NCBI GenBank assembly: GCA_004293485.1 | Contig: RDYW01000045.1 | Location: 1 to 64,000, forward strand | Reading direction: 5' to 3' | Origin: Sphingobacteriales bacterium | GTDB taxonomy: Bacteria; Bacteroidota; Bacteroidia; Sphingobacteriales; Sphingobacteriaceae | Length of the DNA: 64,000 nucleotides | In this document: in pieces, positions 1 through 64,000 of the stretch | How the letters are laid out: each line of letters begins with the position of its first letter | Numbering within the stretch: the stretch's first letter is position 1 | Notes under the pieces: generated by a model | Seen by the model: only the letters and a program-made list of their open reading frames with translations | Databases searched by the model: none | Told to the model about the DNA's origin: nothing | Position numbers and translations under genes: made by a program

Positions 1-521
1 TGCCCAGAATGCGCCCGTTCCCCACTGAAACGGCAACGACTGGAGACCTGAAGGCAGACAATCATTTGAGTTTCGCAATGCGATGGCACGGGGTATGTGG
101 ACTGAAGATATGCAGTTCTTGTTCTGCCAATAACGCTGAGTAGTTCAAAATATTGATAACATTTTCTTTCTCAATTTACATGTTTTCCTCCCCCCAAGTC
201 AAATTTGCTTATATCCGCATATAAACTAGACAGTGATCAACGGCACAACATATATTTACACTGGCAACTTCAGTAGAGGCAATACTGTTTACATTGTTCA
301 TCATACTAAATATAGGGGAGCCTGCCATACAAATTCAGTTTACTGCTTTAGATACCACCTGGTCGGATTGGTGTTTTATAGCACGCCGACAAAAAAACCG
401 ATGAATTAGTGCCATTCTGACAGGAAAGGTCAATGGGCCTTGATCGTTGACCACTACAGCTAAATAAATGGCTTGTTATTGCAAATAATGTACTAGCTCA
501 AACAATTAACAGCAAGTTAGT

Positions 522-1904
522 TTATTTCTTTTCAATTTTGCTTACTGTTTTTATTTGGATGTGATATTTTGATAAATCGAGCCCTTTTTTATTGTAATAT
601 GAAATAAAAATTTGTTCGAAACCTAGTTTTTGAGCTTCGGATATGCGTTGTTCAATCCGGGTAACCGCTCTTATTTCGCCCGATAAGCCAATTTCGGCAG
701 CAAAGCAGGTTTTGTAAGATATAGGTATATCTTCATGCGACGATATAATTGCAGCGGCTAGCCCTAAATCAATACTAGGATCTTCCACTTTAATACCACC
801 AGCAATGTTTAAAAAAACATCTTTTGTGCTTAGTTTAAAACCGCATCTTTTTTCTAAAACCGCCAATAACATATTCATACGCTTGGTATCAAAGCCAGTT
901 GCACTGCGTTGTGGTGTGCCGTATGGCGATGCACTTACCAATGCCTGGGTTTCTATCAGCATAGGTCGCATACCTTCTATAGTGGCAGATATGGTTACAC
1001 CACTTAATGGTTCGGTACGTTGCGAGAGTAAAATTTCAGAAGGGTTACTTACTTCTCGCAACCCATTACCCTGCATTTCGTAAATGCCAAGCTCGGCAGC
1101 TGGGCCAAAACGGTTTTTTATTGCCCGCAATATGCGGTAAACGTGGTGCCTATCGCCCTCAAACTGTAAAACAGTATCTACGATATGTTCTAGTATTTTT
1201 GGTCCAGCTATCATCCCATCTTTAGTAATATGCCCTATTAAAAATACGGGAGTGCTACTTTCTTTGGCAAAGCGCAATATCTCAGCGGTGCACTCACGCA
1301 CTTGCGATACGCTTCCTGGCGACGATTCGATATGTGCCGAATGTAGCGTTTGTATCGAGTCGATAATCACCAAATCAGGCCTTAATTGCTCAATTTGTTT
1401 AAAAATATTTTGTGTAGCGGTTTCGGTTAAAATATAGCATTCTCCTTTTGCTAGATTTATTTTTTCCTTTGCGGGATACAACCTTTCGGCCCTTAGCTTA
1501 ATTTGTGTTTCGCTTTCTTCGCCCGAAACGTAAAGTACTTTTAGCCCTACAATGGTAACTGCCAGCTGTAACATTAAAGTAGATTTGCCTATACCAGGTT
1601 CGCCTCCGATTAACACCAACGATCCGGCTACTATACCACCGCCCAACACCCTGTTAAACTCATTATCGGGTGTAATAATACGTTCGGTTTGGGTGTATTT
1701 TATGGTTTCTATTAGGTTTGGCTTGTTTACACGGCTTTTATTTTCCGATGTATCGCCTTTCCAATTGGGAGTTCCAGAGTTTTTTTTCTCTACCACTTCT
1801 TCTACAAAAGTGTTCCATTGCTGGCATGAAGGGCATTTACCCAACCATTTTGCAGCTTCAAAGCCACAGCTTTGGCAAAAGTAAGAGGTTTTAATTTTAA
1901 GCAA
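522..1904 (-). CDS. radA: DNA repair protein RadA/Sms
   Basis: N-terminal CxxC...CxxC zinc finger (CQSCGFEAAKWLGKCPSC), Walker A GGEPGIGKST, KNRFG motif, Lon-like C-terminus. Confidence 0.97.
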   Translation of the reverse strand: MLKIKTSYFCQSCGFEAAKWLGKCPSCQQWNTFVEEVVEKKNSGTPNWKGDTSENKSRVNKPNLIETIKYTQTERIITPDNEFNRVLGGGIVAGSLVLIGGEPGIGKSTLMLQLAVTIVGLKVLYVSGEESETQIKLRAERLYPAKEKINLAKGECYILTETATQNIFKQIEQLRPDLVIIDSIQTLHSAHIESSPGSVSQVRECTAEILRFAKESSTPVFLIGHITKDGMIAGPKILEHIVDTVLQFEGDRHHVYRILRAIKNRFGPAAELGIYEMQGNGLREVSNPSEILLSQRTEPLSGVTISATIEGMRPMLIETQALVSASPYGTPQRSATGFDTKRMNMLLAVLEKRCGFKLSTKDVFLNIAGGIKVEDPSIDLGLAAAIISSHEDIPISYKTCFAAEIGLSGEIRAVTRIEQRISEAQKLGFEQIFISYYNKKGLDLSKYHIQIKTVSKIEKK

Positions 1905-2413
1905 TTTTTAAAAATTGAGCCACAAAGTTAATTTTTAAATCTCCTTAGATGGTAATGATAATTAAATATTTTGAAATAATTTTTAGTTAGAAAAGCCTTA
2001 CATTAATAACTGATTTAACAAAATAAAAAAATACACTATTTAGCATAATTAATATTTCAATACAGCATTTCTAAATAAGATACTATCCCAGCAAAACTGA
2101 TTTACAGAATACCAAAAAACTTACGATATCACTAACGTTGTGCAAATAAAATATTGTTTTAAACATACAATTTATACTAAAAGTTAGCCAAGTAATATCA
2201 TTAAATAAAAAAAATATACCAATGTATTTTGGAGTATGTATAATATATATGTAGCTAATATAAAGTACTTAACAAAGTATAAACAGCTAAAATAAAGTAA
2301 TTTTTTTGTAACAAATTTTATTTATTTTATAGATAGTTGAATAAAAATTTTGTATAACTGATTAATATATATAATTTTAGAGCCGTTATAAATTATACAA
2401 TTTAAAGCATTTT

Positions 2414-3229
2414 ATGAAGCCAAAAATACTTTTACTACTTATACTTACATTTATATCATTAAATACATTTTCGCAATCTAATTTTAGACGTTGGAGCGTA
2501 GGCATACATCCTGGTGTAACTATCGACAATATGGATTTTAGATACGACAAACCTGTTGGCTACAACTATGAAGCCACAAAAGATTTTCAAACAAACAAAC
2601 AATTAATTTTTGGAGTAACCACCGATTTTTATATAACGCCATACATTTCAGTAGGTTTAGACCTTAATAAAGTATATTTAAAAAACGGTCCTGATAATTA
2701 CCACCGTATGTACCGTTCCGATTTTTATTCTGCAGAGTTTAAAGGCGGTTTAGTAATGGGTCAATTTTTTAGATACGATGTAGATAATTGGTTGCTACTT
2801 TTTAAAAACTTTTACGTAGCATCAGGCGTTGGGATTTTGTGGGGCAATAACGACGTAAAACCTTTTAATCCCAATATTACAGGATACCCGATTGCAGGTG
2901 TTTCGCCTGGTACCATTATAGGAAATCCTTTAGGCCATAGGCAACATGATAAAGATGACGGACAAAGTAAATTTACTGGAATTACCGTACCACTTGAAGT
3001 GGGCTATAACGTTAACTTTTTTGATGATTACGATGAAATACGCCATGTAGTATCAATAGGATATCGTACTAATTTTACCACTACCGATAACATTAATGGC
3101 TATGCCGATAGGGCAAATGTGGGTTTTAGAAATATTTACCGCGATACTTACAGTAGCGTAAACTTAACCTACAAATACCATTTTGGTGCTTTTGGAACTT
3201 ATTACAAACCCATCAGAAGTTTTTTTTGA
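2414..3229 (+). CDS. Outer membrane beta-barrel protein (hypothetical)
   Basis: Signal peptide, aromatic-rich alternating strands, 271 aa ORF. Confidence 0.7.
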   Translation: MKPKILLLLILTFISLNTFSQSNFRRWSVGIHPGVTIDNMDFRYDKPVGYNYEATKDFQTNKQLIFGVTTDFYITPYISVGLDLNKVYLKNGPDNYHRMYRSDFYSAEFKGGLVMGQFFRYDVDNWLLLFKNFYVASGVGILWGNNDVKPFNPNITGYPIAGVSPGTIIGNPLGHRQHDKDDGQSKFTGITVPLEVGYNVNFFDDYDEIRHVVSIGYRTNFTTTDNINGYADRANVGFRNIYRDTYSSVNLTYKYHFGAFGTYYKPIRSFF

Positions 3230-3573
3230 ACATCGAATACATACGAGAATATTGTTTAGCTAAACCCTTTGTTTCAGAGGGTTTTCCTTTTGGCGATAAT
3301 CCCTTAGTTTTTAAAGTACATAACAAGGTTTTTTTACTTTTAAGTTTAGATGATAGCCAAACTTTTAACGTAAAATGCAACCCTGAACAAGCCTTAGTTT
3401 ACCGAGCCATATATCCCGAGATTGTACCAGGCTATCACATGAACAAAACCCATTGGAACACCGTAAATTTTAATGGAAGCCTGCCTAATAATTTAATATT
3501 AGACATGATAAACCATTCTTACGAGTTGGTATTTAATAGTTTACCTAAAAAAGTAAAACTAAACCAAAGCTAA
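3226..3573 (+). CDS. MmcQ/YjbR family DNA-binding protein
   Basis: Family-like pattern (FPFGDNPLVFKVHNKVF...KCNPEQA...PGYHMNKTHWNTV); TTG start overlaps the previous stop. Confidence 0.88.
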   Translation: MNIEYIREYCLAKPFVSEGFPFGDNPLVFKVHNKVFLLLSLDDSQTFNVKCNPEQALVYRAIYPEIVPGYHMNKTHWNTVNFNGSLPNNLILDMINHSYELVFNSLPKKVKLNQS

Positions 3574-3575
3574 AA

Positions 3576-4190
3576 ATGGAAACCTACCTGTTTGAAACAC
3601 CTGTGTCTTGTTTGATTTTTTTAATTACCATTTTAATAAGTATTTGCGGTTTTAATAACATCCCTTTTAATGGTAAATTAATGCTGCACCCATACAGTGT
3701 AGCTAAAGGACAAAAATTATACCAAATTTTAAGCAGTGGTTTGGTTCATCAAGATTGGGCTCACCTACTATTTAATATGCTTACTTTTTACTTTTTTGCT
3801 TTTAATTTAGAACGTATTATCGGCCATTGGCAGTTTGGTATAGTATATATTGGTAGCTTAATTTTATGCGATATACCATCAATATACAAATATAAAAATA
3901 ATTTTATGTACCACAGTTTGGGTGCCTCCGGTGCCGTATGTGGGATATTGTTTAGCTATATTTTGTTTTTTCCGTTTACCAAGCTAGTTATTTTCCCTAT
4001 CCCTATTCCTATACCAGCTGTTTTATACGGAGCATTATTTTTACTATACTCATCGTACCTAGCTAAAAAACAAAACGATAACATTAACCACGATGCTCAT
4101 TTTTATGGTGCCCTTTCGGGGATAATAATAACGGCTTTATTAGTTCCTAGTGCATTAATCGATTTTTTTGATGCTTTAATAGGAATTTGA
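3576..4190 (+). CDS. Rhomboid family intramembrane serine protease
   Basis: HLLFNM, GASGAVCG catalytic Ser motif and HDAHFYGAL His motif in a multi-TM protein. Confidence 0.88.
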   Translation: METYLFETPVSCLIFLITILISICGFNNIPFNGKLMLHPYSVAKGQKLYQILSSGLVHQDWAHLLFNMLTFYFFAFNLERIIGHWQFGIVYIGSLILCDIPSIYKYKNNFMYHSLGASGAVCGILFSYILFFPFTKLVIFPIPIPIPAVLYGALFLLYSSYLAKKQNDNINHDAHFYGALSGIIITALLVPSALIDFFDALIGI

Positions 4191-4516
4191 TACCTACCAA
4201 AAATTTAGAGTAGTTTAACTTACCTGAGTTAGATAATTAAAAAATGTAGCATTGGTTATAGTTAGTATCAGCGTTTTAAACTCTCCCTTAAGCAAAAAGT
4301 TTATCGAAATGCCTTATACCATAACAGCTAAAAACCTAGTTGGGGGATATTAATAAACAGATATTAACCCTTTTTTGTACTAAGTAACTATATAATGTAA
4401 CCGAAATCATCAGTCTAAAAAAAAATTACAGGTTATCGCTTTTCCGAAATCAAAAATTCCAAATCAAAAATCACAAATAAAAGATATATTTGTTTTTTAT
4501 TGCAGTATATTAAAGC

Positions 4517-4807
4517 ATGTCAATCATTGCCCAAAAATTAAACTCCATTGTACACCGCACCCAAAAATTGGTTGAGCTATCGGAAGCTTTGCAAGAGCAT
4601 AACGAACTGCTGAGTTTAGAAAACCAAAGTATAAAAGTAGCCCTCGAAACCAGCGAAAATAAACGTAAAGAACTGGCCGAAACGCTAAGAATTTTGAAGT
4701 TGGCAAAAAGTTTTGAAGGCACAAATGAAAAAACACTTGATATGAAGCAAAAAATTAACGACTTTGTGCGAGAAATTGATAAGTGTATTGTATTGCTAAA
4801 AAAGTAA
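4517..4807 (+). CDS. Small coiled-coil protein upstream of zapA
   Basis: 96 aa, charged heptad-like sequence, directly upstream of zapA. Confidence 0.7.
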   Translation: MSIIAQKLNSIVHRTQKLVELSEALQEHNELLSLENQSIKVALETSENKRKELAETLRILKLAKSFEGTNEKTLDMKQKINDFVREIDKCIVLLKK

Positions 4808-4828
4808 TACTGCGAAACAAATGCTCAG

Positions 4829-5119
4829 ATGGGAGAAATCTCTATAAAAATAAATATCGCCGACCGTGTTTATCCCTTAAAGATAAACACCGAAGAAGAG
4901 GAAATAGTGAGGCGGGCAGCCAAAATGATAAACGACCGTATAAAAGAATTTCAAGAAAATTATGCGGTAAAGGATAAGCAAGATTTGCTGGCTATGTGTG
5001 TATTGCATTACGCTACCAGCAATATAAAAGCCGAAAAATTGGTAACTACAACCGATACAAATATTGCTGACCGTGTTTATGAATTGGATATTTTATTAGA
5101 CAAATTTTTTGGTAAATAA
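4829..5119 (+). CDS. zapA: Cell division protein ZapA
   Basis: IKINIADRVYPLKINTEEEEIVRRAAKMINDRIKEF; located before rny. Confidence 0.88.
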   Translation: MGEISIKINIADRVYPLKINTEEEEIVRRAAKMINDRIKEFQENYAVKDKQDLLAMCVLHYATSNIKAEKLVTTTDTNIADRVYELDILLDKFFGK

Positions 5120-5280
5120 CCATTTTTTTACCCACCTGTAATTTGTGGTTTTAGCTTCTGCTAATACCTTCGTAGTTGGTTTTATATTTTATTTTTTTGT
5201 ATTAAAAAATAAAATAACCGTTTCTTTTTTAGTTTTACCATTACTATATCGTAAAACAAATTAATTATTTTAAAAATATT

Positions 5281-6843
5281 ATGGAAATATTTACTTACCT
5301 AGCTATAGCTATTACTGCTTTTGCTGGAGGAATTTTAGGAGGCCGATACCTATTGCGCAACTTATTAAAAAAACAAGAAATTGTGGCACAAAATAAAGCA
5401 AAAGCTATTTTAAAAGATGCCGAAAACAACGCCGAATTAGTAAAAAAAGATCGAATTTTAGAAGCTAAAGAAAAATTTTTACAACTAAAATCCGAACACG
5501 AACAAGAGGTAAACCAAAAAAATATCGGCATAAGCCAGAGAGAAAACACGCTTAAACAAAAAGAACAATCGCTAAACCAAAAACTAGAAAACCAAAACCG
5601 TAAAGAACAAGAGCTAGACATGCAAAAAAAACATTTCGAAAAACAAACCGAAATGGTAATTAAAAAACAGCAAGAAGTAGAAGCTTTAAAAATCCAACAT
5701 ATTACCCAGCTAGAAGCCATAGCAGGACTAAGTGCCGAAGATGCTAAAAACCAAATGGTGGCAAACCTTAAAGAAGAAGCCCGAAGTGCTGCATTAGCTC
5801 AAATAAAAGATATAGTAGACGAAGCCAAACTTACCGCAGCCAAAGAAGCCAAAAAAGTAGTAATACAAACTATACAACGTACTGCCACCGAATCGGCTAT
5901 TGAAAACACAGTATCTATTTTTAATATTGATAACGATGAAGTAAAAGGGCGTATTATAGGCCGCGAAGGGCGAAATATTAGAGCATTAGAAGCCGCCACA
6001 GGTATAGAAATTATTGTGGACGATACCCCAGAAGCCATCATACTCTCGGGATTTGACCCCGTAAGGCGTGAAATTGCCCGCCTAGCACTACACCGCTTGG
6101 TAACCGATGGCCGTATACACCCTGCCCGTATAGAAGAAGTAGTAGCCAAAACCCAAAAACAAATAGAACACGAAATAGTAGAAATAGGCGAACGTACCGT
6201 TATAGATTTGGGTATACATGGGCTTCACCCCGAGTTGATACGCATGGTGGGGCGTATGCGTTACCGCTCATCGTATGGGCAAAACCTGCTACAACACTCA
6301 CGCGAGGTAGCCAACTTTTGTGCTACTATGGCCAGCGAACTAGGCCTAAACGCCAAAATGGCCAAACGAGCAGGCTTGTTACACGATATTGGGAAAGTAC
6401 CCGACGATAATCCCGAATTACCACACGCCATTTTGGGTATGCAATTAGCCGAAAAATATAAAGAACATCCCGAAATATGCAACGCCATAGGTGCCCACCA
6501 CGATGAAATAGAAATGACTTCGATGATATCGCCCATAATACAAGCCTGCGATGCCATATCGGGCGCTAGGCCAGGCGCAAGGCGTGAAATTGTAGAAAGC
6601 TACATTAAAAGATTAAAAGAACTTGAAAGCTTGGCATTATCATACCCTGGGATTGAAAAAACTTTTGCCATACAAGCCGGCCGCGAGCTTCGTGTGGTGG
6701 TAGAAAGCGAAAAAATTAGCGATGCACAATCGGAAATTTTAGCTGCCGATATATCAAACCGCATACAAACCGAAATGACCTACCCTGGCCAAATTAAAGT
6801 TACCGTAATACGCGAAACACGTTCGGTAGCTTACGCAAAATAA
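5281..6843 (+). CDS. rny: Ribonuclease Y
   Basis: N-terminal TM plus coiled coil, KH motif [17 protein letters not shown] motif LLHDIGK. Confidence 0.97.
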
Positions 6844-6867
6844 CTAAATATCTACTTTTATATAGGT

Positions 6868-6910
6868 AAGGCAAACATGTTATATACAATAATTGTTTGC
6901 CTTATTTTTA
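6868..6910 (+). terminator. Rho-independent-like terminator of rny
   Basis: AAGGCAAACA...TGTTTGCCTT hairpin followed by a T-rich tract. Confidence 0.7.
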
Positions 6911-7058
6911 TATTAAACCTTTAATTTTCTTGTTTTTTATCATCAAAAAAATTAAAATAAGATTTTTAAATTAACATTAGCATGATATTTACTTAACCCA
7001 CAATTAACTTAATGGTAACATTTGGCTAATACTTTTGTGCAAATTAAAAATAACAAAA

Positions 7059-9905
7059 GTGAAGCAAAAATTTTACAAAAAATTATTAATTATTGCTGTT
7101 ATAGTAGTAGTAAGTACAAGTATTGCCAAAGCCCAAACAGGTAAAATTGTTGGTAAAGTAACCGATAAAGCCACAGGCGAAACACTTATTGGCTTAACCG
7201 TAGGAATAGAAGGAACAACCAAAGGAGCCTCTACCGATATTGAAGGTCGTTATAACATAACCTTAGCACCAGGCACTTATGCCTTAACATTTAGGTACTT
7301 AGGCTACCAAACCAAAACTATTACAGGGGTAAGTGTTGCCGAAGGAAAAGTTACAAGTTTGGATGTTATTATTGCCGAAACCACCAGCCAAAACTTAAAA
7401 GAAGTAGTAGTAACAGGGAGTTTTAAAAAGGAAACAGTAGGTGCATTGTATGCGCAGCAAAAAACAAGTGTACGTGTTTCTGACGGTATATCATCAGAAA
7501 CTATAAAACGTTCGCCAGATAACAATACAGGTGAGGTATTAAAGCGTGTAAGTGGTACAAGTATTCAAGATAATAAATTTGTTATTGTTAGGGGCTTAAG
7601 CGATAGGTATAACTCAACTTTATTAAATAATGCACCTTTACCAAGTTCAGAACCTGATAGAAAGGCTTTTTCGTTTGATATTATCCCAACAAACTTAATT
7701 GACCAAATTGTTATAAACAAAACAGCCGCAGCCGATTTACCCGCCGATTTTGCAGGAGGTGTAATACAAGTTAGAACAAAAGATTTTCCGGCCCAAAGGG
7801 TTTTAGACTTTAGTTATTCTGTTGGTTATAACTCTTTATCTACTTTCAACGATTTTAAAGGTGGACAAAGAAGTAGCACCGATTTTTTAGGTTTTGATGA
7901 TGGTTTAAGAAAACTTCCATCAAGTTTTCCTACCAATAGAAGTGGTTTTGTTAACTTAAGCTTACCTAAAAGGGTAGAGTTAAGTAAAAATTTAAACAAT
8001 AATTGGGCTGTACAAAACCAAGGCTTAGCAATACCTAATCAAAACTTTCAGTTCGTTTATGGTAACTCTTATCAACTAAAAAATGAAAGTAAGTTTGGTT
8101 TAATAACCTCATTATCTTACCGTAATGGTATGAATATTAATACCCAACGAAGATCAGATTATTTTGAACTTACAGGTTCAAACCTTAATGATTATACTTT
8201 TGATTACAATGATAATATTTATACTAGAAACATAAATATAGGTGCTTTAGCCAATTTAGCCTACAGTTATAAAAAGTCAAAATTTGCTTTTAAAAATTTA
8301 TATAATCGATCTTTTGATGATAAATTTACCGAAAGAAGTGGAGTATCATTAGAAATACCAAATTTCGACCAAAGAAACACTCAATTTGAAGCTGAACAAA
8401 AATCATTATTAAACTCAATGTTTGAAGGAGAACATTTGTTTGGTAAAAAAAATATTAAACTAGATTGGAACACTTCTTTTAGTTCAAGTACGCGTAACCA
8501 ACCTAATTTAAGAAGGTTGTACTACACCAGAGATATTGGCACAAACGATGCTTTTAGTGCGGCAGTACCCCAAGGTACAGGTAGCCCTAAAAATGCAGGT
8601 CGTTTTTACTCAAATTTAGTAGATTATATATATGGTACATCTGCTAATTTAACAGTACCGTTTGAGTTAGGTAAATCTAAACAAATTTTAAAACTTGGCG
8701 TTTGGAACAATTTTAAAACCCGTGATTTTAGCACTCGCCAACTAGGTTATATTATACCTAACCCAAACAACAATATAAACGATTTATTAAAATTACCACA
8801 AGATCAAATTTTCTCGAATACTAATATAAACTCAAATGGTTTTATTATTGATGAAATTACCGAAAATAGAGATATATATACAGCTTCGGGCTTTTTAAAT
8901 GCTGGCTATTTAATGCTAACCAGCGATATTACTGATAAATTAAAAGTAAATTATGGTTCAAGGGTAGAATCTTACCGCGAACAATTAACCTCAAAAGACC
9001 CTAAAACATTAAAAGTTGATAATTCATACATAGATATATTACCATCTGCAAATTTTATTTATAGCGCAACCGAAAAAACAAATTTAAGGTTAAGCTATTC
9101 TAACACTTTAGCTAGGGCCGAGTTTAGAGAGTTAGCTACATTCTCGTTTTTTGATTTCGAATCTAACAACGTAATTATAGGAAATCCTAAAATTAAAAGA
9201 ACAAGAATTGATAATCTTGATTTTAGAAGCGAGTTTTTCCCTTCAAGTGGCCAAATTTTATCTTTTTCAACTTTTTATAAAAAATTTACCAACCCCATAG
9301 AACAAATTTTTAATGTTGGGTCATCTGCAGCAAGTAAAACATTATCATATCAAAATGCAACAAGTTCAACCTTGTATGGTATTGAGTTAGAAGCTCGTCA
9401 AAAACTTAATTTTTTAGGTAGTAGCAATTGGTTAAACAATTTAACAATTTACGCTAATTGTTCATTTATCAAATCGGAGGTAACTTTAGACCGAGTACTT
9501 TACCCTAATAACAACGATAACAGACCACTTCAAGGACAATCACCTTATTTGTTTAATGGTGGTTTACAATACAGCAGCGATAATTGGAATTTTAACGCAT
9601 TGTATAACCGCATAGGAAGAAGAATTAACATTGTTGGCTTTGGTAAATTTGTGAACAACATTTACCAACCCGATTATTTAGATATTTACGAAAACCCTAG
9701 AGATATGGTTGATTTACAGATTAGTAAACGGTTTGCAAGCAAAAAAGCAGAAATCAAACTTAATATTGGCGATTTATTAAACCAAAAAAGAGTTTTATAC
9801 CAAGATTTTAATAACGATAAAAAGTTTAGCGCAAAAGATGATCAAGTAATATCTTCATTTCAATTTGGTACCAGTTACAGCCTATCATTTAGTTACAAAT
9901 TTTAA
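7059..9905 (+). CDS. TonB-dependent receptor with N-terminal carboxypeptidase-regulatory-like domain
   Basis: GKIVGKVTDKATGETLIGLTVGIEGTTKGASTDIEGRYNI, plug domain, long barrel, terminal aromatic; likely GTG start at 7059. Confidence 0.92.
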   Translation: MKQKFYKKLLIIAVIVVVSTSIAKAQTGKIVGKVTDKATGETLIGLTVGIEGTTKGASTDIEGRYNITLAPGTYALTFRYLGYQTKTITGVSVAEGKVTSLDVIIAETTSQNLKEVVVTGSFKKETVGALYAQQKTSVRVSDGISSETIKRSPDNNTGEVLKRVSGTSIQDNKFVIVRGLSDRYNSTLLNNAPLPSSEPDRKAFSFDIIPTNLIDQIVINKTAAADLPADFAGGVIQVRTKDFPAQRVLDFSYSVGYNSLSTFNDFKGGQRSSTDFLGFDDGLRKLPSSFPTNRSGFVNLSLPKRVELSKNLNNNWAVQNQGLAIPNQNFQFVYGNSYQLKNESKFGLITSLSYRNGMNINTQRRSDYFELTGSNLNDYTFDYNDNIYTRNINIGALANLAYSYKKSKFAFKNLYNRSFDDKFTERSGVSLEIPNFDQRNTQFEAEQKSLLNSMFEGEHLFGKKNIKLDWNTSFSSSTRNQPNLRRLYYTRDIGTNDAFSAAVPQGTGSPKNAGRFYSNLVDYIYGTSANLTVPFELGKSKQILKLGVWNNFKTRDFSTRQLGYIIPNPNNNINDLLKLPQDQIFSNTNINSNGFIIDEITENRDIYTASGFLNAGYLMLTSDITDKLKVNYGSRVESYREQLTSKDPKTLKVDNSYIDILPSANFIYSATEKTNLRLSYSNTLARAEFRELATFSFFDFESNNVIIGNPKIKRTRIDNLDFRSEFFPSSGQILSFSTFYKKFTNPIEQIFNVGSSAASKTLSYQNATSSTLYGIELEARQKLNFLGSSNWLNNLTIYANCSFIKSEVTLDRVLYPNNNDNRPLQGQSPYLFNGGLQYSSDNWNFNALYNRIGRRINIVGFGKFVNNIYQPDYLDIYENPRDMVDLQISKRFASKKAEIKLNIGDLLNQKRVLYQDFNNDKKFSAKDDQVISSFQFGTSYSLSFSYKF

Positions 9906-9980
9906 ATTACTTAACAATATCATAATCTTTATTTAAAACTATATACAAATTAACCGTCTATAATTGTAAAAAAAAAAATT

Positions 9981-11339
9981 ATGAAAAAAATTAAAAGCCT
10001 TATTACGGCAATCTTATGTGTTTCAATTTTAGCGTCTTCATGTTCTAAAAAAAAGGATGAAGTAGTAGTTGAAGATTTAACCCCTCAAACAATTAAAGGT
10101 GATATTACCACAAATACGCTTTTAACTGCAAATAAAACCTGGATTTTAGAAGGTTATGTTAGAGTGTTAAACGGCGCAACCTTAACAATAGAAGCTGGTA
10201 CAGTTATTAAAGGTGATAAAGTAACCAAAGGAGCTTTAATTATTGAGCGTGGCGGTAAAATTATGGCCGAGGGTACAGCTTCTAAACCAATTGTGTTTAC
10301 TTCAAACCAAGCTGTTGGTTCAAGAGCAATTGGTGATTGGTCTGGTGTTATAATATGTGGTAAAGCACCAGTAAATTTTACAGGTGGCGAAGGCCAATAC
10401 GAAGGTGGAATATTAGGTGCTGAAACGGCTAAATATGGCGGTACAATAGCAAACGATAACTCTGGTGTATTAAAATTTGTTAGAATTGAGTACGCTGGTA
10501 TTGCTATACAACAAGATAGAGAAATTAACAGTTTAACTTTAGCAGGTGTTGGTTCGGGTACAGTTGTAGAAAACGTACAAGTATCTTATGGTGGCGATGA
10601 TGGTTTTGAATGGTTTGGCGGCACTGTAAACTGTAAAAACTTAGTAGCCTACCGCTGTACAGACGATGATTTTGATTTTGAGTTTGGCTACGTAGGTCGT
10701 ATTCAATATGCGATTTCAATCAAAGACCCAAATGTATTTGATGCATCAGCTACTGGAGCATCAAATGGTATTGAGTGTGATAATGGTACTAATGTAACCG
10801 ATATACCTGCCAACAAACCTTTACTTTCTAATTTTACGTTTATTGGTCCAGGTGTTAATGCAAATACAAAACACAATGCTGGTGTATTGTTTAGAAAAGG
10901 TACACGTTTTGTATTACGTAATTCTATAATTGTTGATCATTTAAAATCTGGTTTTACCTTAGCAACTGTACAAGCTGGTGATAACTTATTTAAAGATGAG
11001 TCTGAGTTCAAAAACAATTTAGTTTTTTGTGCTACTGCAAATTCAAATTTTAAAGTATCTTCTGCAGGTACTAACTTTGCAACCGATGCAATTTTAAGAG
11101 ATTTTCTTTTAACACCATCAAACGCAAATGCCGAATTAGCAAGTTTAGCCGCTGCTGGTATTACAAGTGCAACTTTACTAAACCCTATTTTAACACTAAC
11201 TTCTACATCGCCTGCAAAAACAGGTGCTAGCTTTACAGGTTTAACAGGTTTTGATGTAGTTAATTTCCGTGGTGCTATGGATACCAACAACTGGGCAAGT
11301 GGTTGGGCTAACTTTGACCCTCAAAATGTTATTTATTAA
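9981..11339 (+). CDS. Predicted lipoprotein, beta-helix-like, partner of the TonB receptor
   Basis: Lipobox ILASSC; TTNTLLTANKTWILEGYVRVLNGATLTIEAGTVIKG, typical of Bacteroidota receptor-linked lipoproteins. Confidence 0.75.
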   Translation: MKKIKSLITAILCVSILASSCSKKKDEVVVEDLTPQTIKGDITTNTLLTANKTWILEGYVRVLNGATLTIEAGTVIKGDKVTKGALIIERGGKIMAEGTASKPIVFTSNQAVGSRAIGDWSGVIICGKAPVNFTGGEGQYEGGILGAETAKYGGTIANDNSGVLKFVRIEYAGIAIQQDREINSLTLAGVGSGTVVENVQVSYGGDDGFEWFGGTVNCKNLVAYRCTDDDFDFEFGYVGRIQYAISIKDPNVFDASATGASNGIECDNGTNVTDIPANKPLLSNFTFIGPGVNANTKHNAGVLFRKGTRFVLRNSIIVDHLKSGFTLATVQAGDNLFKDESEFKNNLVFCATANSNFKVSSAGTNFATDAILRDFLLTPSNANAELASLAAAGITSATLLNPILTLTSTSPAKTGASFTGLTGFDVVNFRGAMDTNNWASGWANFDPQNVIY

Positions 11340-11371
11340 ATTTAAAAGATTAAACATTTTCTTTAAAATAT

Positions 11372-11408
11372 AAAAAAACCGAAGTCTCTCAAAAGCTTCG
11401 GTTTTTTT
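11372..11408. terminator. Bidirectional terminator between convergent genes
   Basis: AAAAAAACCGAAG...CTTCGGTTTTTTT. Confidence 0.85.
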
Positions 11409-11433
11409 ATTTCCTACCAAATTCAAAAAAAAA

Positions 11434-13188
11434 TTACAAATTTTTCCCCAATTTTTCTATCATATCCATGGGTACGTTTTCCATATCAAGTACTAAAAAG
11501 CCGTCGAGTGAATTAGAAAACTTAGGGTCGATATTAAAACAAATAATTTTAGCATTAAGAGCAATGTATTGGCGAAGTAAAACAGGTACTTTAATGTGCG
11601 TGGTTTCAATTTCGGATATTAAACTATCCAGGCTTTTAAGGCTATCGCCGCTGGCGGTTAATACTTCGGCATCAATGGTTGATAAATCTACCTTAAATTT
11701 TTTCCTTGGTTTTACCATATCCGCCATAGCGGCATCAAAATGATTGTTGTATATAAAATTTACAATCAACGATTTAGAAACCTTACTAAAATTATTGCTG
11801 ATAGATACTGGCCCAATAAGGTATTTGTATTGCGGGTTATCTATCACATACTTTAAAATGCCTTTCCATAATAAAAATAAAGGCAAGGGTTTTTGTTGGT
11901 ACTCTTTGCGTATCCACGATCGACCAAGCTCTAAGCTATTTTTAAAAACTTCACCAAACTCAGGTTTTACTTTAAAAAGTTCGTTTGTATAAAAACCTTT
12001 TTTGCCGTAACTATAATAAATTTCGTCGCCACGGCCTATGCGGTAAGCACCCACAACTTGCTTGGCTTCGGTATCCCAAATAAATAAATGCTGGTAGTAA
12101 ATATCATAACCATCTAAATCGATAGATTTGTTGGTGCCTTCACCCACTTCTCTGAATGTAATTTCACGCAGACGGCCAATTTCTCTAATAGTATTTGGTA
12201 TAAGCGAAGTGGGTGTTATAAATACTTCGTAGTTTTTTTCGACCCATACCAAGTGCTGCGGTCTTAAGTTTACAACCTCATTTTCTAGCGTTTGGGCATC
12301 TAATGCCGAAATTACAGAGTCGGCTTGTTTGCGTATTTTAAAAAGGTTACGTGGGTTAAATATTTTTTTTTCGTTTTCCAAGCCTGCTCCTAAGGCATAA
12401 GTTTTGGCTCGTAGGTACGCTAATACGCTAGCCGAATTGGTATTATCGTGTATATCGGCGTATTGTATGGGCTTCCCTATGCGTACATGTATGGTATCGC
12501 CGCTTTTATTAAACAGTTCGGATGGTAGCTTAGCGGTGCGTAAAGTAGGATGTATTAGCGAAAGTAAATTAAATAACAGCCCATTATTGCCGTGAAAGTA
12601 AACGGGCAATACTGTTGCCTTTGCTTTGCTAATAATTTTACCTACCACCGGATGCCACATTTTATCAGTAACTTTTTGTTGGTCTATTTTATAGGTTGAA
12701 ACCTCGCCAGCAGGAAATATACCAATAGGTGTACCATTGCTTAAAAGCGATAAAGTGGTTTTTAAGCCGCTTATGCTGGATGAATGATCAATGTTTTCGA
12801 AAGGATTTACGGGCACCAAAAATTTGTTTAAACTTGGTATTTTATTAAGTATAAAATTGGCCATTAGTTTAGCTTCAGGCCTTACATTATTTAATAATTT
12901 TAATAAAATCAAACCTTCGATACCACCGTATGGATGGTTTGATACAGCGATAAAAGCACCTTCTTTGGGTATGTTTTTAAGGTCTTTTTCGTTAATTTCT
13001 ATATTAATACCTAATATTTGTAAAACTTTGTCAACAAAAGCAATTCCTTGTAAATGTTCGGCTCGGGCTACAAGTTCGTTTACATCATTAATTTTCATAA
13101 TTTCCATCAGCAACGAAGCTAAACCGGGCATACGTAATTTATCTATGTTGGTTGCTTTTGCAAATTCTTTAGAGCTTATAAGTGTCAT
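11434..13188 (-). CDS. Fused PlsC-type acyltransferase / GNAT-like hemolysin protein (OlsF-like architecture)
   Basis: N-terminal acyltransferase (SNHPYGGIEG, FPAGEVS) and C-terminal OlsB-like region (ELGRSWI). Confidence 0.85.
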   Translation of the reverse strand: MTLISSKEFAKATNIDKLRMPGLASLLMEIMKINDVNELVARAEHLQGIAFVDKVLQILGINIEINEKDLKNIPKEGAFIAVSNHPYGGIEGLILLKLLNNVRPEAKLMANFILNKIPSLNKFLVPVNPFENIDHSSSISGLKTTLSLLSNGTPIGIFPAGEVSTYKIDQQKVTDKMWHPVVGKIISKAKATVLPVYFHGNNGLLFNLLSLIHPTLRTAKLPSELFNKSGDTIHVRIGKPIQYADIHDNTNSASVLAYLRAKTYALGAGLENEKKIFNPRNLFKIRKQADSVISALDAQTLENEVVNLRPQHLVWVEKNYEVFITPTSLIPNTIREIGRLREITFREVGEGTNKSIDLDGYDIYYQHLFIWDTEAKQVVGAYRIGRGDEIYYSYGKKGFYTNELFKVKPEFGEVFKNSLELGRSWIRKEYQQKPLPLFLLWKGILKYVIDNPQYKYLIGPVSISNNFSKVSKSLIVNFIYNNHFDAAMADMVKPRKKFKVDLSTIDAEVLTASGDSLKSLDSLISEIETTHIKVPVLLRQYIALNAKIICFNIDPKFSNSLDGFLVLDMENVPMDMIEKLGKNL

Positions 13189-13276
13189 TAATGTAATTGT
13201 AGTTTAATGCATAAGTATAGCGGTATTTTATGAAATATCAAAAATAAAGTTTAATTTTCTCAAAAAAATCTATGCT

Positions 13277-14179
13277 ATGTATAAATGGCTAAAAAGTTAT
13301 TTTACGATTTCGAAACGTGAATTTAACGGAATGTTTGTTTTTATTATACTTATGGCTTCTATTTTTTTAGTTCCATTTGTTTACGATAAAATAATAACCG
13401 AACCATTAAAAATAAAAATAGAAATCATACAACCCAGCATTAACAAAATAGAAATAAATACGACAAGGTTAAAACAGCCTAATTATTACAACGAAAAAAA
13501 AGAAACTAAAAGCGTTTTATTTTATTTTAACCCCAATACTTTAAACCTTAATGGATGGGTAAAGCTAGGTTTAAGCGAAAAACAAGCAGGTTCTATTTTA
13601 AAATATGTAGCTAAAGGTGGTAAATTTTACAGCAAACAAGATGTAAAAAAAATGTATGCTATTAGCCAAGCCAATTACAATAAGTTTGAGCCTTATATAC
13701 AAATACCCGAAAACATTAACGCCAATAGTCCAGCAAATACCTACACAGGTAAACCCACCAACGCAAATAAAACCATTGAAAACGTATCGATTGAAATTAA
13801 CGGTGCCGATTCGGTAACGCTTACCACCATTAAGGGTATTGGGCCAGCATTTGCCAGCCGAATTTTAAAATACCGTAACCGTATAGGTGGCTTTGCCACA
13901 ATAGCCCAATTAAAAGATGTGTATGGTATTGATTCGATAAAGTACGAGCAAATTAAAAATCAAATTACGGTAAATACGGCTTTACTCACCAAAATAAATA
14001 TCAATGTTGCCGAGTTTGATGAGCTAAAAAAAATGCCATATCTTACTTATAAACAAATAAATGCCATAATTGCTTACCGCAAGCAACATGGTAAATTTAT
14101 ACAGCTTTCCGATGTCGAAAAAATTGTAATTTTAACACCAAGCTTAATCCAAAAAATTGCCCCTTATGTACAATTCTGA
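13277..14179 (+). CDS. Helix-hairpin-helix (ComEA-like) protein
   Basis: Repeated HhH motifs (LTTIKGIGPAFASRILKYRNRIGGF; ININVAEFDELKKMPYLTYKQINAIIAYRKQHGKF) after an N-terminal TM. Confidence 0.85.
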   Translation: MYKWLKSYFTISKREFNGMFVFIILMASIFLVPFVYDKIITEPLKIKIEIIQPSINKIEINTTRLKQPNYYNEKKETKSVLFYFNPNTLNLNGWVKLGLSEKQAGSILKYVAKGGKFYSKQDVKKMYAISQANYNKFEPYIQIPENINANSPANTYTGKPTNANKTIENVSIEINGADSVTLTTIKGIGPAFASRILKYRNRIGGFATIAQLKDVYGIDSIKYEQIKNQITVNTALLTKININVAEFDELKKMPYLTYKQINAIIAYRKQHGKFIQLSDVEKIVILTPSLIQKIAPYVQF

Positions 14180-14708
14180 AATATTAGCCACTGTTATAAA
14201 AAACACCATTCGCGAAATACCCGATTTCCCAAAACTTGGCATATCGTTTAAAGATATTACCCCTATTTTAAAAGATGCAAAATTATGTTCTGCCATTATA
14301 GACGAGCTGTACAAGCAATTAAGTAATTTACAATTTGACGCTGTGGCTGCGGTAGAAAGTAGGGGTTTTTTATTCGGATTAATGCTGGCCAATAGGATGG
14401 GCAAACCATTTATTCCGATACGTAAAAAAGGTAAATTACCTTTTATTACGGTGCAGCAGCAATATAATTTAGAGTATGGGCAGGCAACTTTAGAAATCCA
14501 TAAAGACGCATTTGAAAAAGGTGCAAAAATTTTAATTCATGATGATTTATTAGCTACTGGAGGAACAGTAATAGCCACGTCTTCACTTATTAAGCAGCTG
14601 GGTGGTAGCGTAGCCGGCTTTTCGTTTATTATAGATTTAGGTTTTTTAAACGGAGCCGAAAAGTTAAAAACCGAATCCAAAAATATATATGCTTTGGCAA
14701 GTTATTAA
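14166..14708 (+). CDS. apt: Adenine phosphoribosyltransferase
   Basis: IPDFPKLGISFKDITPIL, AVESRGFLFG, LIHDDLLATGGT PRPP motif. Confidence 0.96.
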   Translation: MYNSEILATVIKNTIREIPDFPKLGISFKDITPILKDAKLCSAIIDELYKQLSNLQFDAVAAVESRGFLFGLMLANRMGKPFIPIRKKGKLPFITVQQQYNLEYGQATLEIHKDAFEKGAKILIHDDLLATGGTVIATSSLIKQLGGSVAGFSFIIDLGFLNGAEKLKTESKNIYALASY

Positions 14709-14899
14709 CTTTCTTGGTTTAAAATTTTAAGCAATTCTATTGCTGGTACATCTTTACAGGTACCATCAAAATTACCAATAATAAGGCTACTGTTTTCGGC
14801 TACAGTTTTTTCAACCAATTTACGATTGGCAATTTTTTAACCTAATAAAATTTTTTAGGTAAGCTCATTAAATTTTAATGTTTCGCTATCTATTTTCAT
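14705..14899 (-). pseudogene. Decayed small ORF with two in-frame TAA codons
   Basis: Single frame reads MKIDSETLKFNELT*KILLG*KIANRKLVEKTVAENSSLIIGNFDGTCKDVPAIELLKILNQES*. Confidence 0.4.
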
Positions 14900-15114
14900 A
14901 ACTAATTTTTTAAAATTTTATTCTAAAATTTCATAGTTATAAATCACTTCCCCTAATTTATTAGAACCCTCGGCCTTAAATTAAAGGTTCTGATACCATA
15001 TTATCAAACACCGACCAACTGTTACAAACTGGTATATAAAGGGTTTACCAAATTATAAATCCCTGTGTAATAACTACGTTCAATAACCTCAGTTGCTATG
15101 TGGTGGGCACCTTG

Positions 15115-15260
15115 GCTTGTACATAGTAGTTGGTGGTTAGTAGTTAGTAAATAGTAGGCAGCAGTTATCACCATTTATTAGCTGCTAAAATACTTAGCAT
15201 TCCTACTACTAACCTAGCTTTCCTAATCTCTATTTACTACTACCCGCTAAAAACTAACTA
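15115..15260. repeat. TAGT/ACTA-rich imperfect inverted repeat
   Basis: gtagttggtggttagtagttagtaaatagtaggcagcag versus ctgctaaa...ctactactaacc...atttactactaccc...aactaactactact. Confidence 0.6.
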
Positions 15261-16529
15261 CTACTTACCATCCAACACCCTCAAAATTCCTTCTGCTTTT
15301 AACAAGCATTCTTCATACTCTTTTTCGGCATTGGCGTTAGTGGTTATAGCGCTACCCACTTCAAACGAAAGGTATTTTTTGCTGGCATTGTAAAGCATGG
15401 TGCGTATAATTACGTTAAAATCAAAATCGCCATCGGGCGAAAAATAACCTATGGCACCCGAATAAACACCTCTTTTAGTGCTTTCATACAGCTCAATTAT
15501 TTGCATGGCTTTTAGCTTGGGTGCACCCGTCATACTGCCCATTGGAAAAGTGTTTTTAATAATTTCTACAGCATCTAATTCGGGTTTAGCTTGGCATACT
15601 ACAGTCGAAATCATTTGATGCACTTGGGCAAAGGTATATACACCAAAAAGCTCTTCAACGGTTACTGTGCTGGCTTTCGCCGATTTTGTGAGGTCGTTAC
15701 GCAACAAATCTACAATCATTACGTTTTCTTGCTGCTCTTTGTAATCGTGTTGTAAATTGGTTTTTAATTGCTTGTCGGTACCTAAATCGGTATTACGTTT
15801 GGCTGTACCTTTTATAGGCTGTGCAATTATTTTGTTGCCGCGTTTAGCCAAAAACCGTTCGGGCGATGCACTTATAATAAATTTATCATCCCACTTAAAA
15901 AAATTTGCAAACGGCGCTGGCGATATTTCACTTAATTTTTTAAAAGCCAAAACAGGGTTTATAGCAACATTATCGGCAAAAAACTCGATACAAAAATTGG
16001 TAATATAAATATCACCCCGATTAATATGCGTTAATATTTTATTAAAAGTGGCTATATATTGGGCTTGGGTAAAGGTGCTTTTTAGTTGCCCAGTAAATTC
16101 AAAAAGTTTTTTGTTAGGCTTTACGCCGATAATTTGATGGTATATTTCCTTGGCATTGGGGCTGCTAATGCTAAGGATTTTGCCTTTTAAAATAAGTAGG
16201 TGCTTGGGTTCAAAAAAAAATAAATCAGGAAAATTTAGCTCATCTTTATGGTGCGATTGTAGGTTTTCTACACCGTTTTTTAAGTCGTAAGCCAAGCCTC
16301 CCAAAATCCAATTTTTATGCTGCTTGTAGGTTTTTAATTGTTCAAAAGCTTGTACGTTTGAGGTATAAATTTCAAGTTCCGAAAGGCTATCGGCACCCAA
16401 TAAAAAATCAAATTTACTGTATTTATCTTCGTAGTTATGGCTATCAAATACACAACATACCTTAAAATGTGATGCCCATTGAAGAGCTTTTGTTTTAAAA
16501 GTTGAAGTATTGCTTAAGAAAATAGTCAT
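15261..16529 (-). CDS. pabB: Chorismate-binding protein, aminodeoxychorismate synthase component I-like
   Basis: ISASPERFL, QPIKGTAKR, LLRNDL, FPMGSMTGAPKLKAMQII, GVYSGAIGY motifs; no trp genes nearby. Confidence 0.85.
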   Translation of the reverse strand: MTIFLSNTSTFKTKALQWASHFKVCCVFDSHNYEDKYSKFDFLLGADSLSELEIYTSNVQAFEQLKTYKQHKNWILGGLAYDLKNGVENLQSHHKDELNFPDLFFFEPKHLLILKGKILSISSPNAKEIYHQIIGVKPNKKLFEFTGQLKSTFTQAQYIATFNKILTHINRGDIYITNFCIEFFADNVAINPVLAFKKLSEISPAPFANFFKWDDKFIISASPERFLAKRGNKIIAQPIKGTAKRNTDLGTDKQLKTNLQHDYKEQQENVMIVDLLRNDLTKSAKASTVTVEELFGVYTFAQVHQMISTVVCQAKPELDAVEIIKNTFPMGSMTGAPKLKAMQIIELYESTKRGVYSGAIGYFSPDGDFDFNVIIRTMLYNASKKYLSFEVGSAITTNANAEKEYEECLLKAEGILRVLDGK

Positions 16530-16830
16530 TAAAAGTAAATTTAGTAAACCCTATCTAGTTTACAGTTTGTTTTTATTTAAATTATTATTTTAAAAATATG
16601 ATGTATAAATGTTTAATATTAAAGTGTTTTAAAATTTTAACATTTAATTAAGGTAATGTTTTTAACTAAATTGTAAAATTAAACATGTTGTAAATTTAAA
16701 TAAAAAAAAATTTAAGCAGTTTGATATTACTGAAACAATAGTACCTATTTGGTTTGTAAAAATATACGAAGTATTTAAGCATAGTTTATTTTAAAAAAAT
16801 CAAAAAAAACTTTCGGAAATTTTTTTAAAA

Positions 16831-17283
16831 TCAATCTATTACTACTGCATTAGCCAATTTAAAAGTTGCAGTATCATTATCCAAGTCATTTATAATTAAG
16901 GTACCTTCTAAATTTATAGGCTTTGTATTAAATTTTATGGGTGTGCTCATATACACTTCTACCATTTCGGGTATATCGCCGGTGCCACAAAACTGGCATT
17001 GCATTACAGGCAGTACCGATAGTAAAAAAACTTTATGTGTAGCCCCTACATTTGTAGGTACCATATAGCCATTTAGCTGTATTTTGGTTTTATTATAGGC
17101 CATTAAACTGGGCGGAAAGTAGGGCATATATTGCCCTTCGGCATTTTTTTTAATGGTGCGTGTGTTTAAAATTTCCCAATATTTATTGGTAATGGTTTTG
17201 TGAGGTGCTTGGGCAAATGTTTTTTGGACATACAAAACACTAAAAACTAATATTAAGGTAGGCCATTTAATTTTGTTTATCAT
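16831..17283 (-). CDS. DUF3299-like secreted protein
   Basis: Signal peptide; LNGYMVPTNV...HKVFLLSVLPVMQCQFCGTGDIPEMVEVYM resembles DUF3299-type proteins. Confidence 0.5.
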   Translation of the reverse strand: MINKIKWPTLILVFSVLYVQKTFAQAPHKTITNKYWEILNTRTIKKNAEGQYMPYFPPSLMAYNKTKIQLNGYMVPTNVGATHKVFLLSVLPVMQCQFCGTGDIPEMVEVYMSTPIKFNTKPINLEGTLIINDLDNDTATFKLANAVVID

Positions 17284-17352
17284 AACGCAAATTTACAAAA
17301 CGCTTATTGTGTACGCAATACTTTGTTAATTGCAAACACAGTTTAATGCTTA

Positions 17353-17814
17353 CTAATCTTCGTAATAATCAACCATTAAACCCTTTTCGTGGTTAAAATT
17401 TATCACTCTTTTTTCGTCGCCAAAATTTAAAAGCAGTGCTTCATTTGCATAAAATTGTTGAAACTGCTGGGCTTCAATACTTTTTAAAGGGTTGTTTTTG
17501 GCAATACACCAAAACTCATTATTAATTTCGCTTTTTTGCGTTATTTTAATTTGTCCATTAAAGGCAGCCTCCACTTCTTTAATTTCAAGTGCAATATCAT
17601 AATTGGTTTTTATGCAAATACCATCATCAGTTTCGTTAATTTCTAACAATACAGGTGGTAAATTATTAAACTCTAATTCAATTTTATCAATAAATACGTA
17701 TGCATTTTTAGAAATAGCTAAGTTATTCCATCTGTAATAATTAACACCAGTAATAAAAGTACCTATTTTTACACTATCAATTATAAATAATTCATCAACG
17801 CTAAAGTATCCCAT
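17353..17814 (-). CDS. Hypothetical protein
   Basis: 153 aa ORF in a same-strand gene run. Confidence 0.6.
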   Translation of the reverse strand: MGYFSVDELFIIDSVKIGTFITGVNYYRWNNLAISKNAYVFIDKIELEFNNLPPVLLEINETDDGICIKTNYDIALEIKEVEAAFNGQIKITQKSEINNEFWCIAKNNPLKSIEAQQFQQFYANEALLLNFGDEKRVINFNHEKGLMVDYYED

Positions 17815-17836
17815 ATTTTATTACAAAAAAAAGAAA

Positions 17837-18103
17837 TTAAATTAATAAATAATATGCCAATAAGGCAATTGATGCTATTGTGCCAATTATTGAAAACACA
17901 TTACGTAAAGCTTGGCACATTTTAGTAAAAGTACTGGAGGTATGGCTGGTTTTATAACCATCCATTACCAAATACATAGAGCCAAAAATTAGCCAGTTAA
18001 AACCACTTGGTACATCGTTTTTAAAAAACATCAATATGCCTACTGTAACCAAAATGCCTCCAGTTATTAAATTTAAAATTTCGTTTCGTTTATTAAATTT
18101 CAT
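17837..18103 (-). CDS. Hypothetical small membrane protein
   Basis: 88 aa with predicted TM segments. Confidence 0.6.
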   Translation of the reverse strand: MKFNKRNEILNLITGGILVTVGILMFFKNDVPSGFNWLIFGSMYLVMDGYKTSHTSSTFTKMCQALRNVFSIIGTIASIALLAYYLLI

Positions 18104-18110
18104 AATATTT

Positions 18111-19244
18111 TTAACATAAACAGTTGTGTTCGCAACAGGTTAAATCATCTAAATACATTACGTTTTTGCGGTATTTGTTTATCATATCTGAATTATCTAA
18201 ACCATAATATTTGCCAATATTGTTTGCAACAATAGCAAAACGCTGCCTAAATTTATAAATAAAACAAAATATAACGTTTTGGTGCTGAACGTGTGGCCCT
18301 ACTAAATACAGGTTTTTTGTTTTCACAGATTCATCAAATTGGTTTAATACAGGTTTACCGTTTTCGTTAAAATCAAACAAATTGGATATTTGATGTTCGC
18401 CACCTAAAAAGCCTGTACACAATATAGGTGGATGGGTGGTTTTAAAAATATCGGTTTTAGAAAAAACACTATACCCATCTGCAGTTTTAACTACTTTGTC
18501 TATTTCTATATCAACGTAAATTACAATTTTATCGAGGTTGAGATTGTTGACATCTAAAATTTTTTGCCTGCTGTAAGGCGATATTGATAGGCTTGGGTCT
18601 TGTTCGTTAATTTTAATGGTATCTGTTTTATCAATTAATAGAATACCCTCTACTTCTTTGTTTTTAGATAAATTATAGGCTACATCAATACCACTTTCGT
18701 AAGCACCTATCACTATATAATTATCGTTTGTGAAATTTTTATAGGTTTTTATTGATGAAAATGTGGTACATAACTCGGCTCCTTTAAATGGTTTTATTTG
18801 CGGAAACTTGTATTCGCCAGTTGCCCATATTAAATATTGACATTGAAAACTACCTTGGTTAGTTTCGATAACAAAAATATGTTTTCGTTTTTCTACAGCC
18901 AGTACTTTGCAGTTTTCATTTACATTCAAATCAAACTCTTGTACCATTTTATTTAAGTAGGCTGCATACTCAATTCCCCTTAAATGTTGTTTCCCACTGG
19001 TTAATGCTGGTGAGGTATTTAAGGCAATTGCATTGTAATCTATCAAGCCAAAAGATGTAGAGGGGAAGGAAGGTGTTATAAATTGAGTTTCGTGTGGCCA
19101 GTTTATAAATGATGAACCTACAACATCGGCCTCTAAAACAGTAAAATGTTTAATGCCAAAATCTTTAAGAGCTATGCCAACACCTACACCAGCCGCACCA
19201 GCACCTACAATTATTACAGGAAATGTTTGTGTTTTTTTAATCAT
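18111..19244 (-). CDS. FAD/NAD(P)-binding oxidoreductase with Cys-rich C-terminus
   Basis: GAGAAGVGVG dinucleotide-binding motif, GAYESGIDVA second Rossmann motif, terminal DDLTCCEHNCLC. Confidence 0.85.
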   Translation of the reverse strand: MIKKTQTFPVIIVGAGAAGVGVGIALKDFGIKHFTVLEADVVGSSFINWPHETQFITPSFPSTSFGLIDYNAIALNTSPALTSGKQHLRGIEYAAYLNKMVQEFDLNVNENCKVLAVEKRKHIFVIETNQGSFQCQYLIWATGEYKFPQIKPFKGAELCTTFSSIKTYKNFTNDNYIVIGAYESGIDVAYNLSKNKEVEGILLIDKTDTIKINEQDPSLSISPYSRQKILDVNNLNLDKIVIYVDIEIDKVVKTADGYSVFSKTDIFKTTHPPILCTGFLGGEHQISNLFDFNENGKPVLNQFDESVKTKNLYLVGPHVQHQNVIFCFIYKFRQRFAIVANNIGKYYGLDNSDMINKYRKNVMYLDDLTCCEHNCLC

Positions 19245-19306
19245 TAAAATATTTTAAATTTTATCAAAGTTTTTATAGAAATAATTGCCTAAAATTTTTA
19301 TTAATT

Positions 19307-19314
19307 CAAATGTA
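19307..19314 (-). promoter_or_regulatory. Predicted -7 element of the minus-strand FAD operon
   Basis: TACATTTG on the minus strand, N21 from a TTG (19336-19338); matches Bacteroidota TTG-N19-21-TAnnTTTG. Confidence 0.55.
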
Positions 19315-19320
19315 ATGTTA

Positions 19321-19339
19321 TTTGCAACATAGTTGCAAA
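19321..19339. promoter_or_regulatory. Zur-like operator, perfect inverted repeat
   Basis: TTTGCAAC-ATA-GTTGCAAA, between divergent genes, overlapping both predicted -33 elements. Confidence 0.7.
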
Positions 19340-19356
19340 ATTAAATGAAATATAAT

Positions 19357-19364
19357 TACCTTTG
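19357..19364 (+). promoter_or_regulatory. Predicted -7 element of the plus-strand metal operon
   Basis: TACCTTTG, N21 from TTG at 19333-19335. Confidence 0.55.
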
Positions 19365-19371
19365 ATAATAT

Positions 19372-20184
19372 ATGAATGAAAGTGAATTATCGGGAATTGT
19401 GCTAATGCTTATATTGGGTTTACGCCACGGGTTAGACCCCGACCATATAGCCGTTATAGATGGTGTGGCAATGCAAGCTCAAAAAAATAATCACAAATAC
19501 GCTGCTTGGGTAGGTACTTTTTTTGCTCTTGGTCACGGGTTAGTGGTAACTAGTATTGCGGTTGCAATGCATTTTGTACATCAATTATTTACAATACCCT
19601 CGGGTTTATTTGCCATTTTAGAGTGGCTACCCGTTTTTTTGTTGCTTTTGGTAGGATTTTTAAACTTACAAAGTTTGTTGAATTATAAAAACGAATTTAA
19701 AACCGTAAGCTGGCGTAGTAAATTTGTACCTAAATCAATTAGAAATAAAGTACACCCATTTTCGATATTACTTACAGGAATTATTTTTGCTTTGGTTTTT
19801 GATACTGCAACACAAGCTGCAGCGTGGGGTTATGCATCATCATCAAAGGGAGGCTGGTTTACTGCATTAATTATGGGTTTAATTTTTACAATAGGTATGG
19901 TTTTTACCGATACTTTAGATGGCTTTTTGCTAAACAAAATTTGGAGTAAAACAGAGAACAAAAATATTTTAATCAAAAGTAGGCGTATATTGGGTTGGGG
20001 TATTGTTAGCGTTTCGTTTTTGGTTGCCTTTTATAAAATAACATTAGCATTTATTCCGGCCATTAGTTTATCAGATATTGTAATGACAGTTATTGGCTTA
20101 GCTTTTTTGCTTACCATTATTTTATTTTATACCTACACTTGGTTTATTAGCTTATCAAATCAACCAAAAACTTATGGCAATTAA
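19372..20184 (+). CDS. NiCoT (HoxN/NixA-type) nickel/cobalt permease family protein
   Basis: LRHGLDPDHIAVID signature, GHGLVV, FDTATQ, multi-TM. Confidence 0.93.
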   Translation: MNESELSGIVLMLILGLRHGLDPDHIAVIDGVAMQAQKNNHKYAAWVGTFFALGHGLVVTSIAVAMHFVHQLFTIPSGLFAILEWLPVFLLLLVGFLNLQSLLNYKNEFKTVSWRSKFVPKSIRNKVHPFSILLTGIIFALVFDTATQAAAWGYASSSKGGWFTALIMGLIFTIGMVFTDTLDGFLLNKIWSKTENKNILIKSRRILGWGIVSVSFLVAFYKITLAFIPAISLSDIVMTVIGLAFLLTIILFYTYTWFISLSNQPKTYGN

Positions 20185-20539
20185 AAACCTTACCGATATA
20201 AAATTGCACCTATTTATGTGTAATGGAGGGGCGTGTTGTAATTTAGGAGCGCAAGAGGCAACAGATATAATACGTAACACTATAAAAAAATTGGGCTTTT
20301 TTGATGCGGTGCATACAACCAAAACTTTTTGCAACGGCAGATGTAACCAAGCACCAATTGTTATTGAAATACCAAAGGGCAACTGGTACAAAAACATTTC
20401 GCCACAATATGCCGAAGAGTTTGCTACCCGTTTGGTAAACAACAAACCCATACCTAACAAACACAAATTATATACTTATGGTAACGCAAGTATAAATTAT
20501 GAAACTTTGGAATCAAATACTAACCAAAAAACCTCTTAA
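20174..20539 (+). CDS. (2Fe-2S) ferredoxin / thioredoxin-fold protein
   Basis: MCNGGACCNLGA...TTKTFCNGRCNQAPIVIEIP cysteine pattern. Confidence 0.8.
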   Translation: MAIKNLTDIKLHLFMCNGGACCNLGAQEATDIIRNTIKKLGFFDAVHTTKTFCNGRCNQAPIVIEIPKGNWYKNISPQYAEEFATRLVNNKPIPNKHKLYTYGNASINYETLESNTNQKTS

Positions 20540-20549
20540 CAATAATTTT

Positions 20550-21908
20550 ATGAACAATCAAAAAATACCAGTAACCGTATTAACTGGCTTTTTAGGCTCG
20601 GGTAAAACCACCCTATTAAACCGCATATTATCCGAAAACCACGGCAAAAAAATTGCTGTAATAGAAAACGAATTTGGCGAAATTGGTGTAGATAACGAAT
20701 TAGTTATTGGTGCCGATGAAGAGATTTTTGAAATGAACAATGGCTGCATTTGCTGTACCGTAAGAGGCGATTTAATTAGGATTTTAACCCAACTTACTCG
20801 CCGTAAAGATAGGTTAGACCATATCATTATCGAAACAACAGGTATGGCTAACCCATCGCCTGTGGCACAAACTTTTTGGGTTGATGAAGAAATGCAAGAA
20901 CAGTTTAAGCTAGATGCCATTGTAACTATTGTTGATGCTAAACACGTTTGGCTACATATTGATGACAGCGAAGAATGTAAAGAACAAATAGCCTTTGCCG
21001 ATGTAATTTTACTCAACAAAACCGATTTAGTTTCTACCGAAGAGTTAGGATTGCTTAAAACACGCACAAAGCGGATGAACAGTCAAGCAAAAATACATAC
21101 TACGGTAAATGCCGAAATTAACCTTAACCATATTTTAAATATAAACGCTTTTGATTTAGAGGCTAAAGTTGAAATAACCCCCAGTTTTTTAGAAGAAGAG
21201 TATCCTTACGAATGGAGCGGTTTTTACGCATTAGAAAAAGCAAATTATACCTTAACATTTGATGAAGGCCCAGATTTAGCAATGGATTTGTTGGTGCTGC
21301 CTATGCCCGATATTTCGAATGAAAGCCAGTTAAAAGCTTCTAAAAAAGCAATATTTATGTTTTCGGAACGCGATGATGTGCATATTGCAAACGTCAAAAA
21401 TAGTAGTATTAGCCTATTACAAAAAAATCAAATTGATTTGGTTAACCCACAACAAAGCTATCAACTTAATATAGAAAAAACGGGTTTTTACGGTTTATTT
21501 ACCCAACACGGACCCGATGAGTTTAATATGAAATTTGCGTTAAATAACTCGCAAATTAACCCAATAGCGCAACAGGAACATAACCACAGCCACCAACACG
21601 ATAATACAGTAGTATCGGTAGGTATTGAGGAGGAAAGAATGCTGGATATTAATAAAGTAGATACGTGGATTTCGATGTTGCTACAATACAAAGGCGTAGA
21701 TATTTACAGAATGAAGGGTATTTTAAATATCAAAAACAACCCAAACCGTTTTGTTTTTCAAGGGGTACATATGCTGTTTGATGCCATTGAAGATAGGCCT
21801 TGGCGAGCAGATGAAATTCGTAGAAACCAAATGATTTTTATAGGTAAAAACTTAGATAGAAACGAAATTGTTACAGGTTTTGAACTTTGCATAGCTAAAA
21901 ATCAATAA
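20550..21908 (+). CDS. COG0523 (CobW/ZigA-type) GTPase, His-rich loop
   Basis: GFLGSGKTTLLNRIL, NNGCICCTVRGDL (CxCC), NKTD, QQEHNHSHQHDN. Confidence 0.95.
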   Translation: MNNQKIPVTVLTGFLGSGKTTLLNRILSENHGKKIAVIENEFGEIGVDNELVIGADEEIFEMNNGCICCTVRGDLIRILTQLTRRKDRLDHIIIETTGMANPSPVAQTFWVDEEMQEQFKLDAIVTIVDAKHVWLHIDDSEECKEQIAFADVILLNKTDLVSTEELGLLKTRTKRMNSQAKIHTTVNAEINLNHILNINAFDLEAKVEITPSFLEEEYPYEWSGFYALEKANYTLTFDEGPDLAMDLLVLPMPDISNESQLKASKKAIFMFSERDDVHIANVKNSSISLLQKNQIDLVNPQQSYQLNIEKTGFYGLFTQHGPDEFNMKFALNNSQINPIAQQEHNHSHQHDNTVVSVGIEEERMLDINKVDTWISMLLQYKGVDIYRMKGILNIKNNPNRFVFQGVHMLFDAIEDRPWRADEIRRNQMIFIGKNLDRNEIVTGFELCIAKNQ

Positions 21909-21912
21909 AATT

Positions 21913-22961
21913 ATGAAGCAGCAAGAACCCTATTTTATTCCGTTGCCATCTAACACCGAGTTAATTAGCCTACAAATTGAATTAGATGAATATATTACTG
22001 CAATAGCTTGGTTAAATAATAAAAACTTAGCCGTGGGTACGGCAGCAGGTACTTTATATTTTTTAGATATTGAAACCGTAAAAGTTTTACATAAAATAAA
22101 AGCACATAATGGTTCTGTACAATCTATAAGTACCAATAATCAAAACTTAATTGTAACTGGGGGCAAGATGGGTTAGCAAAAATATTTGAATGGGGCATCA
22201 CAAACCCAATTGCTCAATTAAAAATGAACGCCGATTGGATAGAAAAAGTACTTTACAGCCCTAATGGTTTATGGCTTTTGGTAGTTGCGGGCAATCAATT
22301 TAGCCTATTTAAAGCTGATGGAAGCTTAGTTTATAATTCAATAACTCACGAAAGTACCATTTCTGATATTTGCTGGCGAGCCGATAGCCAACAATTTAGC
22401 TCGGCTTGTTATAGTGCCGTTAGGTTTTTTAATGTATATAGTGCCATTGAAATTGATACACTTTTGTGGAAAAACTCTATGCTATCAATTTCTTGGAGTC
22501 CAAATTTTAAGTTTTTATGTTCGGGTACGCAAGATTCGAGAATACACTTTTGGCAATTGCCTTACAAAAAGGGTAACGATTTTGAGATGAGCGGCTACCG
22601 TGGCAAAGTGCGTAATTTAAGTTGGGATAGCGAATCTAATTTTATGGCCAGTAATTGCTGGAACGAAGTTATAGTTTGGCCCTTTCATAAAGGGAAAGCC
22701 CCAAAAGGCAAAAAACCAATTATTCTGTCACACTCAACAGAAAGGGTAACCACTTTAAATTTTCAAAACTTTAGTACTGTTTTAGCCGTGGGTAATAAAG
22801 CTGGGATGGTTTGTTTTTACGACCCAACCACAGGCGATGATTATTTAGCCGCTGTACAACTTAATGGCGAAATTACCAGTTTATATTGGGCACCTAACGA
22901 TACTTATTTATCCGTAGGTACAGCAAATGGTTTTTTGTATATTGTTAAGGATTTAAGCTAG
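21913..22961 (+). pseudogene. WD40 repeat protein interrupted by a -1 frameshift in a G tract
   Basis: ORFs 21913-22176 and 22224-22961 join as ...IVTGGQDGLAKIFEWG... if one G is added to GGGGG at 22159-22163. Confidence 0.85.
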
Positions 22962-23023
22962 TTGTACTTTAAATCAATAGCTTGTTAATCAAACTACAGG
23001 GCAATAAAAAAAAATACGCCGAT

Positions 23024-23431
23024 ATGAACAATTTTGAAACCATACACCTCGAAGAATCAACTGAGTTATTACTTCAATTTAATAAACCTAATGGCCTTTT
23101 ACCTGTAATAGTTCAAGAATATAGTACAAATGAAATTCTAATGCAAGGTTATGTAAATCAACAAGCACTAACAAAAACTATCCAAATTGGTAAAGCTGTT
23201 TTTTACAGTACATCTCGCAAAAAATTATGGTTTAAAGGCGAAACATCGGGCAACACCTTAACCATAAACGAGATATTGATAGACTGCGACCAAGATGCAC
23301 TAATTTATAAAGTAACCTTAGATAATGGCGGCAGTTGCCACACTTTTTTAAGCAATGGCCAAAACAGAAAAGGGTGTTTTTACCGCAGGTTAGATACTAA
23401 GTTTATGCAATTAACAATGATTGCCGAATAA
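23024..23431 (+). CDS. hisI: Phosphoribosyl-AMP cyclohydrolase (HisI) domain protein, stand-alone
   Basis: GLLPVIVQEYSTNEILMQGYVN, FYSTSRKKLWFKGETSGN, IDCDQDALIYKV, CHT...GCFYR. Confidence 0.92.
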   Translation: MNNFETIHLEESTELLLQFNKPNGLLPVIVQEYSTNEILMQGYVNQQALTKTIQIGKAVFYSTSRKKLWFKGETSGNTLTINEILIDCDQDALIYKVTLDNGGSCHTFLSNGQNRKGCFYRRLDTKFMQLTMIAE

Positions 23432-23473
23432 ATTTTTATTTGCAAAGGCAAAAAATTAAAAATCAACTACTAA

Positions 23474-24490
23474 ATGAGTACAAAAAATATAACCTTAATA
23501 ACTGGTTTTTTGGGTGCTGGTAAAACTACTCTACTAAATAGCATTATAGCACAAAAAAAACAAACCCGTTTTGCCATTATAGAAAACGAAATTGGCGAAC
23601 AAAGTATTGATGCAGAATTAATTATAAAAGGCAATGATGATATTGTTGAATTAAATAACGGTTGCTTATGCTGCACCCTAAATGATAATTTGTACGATAT
23701 TATTAACAATTTATGGAAACGCAATAACGAGTGGGACGAAGTAATTATTGAAGCTACTGGCATTGCCAACCCAGCTAATATTGCACATCCTTTTTTAGTT
23801 AACCCTCTTATAAAAAAAACTTTTACATTAAGCCGTGTAATATGCGTGGTTGATGCCGAACTTATTGAAAACCAATTAAAAAACACCGAGGAAGCCATAT
23901 TACAAATAGCTTTTAGCGATATTATTTTGTTAAACAAAACCCAAAATGTAACACCACATTATGCAAAAACTTTACAAAATATTTTAACTCAAATTAACCC
24001 TTTTACAACAGTTGTAATTGCTGATAACCAAAACTTTAAAATTGATGAATTGTACCAGCATCAGCGTTCGTCTGATTTTAAAACTAACCCAAAAACTTTT
24101 ACTACCCATACAAGTATGCTATCTTTATCGAGCCTTAGCCCACAAAAAAATAATATAGTAGCACCACAAAACTCACACGTAAAACACCAACATAGTAATA
24201 TTGAAACTATTTTAATTACTTTCCCTGACGAGATAGATGTTGAAAGCTTACAACACCGCCTTTTTGTTTTTTTAATGATACAAGCCAAAGATGTTTACCG
24301 TATAAAAGCTGTTATAAACAGTTGCGCCGATAACCACAAGGTAATTTTACAAAGCGTAGGTAAAAGTGTAGCCTTAACCAATGGGCAACTTTGGGGCGTT
24401 GAAAAAAGAATGAATAAAATTGTAATTATTGGTAAAAATATAAAAATGTTAAGCCTCGAAAAACTTTTTAAAGAACATATTGCTGCCTAA
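23474..24490 (+). CDS. COG0523 GTPase (second copy)
   Basis: GFLGAGKTTLLNSI, NNGCLCCTLNDNL, NKT, HVKHQHSN. Confidence 0.94.
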   Translation: MSTKNITLITGFLGAGKTTLLNSIIAQKKQTRFAIIENEIGEQSIDAELIIKGNDDIVELNNGCLCCTLNDNLYDIINNLWKRNNEWDEVIIEATGIANPANIAHPFLVNPLIKKTFTLSRVICVVDAELIENQLKNTEEAILQIAFSDIILLNKTQNVTPHYAKTLQNILTQINPFTTVVIADNQNFKIDELYQHQRSSDFKTNPKTFTTHTSMLSLSSLSPQKNNIVAPQNSHVKHQHSNIETILITFPDEIDVESLQHRLFVFLMIQAKDVYRIKAVINSCADNHKVILQSVGKSVALTNGQLWGVEKRMNKIVIIGKNIKMLSLEKLFKEHIAA

Positions 24491-24500
24491 ATACCCCCCA

Positions 24501-25340
24501 ATGAACTTTTTACAAATTACTTGGAACCCAAATCCCAATTTAATTGATTTTGGGTTTATAGTCATAAAATACTATTCGGTGTGTTTTATGTTGGCTTTTG
24601 CGGCAAGCTATGTAGTTGTAAAACAAAATACCGAATATAAAACAAACCCATTATTATTAGATAGTTTAACCATTTATGTTTTTTTAGGCACATTGTTAGG
24701 GGCTAGGTTAGGGCATTGTTTATTTTACGATTTCGATTATTTTAGCCAACACCCACTAGAAATTTTATTGCCTGTAACTTTCGAACCCGAATTTAAATTT
24801 ACAGGCTTTAGTGGTTTGGCCAGCCACGGTGGCGGTACAGGCATATTAATTAGCCTTTTATTGTTTAGCAAAAAACACAAAATTAAACCTTGGGTATTAA
24901 TAGATCAGATTGCATTAGTAGTGCCTTTGGCTGGTTTTTTTATCAGAATGGGTAACCTAATGAATTCCGAAATTATAGGTAAACCAACCAATGTAAGTTG
25001 GGCTTTTGTATTTGTAAATGAAGATTATTTACCCCGCCACCCAGCACAGTTGTACGAAGCCATCGCTTATTTATTAATTTTTGTTTTGCTTTACTATGCC
25101 ATAAAAAAATGGCCTAAACCAGCTGGTTTTTATTTTGGTTTGTGCATTACGCTTATTTTTATAGTTCGTTTTTTTGTGGAATTTATAAAAGAAAACCAAG
25201 CTGATTTTGAAAGTACAATGCCCATAAATATGGGTCAAATTTTAAGCTTCCCTTTTATTGTTGTAGGTGTGGTAATTATGTGCCTTAAATTTTATCCCAA
25301 AAATAATTCTCAAAATGAATATGAAAATCCAAAAAATTAA
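24501..25340 (+). CDS. lgt: Prolipoprotein diacylglyceryl transferase
   Basis: ASHGGGTGI, FIRMGNLMNSEIIGKPT, PRHPAQLYEA. Confidence 0.93.
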   Translation: MNFLQITWNPNPNLIDFGFIVIKYYSVCFMLAFAASYVVVKQNTEYKTNPLLLDSLTIYVFLGTLLGARLGHCLFYDFDYFSQHPLEILLPVTFEPEFKFTGFSGLASHGGGTGILISLLLFSKKHKIKPWVLIDQIALVVPLAGFFIRMGNLMNSEIIGKPTNVSWAFVFVNEDYLPRHPAQLYEAIAYLLIFVLLYYAIKKWPKPAGFYFGLCITLIFIVRFFVEFIKENQADFESTMPINMGQILSFPFIVVGVVIMCLKFYPKNNSQNEYENPKN

Positions 25341-25722
25341 TTTGCAGCTAGATGGTATAGGTATGCTTGCATCAACGCTTTGTGCCATACACTGCGTTTT
25401 TGTACCTTTGCTTTTAAGCACATTACCGCTTTGGGGAATTGGTTTTTTGGCCAACCAATGGGTAGAGGTTGTAATGATAATAGTTTCTTTGTTTTTAGGC
25501 TCGGTATCGTTAGGTGCAAATTTTTTTAACCATCGTAAAATACTGCCTTTACTAATTTTGTTGATTGGATTTGGATTAATTGCCCTAGGTGATTTTTGCG
25601 GTAACGATAATTTAGAACCTATATTTGTACCTTTAGGCGGTTTTACAATTTCTATTTCACATCTAATAAACTGGCGTTATGTGCGTTTATTAAACCAAAA
25701 ACATTTACATAAAACACTATAA
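25315..25722 (+). CDS. MerC-domain membrane protein
   Basis: LDGIGMLASTLCAIHCVFVPLLLSTLP and a four-TM layout typical of MerC-like proteins. Confidence 0.8.
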   Translation: MNMKIQKINLQLDGIGMLASTLCAIHCVFVPLLLSTLPLWGIGFLANQWVEVVMIIVSLFLGSVSLGANFFNHRKILPLLILLIGFGLIALGDFCGNDNLEPIFVPLGGFTISISHLINWRYVRLLNQKHLHKTL

Positions 25723-25741
25723 AACCAATATATTTACGGCT

Positions 25742-26368
25742 ATGGTAAAAGTTAATTCTCTTTCGCATAGTTTTGGCAACAATACCCATTTATCTTTCCC
25801 CGATTGGGAGATTAAATCTGGAGAGCAATATTTGTTTTTAGGCAATTCGGGCAGTGGTAAAACTACTTTAATTCATATTTTAACAGGCTTGTTAAATCCC
25901 CAAAAGGGGAAAATATGGATAAACAATACTGATATTTACGCCTTAACCCCATCAAAATTAGATAGTTTTAGAGGCAAAAACATTGGATTAATATTTCAGC
26001 AAGCACACCTTATAAAAAGTTTAAACGTTTTTCAAAATTTAAGCATAGCCCAAAGTTTTGCTGGCTTAAAGCCCGATAAACAGCGTATTAACCAAGTATT
26101 AGATGTGTTACAAATACTATCTAAAGCCAACAATTACCCGCACCAGCTTAGCCAAGGGCAAGCACAAAGGGTGGCCATTGCAAGGGCGGTAATAAATAAA
26201 CCTGCATTGTTAGTTGCGGATGAGCCTACATCCAGCCTCGATGATGAAAATGCGGAAATTGTGCTGCAACTATTAAAAAATTTATCACAAGCCAATGGTT
26301 CCACTTTAATTATTGCCACCCACGATGCTAGGTTAAAACCATCTTTTACTAACCAATACGTACTATAA
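25742..26368 (+). CDS. ABC transporter ATP-binding protein (LolD/MacB type)
   Basis: Walker A GNSGSGKTT, LSQGQAQRVAIARA, LVADEPTSSLD. Confidence 0.95.
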   Translation: MVKVNSLSHSFGNNTHLSFPDWEIKSGEQYLFLGNSGSGKTTLIHILTGLLNPQKGKIWINNTDIYALTPSKLDSFRGKNIGLIFQQAHLIKSLNVFQNLSIAQSFAGLKPDKQRINQVLDVLQILSKANNYPHQLSQGQAQRVAIARAVINKPALLVADEPTSSLDDENAEIVLQLLKNLSQANGSTLIIATHDARLKPSFTNQYVL

Positions 26369-27574
26369 ATGAATGTTATAAGTATAAGTTTTAAAAGTTT
26401 AATGGCCAATAAGTTATCGGCTTTTTTAAATATCTTGTTAATAGCATTTGGGGTAAGTATATTAACCATTTTGCTGTTGGTAAGCAACCAAATACAAAAT
26501 AAGTTAGAAAACAACGCCCGTGGAATTGATGCCGTGGTAGGTGCAAAAGGCAGTCCGTTACAATTAATTTTAAGCAGCATTTATTATATTGATTTCCCCA
26601 CGGGCAATATACCCTTAAAAGCTGCCAACGAATTGGCCAAAAACCGAATGGTAAAACTTGCAGTGCCACTTGCCTTGGGCGATAATTTTAACGGTTACCG
26701 CATTGCTGGTACCAATAGCAGTTTTATAAAATTATACAATTTAAAACTGGCCGATGGTAAATTTTGGGATAAAGATTTTGAGGTTACGCTTGGCGCAGAT
26801 GTTGCCAAAACACAAAAACTAAAAATTGGAGATATATTTTTTGGCGCACACGGCCTAGCCGATAATAGCGATATGCACAAAAGCCACGCCTACAAAGTGG
26901 CAGGTATTTTAACCCCTAATGCCAATGTAACCGACCAATTGGTAATTACAAATATAGCCAGCGTATGGAAAATGCATCAACACGAAGACGAACACGAAGC
27001 CGAAAACCCGCTGCCCCAAAGCCCGCAGCCCGAGGCAGAAATAACCTCCTTACTTATCAAATACAAATCGCCCATATCGGTTATACTATTTCCTAAATTG
27101 GTAAACGAAACTACAAACCTACAGGCCGCATCGCCAGCCATAGAAAGTACCCGTTTGTTTTCTTTAATAGGCGTGGGAGTAGATACACTGCAATATTTTG
27201 CGATTTTGATTATGGTAATTTCGGTGGTAAGTGTTTTTATAAGTTTGTTTAACTCGCTAAAACAGCGCAAATACGATTTAGCCATTATGCGTACAATGGG
27301 TGCATCAAAAACTAAAATTTTTTTAATAGTAATTTTAGAAGGCTTTTTTTTATCGCTTTTAGGTACGTTATTAGGTTGGTTTTTGGGGCATTTGGTTTTG
27401 CAGTATTTGGGCAGTTTGCAAGATGCTGGGCAATCAAAACTAACAGGTTTTATATTTTTAACACAAGAGTTTTATTTGATTTTGGTGGGATTGTGTACTG
27501 GAATTTTTGCCGCCACACTACCAGCTATCGCAGCGTATAGGGTTAATATCTCTAAAATATTGAGTACCAACTAA
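26369..27574 (+). CDS. FtsX-type ABC permease with acidic/His-rich loop
   Basis: N-terminal TM, large extracytoplasmic domain, three C-terminal TMs; MHQHEDEHEAENP loop; starts one base after the ATPase stop. Confidence 0.92.
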   Translation: MNVISISFKSLMANKLSAFLNILLIAFGVSILTILLLVSNQIQNKLENNARGIDAVVGAKGSPLQLILSSIYYIDFPTGNIPLKAANELAKNRMVKLAVPLALGDNFNGYRIAGTNSSFIKLYNLKLADGKFWDKDFEVTLGADVAKTQKLKIGDIFFGAHGLADNSDMHKSHAYKVAGILTPNANVTDQLVITNIASVWKMHQHEDEHEAENPLPQSPQPEAEITSLLIKYKSPISVILFPKLVNETTNLQAASPAIESTRLFSLIGVGVDTLQYFAILIMVISVVSVFISLFNSLKQRKYDLAIMRTMGASKTKIFLIVILEGFFLSLLGTLLGWFLGHLVLQYLGSLQDAGQSKLTGFIFLTQEFYLILVGLCTGIFAATLPAIAAYRVNISKILSTN

Positions 27575-27606
27575 ATTTTAGCTGCTACATTTTACGATAA
27601 TAGTTT

Positions 27607-27638
27607 AAAAAAAAACTGCTTTTAAAGCGGTTTTTTTT
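27607..27638. terminator. Bidirectional terminator
   Basis: AAAAAAAAACTGCTtttaaAGCGGTTTTTTTT. Confidence 0.8.
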
Positions 27639-28125
27639 ATTTCAACTTATCTTCTACTTTAATTTTATTGTCTTGCTGCAGTATTATTTTATGGTCGGTT
27701 TCTATTTTTTTATGGTCGGCCATAAGCATTTCATCATCTTCAAGCATTTTTTTATGTTCGGCGATAATTTCTTCATCGGGTGTGTTACCGTCGGCGTGTT
27801 TTTTCTCTAGCAATTCGTGTGCTGCTATTAAAGCCGAATGTTTTTCGATTAACAAAGTATGTGATTGCAATATTTTTTCGTGTACCGCTTCTATTTTATT
27901 ATGCGCACTCGTATCGGCCTCTTCTAAAGCATTGTGTTTTGTAATAAAAGCTGCGTGTTCAGCTTCCATTGCTGTATGTGCATCTTCCAATATTTTATGG
28001 TCGGTTTCAATTTTTGCATGCTCGGCATTCAATTCTTTTTCTAGTGCTGCATTTTTTTGGTTGCAAGCTGCAAAAAATAATGAGGTTGTTAACCCAAGTG
28101 CTATAATTAGTGTTTTAGTTTTCAT
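27637..28125 (-). CDS. Lipoprotein with heptad-phased histidines
   Basis: Lipobox LFFAAC; 14 His with spacings 7,7,7,7,11,7,7,7,7,7,14,14,7. Confidence 0.85.
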   Translation of the reverse strand: MKTKTLIIALGLTTSLFFAACNQKNAALEKELNAEHAKIETDHKILEDAHTAMEAEHAAFITKHNALEEADTSAHNKIEAVHEKILQSHTLLIEKHSALIAAHELLEKKHADGNTPDEEIIAEHKKMLEDDEMLMADHKKIETDHKIILQQDNKIKVEDKLK

Positions 28126-28137
28126 AATTTTTTTTAA

Positions 28138-28145
28138 CAAATTTA
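28138..28145 (-). promoter_or_regulatory. Predicted -7 element of the His-rich lipoprotein gene
   Basis: TAAATTTG on the minus strand, 18-21 nt from TTG triplets in CAACATTGTTG. Confidence 0.5.
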
Positions 28146-28163
28146 GGTAAAAAAACTTAAACG

Positions 28164-28174
28164 CAACAATGTTG
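28164..28174. promoter_or_regulatory. Zur-like half-size palindrome
   Basis: CAACAATGTTG between divergent genes. Confidence 0.5.
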
Positions 28175-28194
28175 AATTATATTTTACAAAATGT

Positions 28195-28202
28195 TATGTT
28201 TG
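28195..28202 (+). promoter_or_regulatory. Predicted -7 element of the 28236 gene
   Basis: TATGTTTG, N20 from TTG at 28172-28174. Confidence 0.5.
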
Positions 28203-28217
28203 CAACATTGTAGCATT
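28199..28217. promoter_or_regulatory. Zur-like operator, imperfect
   Basis: TTTGCAACATTGTAGCATT aligns with TTTGCAACATAGTTGCAAA. Confidence 0.6.
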
Positions 28218-28235
28218 AACTTAAATATATTAAAA

Positions 28236-28442
28236 ATGATACCACAAACATTTGAACAATGGGCAAATTGCATCGCTAACGATTGTAAAATAAAACTTAC
28301 ACAAGAATTTGCCCAACAACGTTTAGCTGTATATGAAAACAAACAATCCAAAGAAACTCAAAACTTTATTACACTATACGGCTCGCAACATTTAGTAAAT
28401 GTTGTTTTATGGTTAAACCAAATTAACAATAGTTTTAATTAA
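28236..28442 (+). CDS. Small hypothetical protein
   Basis: ATG at 28236; MIPQTFEQWANCIANDCKIKLTQEFAQQRLAVYENK; downstream of Zur-like boxes. Confidence 0.65.
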   Translation: MIPQTFEQWANCIANDCKIKLTQEFAQQRLAVYENKQSKETQNFITLYGSQHLVNVVLWLNQINNSFN

Positions 28443-28512
28443 TTAATAACCTGAATTCGATTTTATATTTTTTTTCAAAATACATTAAATCAAGAGTTTA
28501 TCACGATTTTAG

Positions 28513-28653
28513 AGCGTTAACGATTGAGGCGGCTCGCCTGCTGGCCGGCAGGCATCCTTTTTATCAATTGCCCCCGACTTTAGTCGGGGATGCAATTGAT
28601 AAAAGATACTTGCCTGCTTGGCAAGTAGGCAGCCGAAAGCGTGTTAAAACGCC
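28513..28653. repeat. Nested imperfect palindromic element (MITE/REPIN-like)
   Basis: Core CCCCGACTTTAGTCGGGG inside TTTTATCAATTGC...GCAATTGATAAAA inside GGCTCGCCTGCTGGCCGGCAGGC...GCCTGCTTGGCAAGTAGGCAGCC. Confidence 0.7.
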
Positions 28654-28723
28654 CAAATTATTGCTAAACTGTAACTCCGAGTTTTTATTAATCGAACTCA
28701 GGTTAATAAGTAATTCAAACAAT

Positions 28724-28742
28724 AATGCAATATAGTTGCATT
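28724..28742. promoter_or_regulatory. Zur-like operator, perfect inverted repeat
   Basis: AATGCAA-TATAG-TTGCATT, overlapping TTG-N19-TATCTTTA upstream of the third COG0523 gene. Confidence 0.7.
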
Positions 28743-28781
28743 TAAAAATCATTAAGTTATCTTTACCACAAAAATTAAACT

Positions 28782-29969
28782 ATGCAATTAAAAAAACTTC
28801 CAGTAACCGTATTGAGCGGGTTTTTAGGAACAGGTAAAACCACACTTTTAAATCATATACTACATAATAAGCAAAACCTACGTGTTGCGGTAATTGTAAA
28901 CGATATGAGCGAGGTAAATATTGATGCTCAATTAATTAAAAACGAGGGGACACTATCGCGTACCGAAGAAAAATTAGTGGAAATGAGCAATGGTTGTATT
29001 TGTTGCACCTTGCGTGAAGATTTAATGATTGAGGTAGAAAAATTGGCCAAAGAAAACCGATTTGATTATTTGTTGATAGAAAGTACGGGCATATCGGAAC
29101 CTATACCCGTAGCGCAAACTTTCACTTTCGTGGATGATGAAAAAAGCATCGACCTATCGAGGTTTAGCTATGTAGATACGATGGTTACTGTAGTAGATTG
29201 CTTTAATTTTTTTAAAGATTTTGGTACAGATGAACGCCTGCAAGACCGTAACCTAACCGAAACAATGGAGGATACCCGCACCATTGTAAACCTACTTACG
29301 GACCAAATAGAGTTTGCCAACGTGATAGTTTTAAACAAAACCGATTTGGTGCAACGTGGCGATGTAAAACTTTTAAAAGCATTAATTAATAAACTAAACC
29401 CCGATGCAAAAATTATAGAAAGTGAGTTTTCTAAAATAGATTGCAAGCAGATATTAAACACAGGCTTGTTCGATTTTGAAACGGCATCAAACTCGGCAGG
29501 GTGGATAAAAGAATTAAACGAAGAGCATACACCCGAAACTGAGGAATACGGCATAGGTTCGATGGTGTTTAGAAACAATCGCCCTTTTCATCCCGCTAGG
29601 TTTACCAAGTTTTTAAACGATGATTTTCCTAACAATATTATTCGTAGCAAAGGCTTGTTTTGGATGGCCAATGCGCCCGATAATGCCGTAAATTTTTCGC
29701 AGGCTGGTGGCTCATCTCGTATGGAAAGTGCAGGTGTGTGGTGGGCAAGTATGCCTTTTGAAGAACGCATTACTTACCAAGATTTTGTAGAAAATAAAGA
29801 TTATATTGAAAAAAAATGGACAAAAGATTTTGGCGACCGTGTAAACGAATTGGTTTTTATTGCCCAAGATTTAGATAAAGATGATTTGCAAAAACAATTA
29901 GAAACTTGTTTAATAACCGATGATGAAGTGTTGCTTTACCGTAGCGGGCATAGGTTTGATGAAGTGTAA
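28782..29969 (+). CDS. COG0523 GTPase (third copy)
   Basis: GFLGTGKTTLLNHIL, SNGCICCTLREDL, NKTD, conserved C-terminal domain. Confidence 0.95.
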   Translation: MQLKKLPVTVLSGFLGTGKTTLLNHILHNKQNLRVAVIVNDMSEVNIDAQLIKNEGTLSRTEEKLVEMSNGCICCTLREDLMIEVEKLAKENRFDYLLIESTGISEPIPVAQTFTFVDDEKSIDLSRFSYVDTMVTVVDCFNFFKDFGTDERLQDRNLTETMEDTRTIVNLLTDQIEFANVIVLNKTDLVQRGDVKLLKALINKLNPDAKIIESEFSKIDCKQILNTGLFDFETASNSAGWIKELNEEHTPETEEYGIGSMVFRNNRPFHPARFTKFLNDDFPNNIIRSKGLFWMANAPDNAVNFSQAGGSSRMESAGVWWASMPFEERITYQDFVENKDYIEKKWTKDFGDRVNELVFIAQDLDKDDLQKQLETCLITDDEVLLYRSGHRFDEV

Positions 29970-30052
29970 AACATTTACTTATTTTTTAAAATTTTACAGT
30001 TTTAAATAAAAAGTTAAACGTTTATATTTTTGGGTTTATGTGTTAATTTGTG

Positions 30053-30091
30053 AAGCTTGCTACCTTAATTTAGCGAGCTTTTGCTTTTTAA
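30053..30091 (+). terminator. Terminator-like hairpin
   Basis: AAGCTTGCTA...TAGCGAGCTT followed by T-rich sequence. Confidence 0.55.
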
Positions 30092-30141
30092 AATCAATAT
30101 CTTTTTTAAAATTAATTAATCATTATTTGTAGTTTTACCCT

Positions 30142-30579
30142 ATGCAAGCCAACCCGCAACACAACCAACTATTAGTTAAACATAACCTTAAAATAACCAC
30201 ACCACGGTTAAGTGTATTAGCGGTTTTAACCACTAGAGAAATGGCAACATCGCAGCCCGATTTAGAACAATTACTGGGTAGCAAAATAGATAGGGTTACG
30301 CTGTACCGCACCCTTAGTACATTTGAAAAAAAAGGGATTTTACATAAAGTTATGGGGGCTAATGGCACATTAAATTATGCCCTATGTTCCGGTGCTTGTA
30401 CCCAACATAACCACCACGACAAGCATGTACATTTTAATTGCACCTTATGTTTAAATGTTTACTGTTTAGATAAACTTCAAATTCCGCAGCTACAAATTCC
30501 AGATGGTTTTACAACAAAAAAAATAGATTTAATGGTAAGTGGCGTTTGCCATAAATGTAATAACGCTGATAGTAAATAA
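30142..30579 (+). CDS. Fur-family transcriptional regulator, probably Zur
   Basis: ITTPRLSVLAVL...KIDRVTLYRTLSTFEKKGILHKV; HNHHDKHVHFNCTLCLNVYC; C-terminal CHKC. Confidence 0.88.
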   Translation: MQANPQHNQLLVKHNLKITTPRLSVLAVLTTREMATSQPDLEQLLGSKIDRVTLYRTLSTFEKKGILHKVMGANGTLNYALCSGACTQHNHHDKHVHFNCTLCLNVYCLDKLQIPQLQIPDGFTTKKIDLMVSGVCHKCNNADSK

Positions 30580-30796
30580 ATATAAATTTATTAACTTCAT
30601 TTTTTATGAATTAAAGCCATTATAAGGCTAATTTTACATAAAAACAGCGCTTAAACTTGTTTATAAATTAAATTATTAAACTTTATAAATCAGTAATTTA
30701 TAAAGTTTAATTTAATAATAAATTTATATAAAATTTAATTTTAAGTATAACAATTGCTAAATAAATTAGTTTGTTTAGGTAAAACCATAAAATTAT

Positions 30797-33610
30797 ATGT
30801 ATAAAACATTATTAAACAGTTTATTATATGCTTTTATTTTAATAATTACATCACTGTGTTGCAAGGCGCAAATATTAGATGAAATACAAAACCCACCAGC
30901 TATAAAATTTAATCAAATTAATACCAAAAGTTTTCAAATTATATACCCCGTAGGGCTAGAAAGCGAAGCCCAAAAAGTAGCCAATACCTTAAATACCATT
31001 ATTGCCGATGTAAGTAAATCGTTGAAAAAACTCCCCCACCCTATTAGCATTATTTTACAAAACCAAGGTGTAATTTCAAATGCGTTTGTAAGTATGGCAC
31101 CAAGGCGGTCGGAGTTTTATACCATTCCCGGGCAGGAGTATGATATGCAAGATTGGGTTAATAGCCTTTGCGTACACGAGCTTAGGCATGTAGTACAGTT
31201 TGATAAAATTGCGGGATATTTGGGTAAGCCCTTGTTCGAAGAATTAAAGTTAGCTCTGTTTGGCATCGGCTTACCGCCATGGTATTTTGAGGGCGATGCG
31301 GTAGGGATTGAAACTGCATTAACCGAAGCTGGCCGTGGCCGACAGCCCGATTTTGAAATGGTTTTACGCAGCAATATTTTATCAAATAAAAAGTATAGTT
31401 ATTCTAAAAATTACCTTGGGTCTATCAAAAATTTTACCCCAGGTTATTATCCTTTGGGTTACTTTATGGTAACCAAAATGAGGCGAGATTTTGGTGCCGA
31501 TGTGTTAGATAAAACTTTAAGTAGGATGGCAAAATTTCCTTTTCGGTTTTACAATTTTTCGTCATCGTTTAAAAAAATATCGGGCTATAATACCCAACAA
31601 TTGTATGTAAAAACTATGGCCGAAATGGACAGCCTTTGGCAACACCAATACCAAAAAAATAAACCTTTAACCTATACGCCACTAAATCCTCAAACTATAA
31701 CGCCTACCAATTATCTTTTCCCTTTTTTACTGGCTAATCAAAGTATTTTATGCTTAAAAAACTCTAAAATTATAACGCCTACACTTACGTTGATATCCCC
31801 TAAAGGGAAACAAAAACACCTTTTACGCATAGGCTACCAAACCGAACTTAACCTACATTATGCCAATAATATGGTGGTATGGGACGAATACCGAAGCGAT
31901 AAACGTTTTCACCAACGCTCATTTAACGTTATCAATACCTATAATATTAATACCCAAAAATATACACAGCTAACTTTTAAAACGCGTTTATTTTCGCCAG
32001 CCTTATCGGCCAATGCCAAAACCATTGTGGCCGTAAAGGTAAGTACGCAAAATAAATTTGCGGTTGTAGAGCTAGATGCCATAAGCGGTAAGCAAATAAA
32101 TGAATATCCTAACCCGCAAAATTTTGTATTGCAATTTCCGAGGTTTGATGATTTAACTCAGCAAATAGTAGTATCGGCCGTAAGCGATAAGGGCAAAACC
32201 TTGCTGTTGTATAATAGGGCGTATAAAACGATGCAGCAAATTTTACCTTGGACGGGGGCATTGATAGCCCGCCCATTTTTTTATAAAAACGAAATTATTT
32301 ACAAAGCGCATTATAACGGTATTGATAATTTGTATAGCGTAAATTTAGTATCCCATAAAATAAAACAGCTTAGCAATGCCCAATTTGGAGCTTTTAATGG
32401 CGATATTAGCCAAGATAAGTTACTGTTTAACGATTATCAGTATAACGGATATAATATTGCGGCTTTACCTATTGATAGCGTTTACGCTAAGGCGGATACT
32501 GTTTTTAGCAATAATTTTGTGGAATATTTTAAACCACTCCTCTCTCAAGAAAGTAATAATAATGTTTTAAAAAACTTACCTCAAACGGTTTATGAACCAA
32601 AACCCTATAAAGAAATTAGTCATTTGTTTTATTTCCACAGCATTAGGCCTGTAAGCAGCAACAATAATTTTTTTGATAGCAGTATACTCGGTTTTAATAT
32701 ACTATCGAACAATAAATTAGGTACTATGGCTTTTAAGGTGGGGTATCAATACAACCAGGCAATCCAAAAAAGCCAATATAATGCGTCGTTTACTTACGCT
32801 AAATATTATCCTGTTATAACGTTTAATTATCAAAACAGGCCGCTAATGGGCTATGCCAAAACTAATAGTGGCGTTGTTCCATTTTACTGGCGTGAAAATT
32901 ATAGCCAATTAAATATACAATTACCCTATACCAGCAATTGGCTTAATCAAAAATTAAGTATGAAACTGGAAGCTGGTACCAGTTATACCCAACGCTACCA
33001 AATTAGCTTAAAGGGTACAAATTTACCTATGGAGATTAAATTTCCGCTCGATTATCAGTACACGTTTGCATTAAACCAAAGCCGTAGCCCTAGGGATTTG
33101 GCACCACGGTTTGGTCAAAATTTTAGCGTAGGCTACAGCCATTTGCCTTTTCACACGCAAAAAGGCACAATATTATTTATGCGTAGCCAATTTTATTTCC
33201 CTGGTTTATTGGCTAATCATAGCTTGCAAGCCAGTTTTAATATGCAAAATGCTAGTGGTATTTATCGTAATAATATAGATATACCACGGGCAAGTGGCTT
33301 TGCCAATATAGATGCGATAGGCAAAATTAAAAATACCTTGTTGCTTGATTATAGGTTCCCAATTGCTTACCCCGACTGGCAACTGGGGCCGTTGGCTTAC
33401 ATTAAACAAGTAAAAGGGGGTGTTTTTACAGATTTTGAAAACTTGGGCAATAGCAAAGCATTACGCACTTACGGCTTAGAGTTGCGGGCCGATATGAATT
33501 TACTGCGTTTTTATTTACCTAATTTTGATGTAGGAGGGAGGCTGATATTTCCTGTTAATAACCGTAGTAAAAAGCCTATATTCGAATTTGGTTTTAATTA
33601 TAACTTATAA
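30797..33610 (+). CDS. Large secreted protein: HExxH domain, propeller-like middle, beta-barrel-like C-terminus
   Basis: HELRHVVQ (HExxH) with WYFEGDAVGIE downstream; TolB/WD40-like repeats; aromatic C-terminus. Confidence 0.7.
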   Translation: MYKTLLNSLLYAFILIITSLCCKAQILDEIQNPPAIKFNQINTKSFQIIYPVGLESEAQKVANTLNTIIADVSKSLKKLPHPISIILQNQGVISNAFVSMAPRRSEFYTIPGQEYDMQDWVNSLCVHELRHVVQFDKIAGYLGKPLFEELKLALFGIGLPPWYFEGDAVGIETALTEAGRGRQPDFEMVLRSNILSNKKYSYSKNYLGSIKNFTPGYYPLGYFMVTKMRRDFGADVLDKTLSRMAKFPFRFYNFSSSFKKISGYNTQQLYVKTMAEMDSLWQHQYQKNKPLTYTPLNPQTITPTNYLFPFLLANQSILCLKNSKIITPTLTLISPKGKQKHLLRIGYQTELNLHYANNMVVWDEYRSDKRFHQRSFNVINTYNINTQKYTQLTFKTRLFSPALSANAKTIVAVKVSTQNKFAVVELDAISGKQINEYPNPQNFVLQFPRFDDLTQQIVVSAVSDKGKTLLLYNRAYKTMQQILPWTGALIARPFFYKNEIIYKAHYNGIDNLYSVNLVSHKIKQLSNAQFGAFNGDISQDKLLFNDYQYNGYNIAALPIDSVYAKADTVFSNNFVEYFKPLLSQESNNNVLKNLPQTVYEPKPYKEISHLFYFHSIRPVSSNNNFFDSSILGFNILSNNKLGTMAFKVGYQYNQAIQKSQYNASFTYAKYYPVITFNYQNRPLMGYAKTNSGVVPFYWRENYSQLNIQLPYTSNWLNQKLSMKLEAGTSYTQRYQISLKGTNLPMEIKFPLDYQYTFALNQSRSPRDLAPRFGQNFSVGYSHLPFHTQKGTILFMRSQFYFPGLLANHSLQASFNMQNASGIYRNNIDIPRASGFANIDAIGKIKNTLLLDYRFPIAYPDWQLGPLAYIKQVKGGVFTDFENLGNSKALRTYGLELRADMNLLRFYLPNFDVGGRLIFPVNNRSKKPIFEFGFNYNL

Positions 33611-33611
33611 A

Positions 33612-33929
33612 ATGAATTTTAAAACAGTACTTATCATTTTAATTTCGGTATTGGTAACGGTACTATTGATGCAAAACGGGGGTAATGTGCCTATAAAAGT
33701 TGTCTTTATAAGTTTTACAATATCAAAAATAAGCTTAATGAGTGCCATGCTATTGCTAGGGTTTGTAGCTGGATTTTTAGTACGCAAACAAGTTACACTT
33801 CCAAAAAACCCAAAATTAAGTTACCAAAATATCCCTTTAGAAATTAACGATACCTACAACGATAAAGAATATATCTATACGCAGCCCAAAAAAGGATTGA
33901 GCAATGAAGATAGGGAGTATATTAATTAA
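33612..33929 (+). CDS. LapA (DUF1049)-like membrane protein
   Basis: Two TM segments with the VLLMQNGGNVPIKVVFISFTISKISL pattern. Confidence 0.75.
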   Translation: MNFKTVLIILISVLVTVLLMQNGGNVPIKVVFISFTISKISLMSAMLLLGFVAGFLVRKQVTLPKNPKLSYQNIPLEINDTYNDKEYIYTQPKKGLSNEDREYIN

Positions 33930-34012
33930 GGCTATATCGTATAATTGTATTGGCTAATACACATACTTATTGTGCTAAAAAGCCAGCAAACATAACATTA
34001 TAACGAAAGGGG

Positions 34013-35335
34013 CTAAAATACCGCCTTAAAAATATCGTTACCTAAGGCAAAAACCATTAGCGCAGCCAATATTACAAAGCCTACTATTTGGGCTCGCTCC
34101 ATAAATTTATCGCTTAATGGTTTCCCTTTTATTATTTCTACTAGTAAAAACACCGAGTGACCTCCATCTAAAGCAGGTATAGGCAATAAATTCATTAAAG
34201 CTAAACCCATAGATAACAAGCCTGTAATACTCCAAAATTTTGCCCAATCAAACACACCACCATACAGTTTACGGGCAATGGTTATAGGGCCTGATAAGGC
34301 TTTATCGGCCCTTACTTCGCCCTTAAAAATTTTACCTATTCCCTTAAAATTATCTACAAAAGTGCCCCAAGCCTTTGATATACCAGCTGGCAAGGCCGAA
34401 AAAAAGCCAAATTCTTGAGTTTTAGTTGTAATTTCAATGGGTTTAACCGCAAAGCCAATGGTACCCTCGCCACTTACCATTACAGGCAAAGTAAACACAC
34501 CGCCGTTACGTAGGGCGGTTACTTGTACTGTTTGGTTTTTTTGGCTTGCTAAAACAGTTTTTAATTGATCAAAAAACATGGCCGACTCTCCATTTACACT
34601 TAATATTAAATCGCCTTTTAGCAATCCCGCTTTGGCGGCATAACCACCTACCATTACCGAATCTATCTCGGCTTTCATACGTGGGCTTATAAAATCGGCT
34701 GGCGAGGCATCGGATAGTGTGTTTAAAATATCTGCCGGAACAGAAATTATCTTAGTTTCGCCGTTACGTAAAACCGTAATATTTGCTTTATCTATAAATA
34801 CTTTCGAGCTGCGTATTTCATCAAAACGTTCTAATTTTTTACCATTAATAGCTAAAATTTTATCGCCACCTTGCAAACCCATTTTATCGCCTACAATGCC
34901 AGGCGCAATCCCAAATTTTAATTGATCGTTAGGGATATAGGTTTCGCCGTACTTAAATGTTAGCATCCAAAAAATAAAAATACCAACGATAATGTTTACG
35001 GCAATACCGCCAAGCATTACTATTAAACGTTGCCAAGCCGGTTTGCTTCTAAACTCCCAAGGTTGTGGTGGTAAAGCCATTGCTTCGGTATCCATACTTT
35101 CATCTATCATACCAGCAATTTTTACATAACCGCCTAATGGTAACCATCCAATGCCATATTCTACCTCTTTGTAGGTAAAACTAAATAGTTTAAAACCGTA
35201 AGCATCAAAAAATAAATAAAATTTTTCTACTTTAATACCAAAAGCCCTAGCAGCTAAAAAGTGCCCGCCTTCGTGTAAAACAATTAAAATTGATAGGCCT
35301 AACAACAGCTGCCCAATCATTACTAATACTTCCAT
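34013..35335 (-). CDS. rseP: RIP metalloprotease RseP
   Basis: HEGGHFLAAR, tandem PDZ domains, NLLPIPALDGGH. Confidence 0.96.
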   Translation of the reverse strand: MEVLVMIGQLLLGLSILIVLHEGGHFLAARAFGIKVEKFYLFFDAYGFKLFSFTYKEVEYGIGWLPLGGYVKIAGMIDESMDTEAMALPPQPWEFRSKPAWQRLIVMLGGIAVNIIVGIFIFWMLTFKYGETYIPNDQLKFGIAPGIVGDKMGLQGGDKILAINGKKLERFDEIRSSKVFIDKANITVLRNGETKIISVPADILNTLSDASPADFISPRMKAEIDSVMVGGYAAKAGLLKGDLILSVNGESAMFFDQLKTVLASQKNQTVQVTALRNGGVFTLPVMVSGEGTIGFAVKPIEITTKTQEFGFFSALPAGISKAWGTFVDNFKGIGKIFKGEVRADKALSGPITIARKLYGGVFDWAKFWSITGLLSMGLALMNLLPIPALDGGHSVFLLVEIIKGKPLSDKFMERAQIVGFVILAALMVFALGNDIFKAVF

Positions 35336-35375
35336 TTATGTGTTTTATGTGTTTGTTTTTGGTTTGATAATTTAC

Positions 35376-36536
35376 TTAAATATTTGTTACCAATTGCTGG
35401 GCAAATATGCGAGTTTCTGCATCAGTTTTATAATAATCTTCTAAAACAGGGTTTTTTAAATAGGCTATTTTTGCCATACAGGTTTCTATCACTTCGCTCA
35501 TTTGTAAAAAACCTATTTTTTCTTCTAAAAAATTAGCTACAACTACCTCGTTTGCAGCGTTTAAAATGCAGGGCATATTGCCACCTTGTTTTAGGGCGGT
35601 AAAGGCCAAGTCTAGGTTTTTAAACGTTTGGGTATCGGCTTGCTCAAAAGTTAAGGCGGGGTAATCTAAAAAACTAAACCTTTTAAAATCGTTTTTTATC
35701 CTTTCGGGATAAGCCAAAGCATATTGTATGGGCAGTTTCATATCGGGCAGGCCCATTTGTGCTTTCATTGAGCCATCGGTAAACTGCACCATAGAGTGGA
35801 CGATGGATTGTGGATGCACAATTACATCTATTTGCGCTGCCTCCAAATTAAACAACCATTTGGCTTCAATAACTTCTAAACCCTTGTTCATTAAAGTAGC
35901 CGAATCGATGGTTATTTTTGCACCCATTGTCCAGTTTGGGTGTTTTAAAGCTTGTTGTGGCGTAACTTCGGATAAAAATTCGATGTTTCTCCCCCGAAAG
36001 GGGCCACCCGATGCGGTTAAATAAATTTTCTCTATCGGGTTATGTTCTTCGCCTTGCAGGCATTGGAAAATAGCCGAATGTTCGGAATCTACGGGTAATA
36101 TTTTTACGCCATATTCCGTTGACAATTGGGTAATTAATTGGCCTGCAACTACCAAAGTTTCTTTATTGGCTAGGGCAATGTGCTTGCCTGCTTTTATGGC
36201 GGCAATGGTGGGTTTTAAACCCGCAAAACCTACCAAAGCCGTAAGCACAACGGTTATTTGTGGTAAAAGCACACATTCGCAAAGTGCGTTTAAACCTGCT
36301 TTAACCTCTATTTGGGTATGCGCTAAGGCGGATTTTAGCTGGGCATACTTGCTATCATCAGCTATAACCACACAGGCTGGGTTAAATTTTAGGGCTTGGG
36401 TAATTAATAAATCTACATTGGATTGTGCGGTTAAAACTGCAACGGCAAACCTATCGGGGTTTGCGCCAATTACTTCTAAAGCCTGTGTGCCAATGCTGCC
36501 AGTACTGCCTAAAATGGCTATTTGTTTTTTAATCAA
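35376..36536 (-). CDS. dxr: 1-deoxy-D-xylulose-5-phosphate reductoisomerase
   Basis: ILGSTGSIGTQALEV, ALANKETLV, PVDSEHSAIFQ, SGGPFRG, MNKGLEVIEA. Confidence 0.98.
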   Translation of the reverse strand: MIKKQIAILGSTGSIGTQALEVIGANPDRFAVAVLTAQSNVDLLITQALKFNPACVVIADDSKYAQLKSALAHTQIEVKAGLNALCECVLLPQITVVLTALVGFAGLKPTIAAIKAGKHIALANKETLVVAGQLITQLSTEYGVKILPVDSEHSAIFQCLQGEEHNPIEKIYLTASGGPFRGRNIEFLSEVTPQQALKHPNWTMGAKITIDSATLMNKGLEVIEAKWLFNLEAAQIDVIVHPQSIVHSMVQFTDGSMKAQMGLPDMKLPIQYALAYPERIKNDFKRFSFLDYPALTFEQADTQTFKNLDLAFTALKQGGNMPCILNAANEVVVANFLEEKIGFLQMSEVIETCMAKIAYLKNPVLEDYYKTDAETRIFAQQLVTNI

Positions 36537-36579
36537 TTTTTTAACGTTTTACATTCATCGGCGCAAAGCCAACAAAAAA

Positions 36580-38076
36580 TTATGCTATGTATGGTGTTAA
36601 TTCATCGGCAATTAGGCGGTTGTTTGCCAACCTTGGCACTTTATTTTGTCCGCCTAGTTTACCTTGTGTACGCATATAATTTATAAACGCATTTGGTTTT
36701 AAATTATGCAGTTGCAAAGGTTGCAATATATTACCTTTAATAAGGTCGGCGTAATAAATATTTTTTTGTTGCAATGCGGTGTCAACTTTAAGGGCAAAAG
36801 CGGCAATATTGGCGGGTGGTTTTGTAAATTCAACAAACCACTCGTGGTAAGGCAAGCCACCTTGGGGCGGGTTTATTTGCGGGGCAAGGGAAAATTCGGT
36901 AATTTCTACGCCTTCTTTATTTGCCACCGAAAGTAAAGCATGTTCCACCTCTTCGGCAATTACGTGTTCGCCAAAGGCACTTATAAAATGTTTTATACGG
37001 CCAGTTACCAAAATTTTGTAGGGATTTTTGGATACAAATTTTACCGTGTCGCCAATGCTATACGCCCACAAGCCAGCATTGGTGCTTAAAATTAGGGCGT
37101 AGTTTTTGTTTAACTCCACTTCGGCGAGGCATAAACGGGTGGGGTTTTCGGTAAAAAACTCATCAACAGGGATAAACTCGTAAAATATGCCACCATTAAC
37201 CAAAAGTAATAAACTGGCATCGTTTTGATTATCCTGAAAAGCAATAAAACCCTCGCTGGCTGGGTAAGTTTCAATGGTATCTACATCAAAACCAATACTT
37301 TCTACCATTTTTGCTTTGTAAGGTTGGTAGTTTACGCCGCCGTGTACAAACAGTTTAAAATTGGGGAAAATATCTTTTATTTTTTTGTTGGCTTGCGCCG
37401 ATAACTTATCAAAATACATTTGGCACCAAGGCGGGATGCCCGAAATCAAGGTCATATCCTCGTTAATGGTTTCGGTAACAATGGCATCTACTTTTGCTTC
37501 CCAATCTTCTATGCAATTGGTGGCATAAATGGGTAAGCGGTTTTTTTGTAAATATTGCGGTACGTGGTGCGCCACAATCCCCGAAAGGCGACCAAAAGCT
37601 ACGCCATTTTTTTGTTCTAAAACGGGGCTTCCTTGCAAAAATATCATTTTACCATCCACAAAATCGGCTTTGCCAGTTTGATTGATGTAACACAACAAAG
37701 CATTTTTTGCCGCCTTAATGTGGTAAGGCATAGATTGTTTGCTAATAGGAACATACTTTACACCCGATGTAGTGCCCGATGTTTTGGCAAAATACAGTGG
37801 CAAGCCCGGCCATAAAACATTAGCTTGGCCAGCCACAGTTTTATCAATATAGGGTTTTAGGTCTTCGTAATCTCGTATGGGTACTTGGCGTTTATAATCT
37901 TGGTAGGATTTTATGGTTGCAAACTGATGGTTTTTACCAAAAGCGGTATTTTTTGCGGTATTTATAAGCGATTTAAAAACAGTTTGTTGTGCTTTTAAGG
38001 CGTTGTTTTTCCATTTGTTAATTTGCCAAACTGCAAATTTTGCATAGGGTTTGCTTAATGCCGCTTTTAATCCCAC
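36580..38076 (-). CDS. GH3 auxin-responsive promoter family protein
   Basis: FAKTSGTTSGVKYVPIS, YPASEGFIAFQ, GRIKHFISAFGEHV. Confidence 0.93.
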   Translation of the reverse strand: MGLKAALSKPYAKFAVWQINKWKNNALKAQQTVFKSLINTAKNTAFGKNHQFATIKSYQDYKRQVPIRDYEDLKPYIDKTVAGQANVLWPGLPLYFAKTSGTTSGVKYVPISKQSMPYHIKAAKNALLCYINQTGKADFVDGKMIFLQGSPVLEQKNGVAFGRLSGIVAHHVPQYLQKNRLPIYATNCIEDWEAKVDAIVTETINEDMTLISGIPPWCQMYFDKLSAQANKKIKDIFPNFKLFVHGGVNYQPYKAKMVESIGFDVDTIETYPASEGFIAFQDNQNDASLLLLVNGGIFYEFIPVDEFFTENPTRLCLAEVELNKNYALILSTNAGLWAYSIGDTVKFVSKNPYKILVTGRIKHFISAFGEHVIAEEVEHALLSVANKEGVEITEFSLAPQINPPQGGLPYHEWFVEFTKPPANIAAFALKVDTALQQKNIYYADLIKGNILQPLQLHNLKPNAFINYMRTQGKLGGQNKVPRLANNRLIADELTPYIA

Positions 38077-38167
38077 GTTGTGTAATTTGTTTAATATTTA
38101 GGGAAATTTTTGTTTTTTGTTATGATTTCGAATGATTTTTTTGACAGATAAAATTCAGGCTGTTTCA

Positions 38168-38398
38168 TTAATTAATTTTCTTTTTAAAAGTATTATTAAT
38201 TTTTAATGGATGCCCTTTATCATCAAATTCAATATCAAATGAAACCAAAAAAATATCGCCGTTAGGATACTCTTTTTTCCAATATCCATCATCATCTTCT
38301 TTGTAATAATAAGGATTACCTAATTCGAAGGCTCGCTGTCTGCCAAAATCAGCAAAGTTGTTAAGATTGCTAAGTAACCTATCAATTAAATTATCCAT
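38168..38398 (-). CDS. Small hypothetical protein
   Basis: 76 aa ORF without overlapping competitor. Confidence 0.5.
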   Translation of the reverse strand: MDNLIDRLLSNLNNFADFGRQRAFELGNPYYYKEDDDGYWKKEYPNGDIFLVSFDIEFDDKGHPLKINNTFKKKIN

Positions 38399-38550
38399 AA
38401 ATAGTACAACAATAACTAATTTTTTTCTTTCTTTTTTTTGTACAAAACACTATTGGTTTTGTTTTACTAATTTACAAAAGTAAGTTTTTTTTACCCAATA
38501 TTTTTTCAGCAAACGAATTTTATACGTAAGCCCCCAAGAATTTTAAACAA

Positions 38551-38580
38551 AAAAAAACCGATATTGCTATCGGTTTTTTT
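38551..38580. terminator. Rho-independent terminator
   Basis: AAAAAAACCGATAttgcTATCGGTTTTTTT. Confidence 0.85.
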
Positions 38581-38599
38581 TAAAAATTTGTGTTTGATT

Positions 38600-39292
38600 T
38601 TAAAACGAAAAACCTACCATAAATGATAAAACACGGTTACTGGTTTTACCGTTACCAATAGCATTATTGTTATAGTTACCTAAACCTAAACCATAATTTA
38701 CGTTAAAATTTAAACCGTTTTTTAATTTATAACCAGCAAGACCATTAAAACCATAATCAAAAGCTCTAATTTCATCTTCTTTACTTCCAAACTTAATACT
38801 TTCAGATTCAGATGCATTCATTGTAAAGTTTCCAATTGTAGCTTTACTTTCTACTTTTACTTTACCCGATAATCCGTAAGCTAAGTATGGCCCAGCACCA
38901 AAATAAAAACCATTAAAATTAAAAACAGCGTTTAAAGGAAGTTCCAAGTACATAATATTGGTTTTAATATTCATAGTTTGAGAAACCATACCACCTTCTT
39001 CTTCGTCTTCAAAACTATCCATTTCAGTTACTTTAAAACCTTTTCCACTTAAACTTAAACCAGGTTGAATAGAAAACTTGCCAGAAACTGGTATATCAGC
39101 ATAGCCACCAAAATTAAATGATGTTAAAGATTTTATAAAATCTTTATCTTCAGAAGTAATACCATCGCCTGATATAGCTACCGTAGCTAAGTTAACACCA
39201 GCCCTAACCCCAAACTTTACGCCATCTTTTGATTGCGCCATAACGCTTCCGCCCACAAAGGCTAAAGCCAGTAAAATGAAAATTTTTTTCAT
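38600..39292 (-). CDS. PorT-like outer membrane beta-barrel protein
   Basis: Signal peptide MKKIFILLALAFVGGSVMAQ, FGVRAGVNLAT, C-terminal aromatic. Confidence 0.85.
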   Translation of the reverse strand: MKKIFILLALAFVGGSVMAQSKDGVKFGVRAGVNLATVAISGDGITSEDKDFIKSLTSFNFGGYADIPVSGKFSIQPGLSLSGKGFKVTEMDSFEDEEEGGMVSQTMNIKTNIMYLELPLNAVFNFNGFYFGAGPYLAYGLSGKVKVESKATIGNFTMNASESESIKFGSKEDEIRAFDYGFNGLAGYKLKNGLNFNVNYGLGLGNYNNNAIGNGKTSNRVLSFMVGFSF

Positions 39293-39407
39293 GATCATTG
39301 ATTTAATTGTTTTTGCAAACATAATTGTTTTTTATTAATTATTTTTGAATTAAAAAAATTGTTTAGCAATTGCAACTATAGTAACTTTAAACAAAAAAAA
39401 CTTTTTT

Positions 39408-39770
39408 ATGCCCTACAACACCCTTACGCCCGAAGAAGCGCACATTATATTGCACAAAGGTACCGAAGCGCCTTTTACTGGCGAGTATACTAACCTTAAA
39501 AGTGCGGGTACTTACATTTGCCGCCAATGCAATACGCCTTTGTACACCTCCGATACTAAGTTCGAGTCGCATTGCGGCTGGCCAAGTTTTGATAACGAAA
39601 TAGCCGGTGCCGTAAGCCGTGTACCCGATAAAGATGGCCGCCGTACCGAAATTGTATGTGCTAACTGCACAGGGCATTTAGGCCATGTATTTAAAGGCGA
39701 AGGCTTTACCCCAAAAAACACCCGACATTGTGTAAATTCGTTAAGTATGTTATTTATAGCAGCTGGGTAG
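39408..39770 (+). CDS. msrB: Peptide-methionine (R)-S-oxide reductase
   Basis: [35 protein letters not shown]. Confidence 0.96.
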
Positions 39771-39777
39771 TGGCATT

Positions 39778-39860
39778 GGGGCAACGGGCTTCAGGCAAAG
39801 GGCTTTGGGGCAACGGACTTCGGGCAACGGACTTCGGGCAACGGGCAACGGGCTACAAGC
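39778..39860. repeat. GGGCAACGGRCTTC tandem repeats
   Basis: cggacttcgggcaacggacttcgggcaacgggcaacgggct. Confidence 0.8.
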
Positions 39861-39993
39861 AAAAAATCCTAAAAAATTAACCACAAAATTTTCCCCTAGT
39901 CCTTTAAAATTAATCTGAAATTTAAAAAATATCCTTTTACTATTATTTTATATTTGCAGCATAGGCCTAAATGGCCTAGCTTAAATTATAATA

Positions 39994-41499
39994 ATGGAAA
40001 ATAAAAAAGTTGCTTTACTTATTTTAGATGGCTGGGGTTATGGTAAAAACGATGCTTCAAATGCAGTACTAGCTGCCCACACTCCTTTTTTTGATTATTG
40101 CTTGGCTAATTACCCTAATGCTACTTTACAAGCTTCGGGCGAATATGTAGGCCTGCCCGATGGGCAAATGGGCAACTCCGAAGTAGGGCATATCAATCTT
40201 GGCGCAGGCCGTGTAGTTTACCAAGAGCTTGGCCGTATAAATAAAGCCGTAAAAGAGGGTGATTTTAATACCAACCCTGTACTACAAACCGCATTTAATT
40301 ATGCCCTTGCAAACAATAAAAAAGTACATTTTATAGGTTTAGTTAGCGATGGTGGCGTACATGCACATACTGCCCACTTGCGTGGATTGTGTGCCGCCGC
40401 CGTAAATGCTGGCTTGCAAAAGGTGTTTATCCATGCTTTTTTAGATGGCCGCGATACCGACCCAAACTCGGGTTTAAGCTACATAGAAACCCTACAAACT
40501 GATATTAAACATACGCCCGTAAAAATTGCTACCGCCATTGGCCGTTATTATGCCATGGATAGAGATAACCGCTGGGAACGTGTAAAACAGGCTTACGATG
40601 TAATGGTGAATGGTATTGGAGAAGCTACCACCGATTTACCGCAATCAATAAAAACATCGTACAAAAACAATATTACCGACGAATTTATACACCCCTTGGT
40701 AGCCGATACAAATGGACTGATAGATGCAGGCGATGTAGTGATATGCTTTAATTTTAGAACCGACCGTGGCCGCGAAATTACCATAGCCCTAACACAAAAA
40801 GATTTCCCCGAATACCAAATGAAGATATTACCACTTCATTATATAACCATAACTACCTACGACGACACTTTTAACAACGTTAATGTAGTATTTACCAAAC
40901 ACGATTTACAAAATACCCTTGGCGAGGTATTAGAGCGAAACCATAAAAACCAAATTCGTATTGCCGAAACCGAAAAATACCCCCATGTAACCTTTTTTTT
41001 CTCGGGTGGGCGTGAGAAAGAGTTTGAAAACGAGCAACGCATTATGGTACCATCGCCCAAAGTTGCTACTTATGATTTACAACCCGAAATGAGTGCCGCT
41101 GGAATAAGGGATGCCATTATCCCCGAAATACAAAAAGGCTGGGCCGATTTTATATGCCTAAACTTTGCCAACCCCGATATGGTAGGCCACACTGGCGTAT
41201 TTACTGCCGTAGTAAAAGCTGTAGAAACCGTAGATGCCTGCGCCAAAGCAGTGGTAGAAGCAGGGCAAAAAAATGGCTATTCGTTTATTATCATTGCCGA
41301 CCATGGCAATGCCGATTTTATGATAAATGCCGATGGAACTGCTAACACAGCGCACACTACCAACTTGGTACCCTGCATATTAATTGATACCGAATACACA
41401 CAAATAAAAAATGGTAAACTAGGCGATATTGCCCCTACTATTTTAAAAATGATGCACCTTACCGCCCCCACCGAAATGAGTGGAAACGTATTGATTTAA
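39994..41499 (+). CDS. gpmI: 2,3-bisphosphoglycerate-independent phosphoglycerate mutase
   Basis: LLILDGWGYG, GQMGNSEVGH, DGRDTDPNSG, ADHGNAD. Confidence 0.98.
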   Translation: MENKKVALLILDGWGYGKNDASNAVLAAHTPFFDYCLANYPNATLQASGEYVGLPDGQMGNSEVGHINLGAGRVVYQELGRINKAVKEGDFNTNPVLQTAFNYALANNKKVHFIGLVSDGGVHAHTAHLRGLCAAAVNAGLQKVFIHAFLDGRDTDPNSGLSYIETLQTDIKHTPVKIATAIGRYYAMDRDNRWERVKQAYDVMVNGIGEATTDLPQSIKTSYKNNITDEFIHPLVADTNGLIDAGDVVICFNFRTDRGREITIALTQKDFPEYQMKILPLHYITITTYDDTFNNVNVVFTKHDLQNTLGEVLERNHKNQIRIAETEKYPHVTFFFSGGREKEFENEQRIMVPSPKVATYDLQPEMSAAGIRDAIIPEIQKGWADFICLNFANPDMVGHTGVFTAVVKAVETVDACAKAVVEAGQKNGYSFIIIADHGNADFMINADGTANTAHTTNLVPCILIDTEYTQIKNGKLGDIAPTILKMMHLTAPTEMSGNVLI

Positions 41500-41500
41500 C

Positions 41501-42037
41501 ATGAAGGCTTACCCTTTTATTACTGCAATAATAATTTTTTCCCTTAGCGGGGGATGCCAAAAAAGCGCCTCAAAAAGTGTAAAAACAGAAATATATTTTT
41601 TCGATTTGAAAACTTTTTTTAACACCGAAGCTAGCAGGCTAATGTTAGCCAATAAGCCTATATACAAAACAGTGTACGTAAAAAACGTACCAGAAAAAAA
41701 ACTAATTAAAATTACAAACTGGGCAAGCGAACTTTCGCTTTTTAGCCAGTCGGATATTAATAAAACCGCTTTTAAAAATAGTTATCGTATAAAAAGTACA
41801 GCCAATAAAATTGTATATACTGCCAAGGTTTCTGATGTAAAAACCCGAAGCATTTTAATTTATTTGGAGCAAAAAAAACCTGTAAGCATTACCATTATCA
41901 ACCACCAAAAAAATTATATTTTTGAAACTTGGGAAACATTATACTACGCAACCAATACAAAGTATAGTATCAAAAAAAAACAAAAATTGCTGTTTTGGGA
42001 TACCGATGAATATAAAATATTTGGAAATTTTAATTAA
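41501..42037 (+). CDS. Hypothetical lipoprotein
   Basis: Signal peptide with SGGC lipobox-like site. Confidence 0.65.
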   Translation: MKAYPFITAIIIFSLSGGCQKSASKSVKTEIYFFDLKTFFNTEASRLMLANKPIYKTVYVKNVPEKKLIKITNWASELSLFSQSDINKTAFKNSYRIKSTANKIVYTAKVSDVKTRSILIYLEQKKPVSITIINHQKNYIFETWETLYYATNTKYSIKKKQKLLFWDTDEYKIFGNFN

Positions 42038-42040
42038 AAA

Positions 42041-43204
42041 CTAACTTTTTATCAGCCTAGCTACAAACATGGTATCGGCCTTTAAATGATAGCCTTTTAT
42101 AATTTGTTGGCTTTCTAGTACCAAGCCAAATTGGCTTTGTAACCACGCTACCTGTTCCTCGTTTTCCTGTTTAAAAACCGAGCAAGTAATATAAATTAAC
42201 GGTTTACCCTTGTTTAGGTAAGAGATAATATTGGTGGCAATGCGCCGCTGTAAATCGCTAAAAAAATTTATTTTATGCGTTTCAAACTGATAAAGCATTT
42301 CGGGAGTGCGCCCCCATGTACCGCTACCACTGCATGGGGCATCAAAAATAATGCCATCAAATGCGTAATTATGCATATAAGGTGCAGGGTTTAGGGTTAA
42401 ATCCAATATTTTTTTTTGGTAGTTTTTTAGGCCAGCAGTTTTAAAACGCTCATCAAGGTTTATTAATACGCTTTCGCGGATGTCGGAAACTACCAGTTTA
42501 ATATCAGGCTGTTCATCGTACAACAGCAACGATTTTCCGCCCGATGCTGCACAGCAATCCCACCATTTATCCCATTTTTGAGGCTTAAAATATTGGCCAA
42601 CACCCTGCGATGATAAATCTTGCACCTCATATATGCCTTTGTTGGTTAAAATAGTATCTAATTTTATTCCATTTGTAAATGAAATGGTTTGTTTATTAAT
42701 AACATTGTGGGGTAAATTGCTAAAAATTAACTGTTTAATTATACTTTTATCTTCTCCTTTTTTTATCCTGATAAACAAATCGGGCTGTGTAAAAAACGAA
42801 TTATAAAAAGCTTCTTTATCTATATCTAAACTTAAATTTTGGTGTAATGCAAAAACGTTTTCTAAATTAAAATCCTTAAAATTTGACTTTAAAAACGATA
42901 TTTTATCTTTTAATAAACAACTAAAAATGTTTTCCCACTCGGGTTTAAAGTGGCTTACAAACGAATTTGTTTGGTTATTACATAAAAGTTCGGCAATTAA
43001 AAGTCGGGTTTCTACCGCTTCGTTTATTAATATTTTACCTATCCTAAAATAATTATAAATTAAACGGGTGGCAATACGCCTATCGGTGCTACCCATTTGT
43101 TTGTGTTGGCGAAAAAAAGTGGCTAAAAACCTACTTAAAGGTTCTTTAAAATCGTACTGGTTTAAAATGTTATTAAAAGTAGCTAATTGATGGATGGCTT
43201 TCAT
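42041..43204 (-). CDS. RsmB/NOP family RNA methyltransferase
   Basis: CCAASGGKSLLLYD, DAPCSGSGTWGRTPEM, ITCSVFKQENEEQV. Confidence 0.92.
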   Translation of the reverse strand: MKAIHQLATFNNILNQYDFKEPLSRFLATFFRQHKQMGSTDRRIATRLIYNYFRIGKILINEAVETRLLIAELLCNNQTNSFVSHFKPEWENIFSCLLKDKISFLKSNFKDFNLENVFALHQNLSLDIDKEAFYNSFFTQPDLFIRIKKGEDKSIIKQLIFSNLPHNVINKQTISFTNGIKLDTILTNKGIYEVQDLSSQGVGQYFKPQKWDKWWDCCAASGGKSLLLYDEQPDIKLVVSDIRESVLINLDERFKTAGLKNYQKKILDLTLNPAPYMHNYAFDGIIFDAPCSGSGTWGRTPEMLYQFETHKINFFSDLQRRIATNIISYLNKGKPLIYITCSVFKQENEEQVAWLQSQFGLVLESQQIIKGYHLKADTMFVARLIKS

Positions 43205-43347
43205 ATAACGGTTTTGGGGTTTGCGTTGGCAGGGGTTTTTAGCACTAAACTTCATTCGGAGAACTTTTTACAAAGGTGTTTGCAAAACACGAAACCCCCG
43301 CTATTGCAAACCCCATTTAGCAACTGGGCTATTTTCCTATGAGGTAA

Positions 43348-43881
43348 TTACTCGCTTTTGTTAGAAAGGTCTTTTTGTTGTGCCTTTTTCCCAAGAACAA
43401 AAACAGTTACAAGCCCAAGTATTGTGGTTGTTCCGAAAATACCGGCAATTGCTTCGTGTCCGAACATTGCTAAAGTTGTTGCAAGTCCAAACCCAACTAG
43501 CCCAAGGATAAAACCGAAAATTTGACCAAGGCGACTTTGTTTGAGTTCTTCCTTTATAGCATGGTCTTCAAGTTGCATGCGATGATTTGATTGTTTTTCT
43601 GCCATAATAACAATCCGTTCTGCTCCGTCTTTTACAACTTCGTTATAGCCTTTTAAAATTTGTGGTGGTGGAATGGGCCCACTAAAAGATGATGCTTGCC
43701 TAATTGAAGTAATCCGAATAAATGCTTTTATAATTCGGTCTCTTTTAGCTTGAGGAATTTCAGGATCTTCAATTATGGTTTGAATATCCTCTGGAATTAT
43801 AGCTTCGTCAGAAGGGTCTTTATACTCCCTTTTGTCTTGTTTATTTTCCTCTGGATTTTGCGCTGTTAATTCGTCAGCCAT
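43348..43881 (-). CDS. DUF2335-like membrane protein
   Basis: PIPPPQILKGYNEVVKDGAERIVIMAEKQSNHRMQLEDHAI then two TM segments. Confidence 0.8.
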   Translation of the reverse strand: MADELTAQNPEENKQDKREYKDPSDEAIIPEDIQTIIEDPEIPQAKRDRIIKAFIRITSIRQASSFSGPIPPPQILKGYNEVVKDGAERIVIMAEKQSNHRMQLEDHAIKEELKQSRLGQIFGFILGLVGFGLATTLAMFGHEAIAGIFGTTTILGLVTVFVLGKKAQQKDLSNKSE

Positions 43882-44114
43882 TATTTAATATTTGCAGGTT
43901 TTAAATTTTGAAGAATTGCATCAGATGCTTTTTCAATGTCGCCACCAACTACACCCCAATCAGAACTAATGGCCTTAGTATCCGCTTGTCTGTCACTTGA
44001 TGAATAGTTAAATGAAAAGTAATTACCTGCAATGTTCAAAACACTACCTGCACCTATAAGAAAAGAAGGAGTTGTAAATAAAAAGTCTGAACGATATGAT
44101 TTATTTTTTTTCAT
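43881..44114 (-). CDS. Small hypothetical protein, partner of the DUF2335 gene
   Basis: 77 aa, stop overlaps the DUF2335 start. Confidence 0.6.
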   Translation of the reverse strand: MKKNKSYRSDFLFTTPSFLIGAGSVLNIAGNYFSFNYSSSDRQADTKAISSDWGVVGGDIEKASDAILQNLKPANIK

Positions 44115-44251
44115 TTTTGTTATTTTTAACTGGTCAAAGATAGTTAATTTTGTTGTTTGTTAACTAAACGATTTTGTTAGTTTTTTGGTTAGAAAGCTCA
44201 TTTCTTGCGGTCGATTCCATGTTTCCACTGTTGCACAAGCGTTGCCGCTAA

Positions 44252-45568
44252 CTAGTTAGCTTTTACAAGCTCGAAATTTTGATATTTTAACACCAAAACA
44301 TGGCCATTAAAATAGCCATAGCTACTGTTTTTTATAAAATTAAAGTGGTTATGCAGGCCTATGTAAGGGTATTTAACTAAATCTGTAAAATAATTTTTAC
44401 CTTGGTTTGCCATTAAAGTGGCTAAATAAAAGCCGGTATCAAACCCTTTAAACGAATACTCGGATGGCTCTAAACTATACTTATTGTGGTAATTTTTAAT
44501 AAAATTTATTACCGCTGTCTGTTTGTAATTTATTTGGTACGATGCTGTAATATAAGTATTTAGCTGTTGTAGCGTTTCTATATTTAAAAAAGTTGCTTTT
44601 TCCCAATTTGGGTGGCCAATTACGGTTATTTTAAACGTTGCCGATAATTTTACAAGTTCTTTAAAAACGGCTTCTAAAAAAGTTTCGTCGGTGGCGGGTA
44701 GCACAATTACGTTATTGCCTGTGGGGGTTAAATACAGGTTAATATTTTGGTAACCAATGGCTTTTATGCCTACTTCGGCGAAAGCCAAACCCTTTGCTAG
44801 GCTATCTATTCCTTTTTTAAAAGGGTTGGCATATTTATATTCATCAGCTTGTCCGCTTCTTATTAGCAATATTTTTTTAGGTTTTAGCGTGTTTTTTATA
44901 AATGCAGCGGCGGTGTAAGTGTGTTGGTTTAGCGTATTATTTATGGTAAGTAAATAGGGGTTATTAAAAGTGTTTGGATTTTGTGGTGCCAAAGGCGATA
45001 CCAACGGAATTTTTAACGTTTTACTTAGGTTTGAAAACGCTTTTATGGCATTAGGGAAAACAGGGCCAACAATTAAATCGGAGGTTTTTATTTCTTTTTT
45101 TAGGATTAAGGCGTTCGTTTTTACAACATCATCACCACTATCATATACCTGTAATTTAAAGTTTGCACCTTGTAAAATCGCTACCGAATCTAAGGCCATT
45201 TTAAAGCCTTGGTAATAATCTAAGGCTAAATTTGCTTTAGCCATTTGAGGTAACATTGCAGTTGCACTATTTATTTTATCTAAACCAAATGGCAAAACTA
45301 ACGATATAAGCATTTGTTGATTAGCTTTTTCGGTGTTTTTAATGGCTGTTTCTACATTTATTTCGGCAGGTTTTTCTACAGGTTTTACTACCACAGGCGG
45401 TGCAACTGGCGGTTTTACAGGCGTAATTATTTTGGGCGAGCAAGCACCTAATAAGGCTAAAAAAACTATGCCTAAAAATAAATTATTCCCACTCAATGGT
45501 TGCTGGCGGTTTCGAACTAATATCGTACACCACCCTGTTAATTCCTTTAACGTTGTTAATAATTTCAT
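44252..45568 (-). CDS. Periplasmic-binding-protein-fold lipoprotein
   Basis: Lipobox [53 protein letters not shown]. Confidence 0.8.
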
Positions 45569-47015
45569 TTGATATTTTGGCTAATAAAGGGTAAGGTAGG
45601 TGGCTCCAGTCGGCAGTCATCCCATCTACAGATTCTACTGCCCGCAGGCAAATTACGTTTTCGTAGGTACGTTCGTCGCCCATTACGCCTACCGATTGTA
45701 CGGGTAAATAAATGGCTCCGGCTTGCCATACTTTATCGTACCAACCGCTTTTTTTAAGGTTATCAATGTAAATAAAATCGGCAGCTTGTAATATAGCTAC
45801 TTTTTGCGGGGTTACATCGCCCAAAATACGGATGGCTAAACCTGGCCCAGGAAAAGGATGGCGGTTTAAAATATTTTCGGGTAATTGTAGGGCTCGGCCT
45901 ACACGGCGTACTTCATCTTTAAACAAAGTTTTTAGCGGTTCTACCACTTTTAGCTTCATAAAATCGGGCAAACCGCCTACATTATGGTGCGATTTTATGG
46001 TGGCCGATGGACCACCGTTTACCGAAACCGATTCGATAACATCGGGATAAATGGTGCCTTGTGCCAACCATTTTACATCACTTATAAGGTGCGATTCTTC
46101 ATCAAAAACTTCAATAAAAACCCTACCAATGGCTTTACGTTTAAGTTCGGGGTCGGATAATCCTGCCAAAGCATCATAAAATTTTTGCTTGGCATTTACG
46201 CCTTTTACGTTTAAGCCCAAGTGCTGGTACGAGTTTAAAACCAACTCGAACTCATCCTTACGCAGCAAGCCATTATCTACAAAAACACAGTGTAAATTTT
46301 TGCCAATGGCTTTATGTAAAATTAGGGCTGCCACCGATGAATCTACCCCACCCGAAAGGCCTAAAACCACTTTATCGTTTCCTAATTGCAGTTTAAGTGC
46401 AGCAATGGTTTCGTCGGCAAAGGCATCGGGCGTAAAATCTTGCTTGCAATGGCAAATATTTACTAAAAAATTATATAGCAACTGTTTACCATCGTTACTG
46501 TGGGTAACTTCGGGGTGAAACTGTATGCCGTAAGTTTGGGTGTTTTTTATTTGATAGGCCGCTACTTCAACGGTATCGGTACTGCCAATAATTTCAAAAT
46601 CGGTGGGGATATATTTTATGGTATCGCCATGCGACATCCATACTTGCGAATCGGAAGCAATATCTCGCATCAGCGGATTTAAGCTGTTGGTATATTGTAA
46701 ATTGGCTCTGCCGTACTCTCTGGTTTGCGATGCCATTACGTTGCCACCCATTTTATGTGCCATATATTGCGCACCGTAGCACACGCCTAGCAAGGGTAGT
46801 TTACCGTGGAATTGTAAAAAATCTACCTCCGGTGCATCGGCTTGCCTTACCGATGATGGGCTTCCCGAAAGGATAATGCCCATTACATCGCTACCTATTG
46901 CTGGTATTTTATTAAATGGATGGATTTCGCAAAATACGTTTAACTCGCGTACCCTGCGGGCTATTAATTGTGTGTATTGAGAGCCAAAATCCAGAATAAT
47001 AATTTTTTGTTGCAT
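45483..47015 (-). CDS. guaA: GMP synthase (glutamine-hydrolysing)
   Basis: [44 protein letters not shown]-terminal [13 protein letters not shown]. Confidence 0.98.
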
Positions 47016-47255
47016 GGCGCAAAGGTAGTTTTTTTTTGTATGTTTTAAATCGGTGTTGGTAGGATTTTTGGGGCAATAGTTTAAACACAAGCTGTTTTTT
47101 TATAATTGGATTGGAAGTATTTGGCTTTATCGCCAAGTGTTAATTTTTATAATATCATATTCAAACAAAAAACCATTAAAAAAGTTACTTTTACAAAGTA
47201 TTAATACAAATAAATTATACGTCTTTTTTTTATATTTAAAATAAATAATTTACAC

Positions 47256-48455
47256 ATGTTGCACCGTATTGAAGAGGCTATTGAGGATATAAAAGCTGGT
47301 AAAATGGTAATAGTGGTAGATGATGAAGACCGAGAAAACGAAGGCGATTTTGTAACCGCAGCGGCCAATGCAACCCCCGAAGTAGTAAATTTTATGGCCA
47401 AATATGGCCGAGGTTTAATATGCGTTCCGCTTACAGCAGATAGGTGCAAAGCCTTAAAATTAGATTTAATGGTAGGCAAAAATACCGCTACCTTCGAAAC
47501 TAATTTTACCGTTTCGATAGATTTAATAGGCAATGGTTGCACCACCGGAATATCGGCAACCGACAGGTCTAAAACCATCATGGCTTTAATTAATGAAGCT
47601 ACAACAGCAGATGATTTGGGGCGCCCAGGCCATATTTTTCCGCTTATAGCCCATAACGGAGGCGTATTGCGCAGAGCTGGGCATACCGAAGCTGCAGTAG
47701 ATTTAGCGGTTTTAGCAGGGTTTGCACCAGCAGGGGTGATATGTGAAATTATGAACGAAGATGGCGAAATGGCCCGAATGCCCGATTTGCAATTGCTTGC
47801 CAAAGAGCTGGGTATGAAAATGATTTCGATACAAGATTTAATTACTTACCGCCTACAAACCGAAACTTTGGTTAAAAAAGAGGTTACCATAAATTTACCT
47901 ACACAATGGGGCGATTTTAAAATGGTGGCCTTTACCCAAATAAATACAGGCGAAAATCATTTGGCTTTAATAAAGGGCAGCTGGGCGCATGACGAACCAG
48001 TACTGGTACGCGTACATAGCTCGTGTATTACTGGCGATATTTTTGGGTCGTGTAAATGCGATTGTGGGCCACAGTTGCATAAATCAATGGAAATGATAGA
48101 AAAAGAAGGCAAAGGTGTAGTAATATATATGAATCAAGAAGGGCGTGGTATTGGATTAGTAAATAAACTAAAATCGTACAATTTACAAGACGAGGGTATG
48201 GATACTGTGGACGCTAACCTTGCCCTAGGCTTTAAAATAGACGAACGAGATTATGGCATTGGTGCCCAAATACTAAGAGCCGTTAATGTTAAAAAAATGC
48301 GGTTGATGAGCAATAATCCCACCAAAAGAGCAGGGTTAATAGGTTATGGTTTAGAAATAGTAGAAAACGTAGCCATAGAAGTACCCTCAAACACACACAA
48401 CGAAGCATATTTAAAAACCAAACGCGATAGAATGGGGCATACCATACTGGGTTAA
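47256..48455 (+). CDS. ribBA: Bifunctional DHBP synthase / GTP cyclohydrolase II
   Basis: [52 protein letters not shown]. Confidence 0.98.
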
Positions 48456-48483
48456 ACAGATTACCGTTGGCCAAAAAATAAAC

Positions 48484-49407
48484 ATGAACCTAGCACAACA
48501 TACCCAAATCATAAAAGCCGAAGCCAAGCGCCTAGGGTTTATGTTTTGTGGCATAGCCGAAGCTACTTTTTTAGAAAGTGAAGCCCCTAGGTTAGATAAT
48601 TGGTTGCGAAATAATTATAACGGCAAAATGAGTTATATGGAAAATTATTTCGATAAACGTTTAGATCCCAGACTTTTGGTAGATAATGCAAAATCTTTAA
48701 TTTCGGTAGCGCTAAATTATTATACCGAGCAAAAACCAACAGATGCCCAAGCGCCAAAAATATCGACGTATGCTTATGGTAAAGATTATCACCTTGTGAT
48801 AAAAGAAAAACTAGCCTTATTGCTACAATTTATTAACGAAAATATAAGCGAAGTAAATGGCCGAGCTTTTGTAGATTCGGCCCCAGTGTTAGATAAAGTA
48901 TGGGCACAAAAAGCTGGCTTAGGCTGGCAAGGAAAACACACCAACCTTATAAATAAAAAAGCAGGATCGTTTTTTTTTATTGGCGAACTTATTATCGATT
49001 TACCCCTTGCTTACGATACCCCTTTTGCAACCGACCATTGTGGCACCTGCACCAAATGTATAGATGCCTGCCCCACCGAAGCCATTATTGCCCCTTATGT
49101 AGTAGATGCCAATAAATGTATTTCATACCTTACCATCGAACTAAAAGATAACCTACCCCACAGTTTTAAAGGTAAAATGGATAATTGGATGTTTGGCTGC
49201 GATGTATGCCAAGATGTATGCCCATGGAATAGGTTTTCGGTGCCTCATAAAGTAGAAGAATTTATCCCCCACCCCGATTTATTACAGATGACCAAACACG
49301 ACTGGCAAGAAATTACAGATGATGTATTTAATAAATTTTTTAAAACTTCGGCATTAAAGCGAACAAAATTTAGCGGTTTAAAAAGAAATATCGATTTTTT
49401 GGATTAG
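48484..49407 (+). CDS. queG: Epoxyqueuosine reductase
   Basis: [53 protein letters not shown]. Confidence 0.97.
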
Positions 49408-49486
49408 GTTTTAAGCCTACCATACACCTTATTTTACCTAAGAATAACTAGCTAGCAGTTTTTTTAAATAAACAAGCCCCAAAAAT

Positions 49487-49518
49487 AACAGCTGCATTTT
49501 TTAATAAATGCAGCTGTT
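49487..49518. terminator. Strong bidirectional hairpin between convergent genes
   Basis: AACAGCTGCATTT...AAATGCAGCTGTT. Confidence 0.8.
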
Positions 49519-49587
49519 GATTTAATTTTAAAAAGTAAGCAAACGCTTTACAGCAATAATCCAATTTTAAAACTGTTTTGCTTTTTT

Positions 49588-52500
49588 TTATTTTTTCACA
49601 AACTTTTTAATCGCGATTAAGTTTTTGGTTTTAAAACCTTCGATTTTTAGGGTATATATACCTGTTTGCAATTGCGCCACATTCATTTCTAAATTTTGGC
49701 TTTGGGTATAGGTTTGTTTTACCATTAATTTACCTAGGTTATCAAAAACTTTTACAATTACATCTTGCCTTAGCGTTGATGGTATATTAACCGTTAGTAA
49801 TGTTTCAACCGGGTTAGGGTATACCGAAATTAAAGCCGCATTTAACTCGCTTAAATCGTTATAGTTTATTGTTTCGTGGCCTACTGTTTCTTGGTTACCG
49901 TTATTATCTACTTGTACAAGTTTATAATAATTTAAGCCAAGTATGGGTTTATTATCAATAAACGAATAGTCTTGTTGTTTAACGCTATTACCTTTGCCTT
50001 TTATTTCGGTTAAAGGGCTAAACACTTTACCATCTATTGATTTTTGGATGATAAACATTTTATTGTTTGTTTCTGATAATGTTTTCCAACTTAATAAAGT
50101 ACCCGCATTTATTTTGGTGGCTTTAAACGAAAGCAAATTAATAGGTAACGAATTTATTTCTTTAAACTTTAGCACCAAGCGGTTAGCACCAAACGAGCTG
50201 GCTACATTTTTATCAATCGTAAAAGTATAGTTTTTGGTGCTTTCATTAATCTCGGTTTGGGTGTTTAGGTAATTATCTTGTAGGGTAATTATTCTATCAA
50301 TAGCTGGGCTAATATCTGTAAAGTTAAGGGTGCAGTTACCTGTTTCGGGGGCATTAACGGTAAGCGGTATTTGGTTTACAGTATTTATGGCAGGCATAAA
50401 ATTAATAGCCAAGGCATTGTTATTGCTATTTAAGGTATTTAATACGGTTGTATTGTTACCCATATAAGGCGCATCGGCATAGTCGAAATCGGCCATAAAG
50501 CCATCTTCAAACACAATAGCGGTTTCTTCTTTACCCGTGGTTGATACCAAGTTCATTCTAAACACTTTTCTTTCGGCCGTGGCACCAAAAGTACTTTTGG
50601 CACTAGCTAAAGTATTTTTTAAAGGTTTGGTAGTTAAAAGCCTAGCTGGTGCAGGTGGCGTGGTTGCTGCTACTTTATGGCTTTCCATAAAACTTACATT
50701 GGCTGTTCCGGTGGCAGTTTTTCTGATATAAAAACCTTGCCCAGGCTGTATATACCTTGCAGGTAAGGCACTTGCCGTACCGCCTAATGGATTGTAAGGT
50801 GTAGTATTATTTACCGTTACCCCGTTGCTATACGTTACCATTCCTTGCCTATCGGGTTTAATAATAGAAAGTAAATCATCTATTACTAAGCTATTGGAAG
50901 CTCTAAACAAATCAAAATCAATGGTAGATGGGTAGGGGTTGCCTATGGCATTAAAGCCATCGTAATTAGCATCGCCATTGTTTGTTTTTGTGGTAGAAAC
51001 ATTGATGGTACCTTTGTTAATTTCTCCTTTGTACGTCATAGTAACATTTTCGGGGGCGGTAAAAGGTGCATTAAACTTATTTGTAGGGCTAGTTCTGTTT
51101 CCTCTAAAAAAGAGGAAATAATTTTGCCCAGGGGCAATTTTACGGGCAAATAATATATCGGGTACATTATTAAACTGGCTTACAGCAGTAGTTACTGGTT
51201 CGTTATAGGTAACAAGGTTGGGCGCATTAGGGCCTGGGCCTGTACCTACATCAAAGCCATTGGCAGCACCACCTGGGCCTGTTATTAGCATACGGTTTTT
51301 TAATTGTTGAAAAACGGTACTATCGGTTGTACTATTACTGGCATCGTTTACAGGCGAACTTATCATACGTGTACCACGGGCATTGGCGGCTGCACCCCCA
51401 GTAAAAAACGATTGTACATTTACCAGTCCGCTTACATTGGCGCTGGTTGCTAATGCTGCAATACTAGAAGTACTGCCAGCGGTAGATAATAGCGTAAGAT
51501 TTCCTGTACCTGATGCTAAAATAGAATTTGTACCCGATAAATTAACCACGCCGTTTATAAGCATAGGGTTGCTTAGGGTTACGGTAGCATTACGGCTTTG
51601 CGTATAGTTTAATAGGCTGCGTGTGGCTGCACTGCTTTGGTTCGAACCTGTAATTTGTGTGCTAGAAGTTAAAGTGCCGTTTAGGGTTAAGGTATTATTA
51701 GCTCCAATTACCAAAGTACTACCCGAATTTGTGGTAAGGCTGTTTTCAATCGTTAAATTAGACGCTAAATTAACAGCCCCTGTACCGCTTAAAGTTAAAT
51801 TGGTAATACCTGCCGCACCCGATGGTTCTTGTAAAAAAGTCCACATAGGGGTGTCAGCATTAGGTAGAGTAAGTGACGATGAGTTATTTAAAATTATAGA
51901 TGATGTTGCTGAAGTACGCAACCACGCTTGGTTGGTACCCGAGCCTACAATATTGCCTCCAAGAGTAAGGCTAGTACCAGCATTTACATACAAAGTGCCT
52001 AGTGTAAGCGTAAGTGTGTTTGGCACAGCAAAATTATTGTTTAAAAAAACATGCCCCCAACCATTTTTTGTAAAATTAGAAATAGTGTTGCTTGTAAATA
52101 CATTGGCGTTTACAGTTAAATCAACAGCGGCTGGGTTGGTAAATAGCACTGTACCTGTACTTGCATTAAAAGCACCACTGGTACGGGTAATGCTATTGCC
52201 CGAATAAGTAAGTGTATTGGTACCAAGGTTTAAAGTACCTGCTGTTAGGGTTAGGTTGCCTGCAATATTAATATTAGAAGCTAAATTACCCGTAGTTTGC
52301 GATGGGTTGTTCCAAGTAAAGTTTTGAAAATTTTGCCCATTAATACCCGCTGGTACCAATAAATTGGTAGTGTAACCAGCTACATTACAGGTAGAACCTG
52401 CAAGCCAAGTGGCTGTGGGTATAGTGCCAGCCGTGGTAGTAAAAGCATGGTTATATTGGCCACCACTATTAAAGTTTATACTACCTGAAGTATTGTTAAT

Positions 52501-54732
52501 GGTACCTGAGTTTTGTAAAATACCTGTTACATTTACATCGGTACCTGTACCGTTATTTACTGTAAACGTTTGGCCGCTGTTAACATTTAATTGCCCTCCG
52601 CCGTTTATAGTTAGTTGGTCGGCAGTTACGGCCGAACTTACTGATACGGTATGTGGAGATTGTATGGTAATGGTACCTGATGCGCTTGAGGGGCTAAGGG
52701 TAGCATCTTGCCAATACATACCATCTGATGAGCTTTCCCATAGAGTGTTTGTGGCCCAAGTGCCAGATGCTGCACTTCGGAAATTATCACTTGTAGCTGA
52801 ATTTTGAAATTCGTTAGCTCCTAAATCGTAATTAGGTAATGCTGATAAGCTGTTGCCATAATAATCGTTTGTACCTATAGTTAAACTATAAGGTGAAGCA
52901 TTTAGTTTTAATGCTTTATCGATAGCAAAAGCACCCGACCTAAGCCTGTAAGGGGCTAATGATTTTAATTGAATACCTAAAGGTAAAACTTTTGGCGTTA
53001 TAGATGTAAAGCCATTGATTGCAGGGCTAAAAGTAACGGCTGATCCATTTGATATTGAACCAGCTAAAGTGTTGCCTCCATTTGGTAATTTAAGGTTAGG
53101 GTCGCTGGTAAAACCGTAGTCGACTGTTGGGCTAGTAGTTTGCTCTTGTGTTTGGTCGGTACGCCATGATGCTAGCGATGTAAAAAGCGTAGAAGCACTC
53201 ATTTGCCATTTGGGGTTACTGGCTTTGTAATACAAATTATTTAAAAATTGTACGTTAGCAGGTGCAACATTAAGATTTGCGCCAGTATAGTTTGTTGCTT
53301 TCATAAAAAGCATGTTGGAGGCATCAATATTTACATCGGGGTCGGTATCTGTATCTGTTAAGTAAAAAATGTTATTGTAAAATTTTACACCTGTCATATT
53401 TCCTAAATTAGTAGGGTTTGTTACGTGATCAGCGTATAATTTTACACCGCAAGGTAAAACTTTTCGTACGGGGTTAAAAATTAATATATCACTTAAAACT
53501 GTATTTTCGGCGTTTAAATATATAGTGTTGTTGTATATATAATCGTTTCTAATATTATCGTTTGTATTATTGTGGGCCCATAAAGTGATAGCACCAAAAC
53601 CATTTTTACGACCATCGTTTTGGCTAATGTTATATCTTATTGTATTGTTTTGATGTATGTTTCCAGTATTTTCGTATTGAAATAACCCATACCCGCCACC
53701 TTCGTTATCGTGGGCGTAATTGTATTGTATTACACAGTTTTCGCAACCACCATCAATACCAAAACCATTTCCGTCGTTATTACGCCCGGCCAAATTAGAA
53801 AACGCTTCACAATATTCTATTGTTCCGTTAATAACATGGTAAAACCATATAGCAGCAGGGCCAGCACCAGTAAAGTTACTGTTTGTTCCATTATTGTTTG
53901 CTATGCAGTTACTAATGGTAACATTAGTAGCAGAAGAAACTAAAATACCGTTGCCAGTAGCCCTATCGGTTATTGTAGATAAGCCAGCGTTATTTGAAGT
54001 TCTGCAATTGGTAATTAAAATATTAGTATTTGCAGCTCTGTCGGTTAAAAATGCACCCCAAGCTCCAATAAAAATACCTGCCGTACCACAATTGTTTACA
54101 GTAGTATTTTGGATGGTAATATTAGTAAAACCTCGAGCCGTACTGGCCGTAGCGCATTGGGTAAAAATTTTAATACCGTTGTCGCCATAACCTTCAAGGC
54201 TACAATTATCTATAAATACGTAGTCGCTGTAAGTATTGGTACCTACTTTGTCAAAAACAATTCCATTGTTTGTGTTAGTTCCTCCGTACATTCTATCACC
54301 GTATAAATTAATATTTTCTATTTTAATACTACCTGTAAGACTTCTTATACCAGCGGTATTAATTCCTGAAACTATGGTGGCTCTTGTATTTGTACCATAC
54401 TTACCAATAACAATGGGGTTAGCTGCTGTACCTACATCGTTAAGGTCAAAAAATAAACGACCAAGGTGTACAGAACCATCAGCAAAAAGTAATATTTTAT
54501 CGCCAGGCTGATAGTTTATACTAGTACTACTTGCTTTTAATAAAGTTTTCCAAGCGGTGGCAGTAGTAGTGCCATTATTGCTATCGTTACCTGTATCGGG
54601 GTTTATGTAATAGGTTACATTTTGTGCAAAAATAGATGTATTAAATAGTATCAAAAAAACAATTATAATGCATTTGTAAATTTTTTTTGTAAAGTGGGTT
54701 TTTGTAATTTTTGAGGGGTAAGTTTTTATCAT
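49588..54732 (-). CDS. Large secreted parallel beta-helix protein with T9SS type A sorting domain
   Basis: Signal peptide, right-handed beta-helix-like N-terminus, C-terminal VYPNPVETLLTVNIP...GIYTLKIEGFKTKNLIAIKKFVKK. Confidence 0.93.
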   Translation of the reverse strand: MIKTYPSKITKTHFTKKIYKCIIIVFLILFNTSIFAQNVTYYINPDTGNDSNNGTTTATAWKTLLKASSTSINYQPGDKILLFADGSVHLGRLFFDLNDVGTAANPIVIGKYGTNTRATIVSGINTAGIRSLTGSIKIENINLYGDRMYGGTNTNNGIVFDKVGTNTYSDYVFIDNCSLEGYGDNGIKIFTQCATASTARGFTNITIQNTTVNNCGTAGIFIGAWGAFLTDRAANTNILITNCRTSNNAGLSTITDRATGNGILVSSATNVTISNCIANNNGTNSNFTGAGPAAIWFYHVINGTIEYCEAFSNLAGRNNDGNGFGIDGGCENCVIQYNYAHDNEGGGYGLFQYENTGNIHQNNTIRYNISQNDGRKNGFGAITLWAHNNTNDNIRNDYIYNNTIYLNAENTVLSDILIFNPVRKVLPCGVKLYADHVTNPTNLGNMTGVKFYNNIFYLTDTDTDPDVNIDASNMLFMKATNYTGANLNVAPANVQFLNNLYYKASNPKWQMSASTLFTSLASWRTDQTQEQTTSPTVDYGFTSDPNLKLPNGGNTLAGSISNGSAVTFSPAINGFTSITPKVLPLGIQLKSLAPYRLRSGAFAIDKALKLNASPYSLTIGTNDYYGNSLSALPNYDLGANEFQNSATSDNFRSAASGTWATNTLWESSSDGMYWQDATLSPSSASGTITIQSPHTVSVSSAVTADQLTINGGGQLNVNSGQTFTVNNGTGTDVNVTGILQNSGTINNTSGSINFNSGGQYNHAFTTTAGTIPTATWLAGSTCNVAGYTTNLLVPAGINGQNFQNFTWNNPSQTTGNLASNINIAGNLTLTAGTLNLGTNTLTYSGNSITRTSGAFNASTGTVLFTNPAAVDLTVNANVFTSNTISNFTKNGWGHVFLNNNFAVPNTLTLTLGTLYVNAGTSLTLGGNIVGSGTNQAWLRTSATSSIILNNSSSLTLPNADTPMWTFLQEPSGAAGITNLTLSGTGAVNLASNLTIENSLTTNSGSTLVIGANNTLTLNGTLTSSTQITGSNQSSAATRSLLNYTQSRNATVTLSNPMLINGVVNLSGTNSILASGTGNLTLLSTAGSTSSIAALATSANVSGLVNVQSFFTGGAAANARGTRMISSPVNDASNSTTDSTVFQQLKNRMLITGPGGAANGFDVGTGPGPNAPNLVTYNEPVTTAVSQFNNVPDILFARKIAPGQNYFLFFRGNRTSPTNKFNAPFTAPENVTMTYKGEINKGTINVSTTKTNNGDANYDGFNAIGNPYPSTIDFDLFRASNSLVIDDLLSIIKPDRQGMVTYSNGVTVNNTTPYNPLGGTASALPARYIQPGQGFYIRKTATGTANVSFMESHKVAATTPPAPARLLTTKPLKNTLASAKSTFGATAERKVFRMNLVSTTGKEETAIVFEDGFMADFDYADAPYMGNNTTVLNTLNSNNNALAINFMPAINTVNQIPLTVNAPETGNCTLNFTDISPAIDRIITLQDNYLNTQTEINESTKNYTFTIDKNVASSFGANRLVLKFKEINSLPINLLSFKATKINAGTLLSWKTLSETNNKMFIIQKSIDGKVFSPLTEIKGKGNSVKQQDYSFIDNKPILGLNYYKLVQVDNNGNQETVGHETINYNDLSELNAALISVYPNPVETLLTVNIPSTLRQDVIVKVFDNLGKLMVKQTYTQSQNLEMNVAQLQTGIYTLKIEGFKTKNLIAIKKFVKK

Positions 54733-54858
54733 AGTTAACAATTTTGTAGTGATACATCTATTTATTTTTAAATTATAGCAAGCTAACAATAAATAGTTGT
54801 TTTAGCAAATTTTTTAGCTATTAAAATATTTCGATTTTACTGACTAGGAGGTTAAAAA

Positions 54859-55536
54859 TTATATTTTAATGGCTCGTAACATTTCGCGTTTCCCTGCTGC
54901 TCCTTTTACTTTTTGGATGCTCAAATCTAGGTTTTGTAGCATTCGTTTTAAGTTTCCTGTAATGGCGTAGGTAACAAATACGCCACCTGGTTTTAATAAT
55001 TTTGTGCAGTGGTTAATGCTTTCTGAAGTCCACATTTGAGGTTGGTGGATAGCGGCAAAGGCGTCAAAATATATTATATCAAATATTTTTTCGGATGTAA
55101 AATTTAATAAAGGTATATGGGCTATTTGTAAATTACAAAGTGCATTTATAGCCACAATATTGGTAAAAGTACTTGGGTAATTATTAATAAATGCTTGCCA
55201 TAATTGAGGTGTAATATATTTTTGGTAACCTGTTTGGGTAATCATGTTATAACCAAGCGGAAAAGCCTCTATACCTGTATAATTTAATTTAATATTGTTG
55301 TTAATGCAATGCTGGGCACTTAATAAAAAATTAAGGCCTGTACCAAAGCCTACTTCTAAAATAGCAACTTGTGTAGCGGTATTGTTTTTTTCTAAAAAAT
55401 ACTGTAAGCCTTGACCTACAAAAACGTGTAAACTTTCTTGCAGGGCACCGTGTTTGCTGTGGTAGTTTTCGCCAATGGTGGGGTTATAAATGGTATTGGA
55501 GCCATCGGCGGTGGTAATAATTTGGAGGTTTTGCAT
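54859..55536 (-). CDS. mnmD: tRNA 5-methylaminomethyl-2-thiouridine methyltransferase MnmD
   Basis: GENYHSKHGALQESLHVFV, ILEVGFGTGLNFLLS, IYFDAFA. Confidence 0.92.
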   Translation of the reverse strand: MQNLQIITTADGSNTIYNPTIGENYHSKHGALQESLHVFVGQGLQYFLEKNNTATQVAILEVGFGTGLNFLLSAQHCINNNIKLNYTGIEAFPLGYNMITQTGYQKYITPQLWQAFINNYPSTFTNIVAINALCNLQIAHIPLLNFTSEKIFDIIYFDAFAAIHQPQMWTSESINHCTKLLKPGGVFVTYAITGNLKRMLQNLDLSIQKVKGAAGKREMLRAIKI

Positions 55537-55593
55537 TTTTACTTTAATGATAATTTTTTTATGTGCAACGTTTTGAGTAAGGGATGGCAGCGG

Positions 55594-55613
55594 CCTGCCT
55601 GCCGGTAGGCAGG
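55594..55613. repeat. CCTGCCT-GCCGGT-AGGCAGG palindrome, related to the 28.5 kb element
   Basis: Perfect 7-bp arms; followed by tatcattttt as in the 28.5 kb copy (gcatccttttt). Confidence 0.65.
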
Positions 55614-55937
55614 TATCATTTTTGGCTTAATGCTATTGGTTTAAATGAAGCACATATTTTTATTGCCAAAAATATTTAGCGTACAGCCCGCCCCCAAAAG
55701 CTTTTACCCTGCTTTGTTGTTGTGTGCAAAATTGTAGCTTTTGGGAATACGCCCTAAAACTGCAAAAATTAATGTGTTTAATTTCTCATTTATTTACACT
55801 GCTGGTTGCACACCACAAAATATTATTTTGGGGCAATGTAAATGCTAAATTTCGTTGTAGTTAGTTATAATTTTAAAATAGCCTTAAGTAATTTTTTTGT
55901 ATGTGCAATTAGATGATTTTTAGGGCGTTTAAGCATT

Positions 55938-56720
55938 ATGTTGCTTTGTAACTTTTTTGCTACACAAAAAAAATATCCCTTTTTTGTGTTTTTTATTAGC
56001 CTGTTTTTATGCGGATGTTCATCAGTGTATATGCCTAATGTACCCAACGCATCAATGTTGAGTAAAAAAGGCGAGTTGCATGCCGGTGCACATGTTTCGC
56101 TAAGTGGCAATGCTAGCGTAAATACAGCTTATGCGGTAAATAATCATTTTGGATTAATGTTGAACGCATCAAGCATGTATAAAAACAAACATAAAAAAGA
56201 TTTTAGGCAAAATTTGATAGAAATAGGAGCAGGCTATTTTACCACATTTGGGCTTAATAACAGCCGTATATTAGAAATATTTGCAGGCGTGGGCAACGGC
56301 AGCACACAAAGAAAATTTAGAGAATATAAAAACGATGTATTGCTAAGTGCTGTAAACGAGGATTTTAATTTTAACAAATCGTTTTTTCAGGTAAACTATA
56401 CATCAAAAAAGAAAAAAGGATTAAAACTTTTTGGCAAAAACTATCCTGTAAATTATGGAACGGTGCTTAGGGTGAGTTATTTAGCTATCGAAAGGTTTAG
56501 TAAAAATGGCATTTTACAACCTACCGAAAACAATATATTTTTAGAACCAGTATTTTTTACCCGCTTAAAACTGAGCAAAATATTACAACTACAATACACC
56601 AGTGGCAGTAATTTTGGCTTGCGTAGCCGAAAATTTTTAACGGCTGGCAATACCGTATTTACAATAGGTGTTGCGCTTAATTTTGGTGAACTTTATGCTT
56701 TTAGTTTTAAAAAGCCATAA
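55938..56720 (+). CDS. Hypothetical lipoprotein
   Basis: Lipobox FLCGC; 260 aa; downstream barrel-like sequence. Confidence 0.75.
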   Translation: MLLCNFFATQKKYPFFVFFISLFLCGCSSVYMPNVPNASMLSKKGELHAGAHVSLSGNASVNTAYAVNNHFGLMLNASSMYKNKHKKDFRQNLIEIGAGYFTTFGLNNSRILEIFAGVGNGSTQRKFREYKNDVLLSAVNEDFNFNKSFFQVNYTSKKKKGLKLFGKNYPVNYGTVLRVSYLAIERFSKNGILQPTENNIFLEPVFFTRLKLSKILQLQYTSGSNFGLRSRKFLTAGNTVFTIGVALNFGELYAFSFKKP

Positions 56721-57061
56721 ATTTTGGGTTTTATTAAAAAAATAAAACTTATGGTTGTTATACTTTCTTAATTAATTATTAAACACTTAACTATTTTGCG
56801 AATTAAAAAAAGCTGCTGTTGCACTTTTGATTAAAAAGAAAGGTTTTTATTACTATAATTGAAAATTAATAAAATAAATTTTAAAATAATATCAAATTAG
56901 CTTAATGGTTTGTTGTTACAAATATGTTACAATAAATTGCGTATTACCAAATATTATAATATTTTTACAAACACATATTTAAAATAAACAATACACTCTA
57001 ATAATTTAATTAAAATCGAAATTTAAGTAAATTCAAAAAATATTAAAAGCATAATATATAT

Positions 57062-57376
57062 ATGACAAAAAAGCTAATAGCTACATTTTTAAAAAAAAGA
57101 AATAAAACTATACGAATAAGCTTAATAGCAATTTTGTTTTTAATACAAAATTTATCTTCCTATGCAGCTTGTGACCCCAAGCTCGACCCATTTTGTGATG
57201 ATGTTAATGAAGCTCCTTTAGGTCCCGAGGATTGCGATCCTAACTTAGACCCCTACTGCGAAGATGTAAACGTACCTTTAGATTCTGGTATTTTTGTAGT
57301 TTTTTCTTTTACTTTAATAATAGGTGTTTATTTACTTCAGAAAAGTGATTTTCAATTAAAAAAAAATATAGCATAA
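57062..57376 (+). CDS. PID-CTERM-like small sorted protein
   Basis: CDPKLDPFCDDVN / CDPNLDPYCEDVN duplicated motif, then VPLDSG-TM-QLKK tail. Confidence 0.6.
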   Translation: MTKKLIATFLKKRNKTIRISLIAILFLIQNLSSYAACDPKLDPFCDDVNEAPLGPEDCDPNLDPYCEDVNVPLDSGIFVVFSFTLIIGVYLLQKSDFQLKKNIA

Positions 57377-57519
57377 TTTTTTAAATCCCAAATTTTATAC
57401 TTAAAATTTACAAACATTTATTTACTATTAGGGTTAAATGTTTGTATTGATTATTAAACTTTTATCCTTTTTTTTCAAAAAGTTTTTAAACCAATTTTTT
57501 TATTAAACGTTTTTTAATT

Positions 57520-57834
57520 TTGAGTATTAAAAGAGAAATTAAATGCCCAAATTGTAGCCAATTTACTTTATGGCTAGGTCGTGATTACGACCGATGTTTA
57601 CATTGTGCTGAATTTTTACAAAACCAAGAATTTATTAAAAAACTTGAAAATGATATAGTTACGAAAGTAAAAGAAGAAAATGATATATTTTATATTCGCC
57701 CTAACGATAGCGGGTTTACCAAAATTAGCAAACGTTTTTTTAGAAGACTTCGAAAAATTACTATGATTGTTCAAGCACTTTTTATAGGTTTTATGACTTT
57801 TATTTTATGGATTTTGGGGATGTTGGCTACTTAA
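57520..57834 (+). CDS. Small membrane protein with N-terminal zinc ribbon
   Basis: CPNCSQF...CLHCAEF; C-terminal TM; TTG start. Confidence 0.6.
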   Translation: MSIKREIKCPNCSQFTLWLGRDYDRCLHCAEFLQNQEFIKKLENDIVTKVKEENDIFYIRPNDSGFTKISKRFFRRLRKITMIVQALFIGFMTFILWILGMLAT

Positions 57835-57835
57835 A

Positions 57836-58201
57836 ATGAAACCAATTAATAAAACTTTTTTTTTATGCCTTTGTATTATTTGGGCATCTGTTTTTTTGCT
57901 TACTAAATCCAAAATTTACCTTCCCAATATATTTCAATTTTACCTCTTAGATTTAATTGCTGTGCCTGTTTTGGCCAATTTAGGTTTATATTTTTTACAG
58001 TTTATTACTCAAAATAACAGCCTTTTACTTAAACCTTGGCAATTAATTTTTGTAATAATAAGCGTAAGTATTTATTTCGAAATAGTATTGCCCTTATGTA
58101 AACCTAGCCGTTACACTGCCGATATATATGATGTACTTTGCTATGTTTTAGGTGGGATATTTTTTTTGGCGATAGGTAAAATTAAAAAACAATTAAATTA
58201 G
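57836..58201 (+). CDS. Hypothetical multi-TM protein
   Basis: 121 aa, hydrophobic, adjacent to the preceding gene. Confidence 0.65.
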   Translation: MKPINKTFFLCLCIIWASVFLLTKSKIYLPNIFQFYLLDLIAVPVLANLGLYFLQFITQNNSLLLKPWQLIFVIISVSIYFEIVLPLCKPSRYTADIYDVLCYVLGGIFFLAIGKIKKQLN

Positions 58202-58228
58202 GCTTTAGAAAAACACAATACACAAAAA

Positions 58229-58257
58229 AACCCACTTTAATAAAAATAAAGTGGGTT
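58229..58257 (-). terminator. Terminator downstream of tRNA-Leu
   Basis: AACCCACTTTA...TAAAGTGGGTT. Confidence 0.75.
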
Positions 58258-58258
58258 G

Positions 58259-58343
58259 TACTCAGAGCGGGAATCGAACCCGCACTCCTTTAACGGGAAC
58301 AGGATTTTAAGTCCTGCGTGTCTACCAGTTCCACCATCTGAGC
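58259..58343 (-). tRNA. tRNA-Leu(UAA)
   Basis: GCTCAGATGGTGGAACTGGTAGACACGCAGGACTTAAAATCCTG... GGTTCGATTCC; anticodon TAA. Confidence 0.95.
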
Positions 58344-58398
58344 GTGGGTTTTTAGCGTTTTAAAAACAAATCCCTTCCTTATTGGAGGAAGGGATTAG

Positions 58399-58471
58399 AG
58401 CGAAAGACGAGGTTCGAACTCGCGACCTCAACCTTGGCAAGGTTGCGCTCTACCAACTGAGCTACTTTCGC
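58399..58471 (-). tRNA. tRNA-Gly(GCC)
   Basis: GCGAAAGTAGCTCAGTTGGTAGAGCGCAACCTTGCCAAGGTTGAGGTCGCGAGTTCGAACTCGTCTTTCGC. Confidence 0.95.
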
Positions 58472-58556
58472 ATTTTATGAAAAGAACATTTCCCTTTGCG
58501 GGAGTGCAAATATATACAGAAATGTGTATTTTACAAGTAGCTGTTTTAAAAATATT

Positions 58557-59048
58557 TTATAAATTATTTAACTCGCTATTATTCAATATATAAGAAATTA
58601 AATCACTTTCGAAACCTCGGCCTAAAGCATATTGGTACAGTTTATACTTAGCTTTTCGGGGTTCTTTTTCGCTTATCATTTGTCGTTTTTTTAGTATAAC
58701 TGATTTTATTTTTTTAAGATAATCTTCTTCGCTTATGCTGTTTAAAGCTTTTTTTATTAATGGCTCACTTACTTTTTTTAAGCGCAAACCTTGTTTAATT
58801 TTATTTTTACCCCAATTTTTAATATTAAATTTACTCGAAACATAAGCTAGGGCAAAGCGCTCCTCATTTAAAAAATTATCGGCAATTAGTTCACATACTA
58901 TTTCATCCACATTGCTTGCATACACGCCCAGTTCAAAAAGCATGGTTTTAACTTCCCAGTGGCTTCTTTCTTGGTAAGCGCAATATTTTTGAGCTTTGGC
59001 TATTGCTGTAGCTTTGTTAATAAAAGGTTTTGATATATTTTTATCCAT
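58557..59048 (-). CDS. recX: Regulatory protein RecX
   Basis: AQKYCAYQERSHWEVKTML, FLNEERFALAYVSSKFNIKNWGKNKIKQGL. Confidence 0.92.
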   Translation of the reverse strand: MDKNISKPFINKATAIAKAQKYCAYQERSHWEVKTMLFELGVYASNVDEIVCELIADNFLNEERFALAYVSSKFNIKNWGKNKIKQGLRLKKVSEPLIKKALNSISEEDYLKKIKSVILKKRQMISEKEPRKAKYKLYQYALGRGFESDLISYILNNSELNNL

Positions 59049-59088
59049 CGGCGATAAAATTAGTGTTATTCGCTAATATTCATCAAAT

Positions 59089-61557
59089 TTGCCAAAGATG
59101 AAAATCATAAAATATACTATCCAATCAATTTCGGAAATAATAGGGGAGAAGTGTAAGCTTTTTTCGCCTCATACAAACATTAAAAATTTACTTTACGATA
59201 GCCGAAAATTGGCCGATGCCACACAATCGTTGTTTTTTGTGCTGCCTGGTAAGGTTAATGCGCATAATTTTATTGATAGCCTTTACCAAAAAGGGATGCG
59301 TAATTTTGTAATTTCGGATTCTTCGTTTGCCGTTGCCCTTTACCCCGACGCTAATTTTATATACAGCCAAAACACTTTGTTTGCTCTACAGCAATTAGCT
59401 ACCCATCACCGCCAGCATTTTAATTTCCCGGTAATAGGTGTTACTGGCAGTAATGGCAAAACGGTAGTGAAAGAATGGTTGTTTCAATTGCTAAATCCTG
59501 ATTATAAAATAGTACGCAGCCCCAAAAGTTTTAACTCGCAAATAGGTGTACCGCTTTCGCTATGGCAAACAGATGCTTCGCACAATTTAGGCATTTTTGA
59601 AGCAGGTATATCGCAACCTAATGAAATGGATAAGTTGCAAAAAATTATCCAACCCACTATAGGTATACTTACCAATTTAGGTGCCGCCCATAACGAAGGA
59701 TTTATACATAGCGACCAAAAATTAAACGAAAAATTAGCCTTATTTTCCATTGCGAATTTCGTAATTATAAATAAACGGTATCTTAAAAATATTAAAAATC
59801 ATCATGTTAAAACGTTTACTTGGAGTTTTACTTCGGCTGCTGATTTGCAAATAAAATCCGCCCACAGCGAAAACAATAAAACCGTTATAACGGCCATGTA
59901 TAAAAATACACCTGTGCAAATACGCATTCCATTTACCGATAAAGCATCCATAGAAAATGCAGTAATATGCTGGGCTACGCTTTTATTGCTTGGTGTGGGG
60001 CAAGCAACTATTGCCCACCGAATGCAACATTTACAAGCCGTAAAAATGCGCTTAGAATTAAAAAATGGTAAAAATAATTGCTCAATAATTGATGATAGTT
60101 ATAACTCCGATTTATCATCGCTAGAAATAGCCCTCGATTTTTTAAATCAGCAACAGCAACATCCTACCAAAACCCTGATACTTTCGGATTTATTACAAAC
60201 TGGCACAGCCGCCAATGTTTTATATGCCAAAATTGCCCATTTATTGGCCACAAAAAATATCTATAAATTTATAGGTGTGGGTACTAACTTATCGCAATAC
60301 CGAAATTTGTTTGCCACTAACAGCCATTTTTATACCCAAACCGAAGATTTAATGGCCGATTTAGCAAACCTAAAATTTAGCAACGAAGCCATATTGATAA
60401 AAGGAGCCCGCAGTTTCGGCTTTCAAAAAATAAGTAAACTACTTACTCAAAAAGTGCATCAAACGGTGTTAGAAATTAACCTTAATGCCCTAGAGCATAA
60501 TTTTAATTATTACAAAACCTTATTACAACCCAAGGTAAAAGTAATGGCTGTGGTAAAAGCTTTTTCGTACGGAAGTGGTAGTTACCAAATAGCCAATGTG
60601 TTGCAATACAATAAAGTAGATTATTTGGCTGTGGCTTTCGCCGATGAAGGTACCGAACTTAGGGCCGCCGGCATTACTACCCCAATAATGGTAATGAGCC
60701 CCGAAGAAGCAGCTTTTGATGCTATAGTAAGCAATAAACTAGAGCCCGAATTGTACAGTTTTAGAATTTTAAAGGCTTTCGCCGAGTATATTACACATCA
60801 TAATATAGTTACCTATCCCATTCATATTAAGCTAGATACTGGTATGCACCGCCTAGGTTTTGAGGGTGATGATGAAATAAAAAAACTGGTAGCCTTTTTG
60901 GCCAAGCACCCACAGTTAAAGGTATGCAGTATTTTTTCGCACTTAGTGGCGAGCGAAAATGTACAACACGATGAATTTACTAAGCTACAAATCAATTTAT
61001 TTAAGCAACAAGCCGCTTTTATCGAACAATCAATTGGTTATAAAACCATTAAGCATTTGGCTAATACAAGCGCAATAAATAGGTTTGATAGCGCACAATT
61101 TGATATGGTACGTTTAGGTATAGGCTTTTATGGTGTTGATAGTACCAGTCGAAATAATGATAAGCTAGAAAACGTTATAAGCCTAAAAACCAATATTTCG
61201 CAAATAAAGCATTTATACAAAGGCGACACCGTGGGTTACGGGCGTAAAGGCGTAATGCTAAAAGATGGTAAAATAGCCACCTTAAAAATTGGTTATGCCG
61301 ATGGTATATCTCGCCGGCTAGGCAACGGCAAAGGTAAAATGTGGGTAAATAACCAGCTTGTACACACCATAGGCACTATTTGTATGGATATGTGTATGCT
61401 TGATATTAGCAATATTGAAGCCAAAGAAGGAGATGAGGTAATAGTATTTGATGATAGACAAAGTATTTATACCTTGGCCGATGATTTAGAAACCATACCT
61501 TATGAAGTATTAACAAGTATATCGCAAAGGGTAAAAAGGGTATATTATTATGCATAA
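59089..61557 (+). CDS. Bifunctional MurF ligase / alanine racemase
   Basis: GVTGSNGKTVVKEWL (MurF) plus VLEINLNALEHNFNYY...KVKVMAVVKAFSYG (Alr). Confidence 0.96.
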   Translation: MPKMKIIKYTIQSISEIIGEKCKLFSPHTNIKNLLYDSRKLADATQSLFFVLPGKVNAHNFIDSLYQKGMRNFVISDSSFAVALYPDANFIYSQNTLFALQQLATHHRQHFNFPVIGVTGSNGKTVVKEWLFQLLNPDYKIVRSPKSFNSQIGVPLSLWQTDASHNLGIFEAGISQPNEMDKLQKIIQPTIGILTNLGAAHNEGFIHSDQKLNEKLALFSIANFVIINKRYLKNIKNHHVKTFTWSFTSAADLQIKSAHSENNKTVITAMYKNTPVQIRIPFTDKASIENAVICWATLLLLGVGQATIAHRMQHLQAVKMRLELKNGKNNCSIIDDSYNSDLSSLEIALDFLNQQQQHPTKTLILSDLLQTGTAANVLYAKIAHLLATKNIYKFIGVGTNLSQYRNLFATNSHFYTQTEDLMADLANLKFSNEAILIKGARSFGFQKISKLLTQKVHQTVLEINLNALEHNFNYYKTLLQPKVKVMAVVKAFSYGSGSYQIANVLQYNKVDYLAVAFADEGTELRAAGITTPIMVMSPEEAAFDAIVSNKLEPELYSFRILKAFAEYITHHNIVTYPIHIKLDTGMHRLGFEGDDEIKKLVAFLAKHPQLKVCSIFSHLVASENVQHDEFTKLQINLFKQQAAFIEQSIGYKTIKHLANTSAINRFDSAQFDMVRLGIGFYGVDSTSRNNDKLENVISLKTNISQIKHLYKGDTVGYGRKGVMLKDGKIATLKIGYADGISRRLGNGKGKMWVNNQLVHTIGTICMDMCMLDISNIEAKEGDEVIVFDDRQSIYTLADDLETIPYEVLTSISQRVKRVYYYA

Positions 61558-62140
61558 AATAGTAAAAGTAATTATCAATTATTTTGTAAAAGGATTGTTA
61601 ATTGTATTGCCCTTAGGTGCGGCTTTTTATATCATTTTCTGGACATTTTCAACCGTTGATAACGCCTTAAATTTAAGTGATCAACTTTTTTTTAACCCTA
61701 CAAACGGTAAACCTATGTATATACCAGGCATCGGTATTTTATCGGTTATATTATTAATTTTAATTTCAGGAATTATTGTAACCTATTTAATTACAGAGCC
61801 TATTAAATTTTGGTTAAACAAATGGTTGAATAAGCTACCTCTGTTTAAATTTATTTTTTCATCGGTAAAAGATTTAACAGAAGCCTTTGTGGGCGACGAA
61901 AAAAAACTAAGTGAGCCTGTTTTGGTAGAAGACACTAATGGCTTTAAACGCATAGGTTTTTTAACGCAACGAAACCTAACCGTTTTGGGCAACGAAGATG
62001 AAGTAGCGGTATATTTTCCTTGGTCGTACTCGTTTGCTGGGCAGGTAATTATTGTTCACAAAAGTAAGGTAACTCCGCTATCCATCTCAGCCGCACAAGC
62101 TATGAAATTTATAATTTCAGGTGGAGTAGGGCATGTTTAA
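61550..62140 (+). CDS. DUF502 membrane protein
   Basis: YFVKGLLIVLPLGAAFYI, GIGILSVILLI, YFPWSYSFAGQVIIV. Confidence 0.88.
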   Translation: MHKIVKVIINYFVKGLLIVLPLGAAFYIIFWTFSTVDNALNLSDQLFFNPTNGKPMYIPGIGILSVILLILISGIIVTYLITEPIKFWLNKWLNKLPLFKFIFSSVKDLTEAFVGDEKKLSEPVLVEDTNGFKRIGFLTQRNLTVLGNEDEVAVYFPWSYSFAGQVIIVHKSKVTPLSISAAQAMKFIISGGVGHV

Positions 62141-62186
62141 TTTTAAACATCAATTTAATTTTACACTTAATTATACATCAAAAATA

Positions 62187-62771
62187 ATGTTTACAGGCAT
62201 CATCGAAACTTTAGGTAAGGTTAGTAATATTGTTCAAAATCAATCAAATATTGATTTTGAAATTACATCTGATATATCTGGGGAGTTAAAAATAGATCAA
62301 TCGGTAGCACACAATGGCGTATGCCTAACGGTGGTAAACATCCATCAAAACACATACAAAGTAACGGCCATAAACGAAACCCTTCAAAAAACAAATTTAA
62401 GTAAACTGCAAATAGGCGATAGGGTAAATATAGAGCGTTGTATGCAAATAAATGGCCGTTTAGATGGCCATATTGTACAAGGCCATGTTGATACTACCGC
62501 TATATGTACACAAGTGCTAGAAACGGATGGAAGCTGGTTATTCACCTTTACCTATAAAAAAGATGATAGGTATAACACTGTTGAAAAAGGTTCGGTATGT
62601 GTAAATGGTATAAGCCTAACGGTAGTAAACTCGCAACCAAATAGTTTTTCAGTAGCTATTATCCCATATACTTATGCGCACACCAATTTAAAAAATGTGG
62701 GTATAGGCGATACTGTAAATTTAGAATTTGATATTATAGGAAAATATGTAGCAAAGCTAATGGCTAAATAA
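62187..62771 (+). CDS. ribE: Riboflavin synthase
   Basis: MFTGIIETLGKV, SVAHNGVCLTV, GHIVQGHVDTT, KGSVCVNGISLTV. Confidence 0.96.
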   Translation: MFTGIIETLGKVSNIVQNQSNIDFEITSDISGELKIDQSVAHNGVCLTVVNIHQNTYKVTAINETLQKTNLSKLQIGDRVNIERCMQINGRLDGHIVQGHVDTTAICTQVLETDGSWLFTFTYKKDDRYNTVEKGSVCVNGISLTVVNSQPNSFSVAIIPYTYAHTNLKNVGIGDTVNLEFDIIGKYVAKLMAK

Positions 62772-62803
62772 ATAAAAACGATTTTAAGTTACATAAAAAA
62801 CAC

Positions 62804-62829
62804 AACCCTTTTTTGGGTTAATTTTTTTA
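62804..62829 (+). terminator. Terminator after ribE
   Basis: AACCCttttttGGGTT then T tract. Confidence 0.65.
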
Positions 62830-62860
62830 ATTAAACCATACGTTACCAAACAACATATAA

Positions 62861-63385
62861 ATGAATTATTTTGATTTTTACGGCATAAAACCTACTTTTA
62901 CACCTAACCAAACACTGGTTAAACAAAAATATTACGAGTTAAGCAAGGCCTACCATCCCGATTTTTTTGTAAACCAAAGCGAGCAAAAACAGCAAGAAAT
63001 TTTAGAACTCTCCACACTTAATAATAAAGCTTACCAAACTTTAAGCAAGCCCGACAAGCTAACCGAGTATATGTTGCAGCTTAAAGGCGAAATCAGCGAA
63101 AGCGAAAAATACACTTTAGCACAAAGTTTTTTACTAGAGATGATGGACGTGAACGAAGCCTTAATGGAGCTTGAGTTTGACGCCAATACCGAAGCTATTT
63201 TAGCCATTACTACACAAATAAATACTATCGAAGAAAATTTATTCGAACAGCAAAAAGTGCTTTTTGGTGCTTACGAAGCCACAAACGAATCGTTGGTTTT
63301 AAAACAAATTAAAGATATTTATTACCGTAAAAAATATTTGTTGCGAATACGAGAATCAATTAATAAGTTTGCAACCCGCATATAA
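62861..63385 (+). CDS. hscB: Fe-S assembly co-chaperone HscB
   Basis: J-domain YYELSKAYHPDFF, NNKAYQTLSKPDKLTEYML. Confidence 0.93.
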   Translation: MNYFDFYGIKPTFTPNQTLVKQKYYELSKAYHPDFFVNQSEQKQQEILELSTLNNKAYQTLSKPDKLTEYMLQLKGEISESEKYTLAQSFLLEMMDVNEALMELEFDANTEAILAITTQINTIEENLFEQQKVLFGAYEATNESLVLKQIKDIYYRKKYLLRIRESINKFATRI

Positions 63386-63465
63386 GCCCAGCTGGCGGAA
63401 CTGGTAGACGCGTCGGTCTCAAACACCGATAGGAAACTGTGCCGGTTCGATTCCGGCGCTGGGTA
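63386..63465 (+). tRNA. tRNA-Leu(CAA)
   Basis: GCCCAGCTGGCGGAACTGGTAGACGCGTCGGTCTCAAACACCGA...GGTTCGATTCCGGCGCTGGGTA. Confidence 0.95.
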
Positions 63466-63468
63466 CAC

Positions 63469-63503
63469 GAAACCTTCAAAGCAATTTGAAGGTTTCTTTG
63501 CTT
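63469..63503 (+). terminator. Terminator after tRNA-Leu
   Basis: GAAACCTTCAAAgcaaTTTGAAGGTTTC then T-rich. Confidence 0.8.
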
Positions 63504-63600
63504 TAAAAAATTTTATTCTTGCATTTATATTACGCAAAGTAAACTAATAAAATTATACTAAAAACCTGTAAACCAATTCTTAGCATTAAACATATCCTTT

Positions 63601-64000
63601 ATGAAAATAGTTTTTAGTGCTTTTGTTGTTTTTTTAATCTCAGTAGCTACATTCGCTCAAAATAAAAACAAAAAAACAACCGGAAACCCAATAATAAATG
63701 GCTGGTACGCCGACCCCGAAGTAGTAATTTATGGTAACAATTATTGGCTTTACCCAACCCTATCGGCACCATTCGAACAACAAGTATTTATGGATGCATT
63801 TTCTTCAAACGATTTAATTACTTGGAAAAAACATCCCCATATTTTAGATTCTTCAATTATAAAATGGGTAAAAAGTGCTTTGTGGGCACCCGCAGCTATT
63901 AAAAAAGGTAATAAATATTACCTTTTTTTTGCAGCTAACGATATACACGATGGTACCAAAGAAATAGGTGGTATAGGGGTAGCAGTAGCCGATAAACCCG
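63601..64000 (+). CDS. Glycoside hydrolase family 43-like protein (truncated by window end)
   Basis: Signal peptide then NPIINGWYADPEVVIYGNNYWLYPT...SALWAPAAIKKGNKYYLFFAAN. Confidence 0.85.
   Translation, partial: MKIVFSAFVVFLISVATFAQNKNKKTTGNPIINGWYADPEVVIYGNNYWLYPTLSAPFEQQVFMDAFSSNDLITWKKHPHILDSSIIKWVKSALWAPAAIKKGNKYYLFFAANDIHDGTKEIGGIGVAVADKP

Follow-up and report, generated by a model that had tools for sequence, protein, structure and literature searches.

A probable zinc-scarcity (Zur) locus with a Zrg-like, ZrgA-less system in a Sphingobacteriaceae genome

Background

The zrg operon of Vibrio is induced 75-200-fold without zinc, and its zrgE and zrgA genes are annotated as DUF3299 and DUF2796, respectively (PMC9817125). 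In other bacteria, the clustering of COG0523 GTPase genes with WD40 genes has already been reported, as have Zur-controlled HisI paralogues (PMC2770081). Among B-site residues of Zur proteins, C88 of E. coli Zur is described as the most conserved, and both C88S and C103S abolish Zur function (PMC4219657). A 2018 review of Zur regulons has no Bacteroidota entry (PMC6103462), and no described Bacteroidota Zur regulon was found in the literature searched, RegPrecise lying outside that search.

Here we present a computational analysis of a 14-kb locus in a Sphingobacteriaceae metagenome-assembled genome. The window is the whole stretch of 64,000 nucleotides analysed, and all coordinates refer to it. 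The locus is very probably a zinc-scarcity (Zur) regulon gathered in one place, with a predicted zinc-sensing repressor, its operators, and genes for scavenging zinc and for sparing it. This reading is based on homology, co-conservation, operator conservation and conservation of the Zur ligands. We infer zinc as the metal of the locus, and likewise the direction of transport, the operon structure and all enzyme functions.

The analysis offers an operator and a regulon, both testable, for the zinc starvation of Bacteroidota. It would also extend Zrg, a zinc system that is poorly understood, to another phylum, where it lacks ZrgA and is linked to MerC. It also ties several nameless proteins to probable zinc scarcity, and thus suggests a condition under which to test them: the family of the small ORF at 28236, that of the ORF at 17837, a CCxxxCxC flavoprotein and a His-comb lipoprotein.

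Results

Gene content of the locus

A sequence-only reading had listed the genes of this locus, and the list held: ORFs are present in the window at all of its coordinates, with families assigned by Pfam and NCBIfam, the corrections being a WD40 gene split by a frameshift and revised starts for HisI and the first COG0523 gene. A NicO-family permease for nickel and cobalt, perhaps zinc (19372..20184, +; Pfam NicO 3e-16), is followed by a thioredoxin-like [2Fe-2S] ferredoxin-like protein (20174..20539, +; weak Pfam match of 0.0023, below cut-off) and by the first of three CobW/COG0523 GTPases recognised by Pfam/NCBIfam, GTPase A of the WD40-associated type (20499..21908, +; true start about 20550). 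The pairing of the ferredoxin-like gene with the COG0523 gene behind it, boxes included, is conserved in four related loci (L149, L151, L153 and L154). Behind GTPase A lies the gene for a WD40 beta-propeller protein (21913..22961, +), whose frame shifts by one base at a run of G near 22160, splitting it into parts at 21913-22176 and 22224-22961; intact relatives of 350 aa occur in L151 and others.

A stand-alone HisI (phosphoribosyl-AMP cyclohydrolase) paralogue comes next (22982..23431, +; start nearer 23024), with a PRA-CH match and its Cys ligands kept. No other HisI was found in the genome; that this reflects a lost histidine pathway was rejected, since hisG, D, C, B, H, A and F are present. 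COG0523 GTPase B (23474..24490, +; Pfam/NCBIfam) adjoins a second Lgt, or prolipoprotein diacylglyceryl transferase (24480..25340, +; LGT match), as it also does in L069. Lgt and HisI appear to be passengers, their role unproven. The third GTPase (28782..29969, +) is a putative ZigA-like COG0523 zinc metallochaperone, which scores 557 bits over residues 6-385 with the NCBIfam ZigA model, NF038288, whose cut-off is 600. The only PDB relative of the COG0523 GTPases is YjiA.

The small membrane protein at 25315..25722 (+) belongs to the MerC family (Pfam PF03203, 86.4 bits, above the cut-off of 27.6; 2e-24) and carries an invariant C-A-x-H-C and H116.

On the reverse strand, an FAD/NAD(P) flavoprotein (Pyr_redox_3; 18111..19244, -) ends in a conserved Cys tail, CCxxxCxC; its identification as YpdA or ArsO was rejected, scores being far under the cut-offs. 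Directly behind it, an 88-aa small membrane protein with two hydrophobic stretches (17837..18103, -) has relatives at 30-31% identity in the same position in L149, L150 and L154. Inside the same operon, an orphan ORF of 153 aa (17353..17814, -) is matched by neither Pfam nor NCBIfam and lacks relatives in the loci compared. The protein of 68 aa at 28236..28442 (+) is predicted to form four helices and belongs to a real, conserved, undescribed small family with invariant Cys12 and Cys17; Foldseek returned no match for it. The three small ORFs had earlier been taken to lack a family, which holds for 17353 and fails for 28236 and 17837, both conserved.

In the His-comb lipoprotein (27637..28140, -), which is predicted to form a coiled coil, His residues line up along a heptad stripe. 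A relative adjoins Zur/ZigA in L033, and another is flanked by NicO and ZigA in L159. Occurring in three zinc loci only, it is linked to zinc loci but lies outside the conserved ABC core.

A shared operator

The leading promoters of the locus carry a palindrome, TGCAAY-N3-RTTGCA. One predicted Zur box, TGCAACATAGTTGCA (19323..19337), sits between the divergent FAD-oxidoreductase and NicO operons, and an identical box precedes NicO in L151. Another, TGCAACATTGTAGCA (28201..28215), falls between the His-comb gene and the small ORF at 28236, with a weaker predicted box, CGCAACAATGTTGAA (28162..28176), 39 bp away; TGCAATATAGTTGCA (28726..28740) is upstream of the ZigA-like GTPase. Riboswitch control of the locus was rejected, as Rfam gave no known riboswitch in the region.

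Within the window alone, operator enrichment is not significant (3 sites with at most one mismatch against 1.06 expected; 9 of 100 shuffles reach 3), and the significance of the operator derives from comparison across loci. The perfect palindrome occurs 78 times in 127 related loci (2.48 Mb), where 59 control palindromes of equal composition average 0.83 occurrences with a maximum of 4; only 1 of 76 perfect palindromes lies within an ORF. Perfect boxes in these loci almost always stand just ahead of a gene from a short list: the genes next to them encode MerC relatives, often directly downstream (40 box-gene pairs), ZigA (28), LolD (15), the 28236 family (6), HisI (5), the ferredoxin-like protein (5) and NicO (2), and TonB-receptor genes are also found just downstream. 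Boxes often come in pairs, mostly spaced 38-39 bp like the pair in the window. The genome itself has only two zero-mismatch sites, both in the locus, and 11 of 12 other operator-like sites inspected there lie inside ORFs. Fur linkage and the perfect box go together (27/31 against 4/38, 2x2 counts that ignore shared ancestry).

The Fur-family regulator

The regulator gene (30142..30579, +), a predicted Zur, has FUR Pfam/NCBIfam matches. In the alignment, H68, C82 and the four CxxC cysteines correspond to E. coli Zur H77, C88, C103, C106, C143 and C146. Among 39 relatives, the two CxxC motifs of site A (C100/C103/C136/C139) are invariant, and C82 of site B, equivalent to C88, is kept in 97%. The best NCBIfam Zur score is 34.5 against a cut-off of 167, and the protein is therefore a predicted Zur by function, outside that NCBIfam equivalog; in a PDB search Fur chains rank above Zur. 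Linkage and operator conservation point to this protein as the Zur predicted to act on these boxes. Together, the operator shared among the genes and the retained Zur ligands support the Zur reading first made from the letters of the locus.

A Zrg-like ABC set

A LolD/ZrgC-type ABC ATPase (25742..26368, +; ABC ATPase domain match) and a ZrgB-type MacB-fold permease (26369..27574, +; FtsX/MacB-PCD match), both typed by Zrg comparison, follow the MerC-family gene; relatives of the permease have a His-rich periplasmic loop. The permease scores 179 bits against Phaeobacter ZrgB and 142 against the P. aeruginosa counterpart, compared with 42 for LolE, 38 for MacB and 29 for LolC. The Phaeobacter operon runs Fur-DUF2796-ATPase-FtsX-DUF3299. 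A maximum-likelihood tree groups the permease with ZrgB, but its forks are open and its LolC, LolE and MacB branches too long, and bit scores and gene order are therefore preferred over the tree.

The DUF3299-like, ZrgE-like periplasmic protein (16831..17283, -) has a signal peptide and a conserved C-x-F-C-G. Its gene sits apart from the usual place behind the permease, where same-genus genomes have a gene encoding a protein of 57-61% identity. Pfam DUF3299 alone gives E=0.041, and genome-wide it matches in 2 of 101 genomes, too weak for use; a profile of neighbours was used instead. A profile of relatives of the protein matches ZrgE in two proteobacterial zrg operons (3e-5 and 9e-5), the only matches besides itself among 305 ORFs. 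A PDB search with this protein gave 4hsp at 0.024, and Foldseek with the AlphaFold model gave weak OB-fold-like matches, with 4hsp not among the 50 listed.

By these scores and the profile, the ABC pair and DUF3299 protein are homologous to zinc-importing Zrg systems, which goes beyond the analogy to Vibrio Zrg first proposed. The Pfam matches of the locus proteins include no ZrgA (DUF2796), which therefore makes this a Zrg-like, ZrgA-less variant. Of the zinc system formerly drawn from the ABC pair, the DUF3299 protein and the His-rich lipoprotein, the first two form the core and the lipoprotein does not.

Conservation of the locus

The arrangement is more than chance, as tens of genomes share this gene set along with its operators. 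The gene-neighbourhood check that had been suggested showed co-conservation: LolD, the FtsX permease and DUF3299 co-occur in 76-80 of 80 named loci, of which 30 also have MerC, 22 ZigA and 36 a Fur-family gene. A second conserved module comprises the ferredoxin-like, COG0523 and WD40 genes, divergent from HisI, the flavoprotein with the CCxxxCxC tail and the small membrane protein. The LolD-FtsX-DUF3299 set has no boxes, MerC, ZigA or Fur nearby in same-genus genomes (L046-L048), in Parapedobacter and in many Cytophagales, so the role of the ABC set may be wider or its control different.

Discussion

Could the regulator sense nickel, cobalt or iron, and the locus handle that metal, with COG0523 and MerC serving cobalt or nickel? 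NicO, a nickel/cobalt family, heads the longest operon, some COG0523 proteins are chaperones for cobalt or nickel, and the PDB search with the regulator favours Fur. We nevertheless find this improbable: the operator is common to the ZigA-like GTPase and the HisI paralogue, the site-B Cys is nearly always kept, the ABC set has Zrg homology, the region is free of known riboswitches, and most operator-bearing loci have no NicO relative.

The ABC pair might instead be unrelated to Zrg and serve, as a Lol machine, to release metal-binding lipoproteins, alongside the extra Lgt and with the His-comb protein as client. This quite improbable reading fits an FtsX-type permease and the presence of Lgt and a lipoprotein within one locus; it sits poorly with a full-length similarity to ZrgB about four times that to LolE in bits, and with a DUF3299 partner in 76 of 80 loci where the His-comb protein is not recurrent. 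That the locus is a mercury or toxic-metal resistance island, made of MerC, ABC export and a Fur-like sensor, we consider highly improbable in spite of the MerC family membership, for it contains no MerA, MerR or MerP gene, the MerC-like proteins have a C-A-x-H-C motif and follow operators that ZigA shares, and a single weak plasmid match was found.

Under the preferred zinc-scarcity reading, Zur would bind TGCAAY-N3-RTTGCA at 19323, 28162/28201 and 28726 when zinc is sufficient, shutting four transcription units: FAD oxidoreductase-17837-17353-DUF3299; NicO-ferredoxin-COG0523-WD40-HisI-COG0523-Lgt-MerC-LolD-FtsX; the His-comb lipoprotein with the divergent 28236 gene; and ZigA. Zinc depletion would open all four. 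LolD/FtsX and DUF3299 would then acquire zinc as a machine of the Zrg type that lacks ZrgA. His-rich parts, namely the permease loop (in relatives) and the His-comb lipoprotein, would collect periplasmic zinc, and the ATP-driven MacB-type pair would hand it on mechanically. Passage through the inner membrane would likely fall to the MerC-like protein, perhaps to NicO too, with a coupling that we infer. From there the COG0523 GTPases would supply priority clients with zinc, and the HisI paralogue would keep one enzyme step running.

Known relatives of the MacB-type ABC pair work mechanically in the periplasm and do not carry substrates across the inner membrane. We tentatively propose, as a possibility about which we are more doubtful than convinced, a two-part importer in which the ABC pair strips or delivers zinc, the MerC-family protein is the inner-membrane channel, and His-rich loops and lipoproteins replace ZrgA. 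If true, this would account for zinc import by Zrg-type systems.

With the Zur regulons of Proteobacteria, Firmicutes, Actinobacteria and cyanobacteria the locus shares a Fur-family repressor, COG0523 GTPases, a HisI paralogue and, in relatives of the window, TonB receptors; its operator, TGCAAY-N3-RTTGCA, is different. GTPase A, a candidate for COG0523 subfamily 5, is likewise followed by a WD40 gene and has a predicted Zur box upstream, but a ferredoxin-like protein and NicO precede it. The third GTPase resembles the ZigA metallochaperone in its NCBIfam score, yet falls just under the equivalog cut-off and is coupled to MerC/Zrg-like genes. The MerC-family protein matches the mercury transporter family across its full length, but lies in a zinc-locus context without a mer operon and has the C-A-x-H-C motif; this context speaks for zinc rather than Hg(II) transport. 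A further comparison is with ZrgABCDE of Vibrio and its PA4063-4066 type in Pseudomonas, which likewise have a MacB-like permease, a LolD-like ATPase and a DUF3299 protein, and with Phaeobacter Zrg, which also adjoins a Fur-family regulator. The window differs in having a MerC-like protein and ZigA linked in place of ZrgA (DUF2796); DUF3299 often occurs in 2-4 tandem copies, with CxFCG replacing the C-I-H-x-P-P-P motif, and many relatives of the permease carry an internal His-rich loop.

Gene content and regulator of the locus

The genome under study, G000 (89 contigs, 2.2 Mb, 95.5% complete, the window being contig C30), belongs to the family Sphingobacteriaceae and shares its genus with Pedobacter puniceum HX-22-1. 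All ORFs that the sequence-only reading had placed in the predicted zinc-scarcity locus (16831-30579) were recovered at their coordinates, and Pfam or NCBIfam supports NicO, three COG0523 GTPases, WD40, HisI, Lgt, MerC, the ABC ATPase, the FtsX/MacB permease, the Pyr_redox_3 flavoprotein and FUR. The WD40 gene is broken by a one-base shift in a G run at ~22160 (window 22150-22230); its relatives are unbroken at ~350 aa, and the frameshift could be an assembly error or a recent inactivation. The Lgt gene adjoins COG0523 GTPase B both here and in the related locus L069, and a second Lgt gene lies at C79:7786-8859.

In the Fur-family regulator (30142), H68, C82 and four CxxC cysteines align with H77, C88, C103, C106, C143 and C146 of E. 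coli Zur, of which C88 and C103 are essential (PMC4219657). These ligand residues are conserved across 39 relatives; the protein itself scores below the NCBIfam Zur equivalog cut-off.

Predicted operator

Palindromes predicted as Zur sites lie between the diverging FAD oxidoreductase and NicO genes (TGCAACATAGTTGCA), 42 bp ahead of the ZigA-like gene (TGCAATATAGTTGCA), and between the His-comb lipoprotein gene (27637-28140) and ORF 28236 (TGCAACATTGTAGCA and a weaker CGCAACAATGTTGAA, 39 bp apart). TGCAACATAGTTGCA and TGCAATATAGTTGCA are the only zero-mismatch matches in G000, and 11 of 12 further sites inspected fall within ORFs, the exception being C60:25229. Although enrichment is not significant within the window alone, the operator signal is significant across 127 loci, which hold 78 perfect copies of TGCAAYNNNRTTGCA, whereas the 59 permuted control palindromes average 0.83. 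All but one of the 76 distinct perfect sites lie outside ORFs, and paired boxes are mostly spaced 38-39 bp apart. The gene next to the box is MerC-like (40), ZigA (28), LolD (15), of the 28236 family (6), HisI (5), ferredoxin-like (5) or NicO (2); several relatives have a TonB receptor there. Candidate zinc outer-membrane receptors are the TonB-dependent-receptor-like genes that immediately follow the palindrome at L042:1-2210, L086:6133-8646, L101:6101-8557, L112:6123-8582, L138:4873-7110 and L146:14432-16690 (two checked with Pfam); the window locus lacks such a gene.

At L151:610-4973 a box ahead of a 28236-family gene and Fur is flanked by genes for a NicO/DsbD-like membrane protein and an ABC-2 (DUF3526) transporter, possibly another transporter for zinc scarcity. 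At L132:673-1077 and L078:7973-8608 the gene immediately behind a perfect box encodes a histidine-containing lipoprotein with no relation to the His-comb protein.

Modules of the locus

Pedobacter and its relatives share the order ZigA (divergent), two boxes, MerC, LolD, FtsX, one to four DUF3299 genes and Fur. Among 80 named loci FtsX occurs in 80, LolD in 78, DUF3299 in 76, Fur in 36, MerC in 30 and ZigA in 22. In counts that ignore shared ancestry, the perfect box tracks Fur (27/31 versus 4/38) and likewise ZigA and MerC. Loci with the ABC set that lack these partners, same-genus genomes included, are mostly box-less too, which argues that this set predates its predicted Zur control or reaches beyond it. 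In L033, L037, L039, L043, L058, L066 and L092, two to four diverged DUF3299-like genes stand in tandem, which suggests that they differ in partner or metal.

In genomes of family f12, ferredoxin-like-COG0523-WD40 diverges from HisI, the flavoprotein and an 88-aa protein, with perfect boxes present, while genome G232 has the order 28236-family, Fur, box, NicO, ferredoxin-like, COG0523, WD40. The flavoprotein tail CCxxxCxC is kept in all complete relatives. An earlier study (PMC2770081) already described WD40 genes clustered with COG0523 and Zur sites, as well as HisI paralogues that are linked to Zur and retain their zinc ligands. The stand-alone HisI (22982-23431) is the only HisI found in G000, whose continuous his operon (hisG, D, C, B, H, A, F; C9:48337-58312, L177) ends without hisIE. 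Neither HisIE nor a good HisE was found in this genome, the sole HisE match being MazG-like, at C68. HisIE is present in relatives, and among the genomes examined four combine it with HisI (G087, G354, G328, G175).

Of the small ORFs originally described as lacking a family, 17353 remained an orphan with no relative found, whereas the 28236 protein (68 aa) has five aligned relatives adjoining a ZigA, Zur or COG0523 gene. Its family has two invariant cysteines and its model four confidently predicted helices (pLDDT 87.8), yet no Pfam or PDB relative was found. For the His-comb lipoprotein there are two relatives: that in L033 follows a perfect box and neighbours Zur, and that in L159 is flanked by NicO and ZigA.

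Relation to Zrg

MacB-type ABC proteins are established as a superfamily performing mechanical work in the periplasm. A tblastn search of plasmids with the window permease found a Phaeobacter operon, Fur-DUF2796-ATPase-FtsX-DUF3299, and a P. aeruginosa plasmid also carries DUF2796-ATPase-permease-DUF3299. Bit scores of the window permease are 179 (Phaeobacter) and 142 (P. aeruginosa) with the ZrgB-type proteins of these operons, and 42 with LolE, 38 with MacB and 29 with LolC of E. coli. In many relatives the periplasmic domain of the permease bears a long His-rich loop. In MerC-like relatives both C-A-x-H-C and a C-terminal His are conserved, and the MerC-like protein may act as a channel. 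Among 305 ORFs, a profile built from 32 Bacteroidota DUF3299-like proteins picks the ZrgE of these two operons and the window protein, with no others; it also matches PDB 4hsp (E 0.024). In Vibrio, zrgA (DUF2796) and zrgE (DUF3299) are strongly induced without zinc (PMC9817125); zinc import needs ZrgA, and ZrgB is predicted to be MacB-like (PMC9820375).

Comparison of related loci supports the sequence-only reading of a predicted zinc-scarcity locus with a Zrg-like transporter. The system shares with Zrg a homologous ZrgB-type permease and DUF3299 protein, along with an ABC ATPase; unlike Zrg, it has no DUF2796 (ZrgA) that we could find among the locus proteins, and would therefore be a Zrg-like variant without ZrgA.
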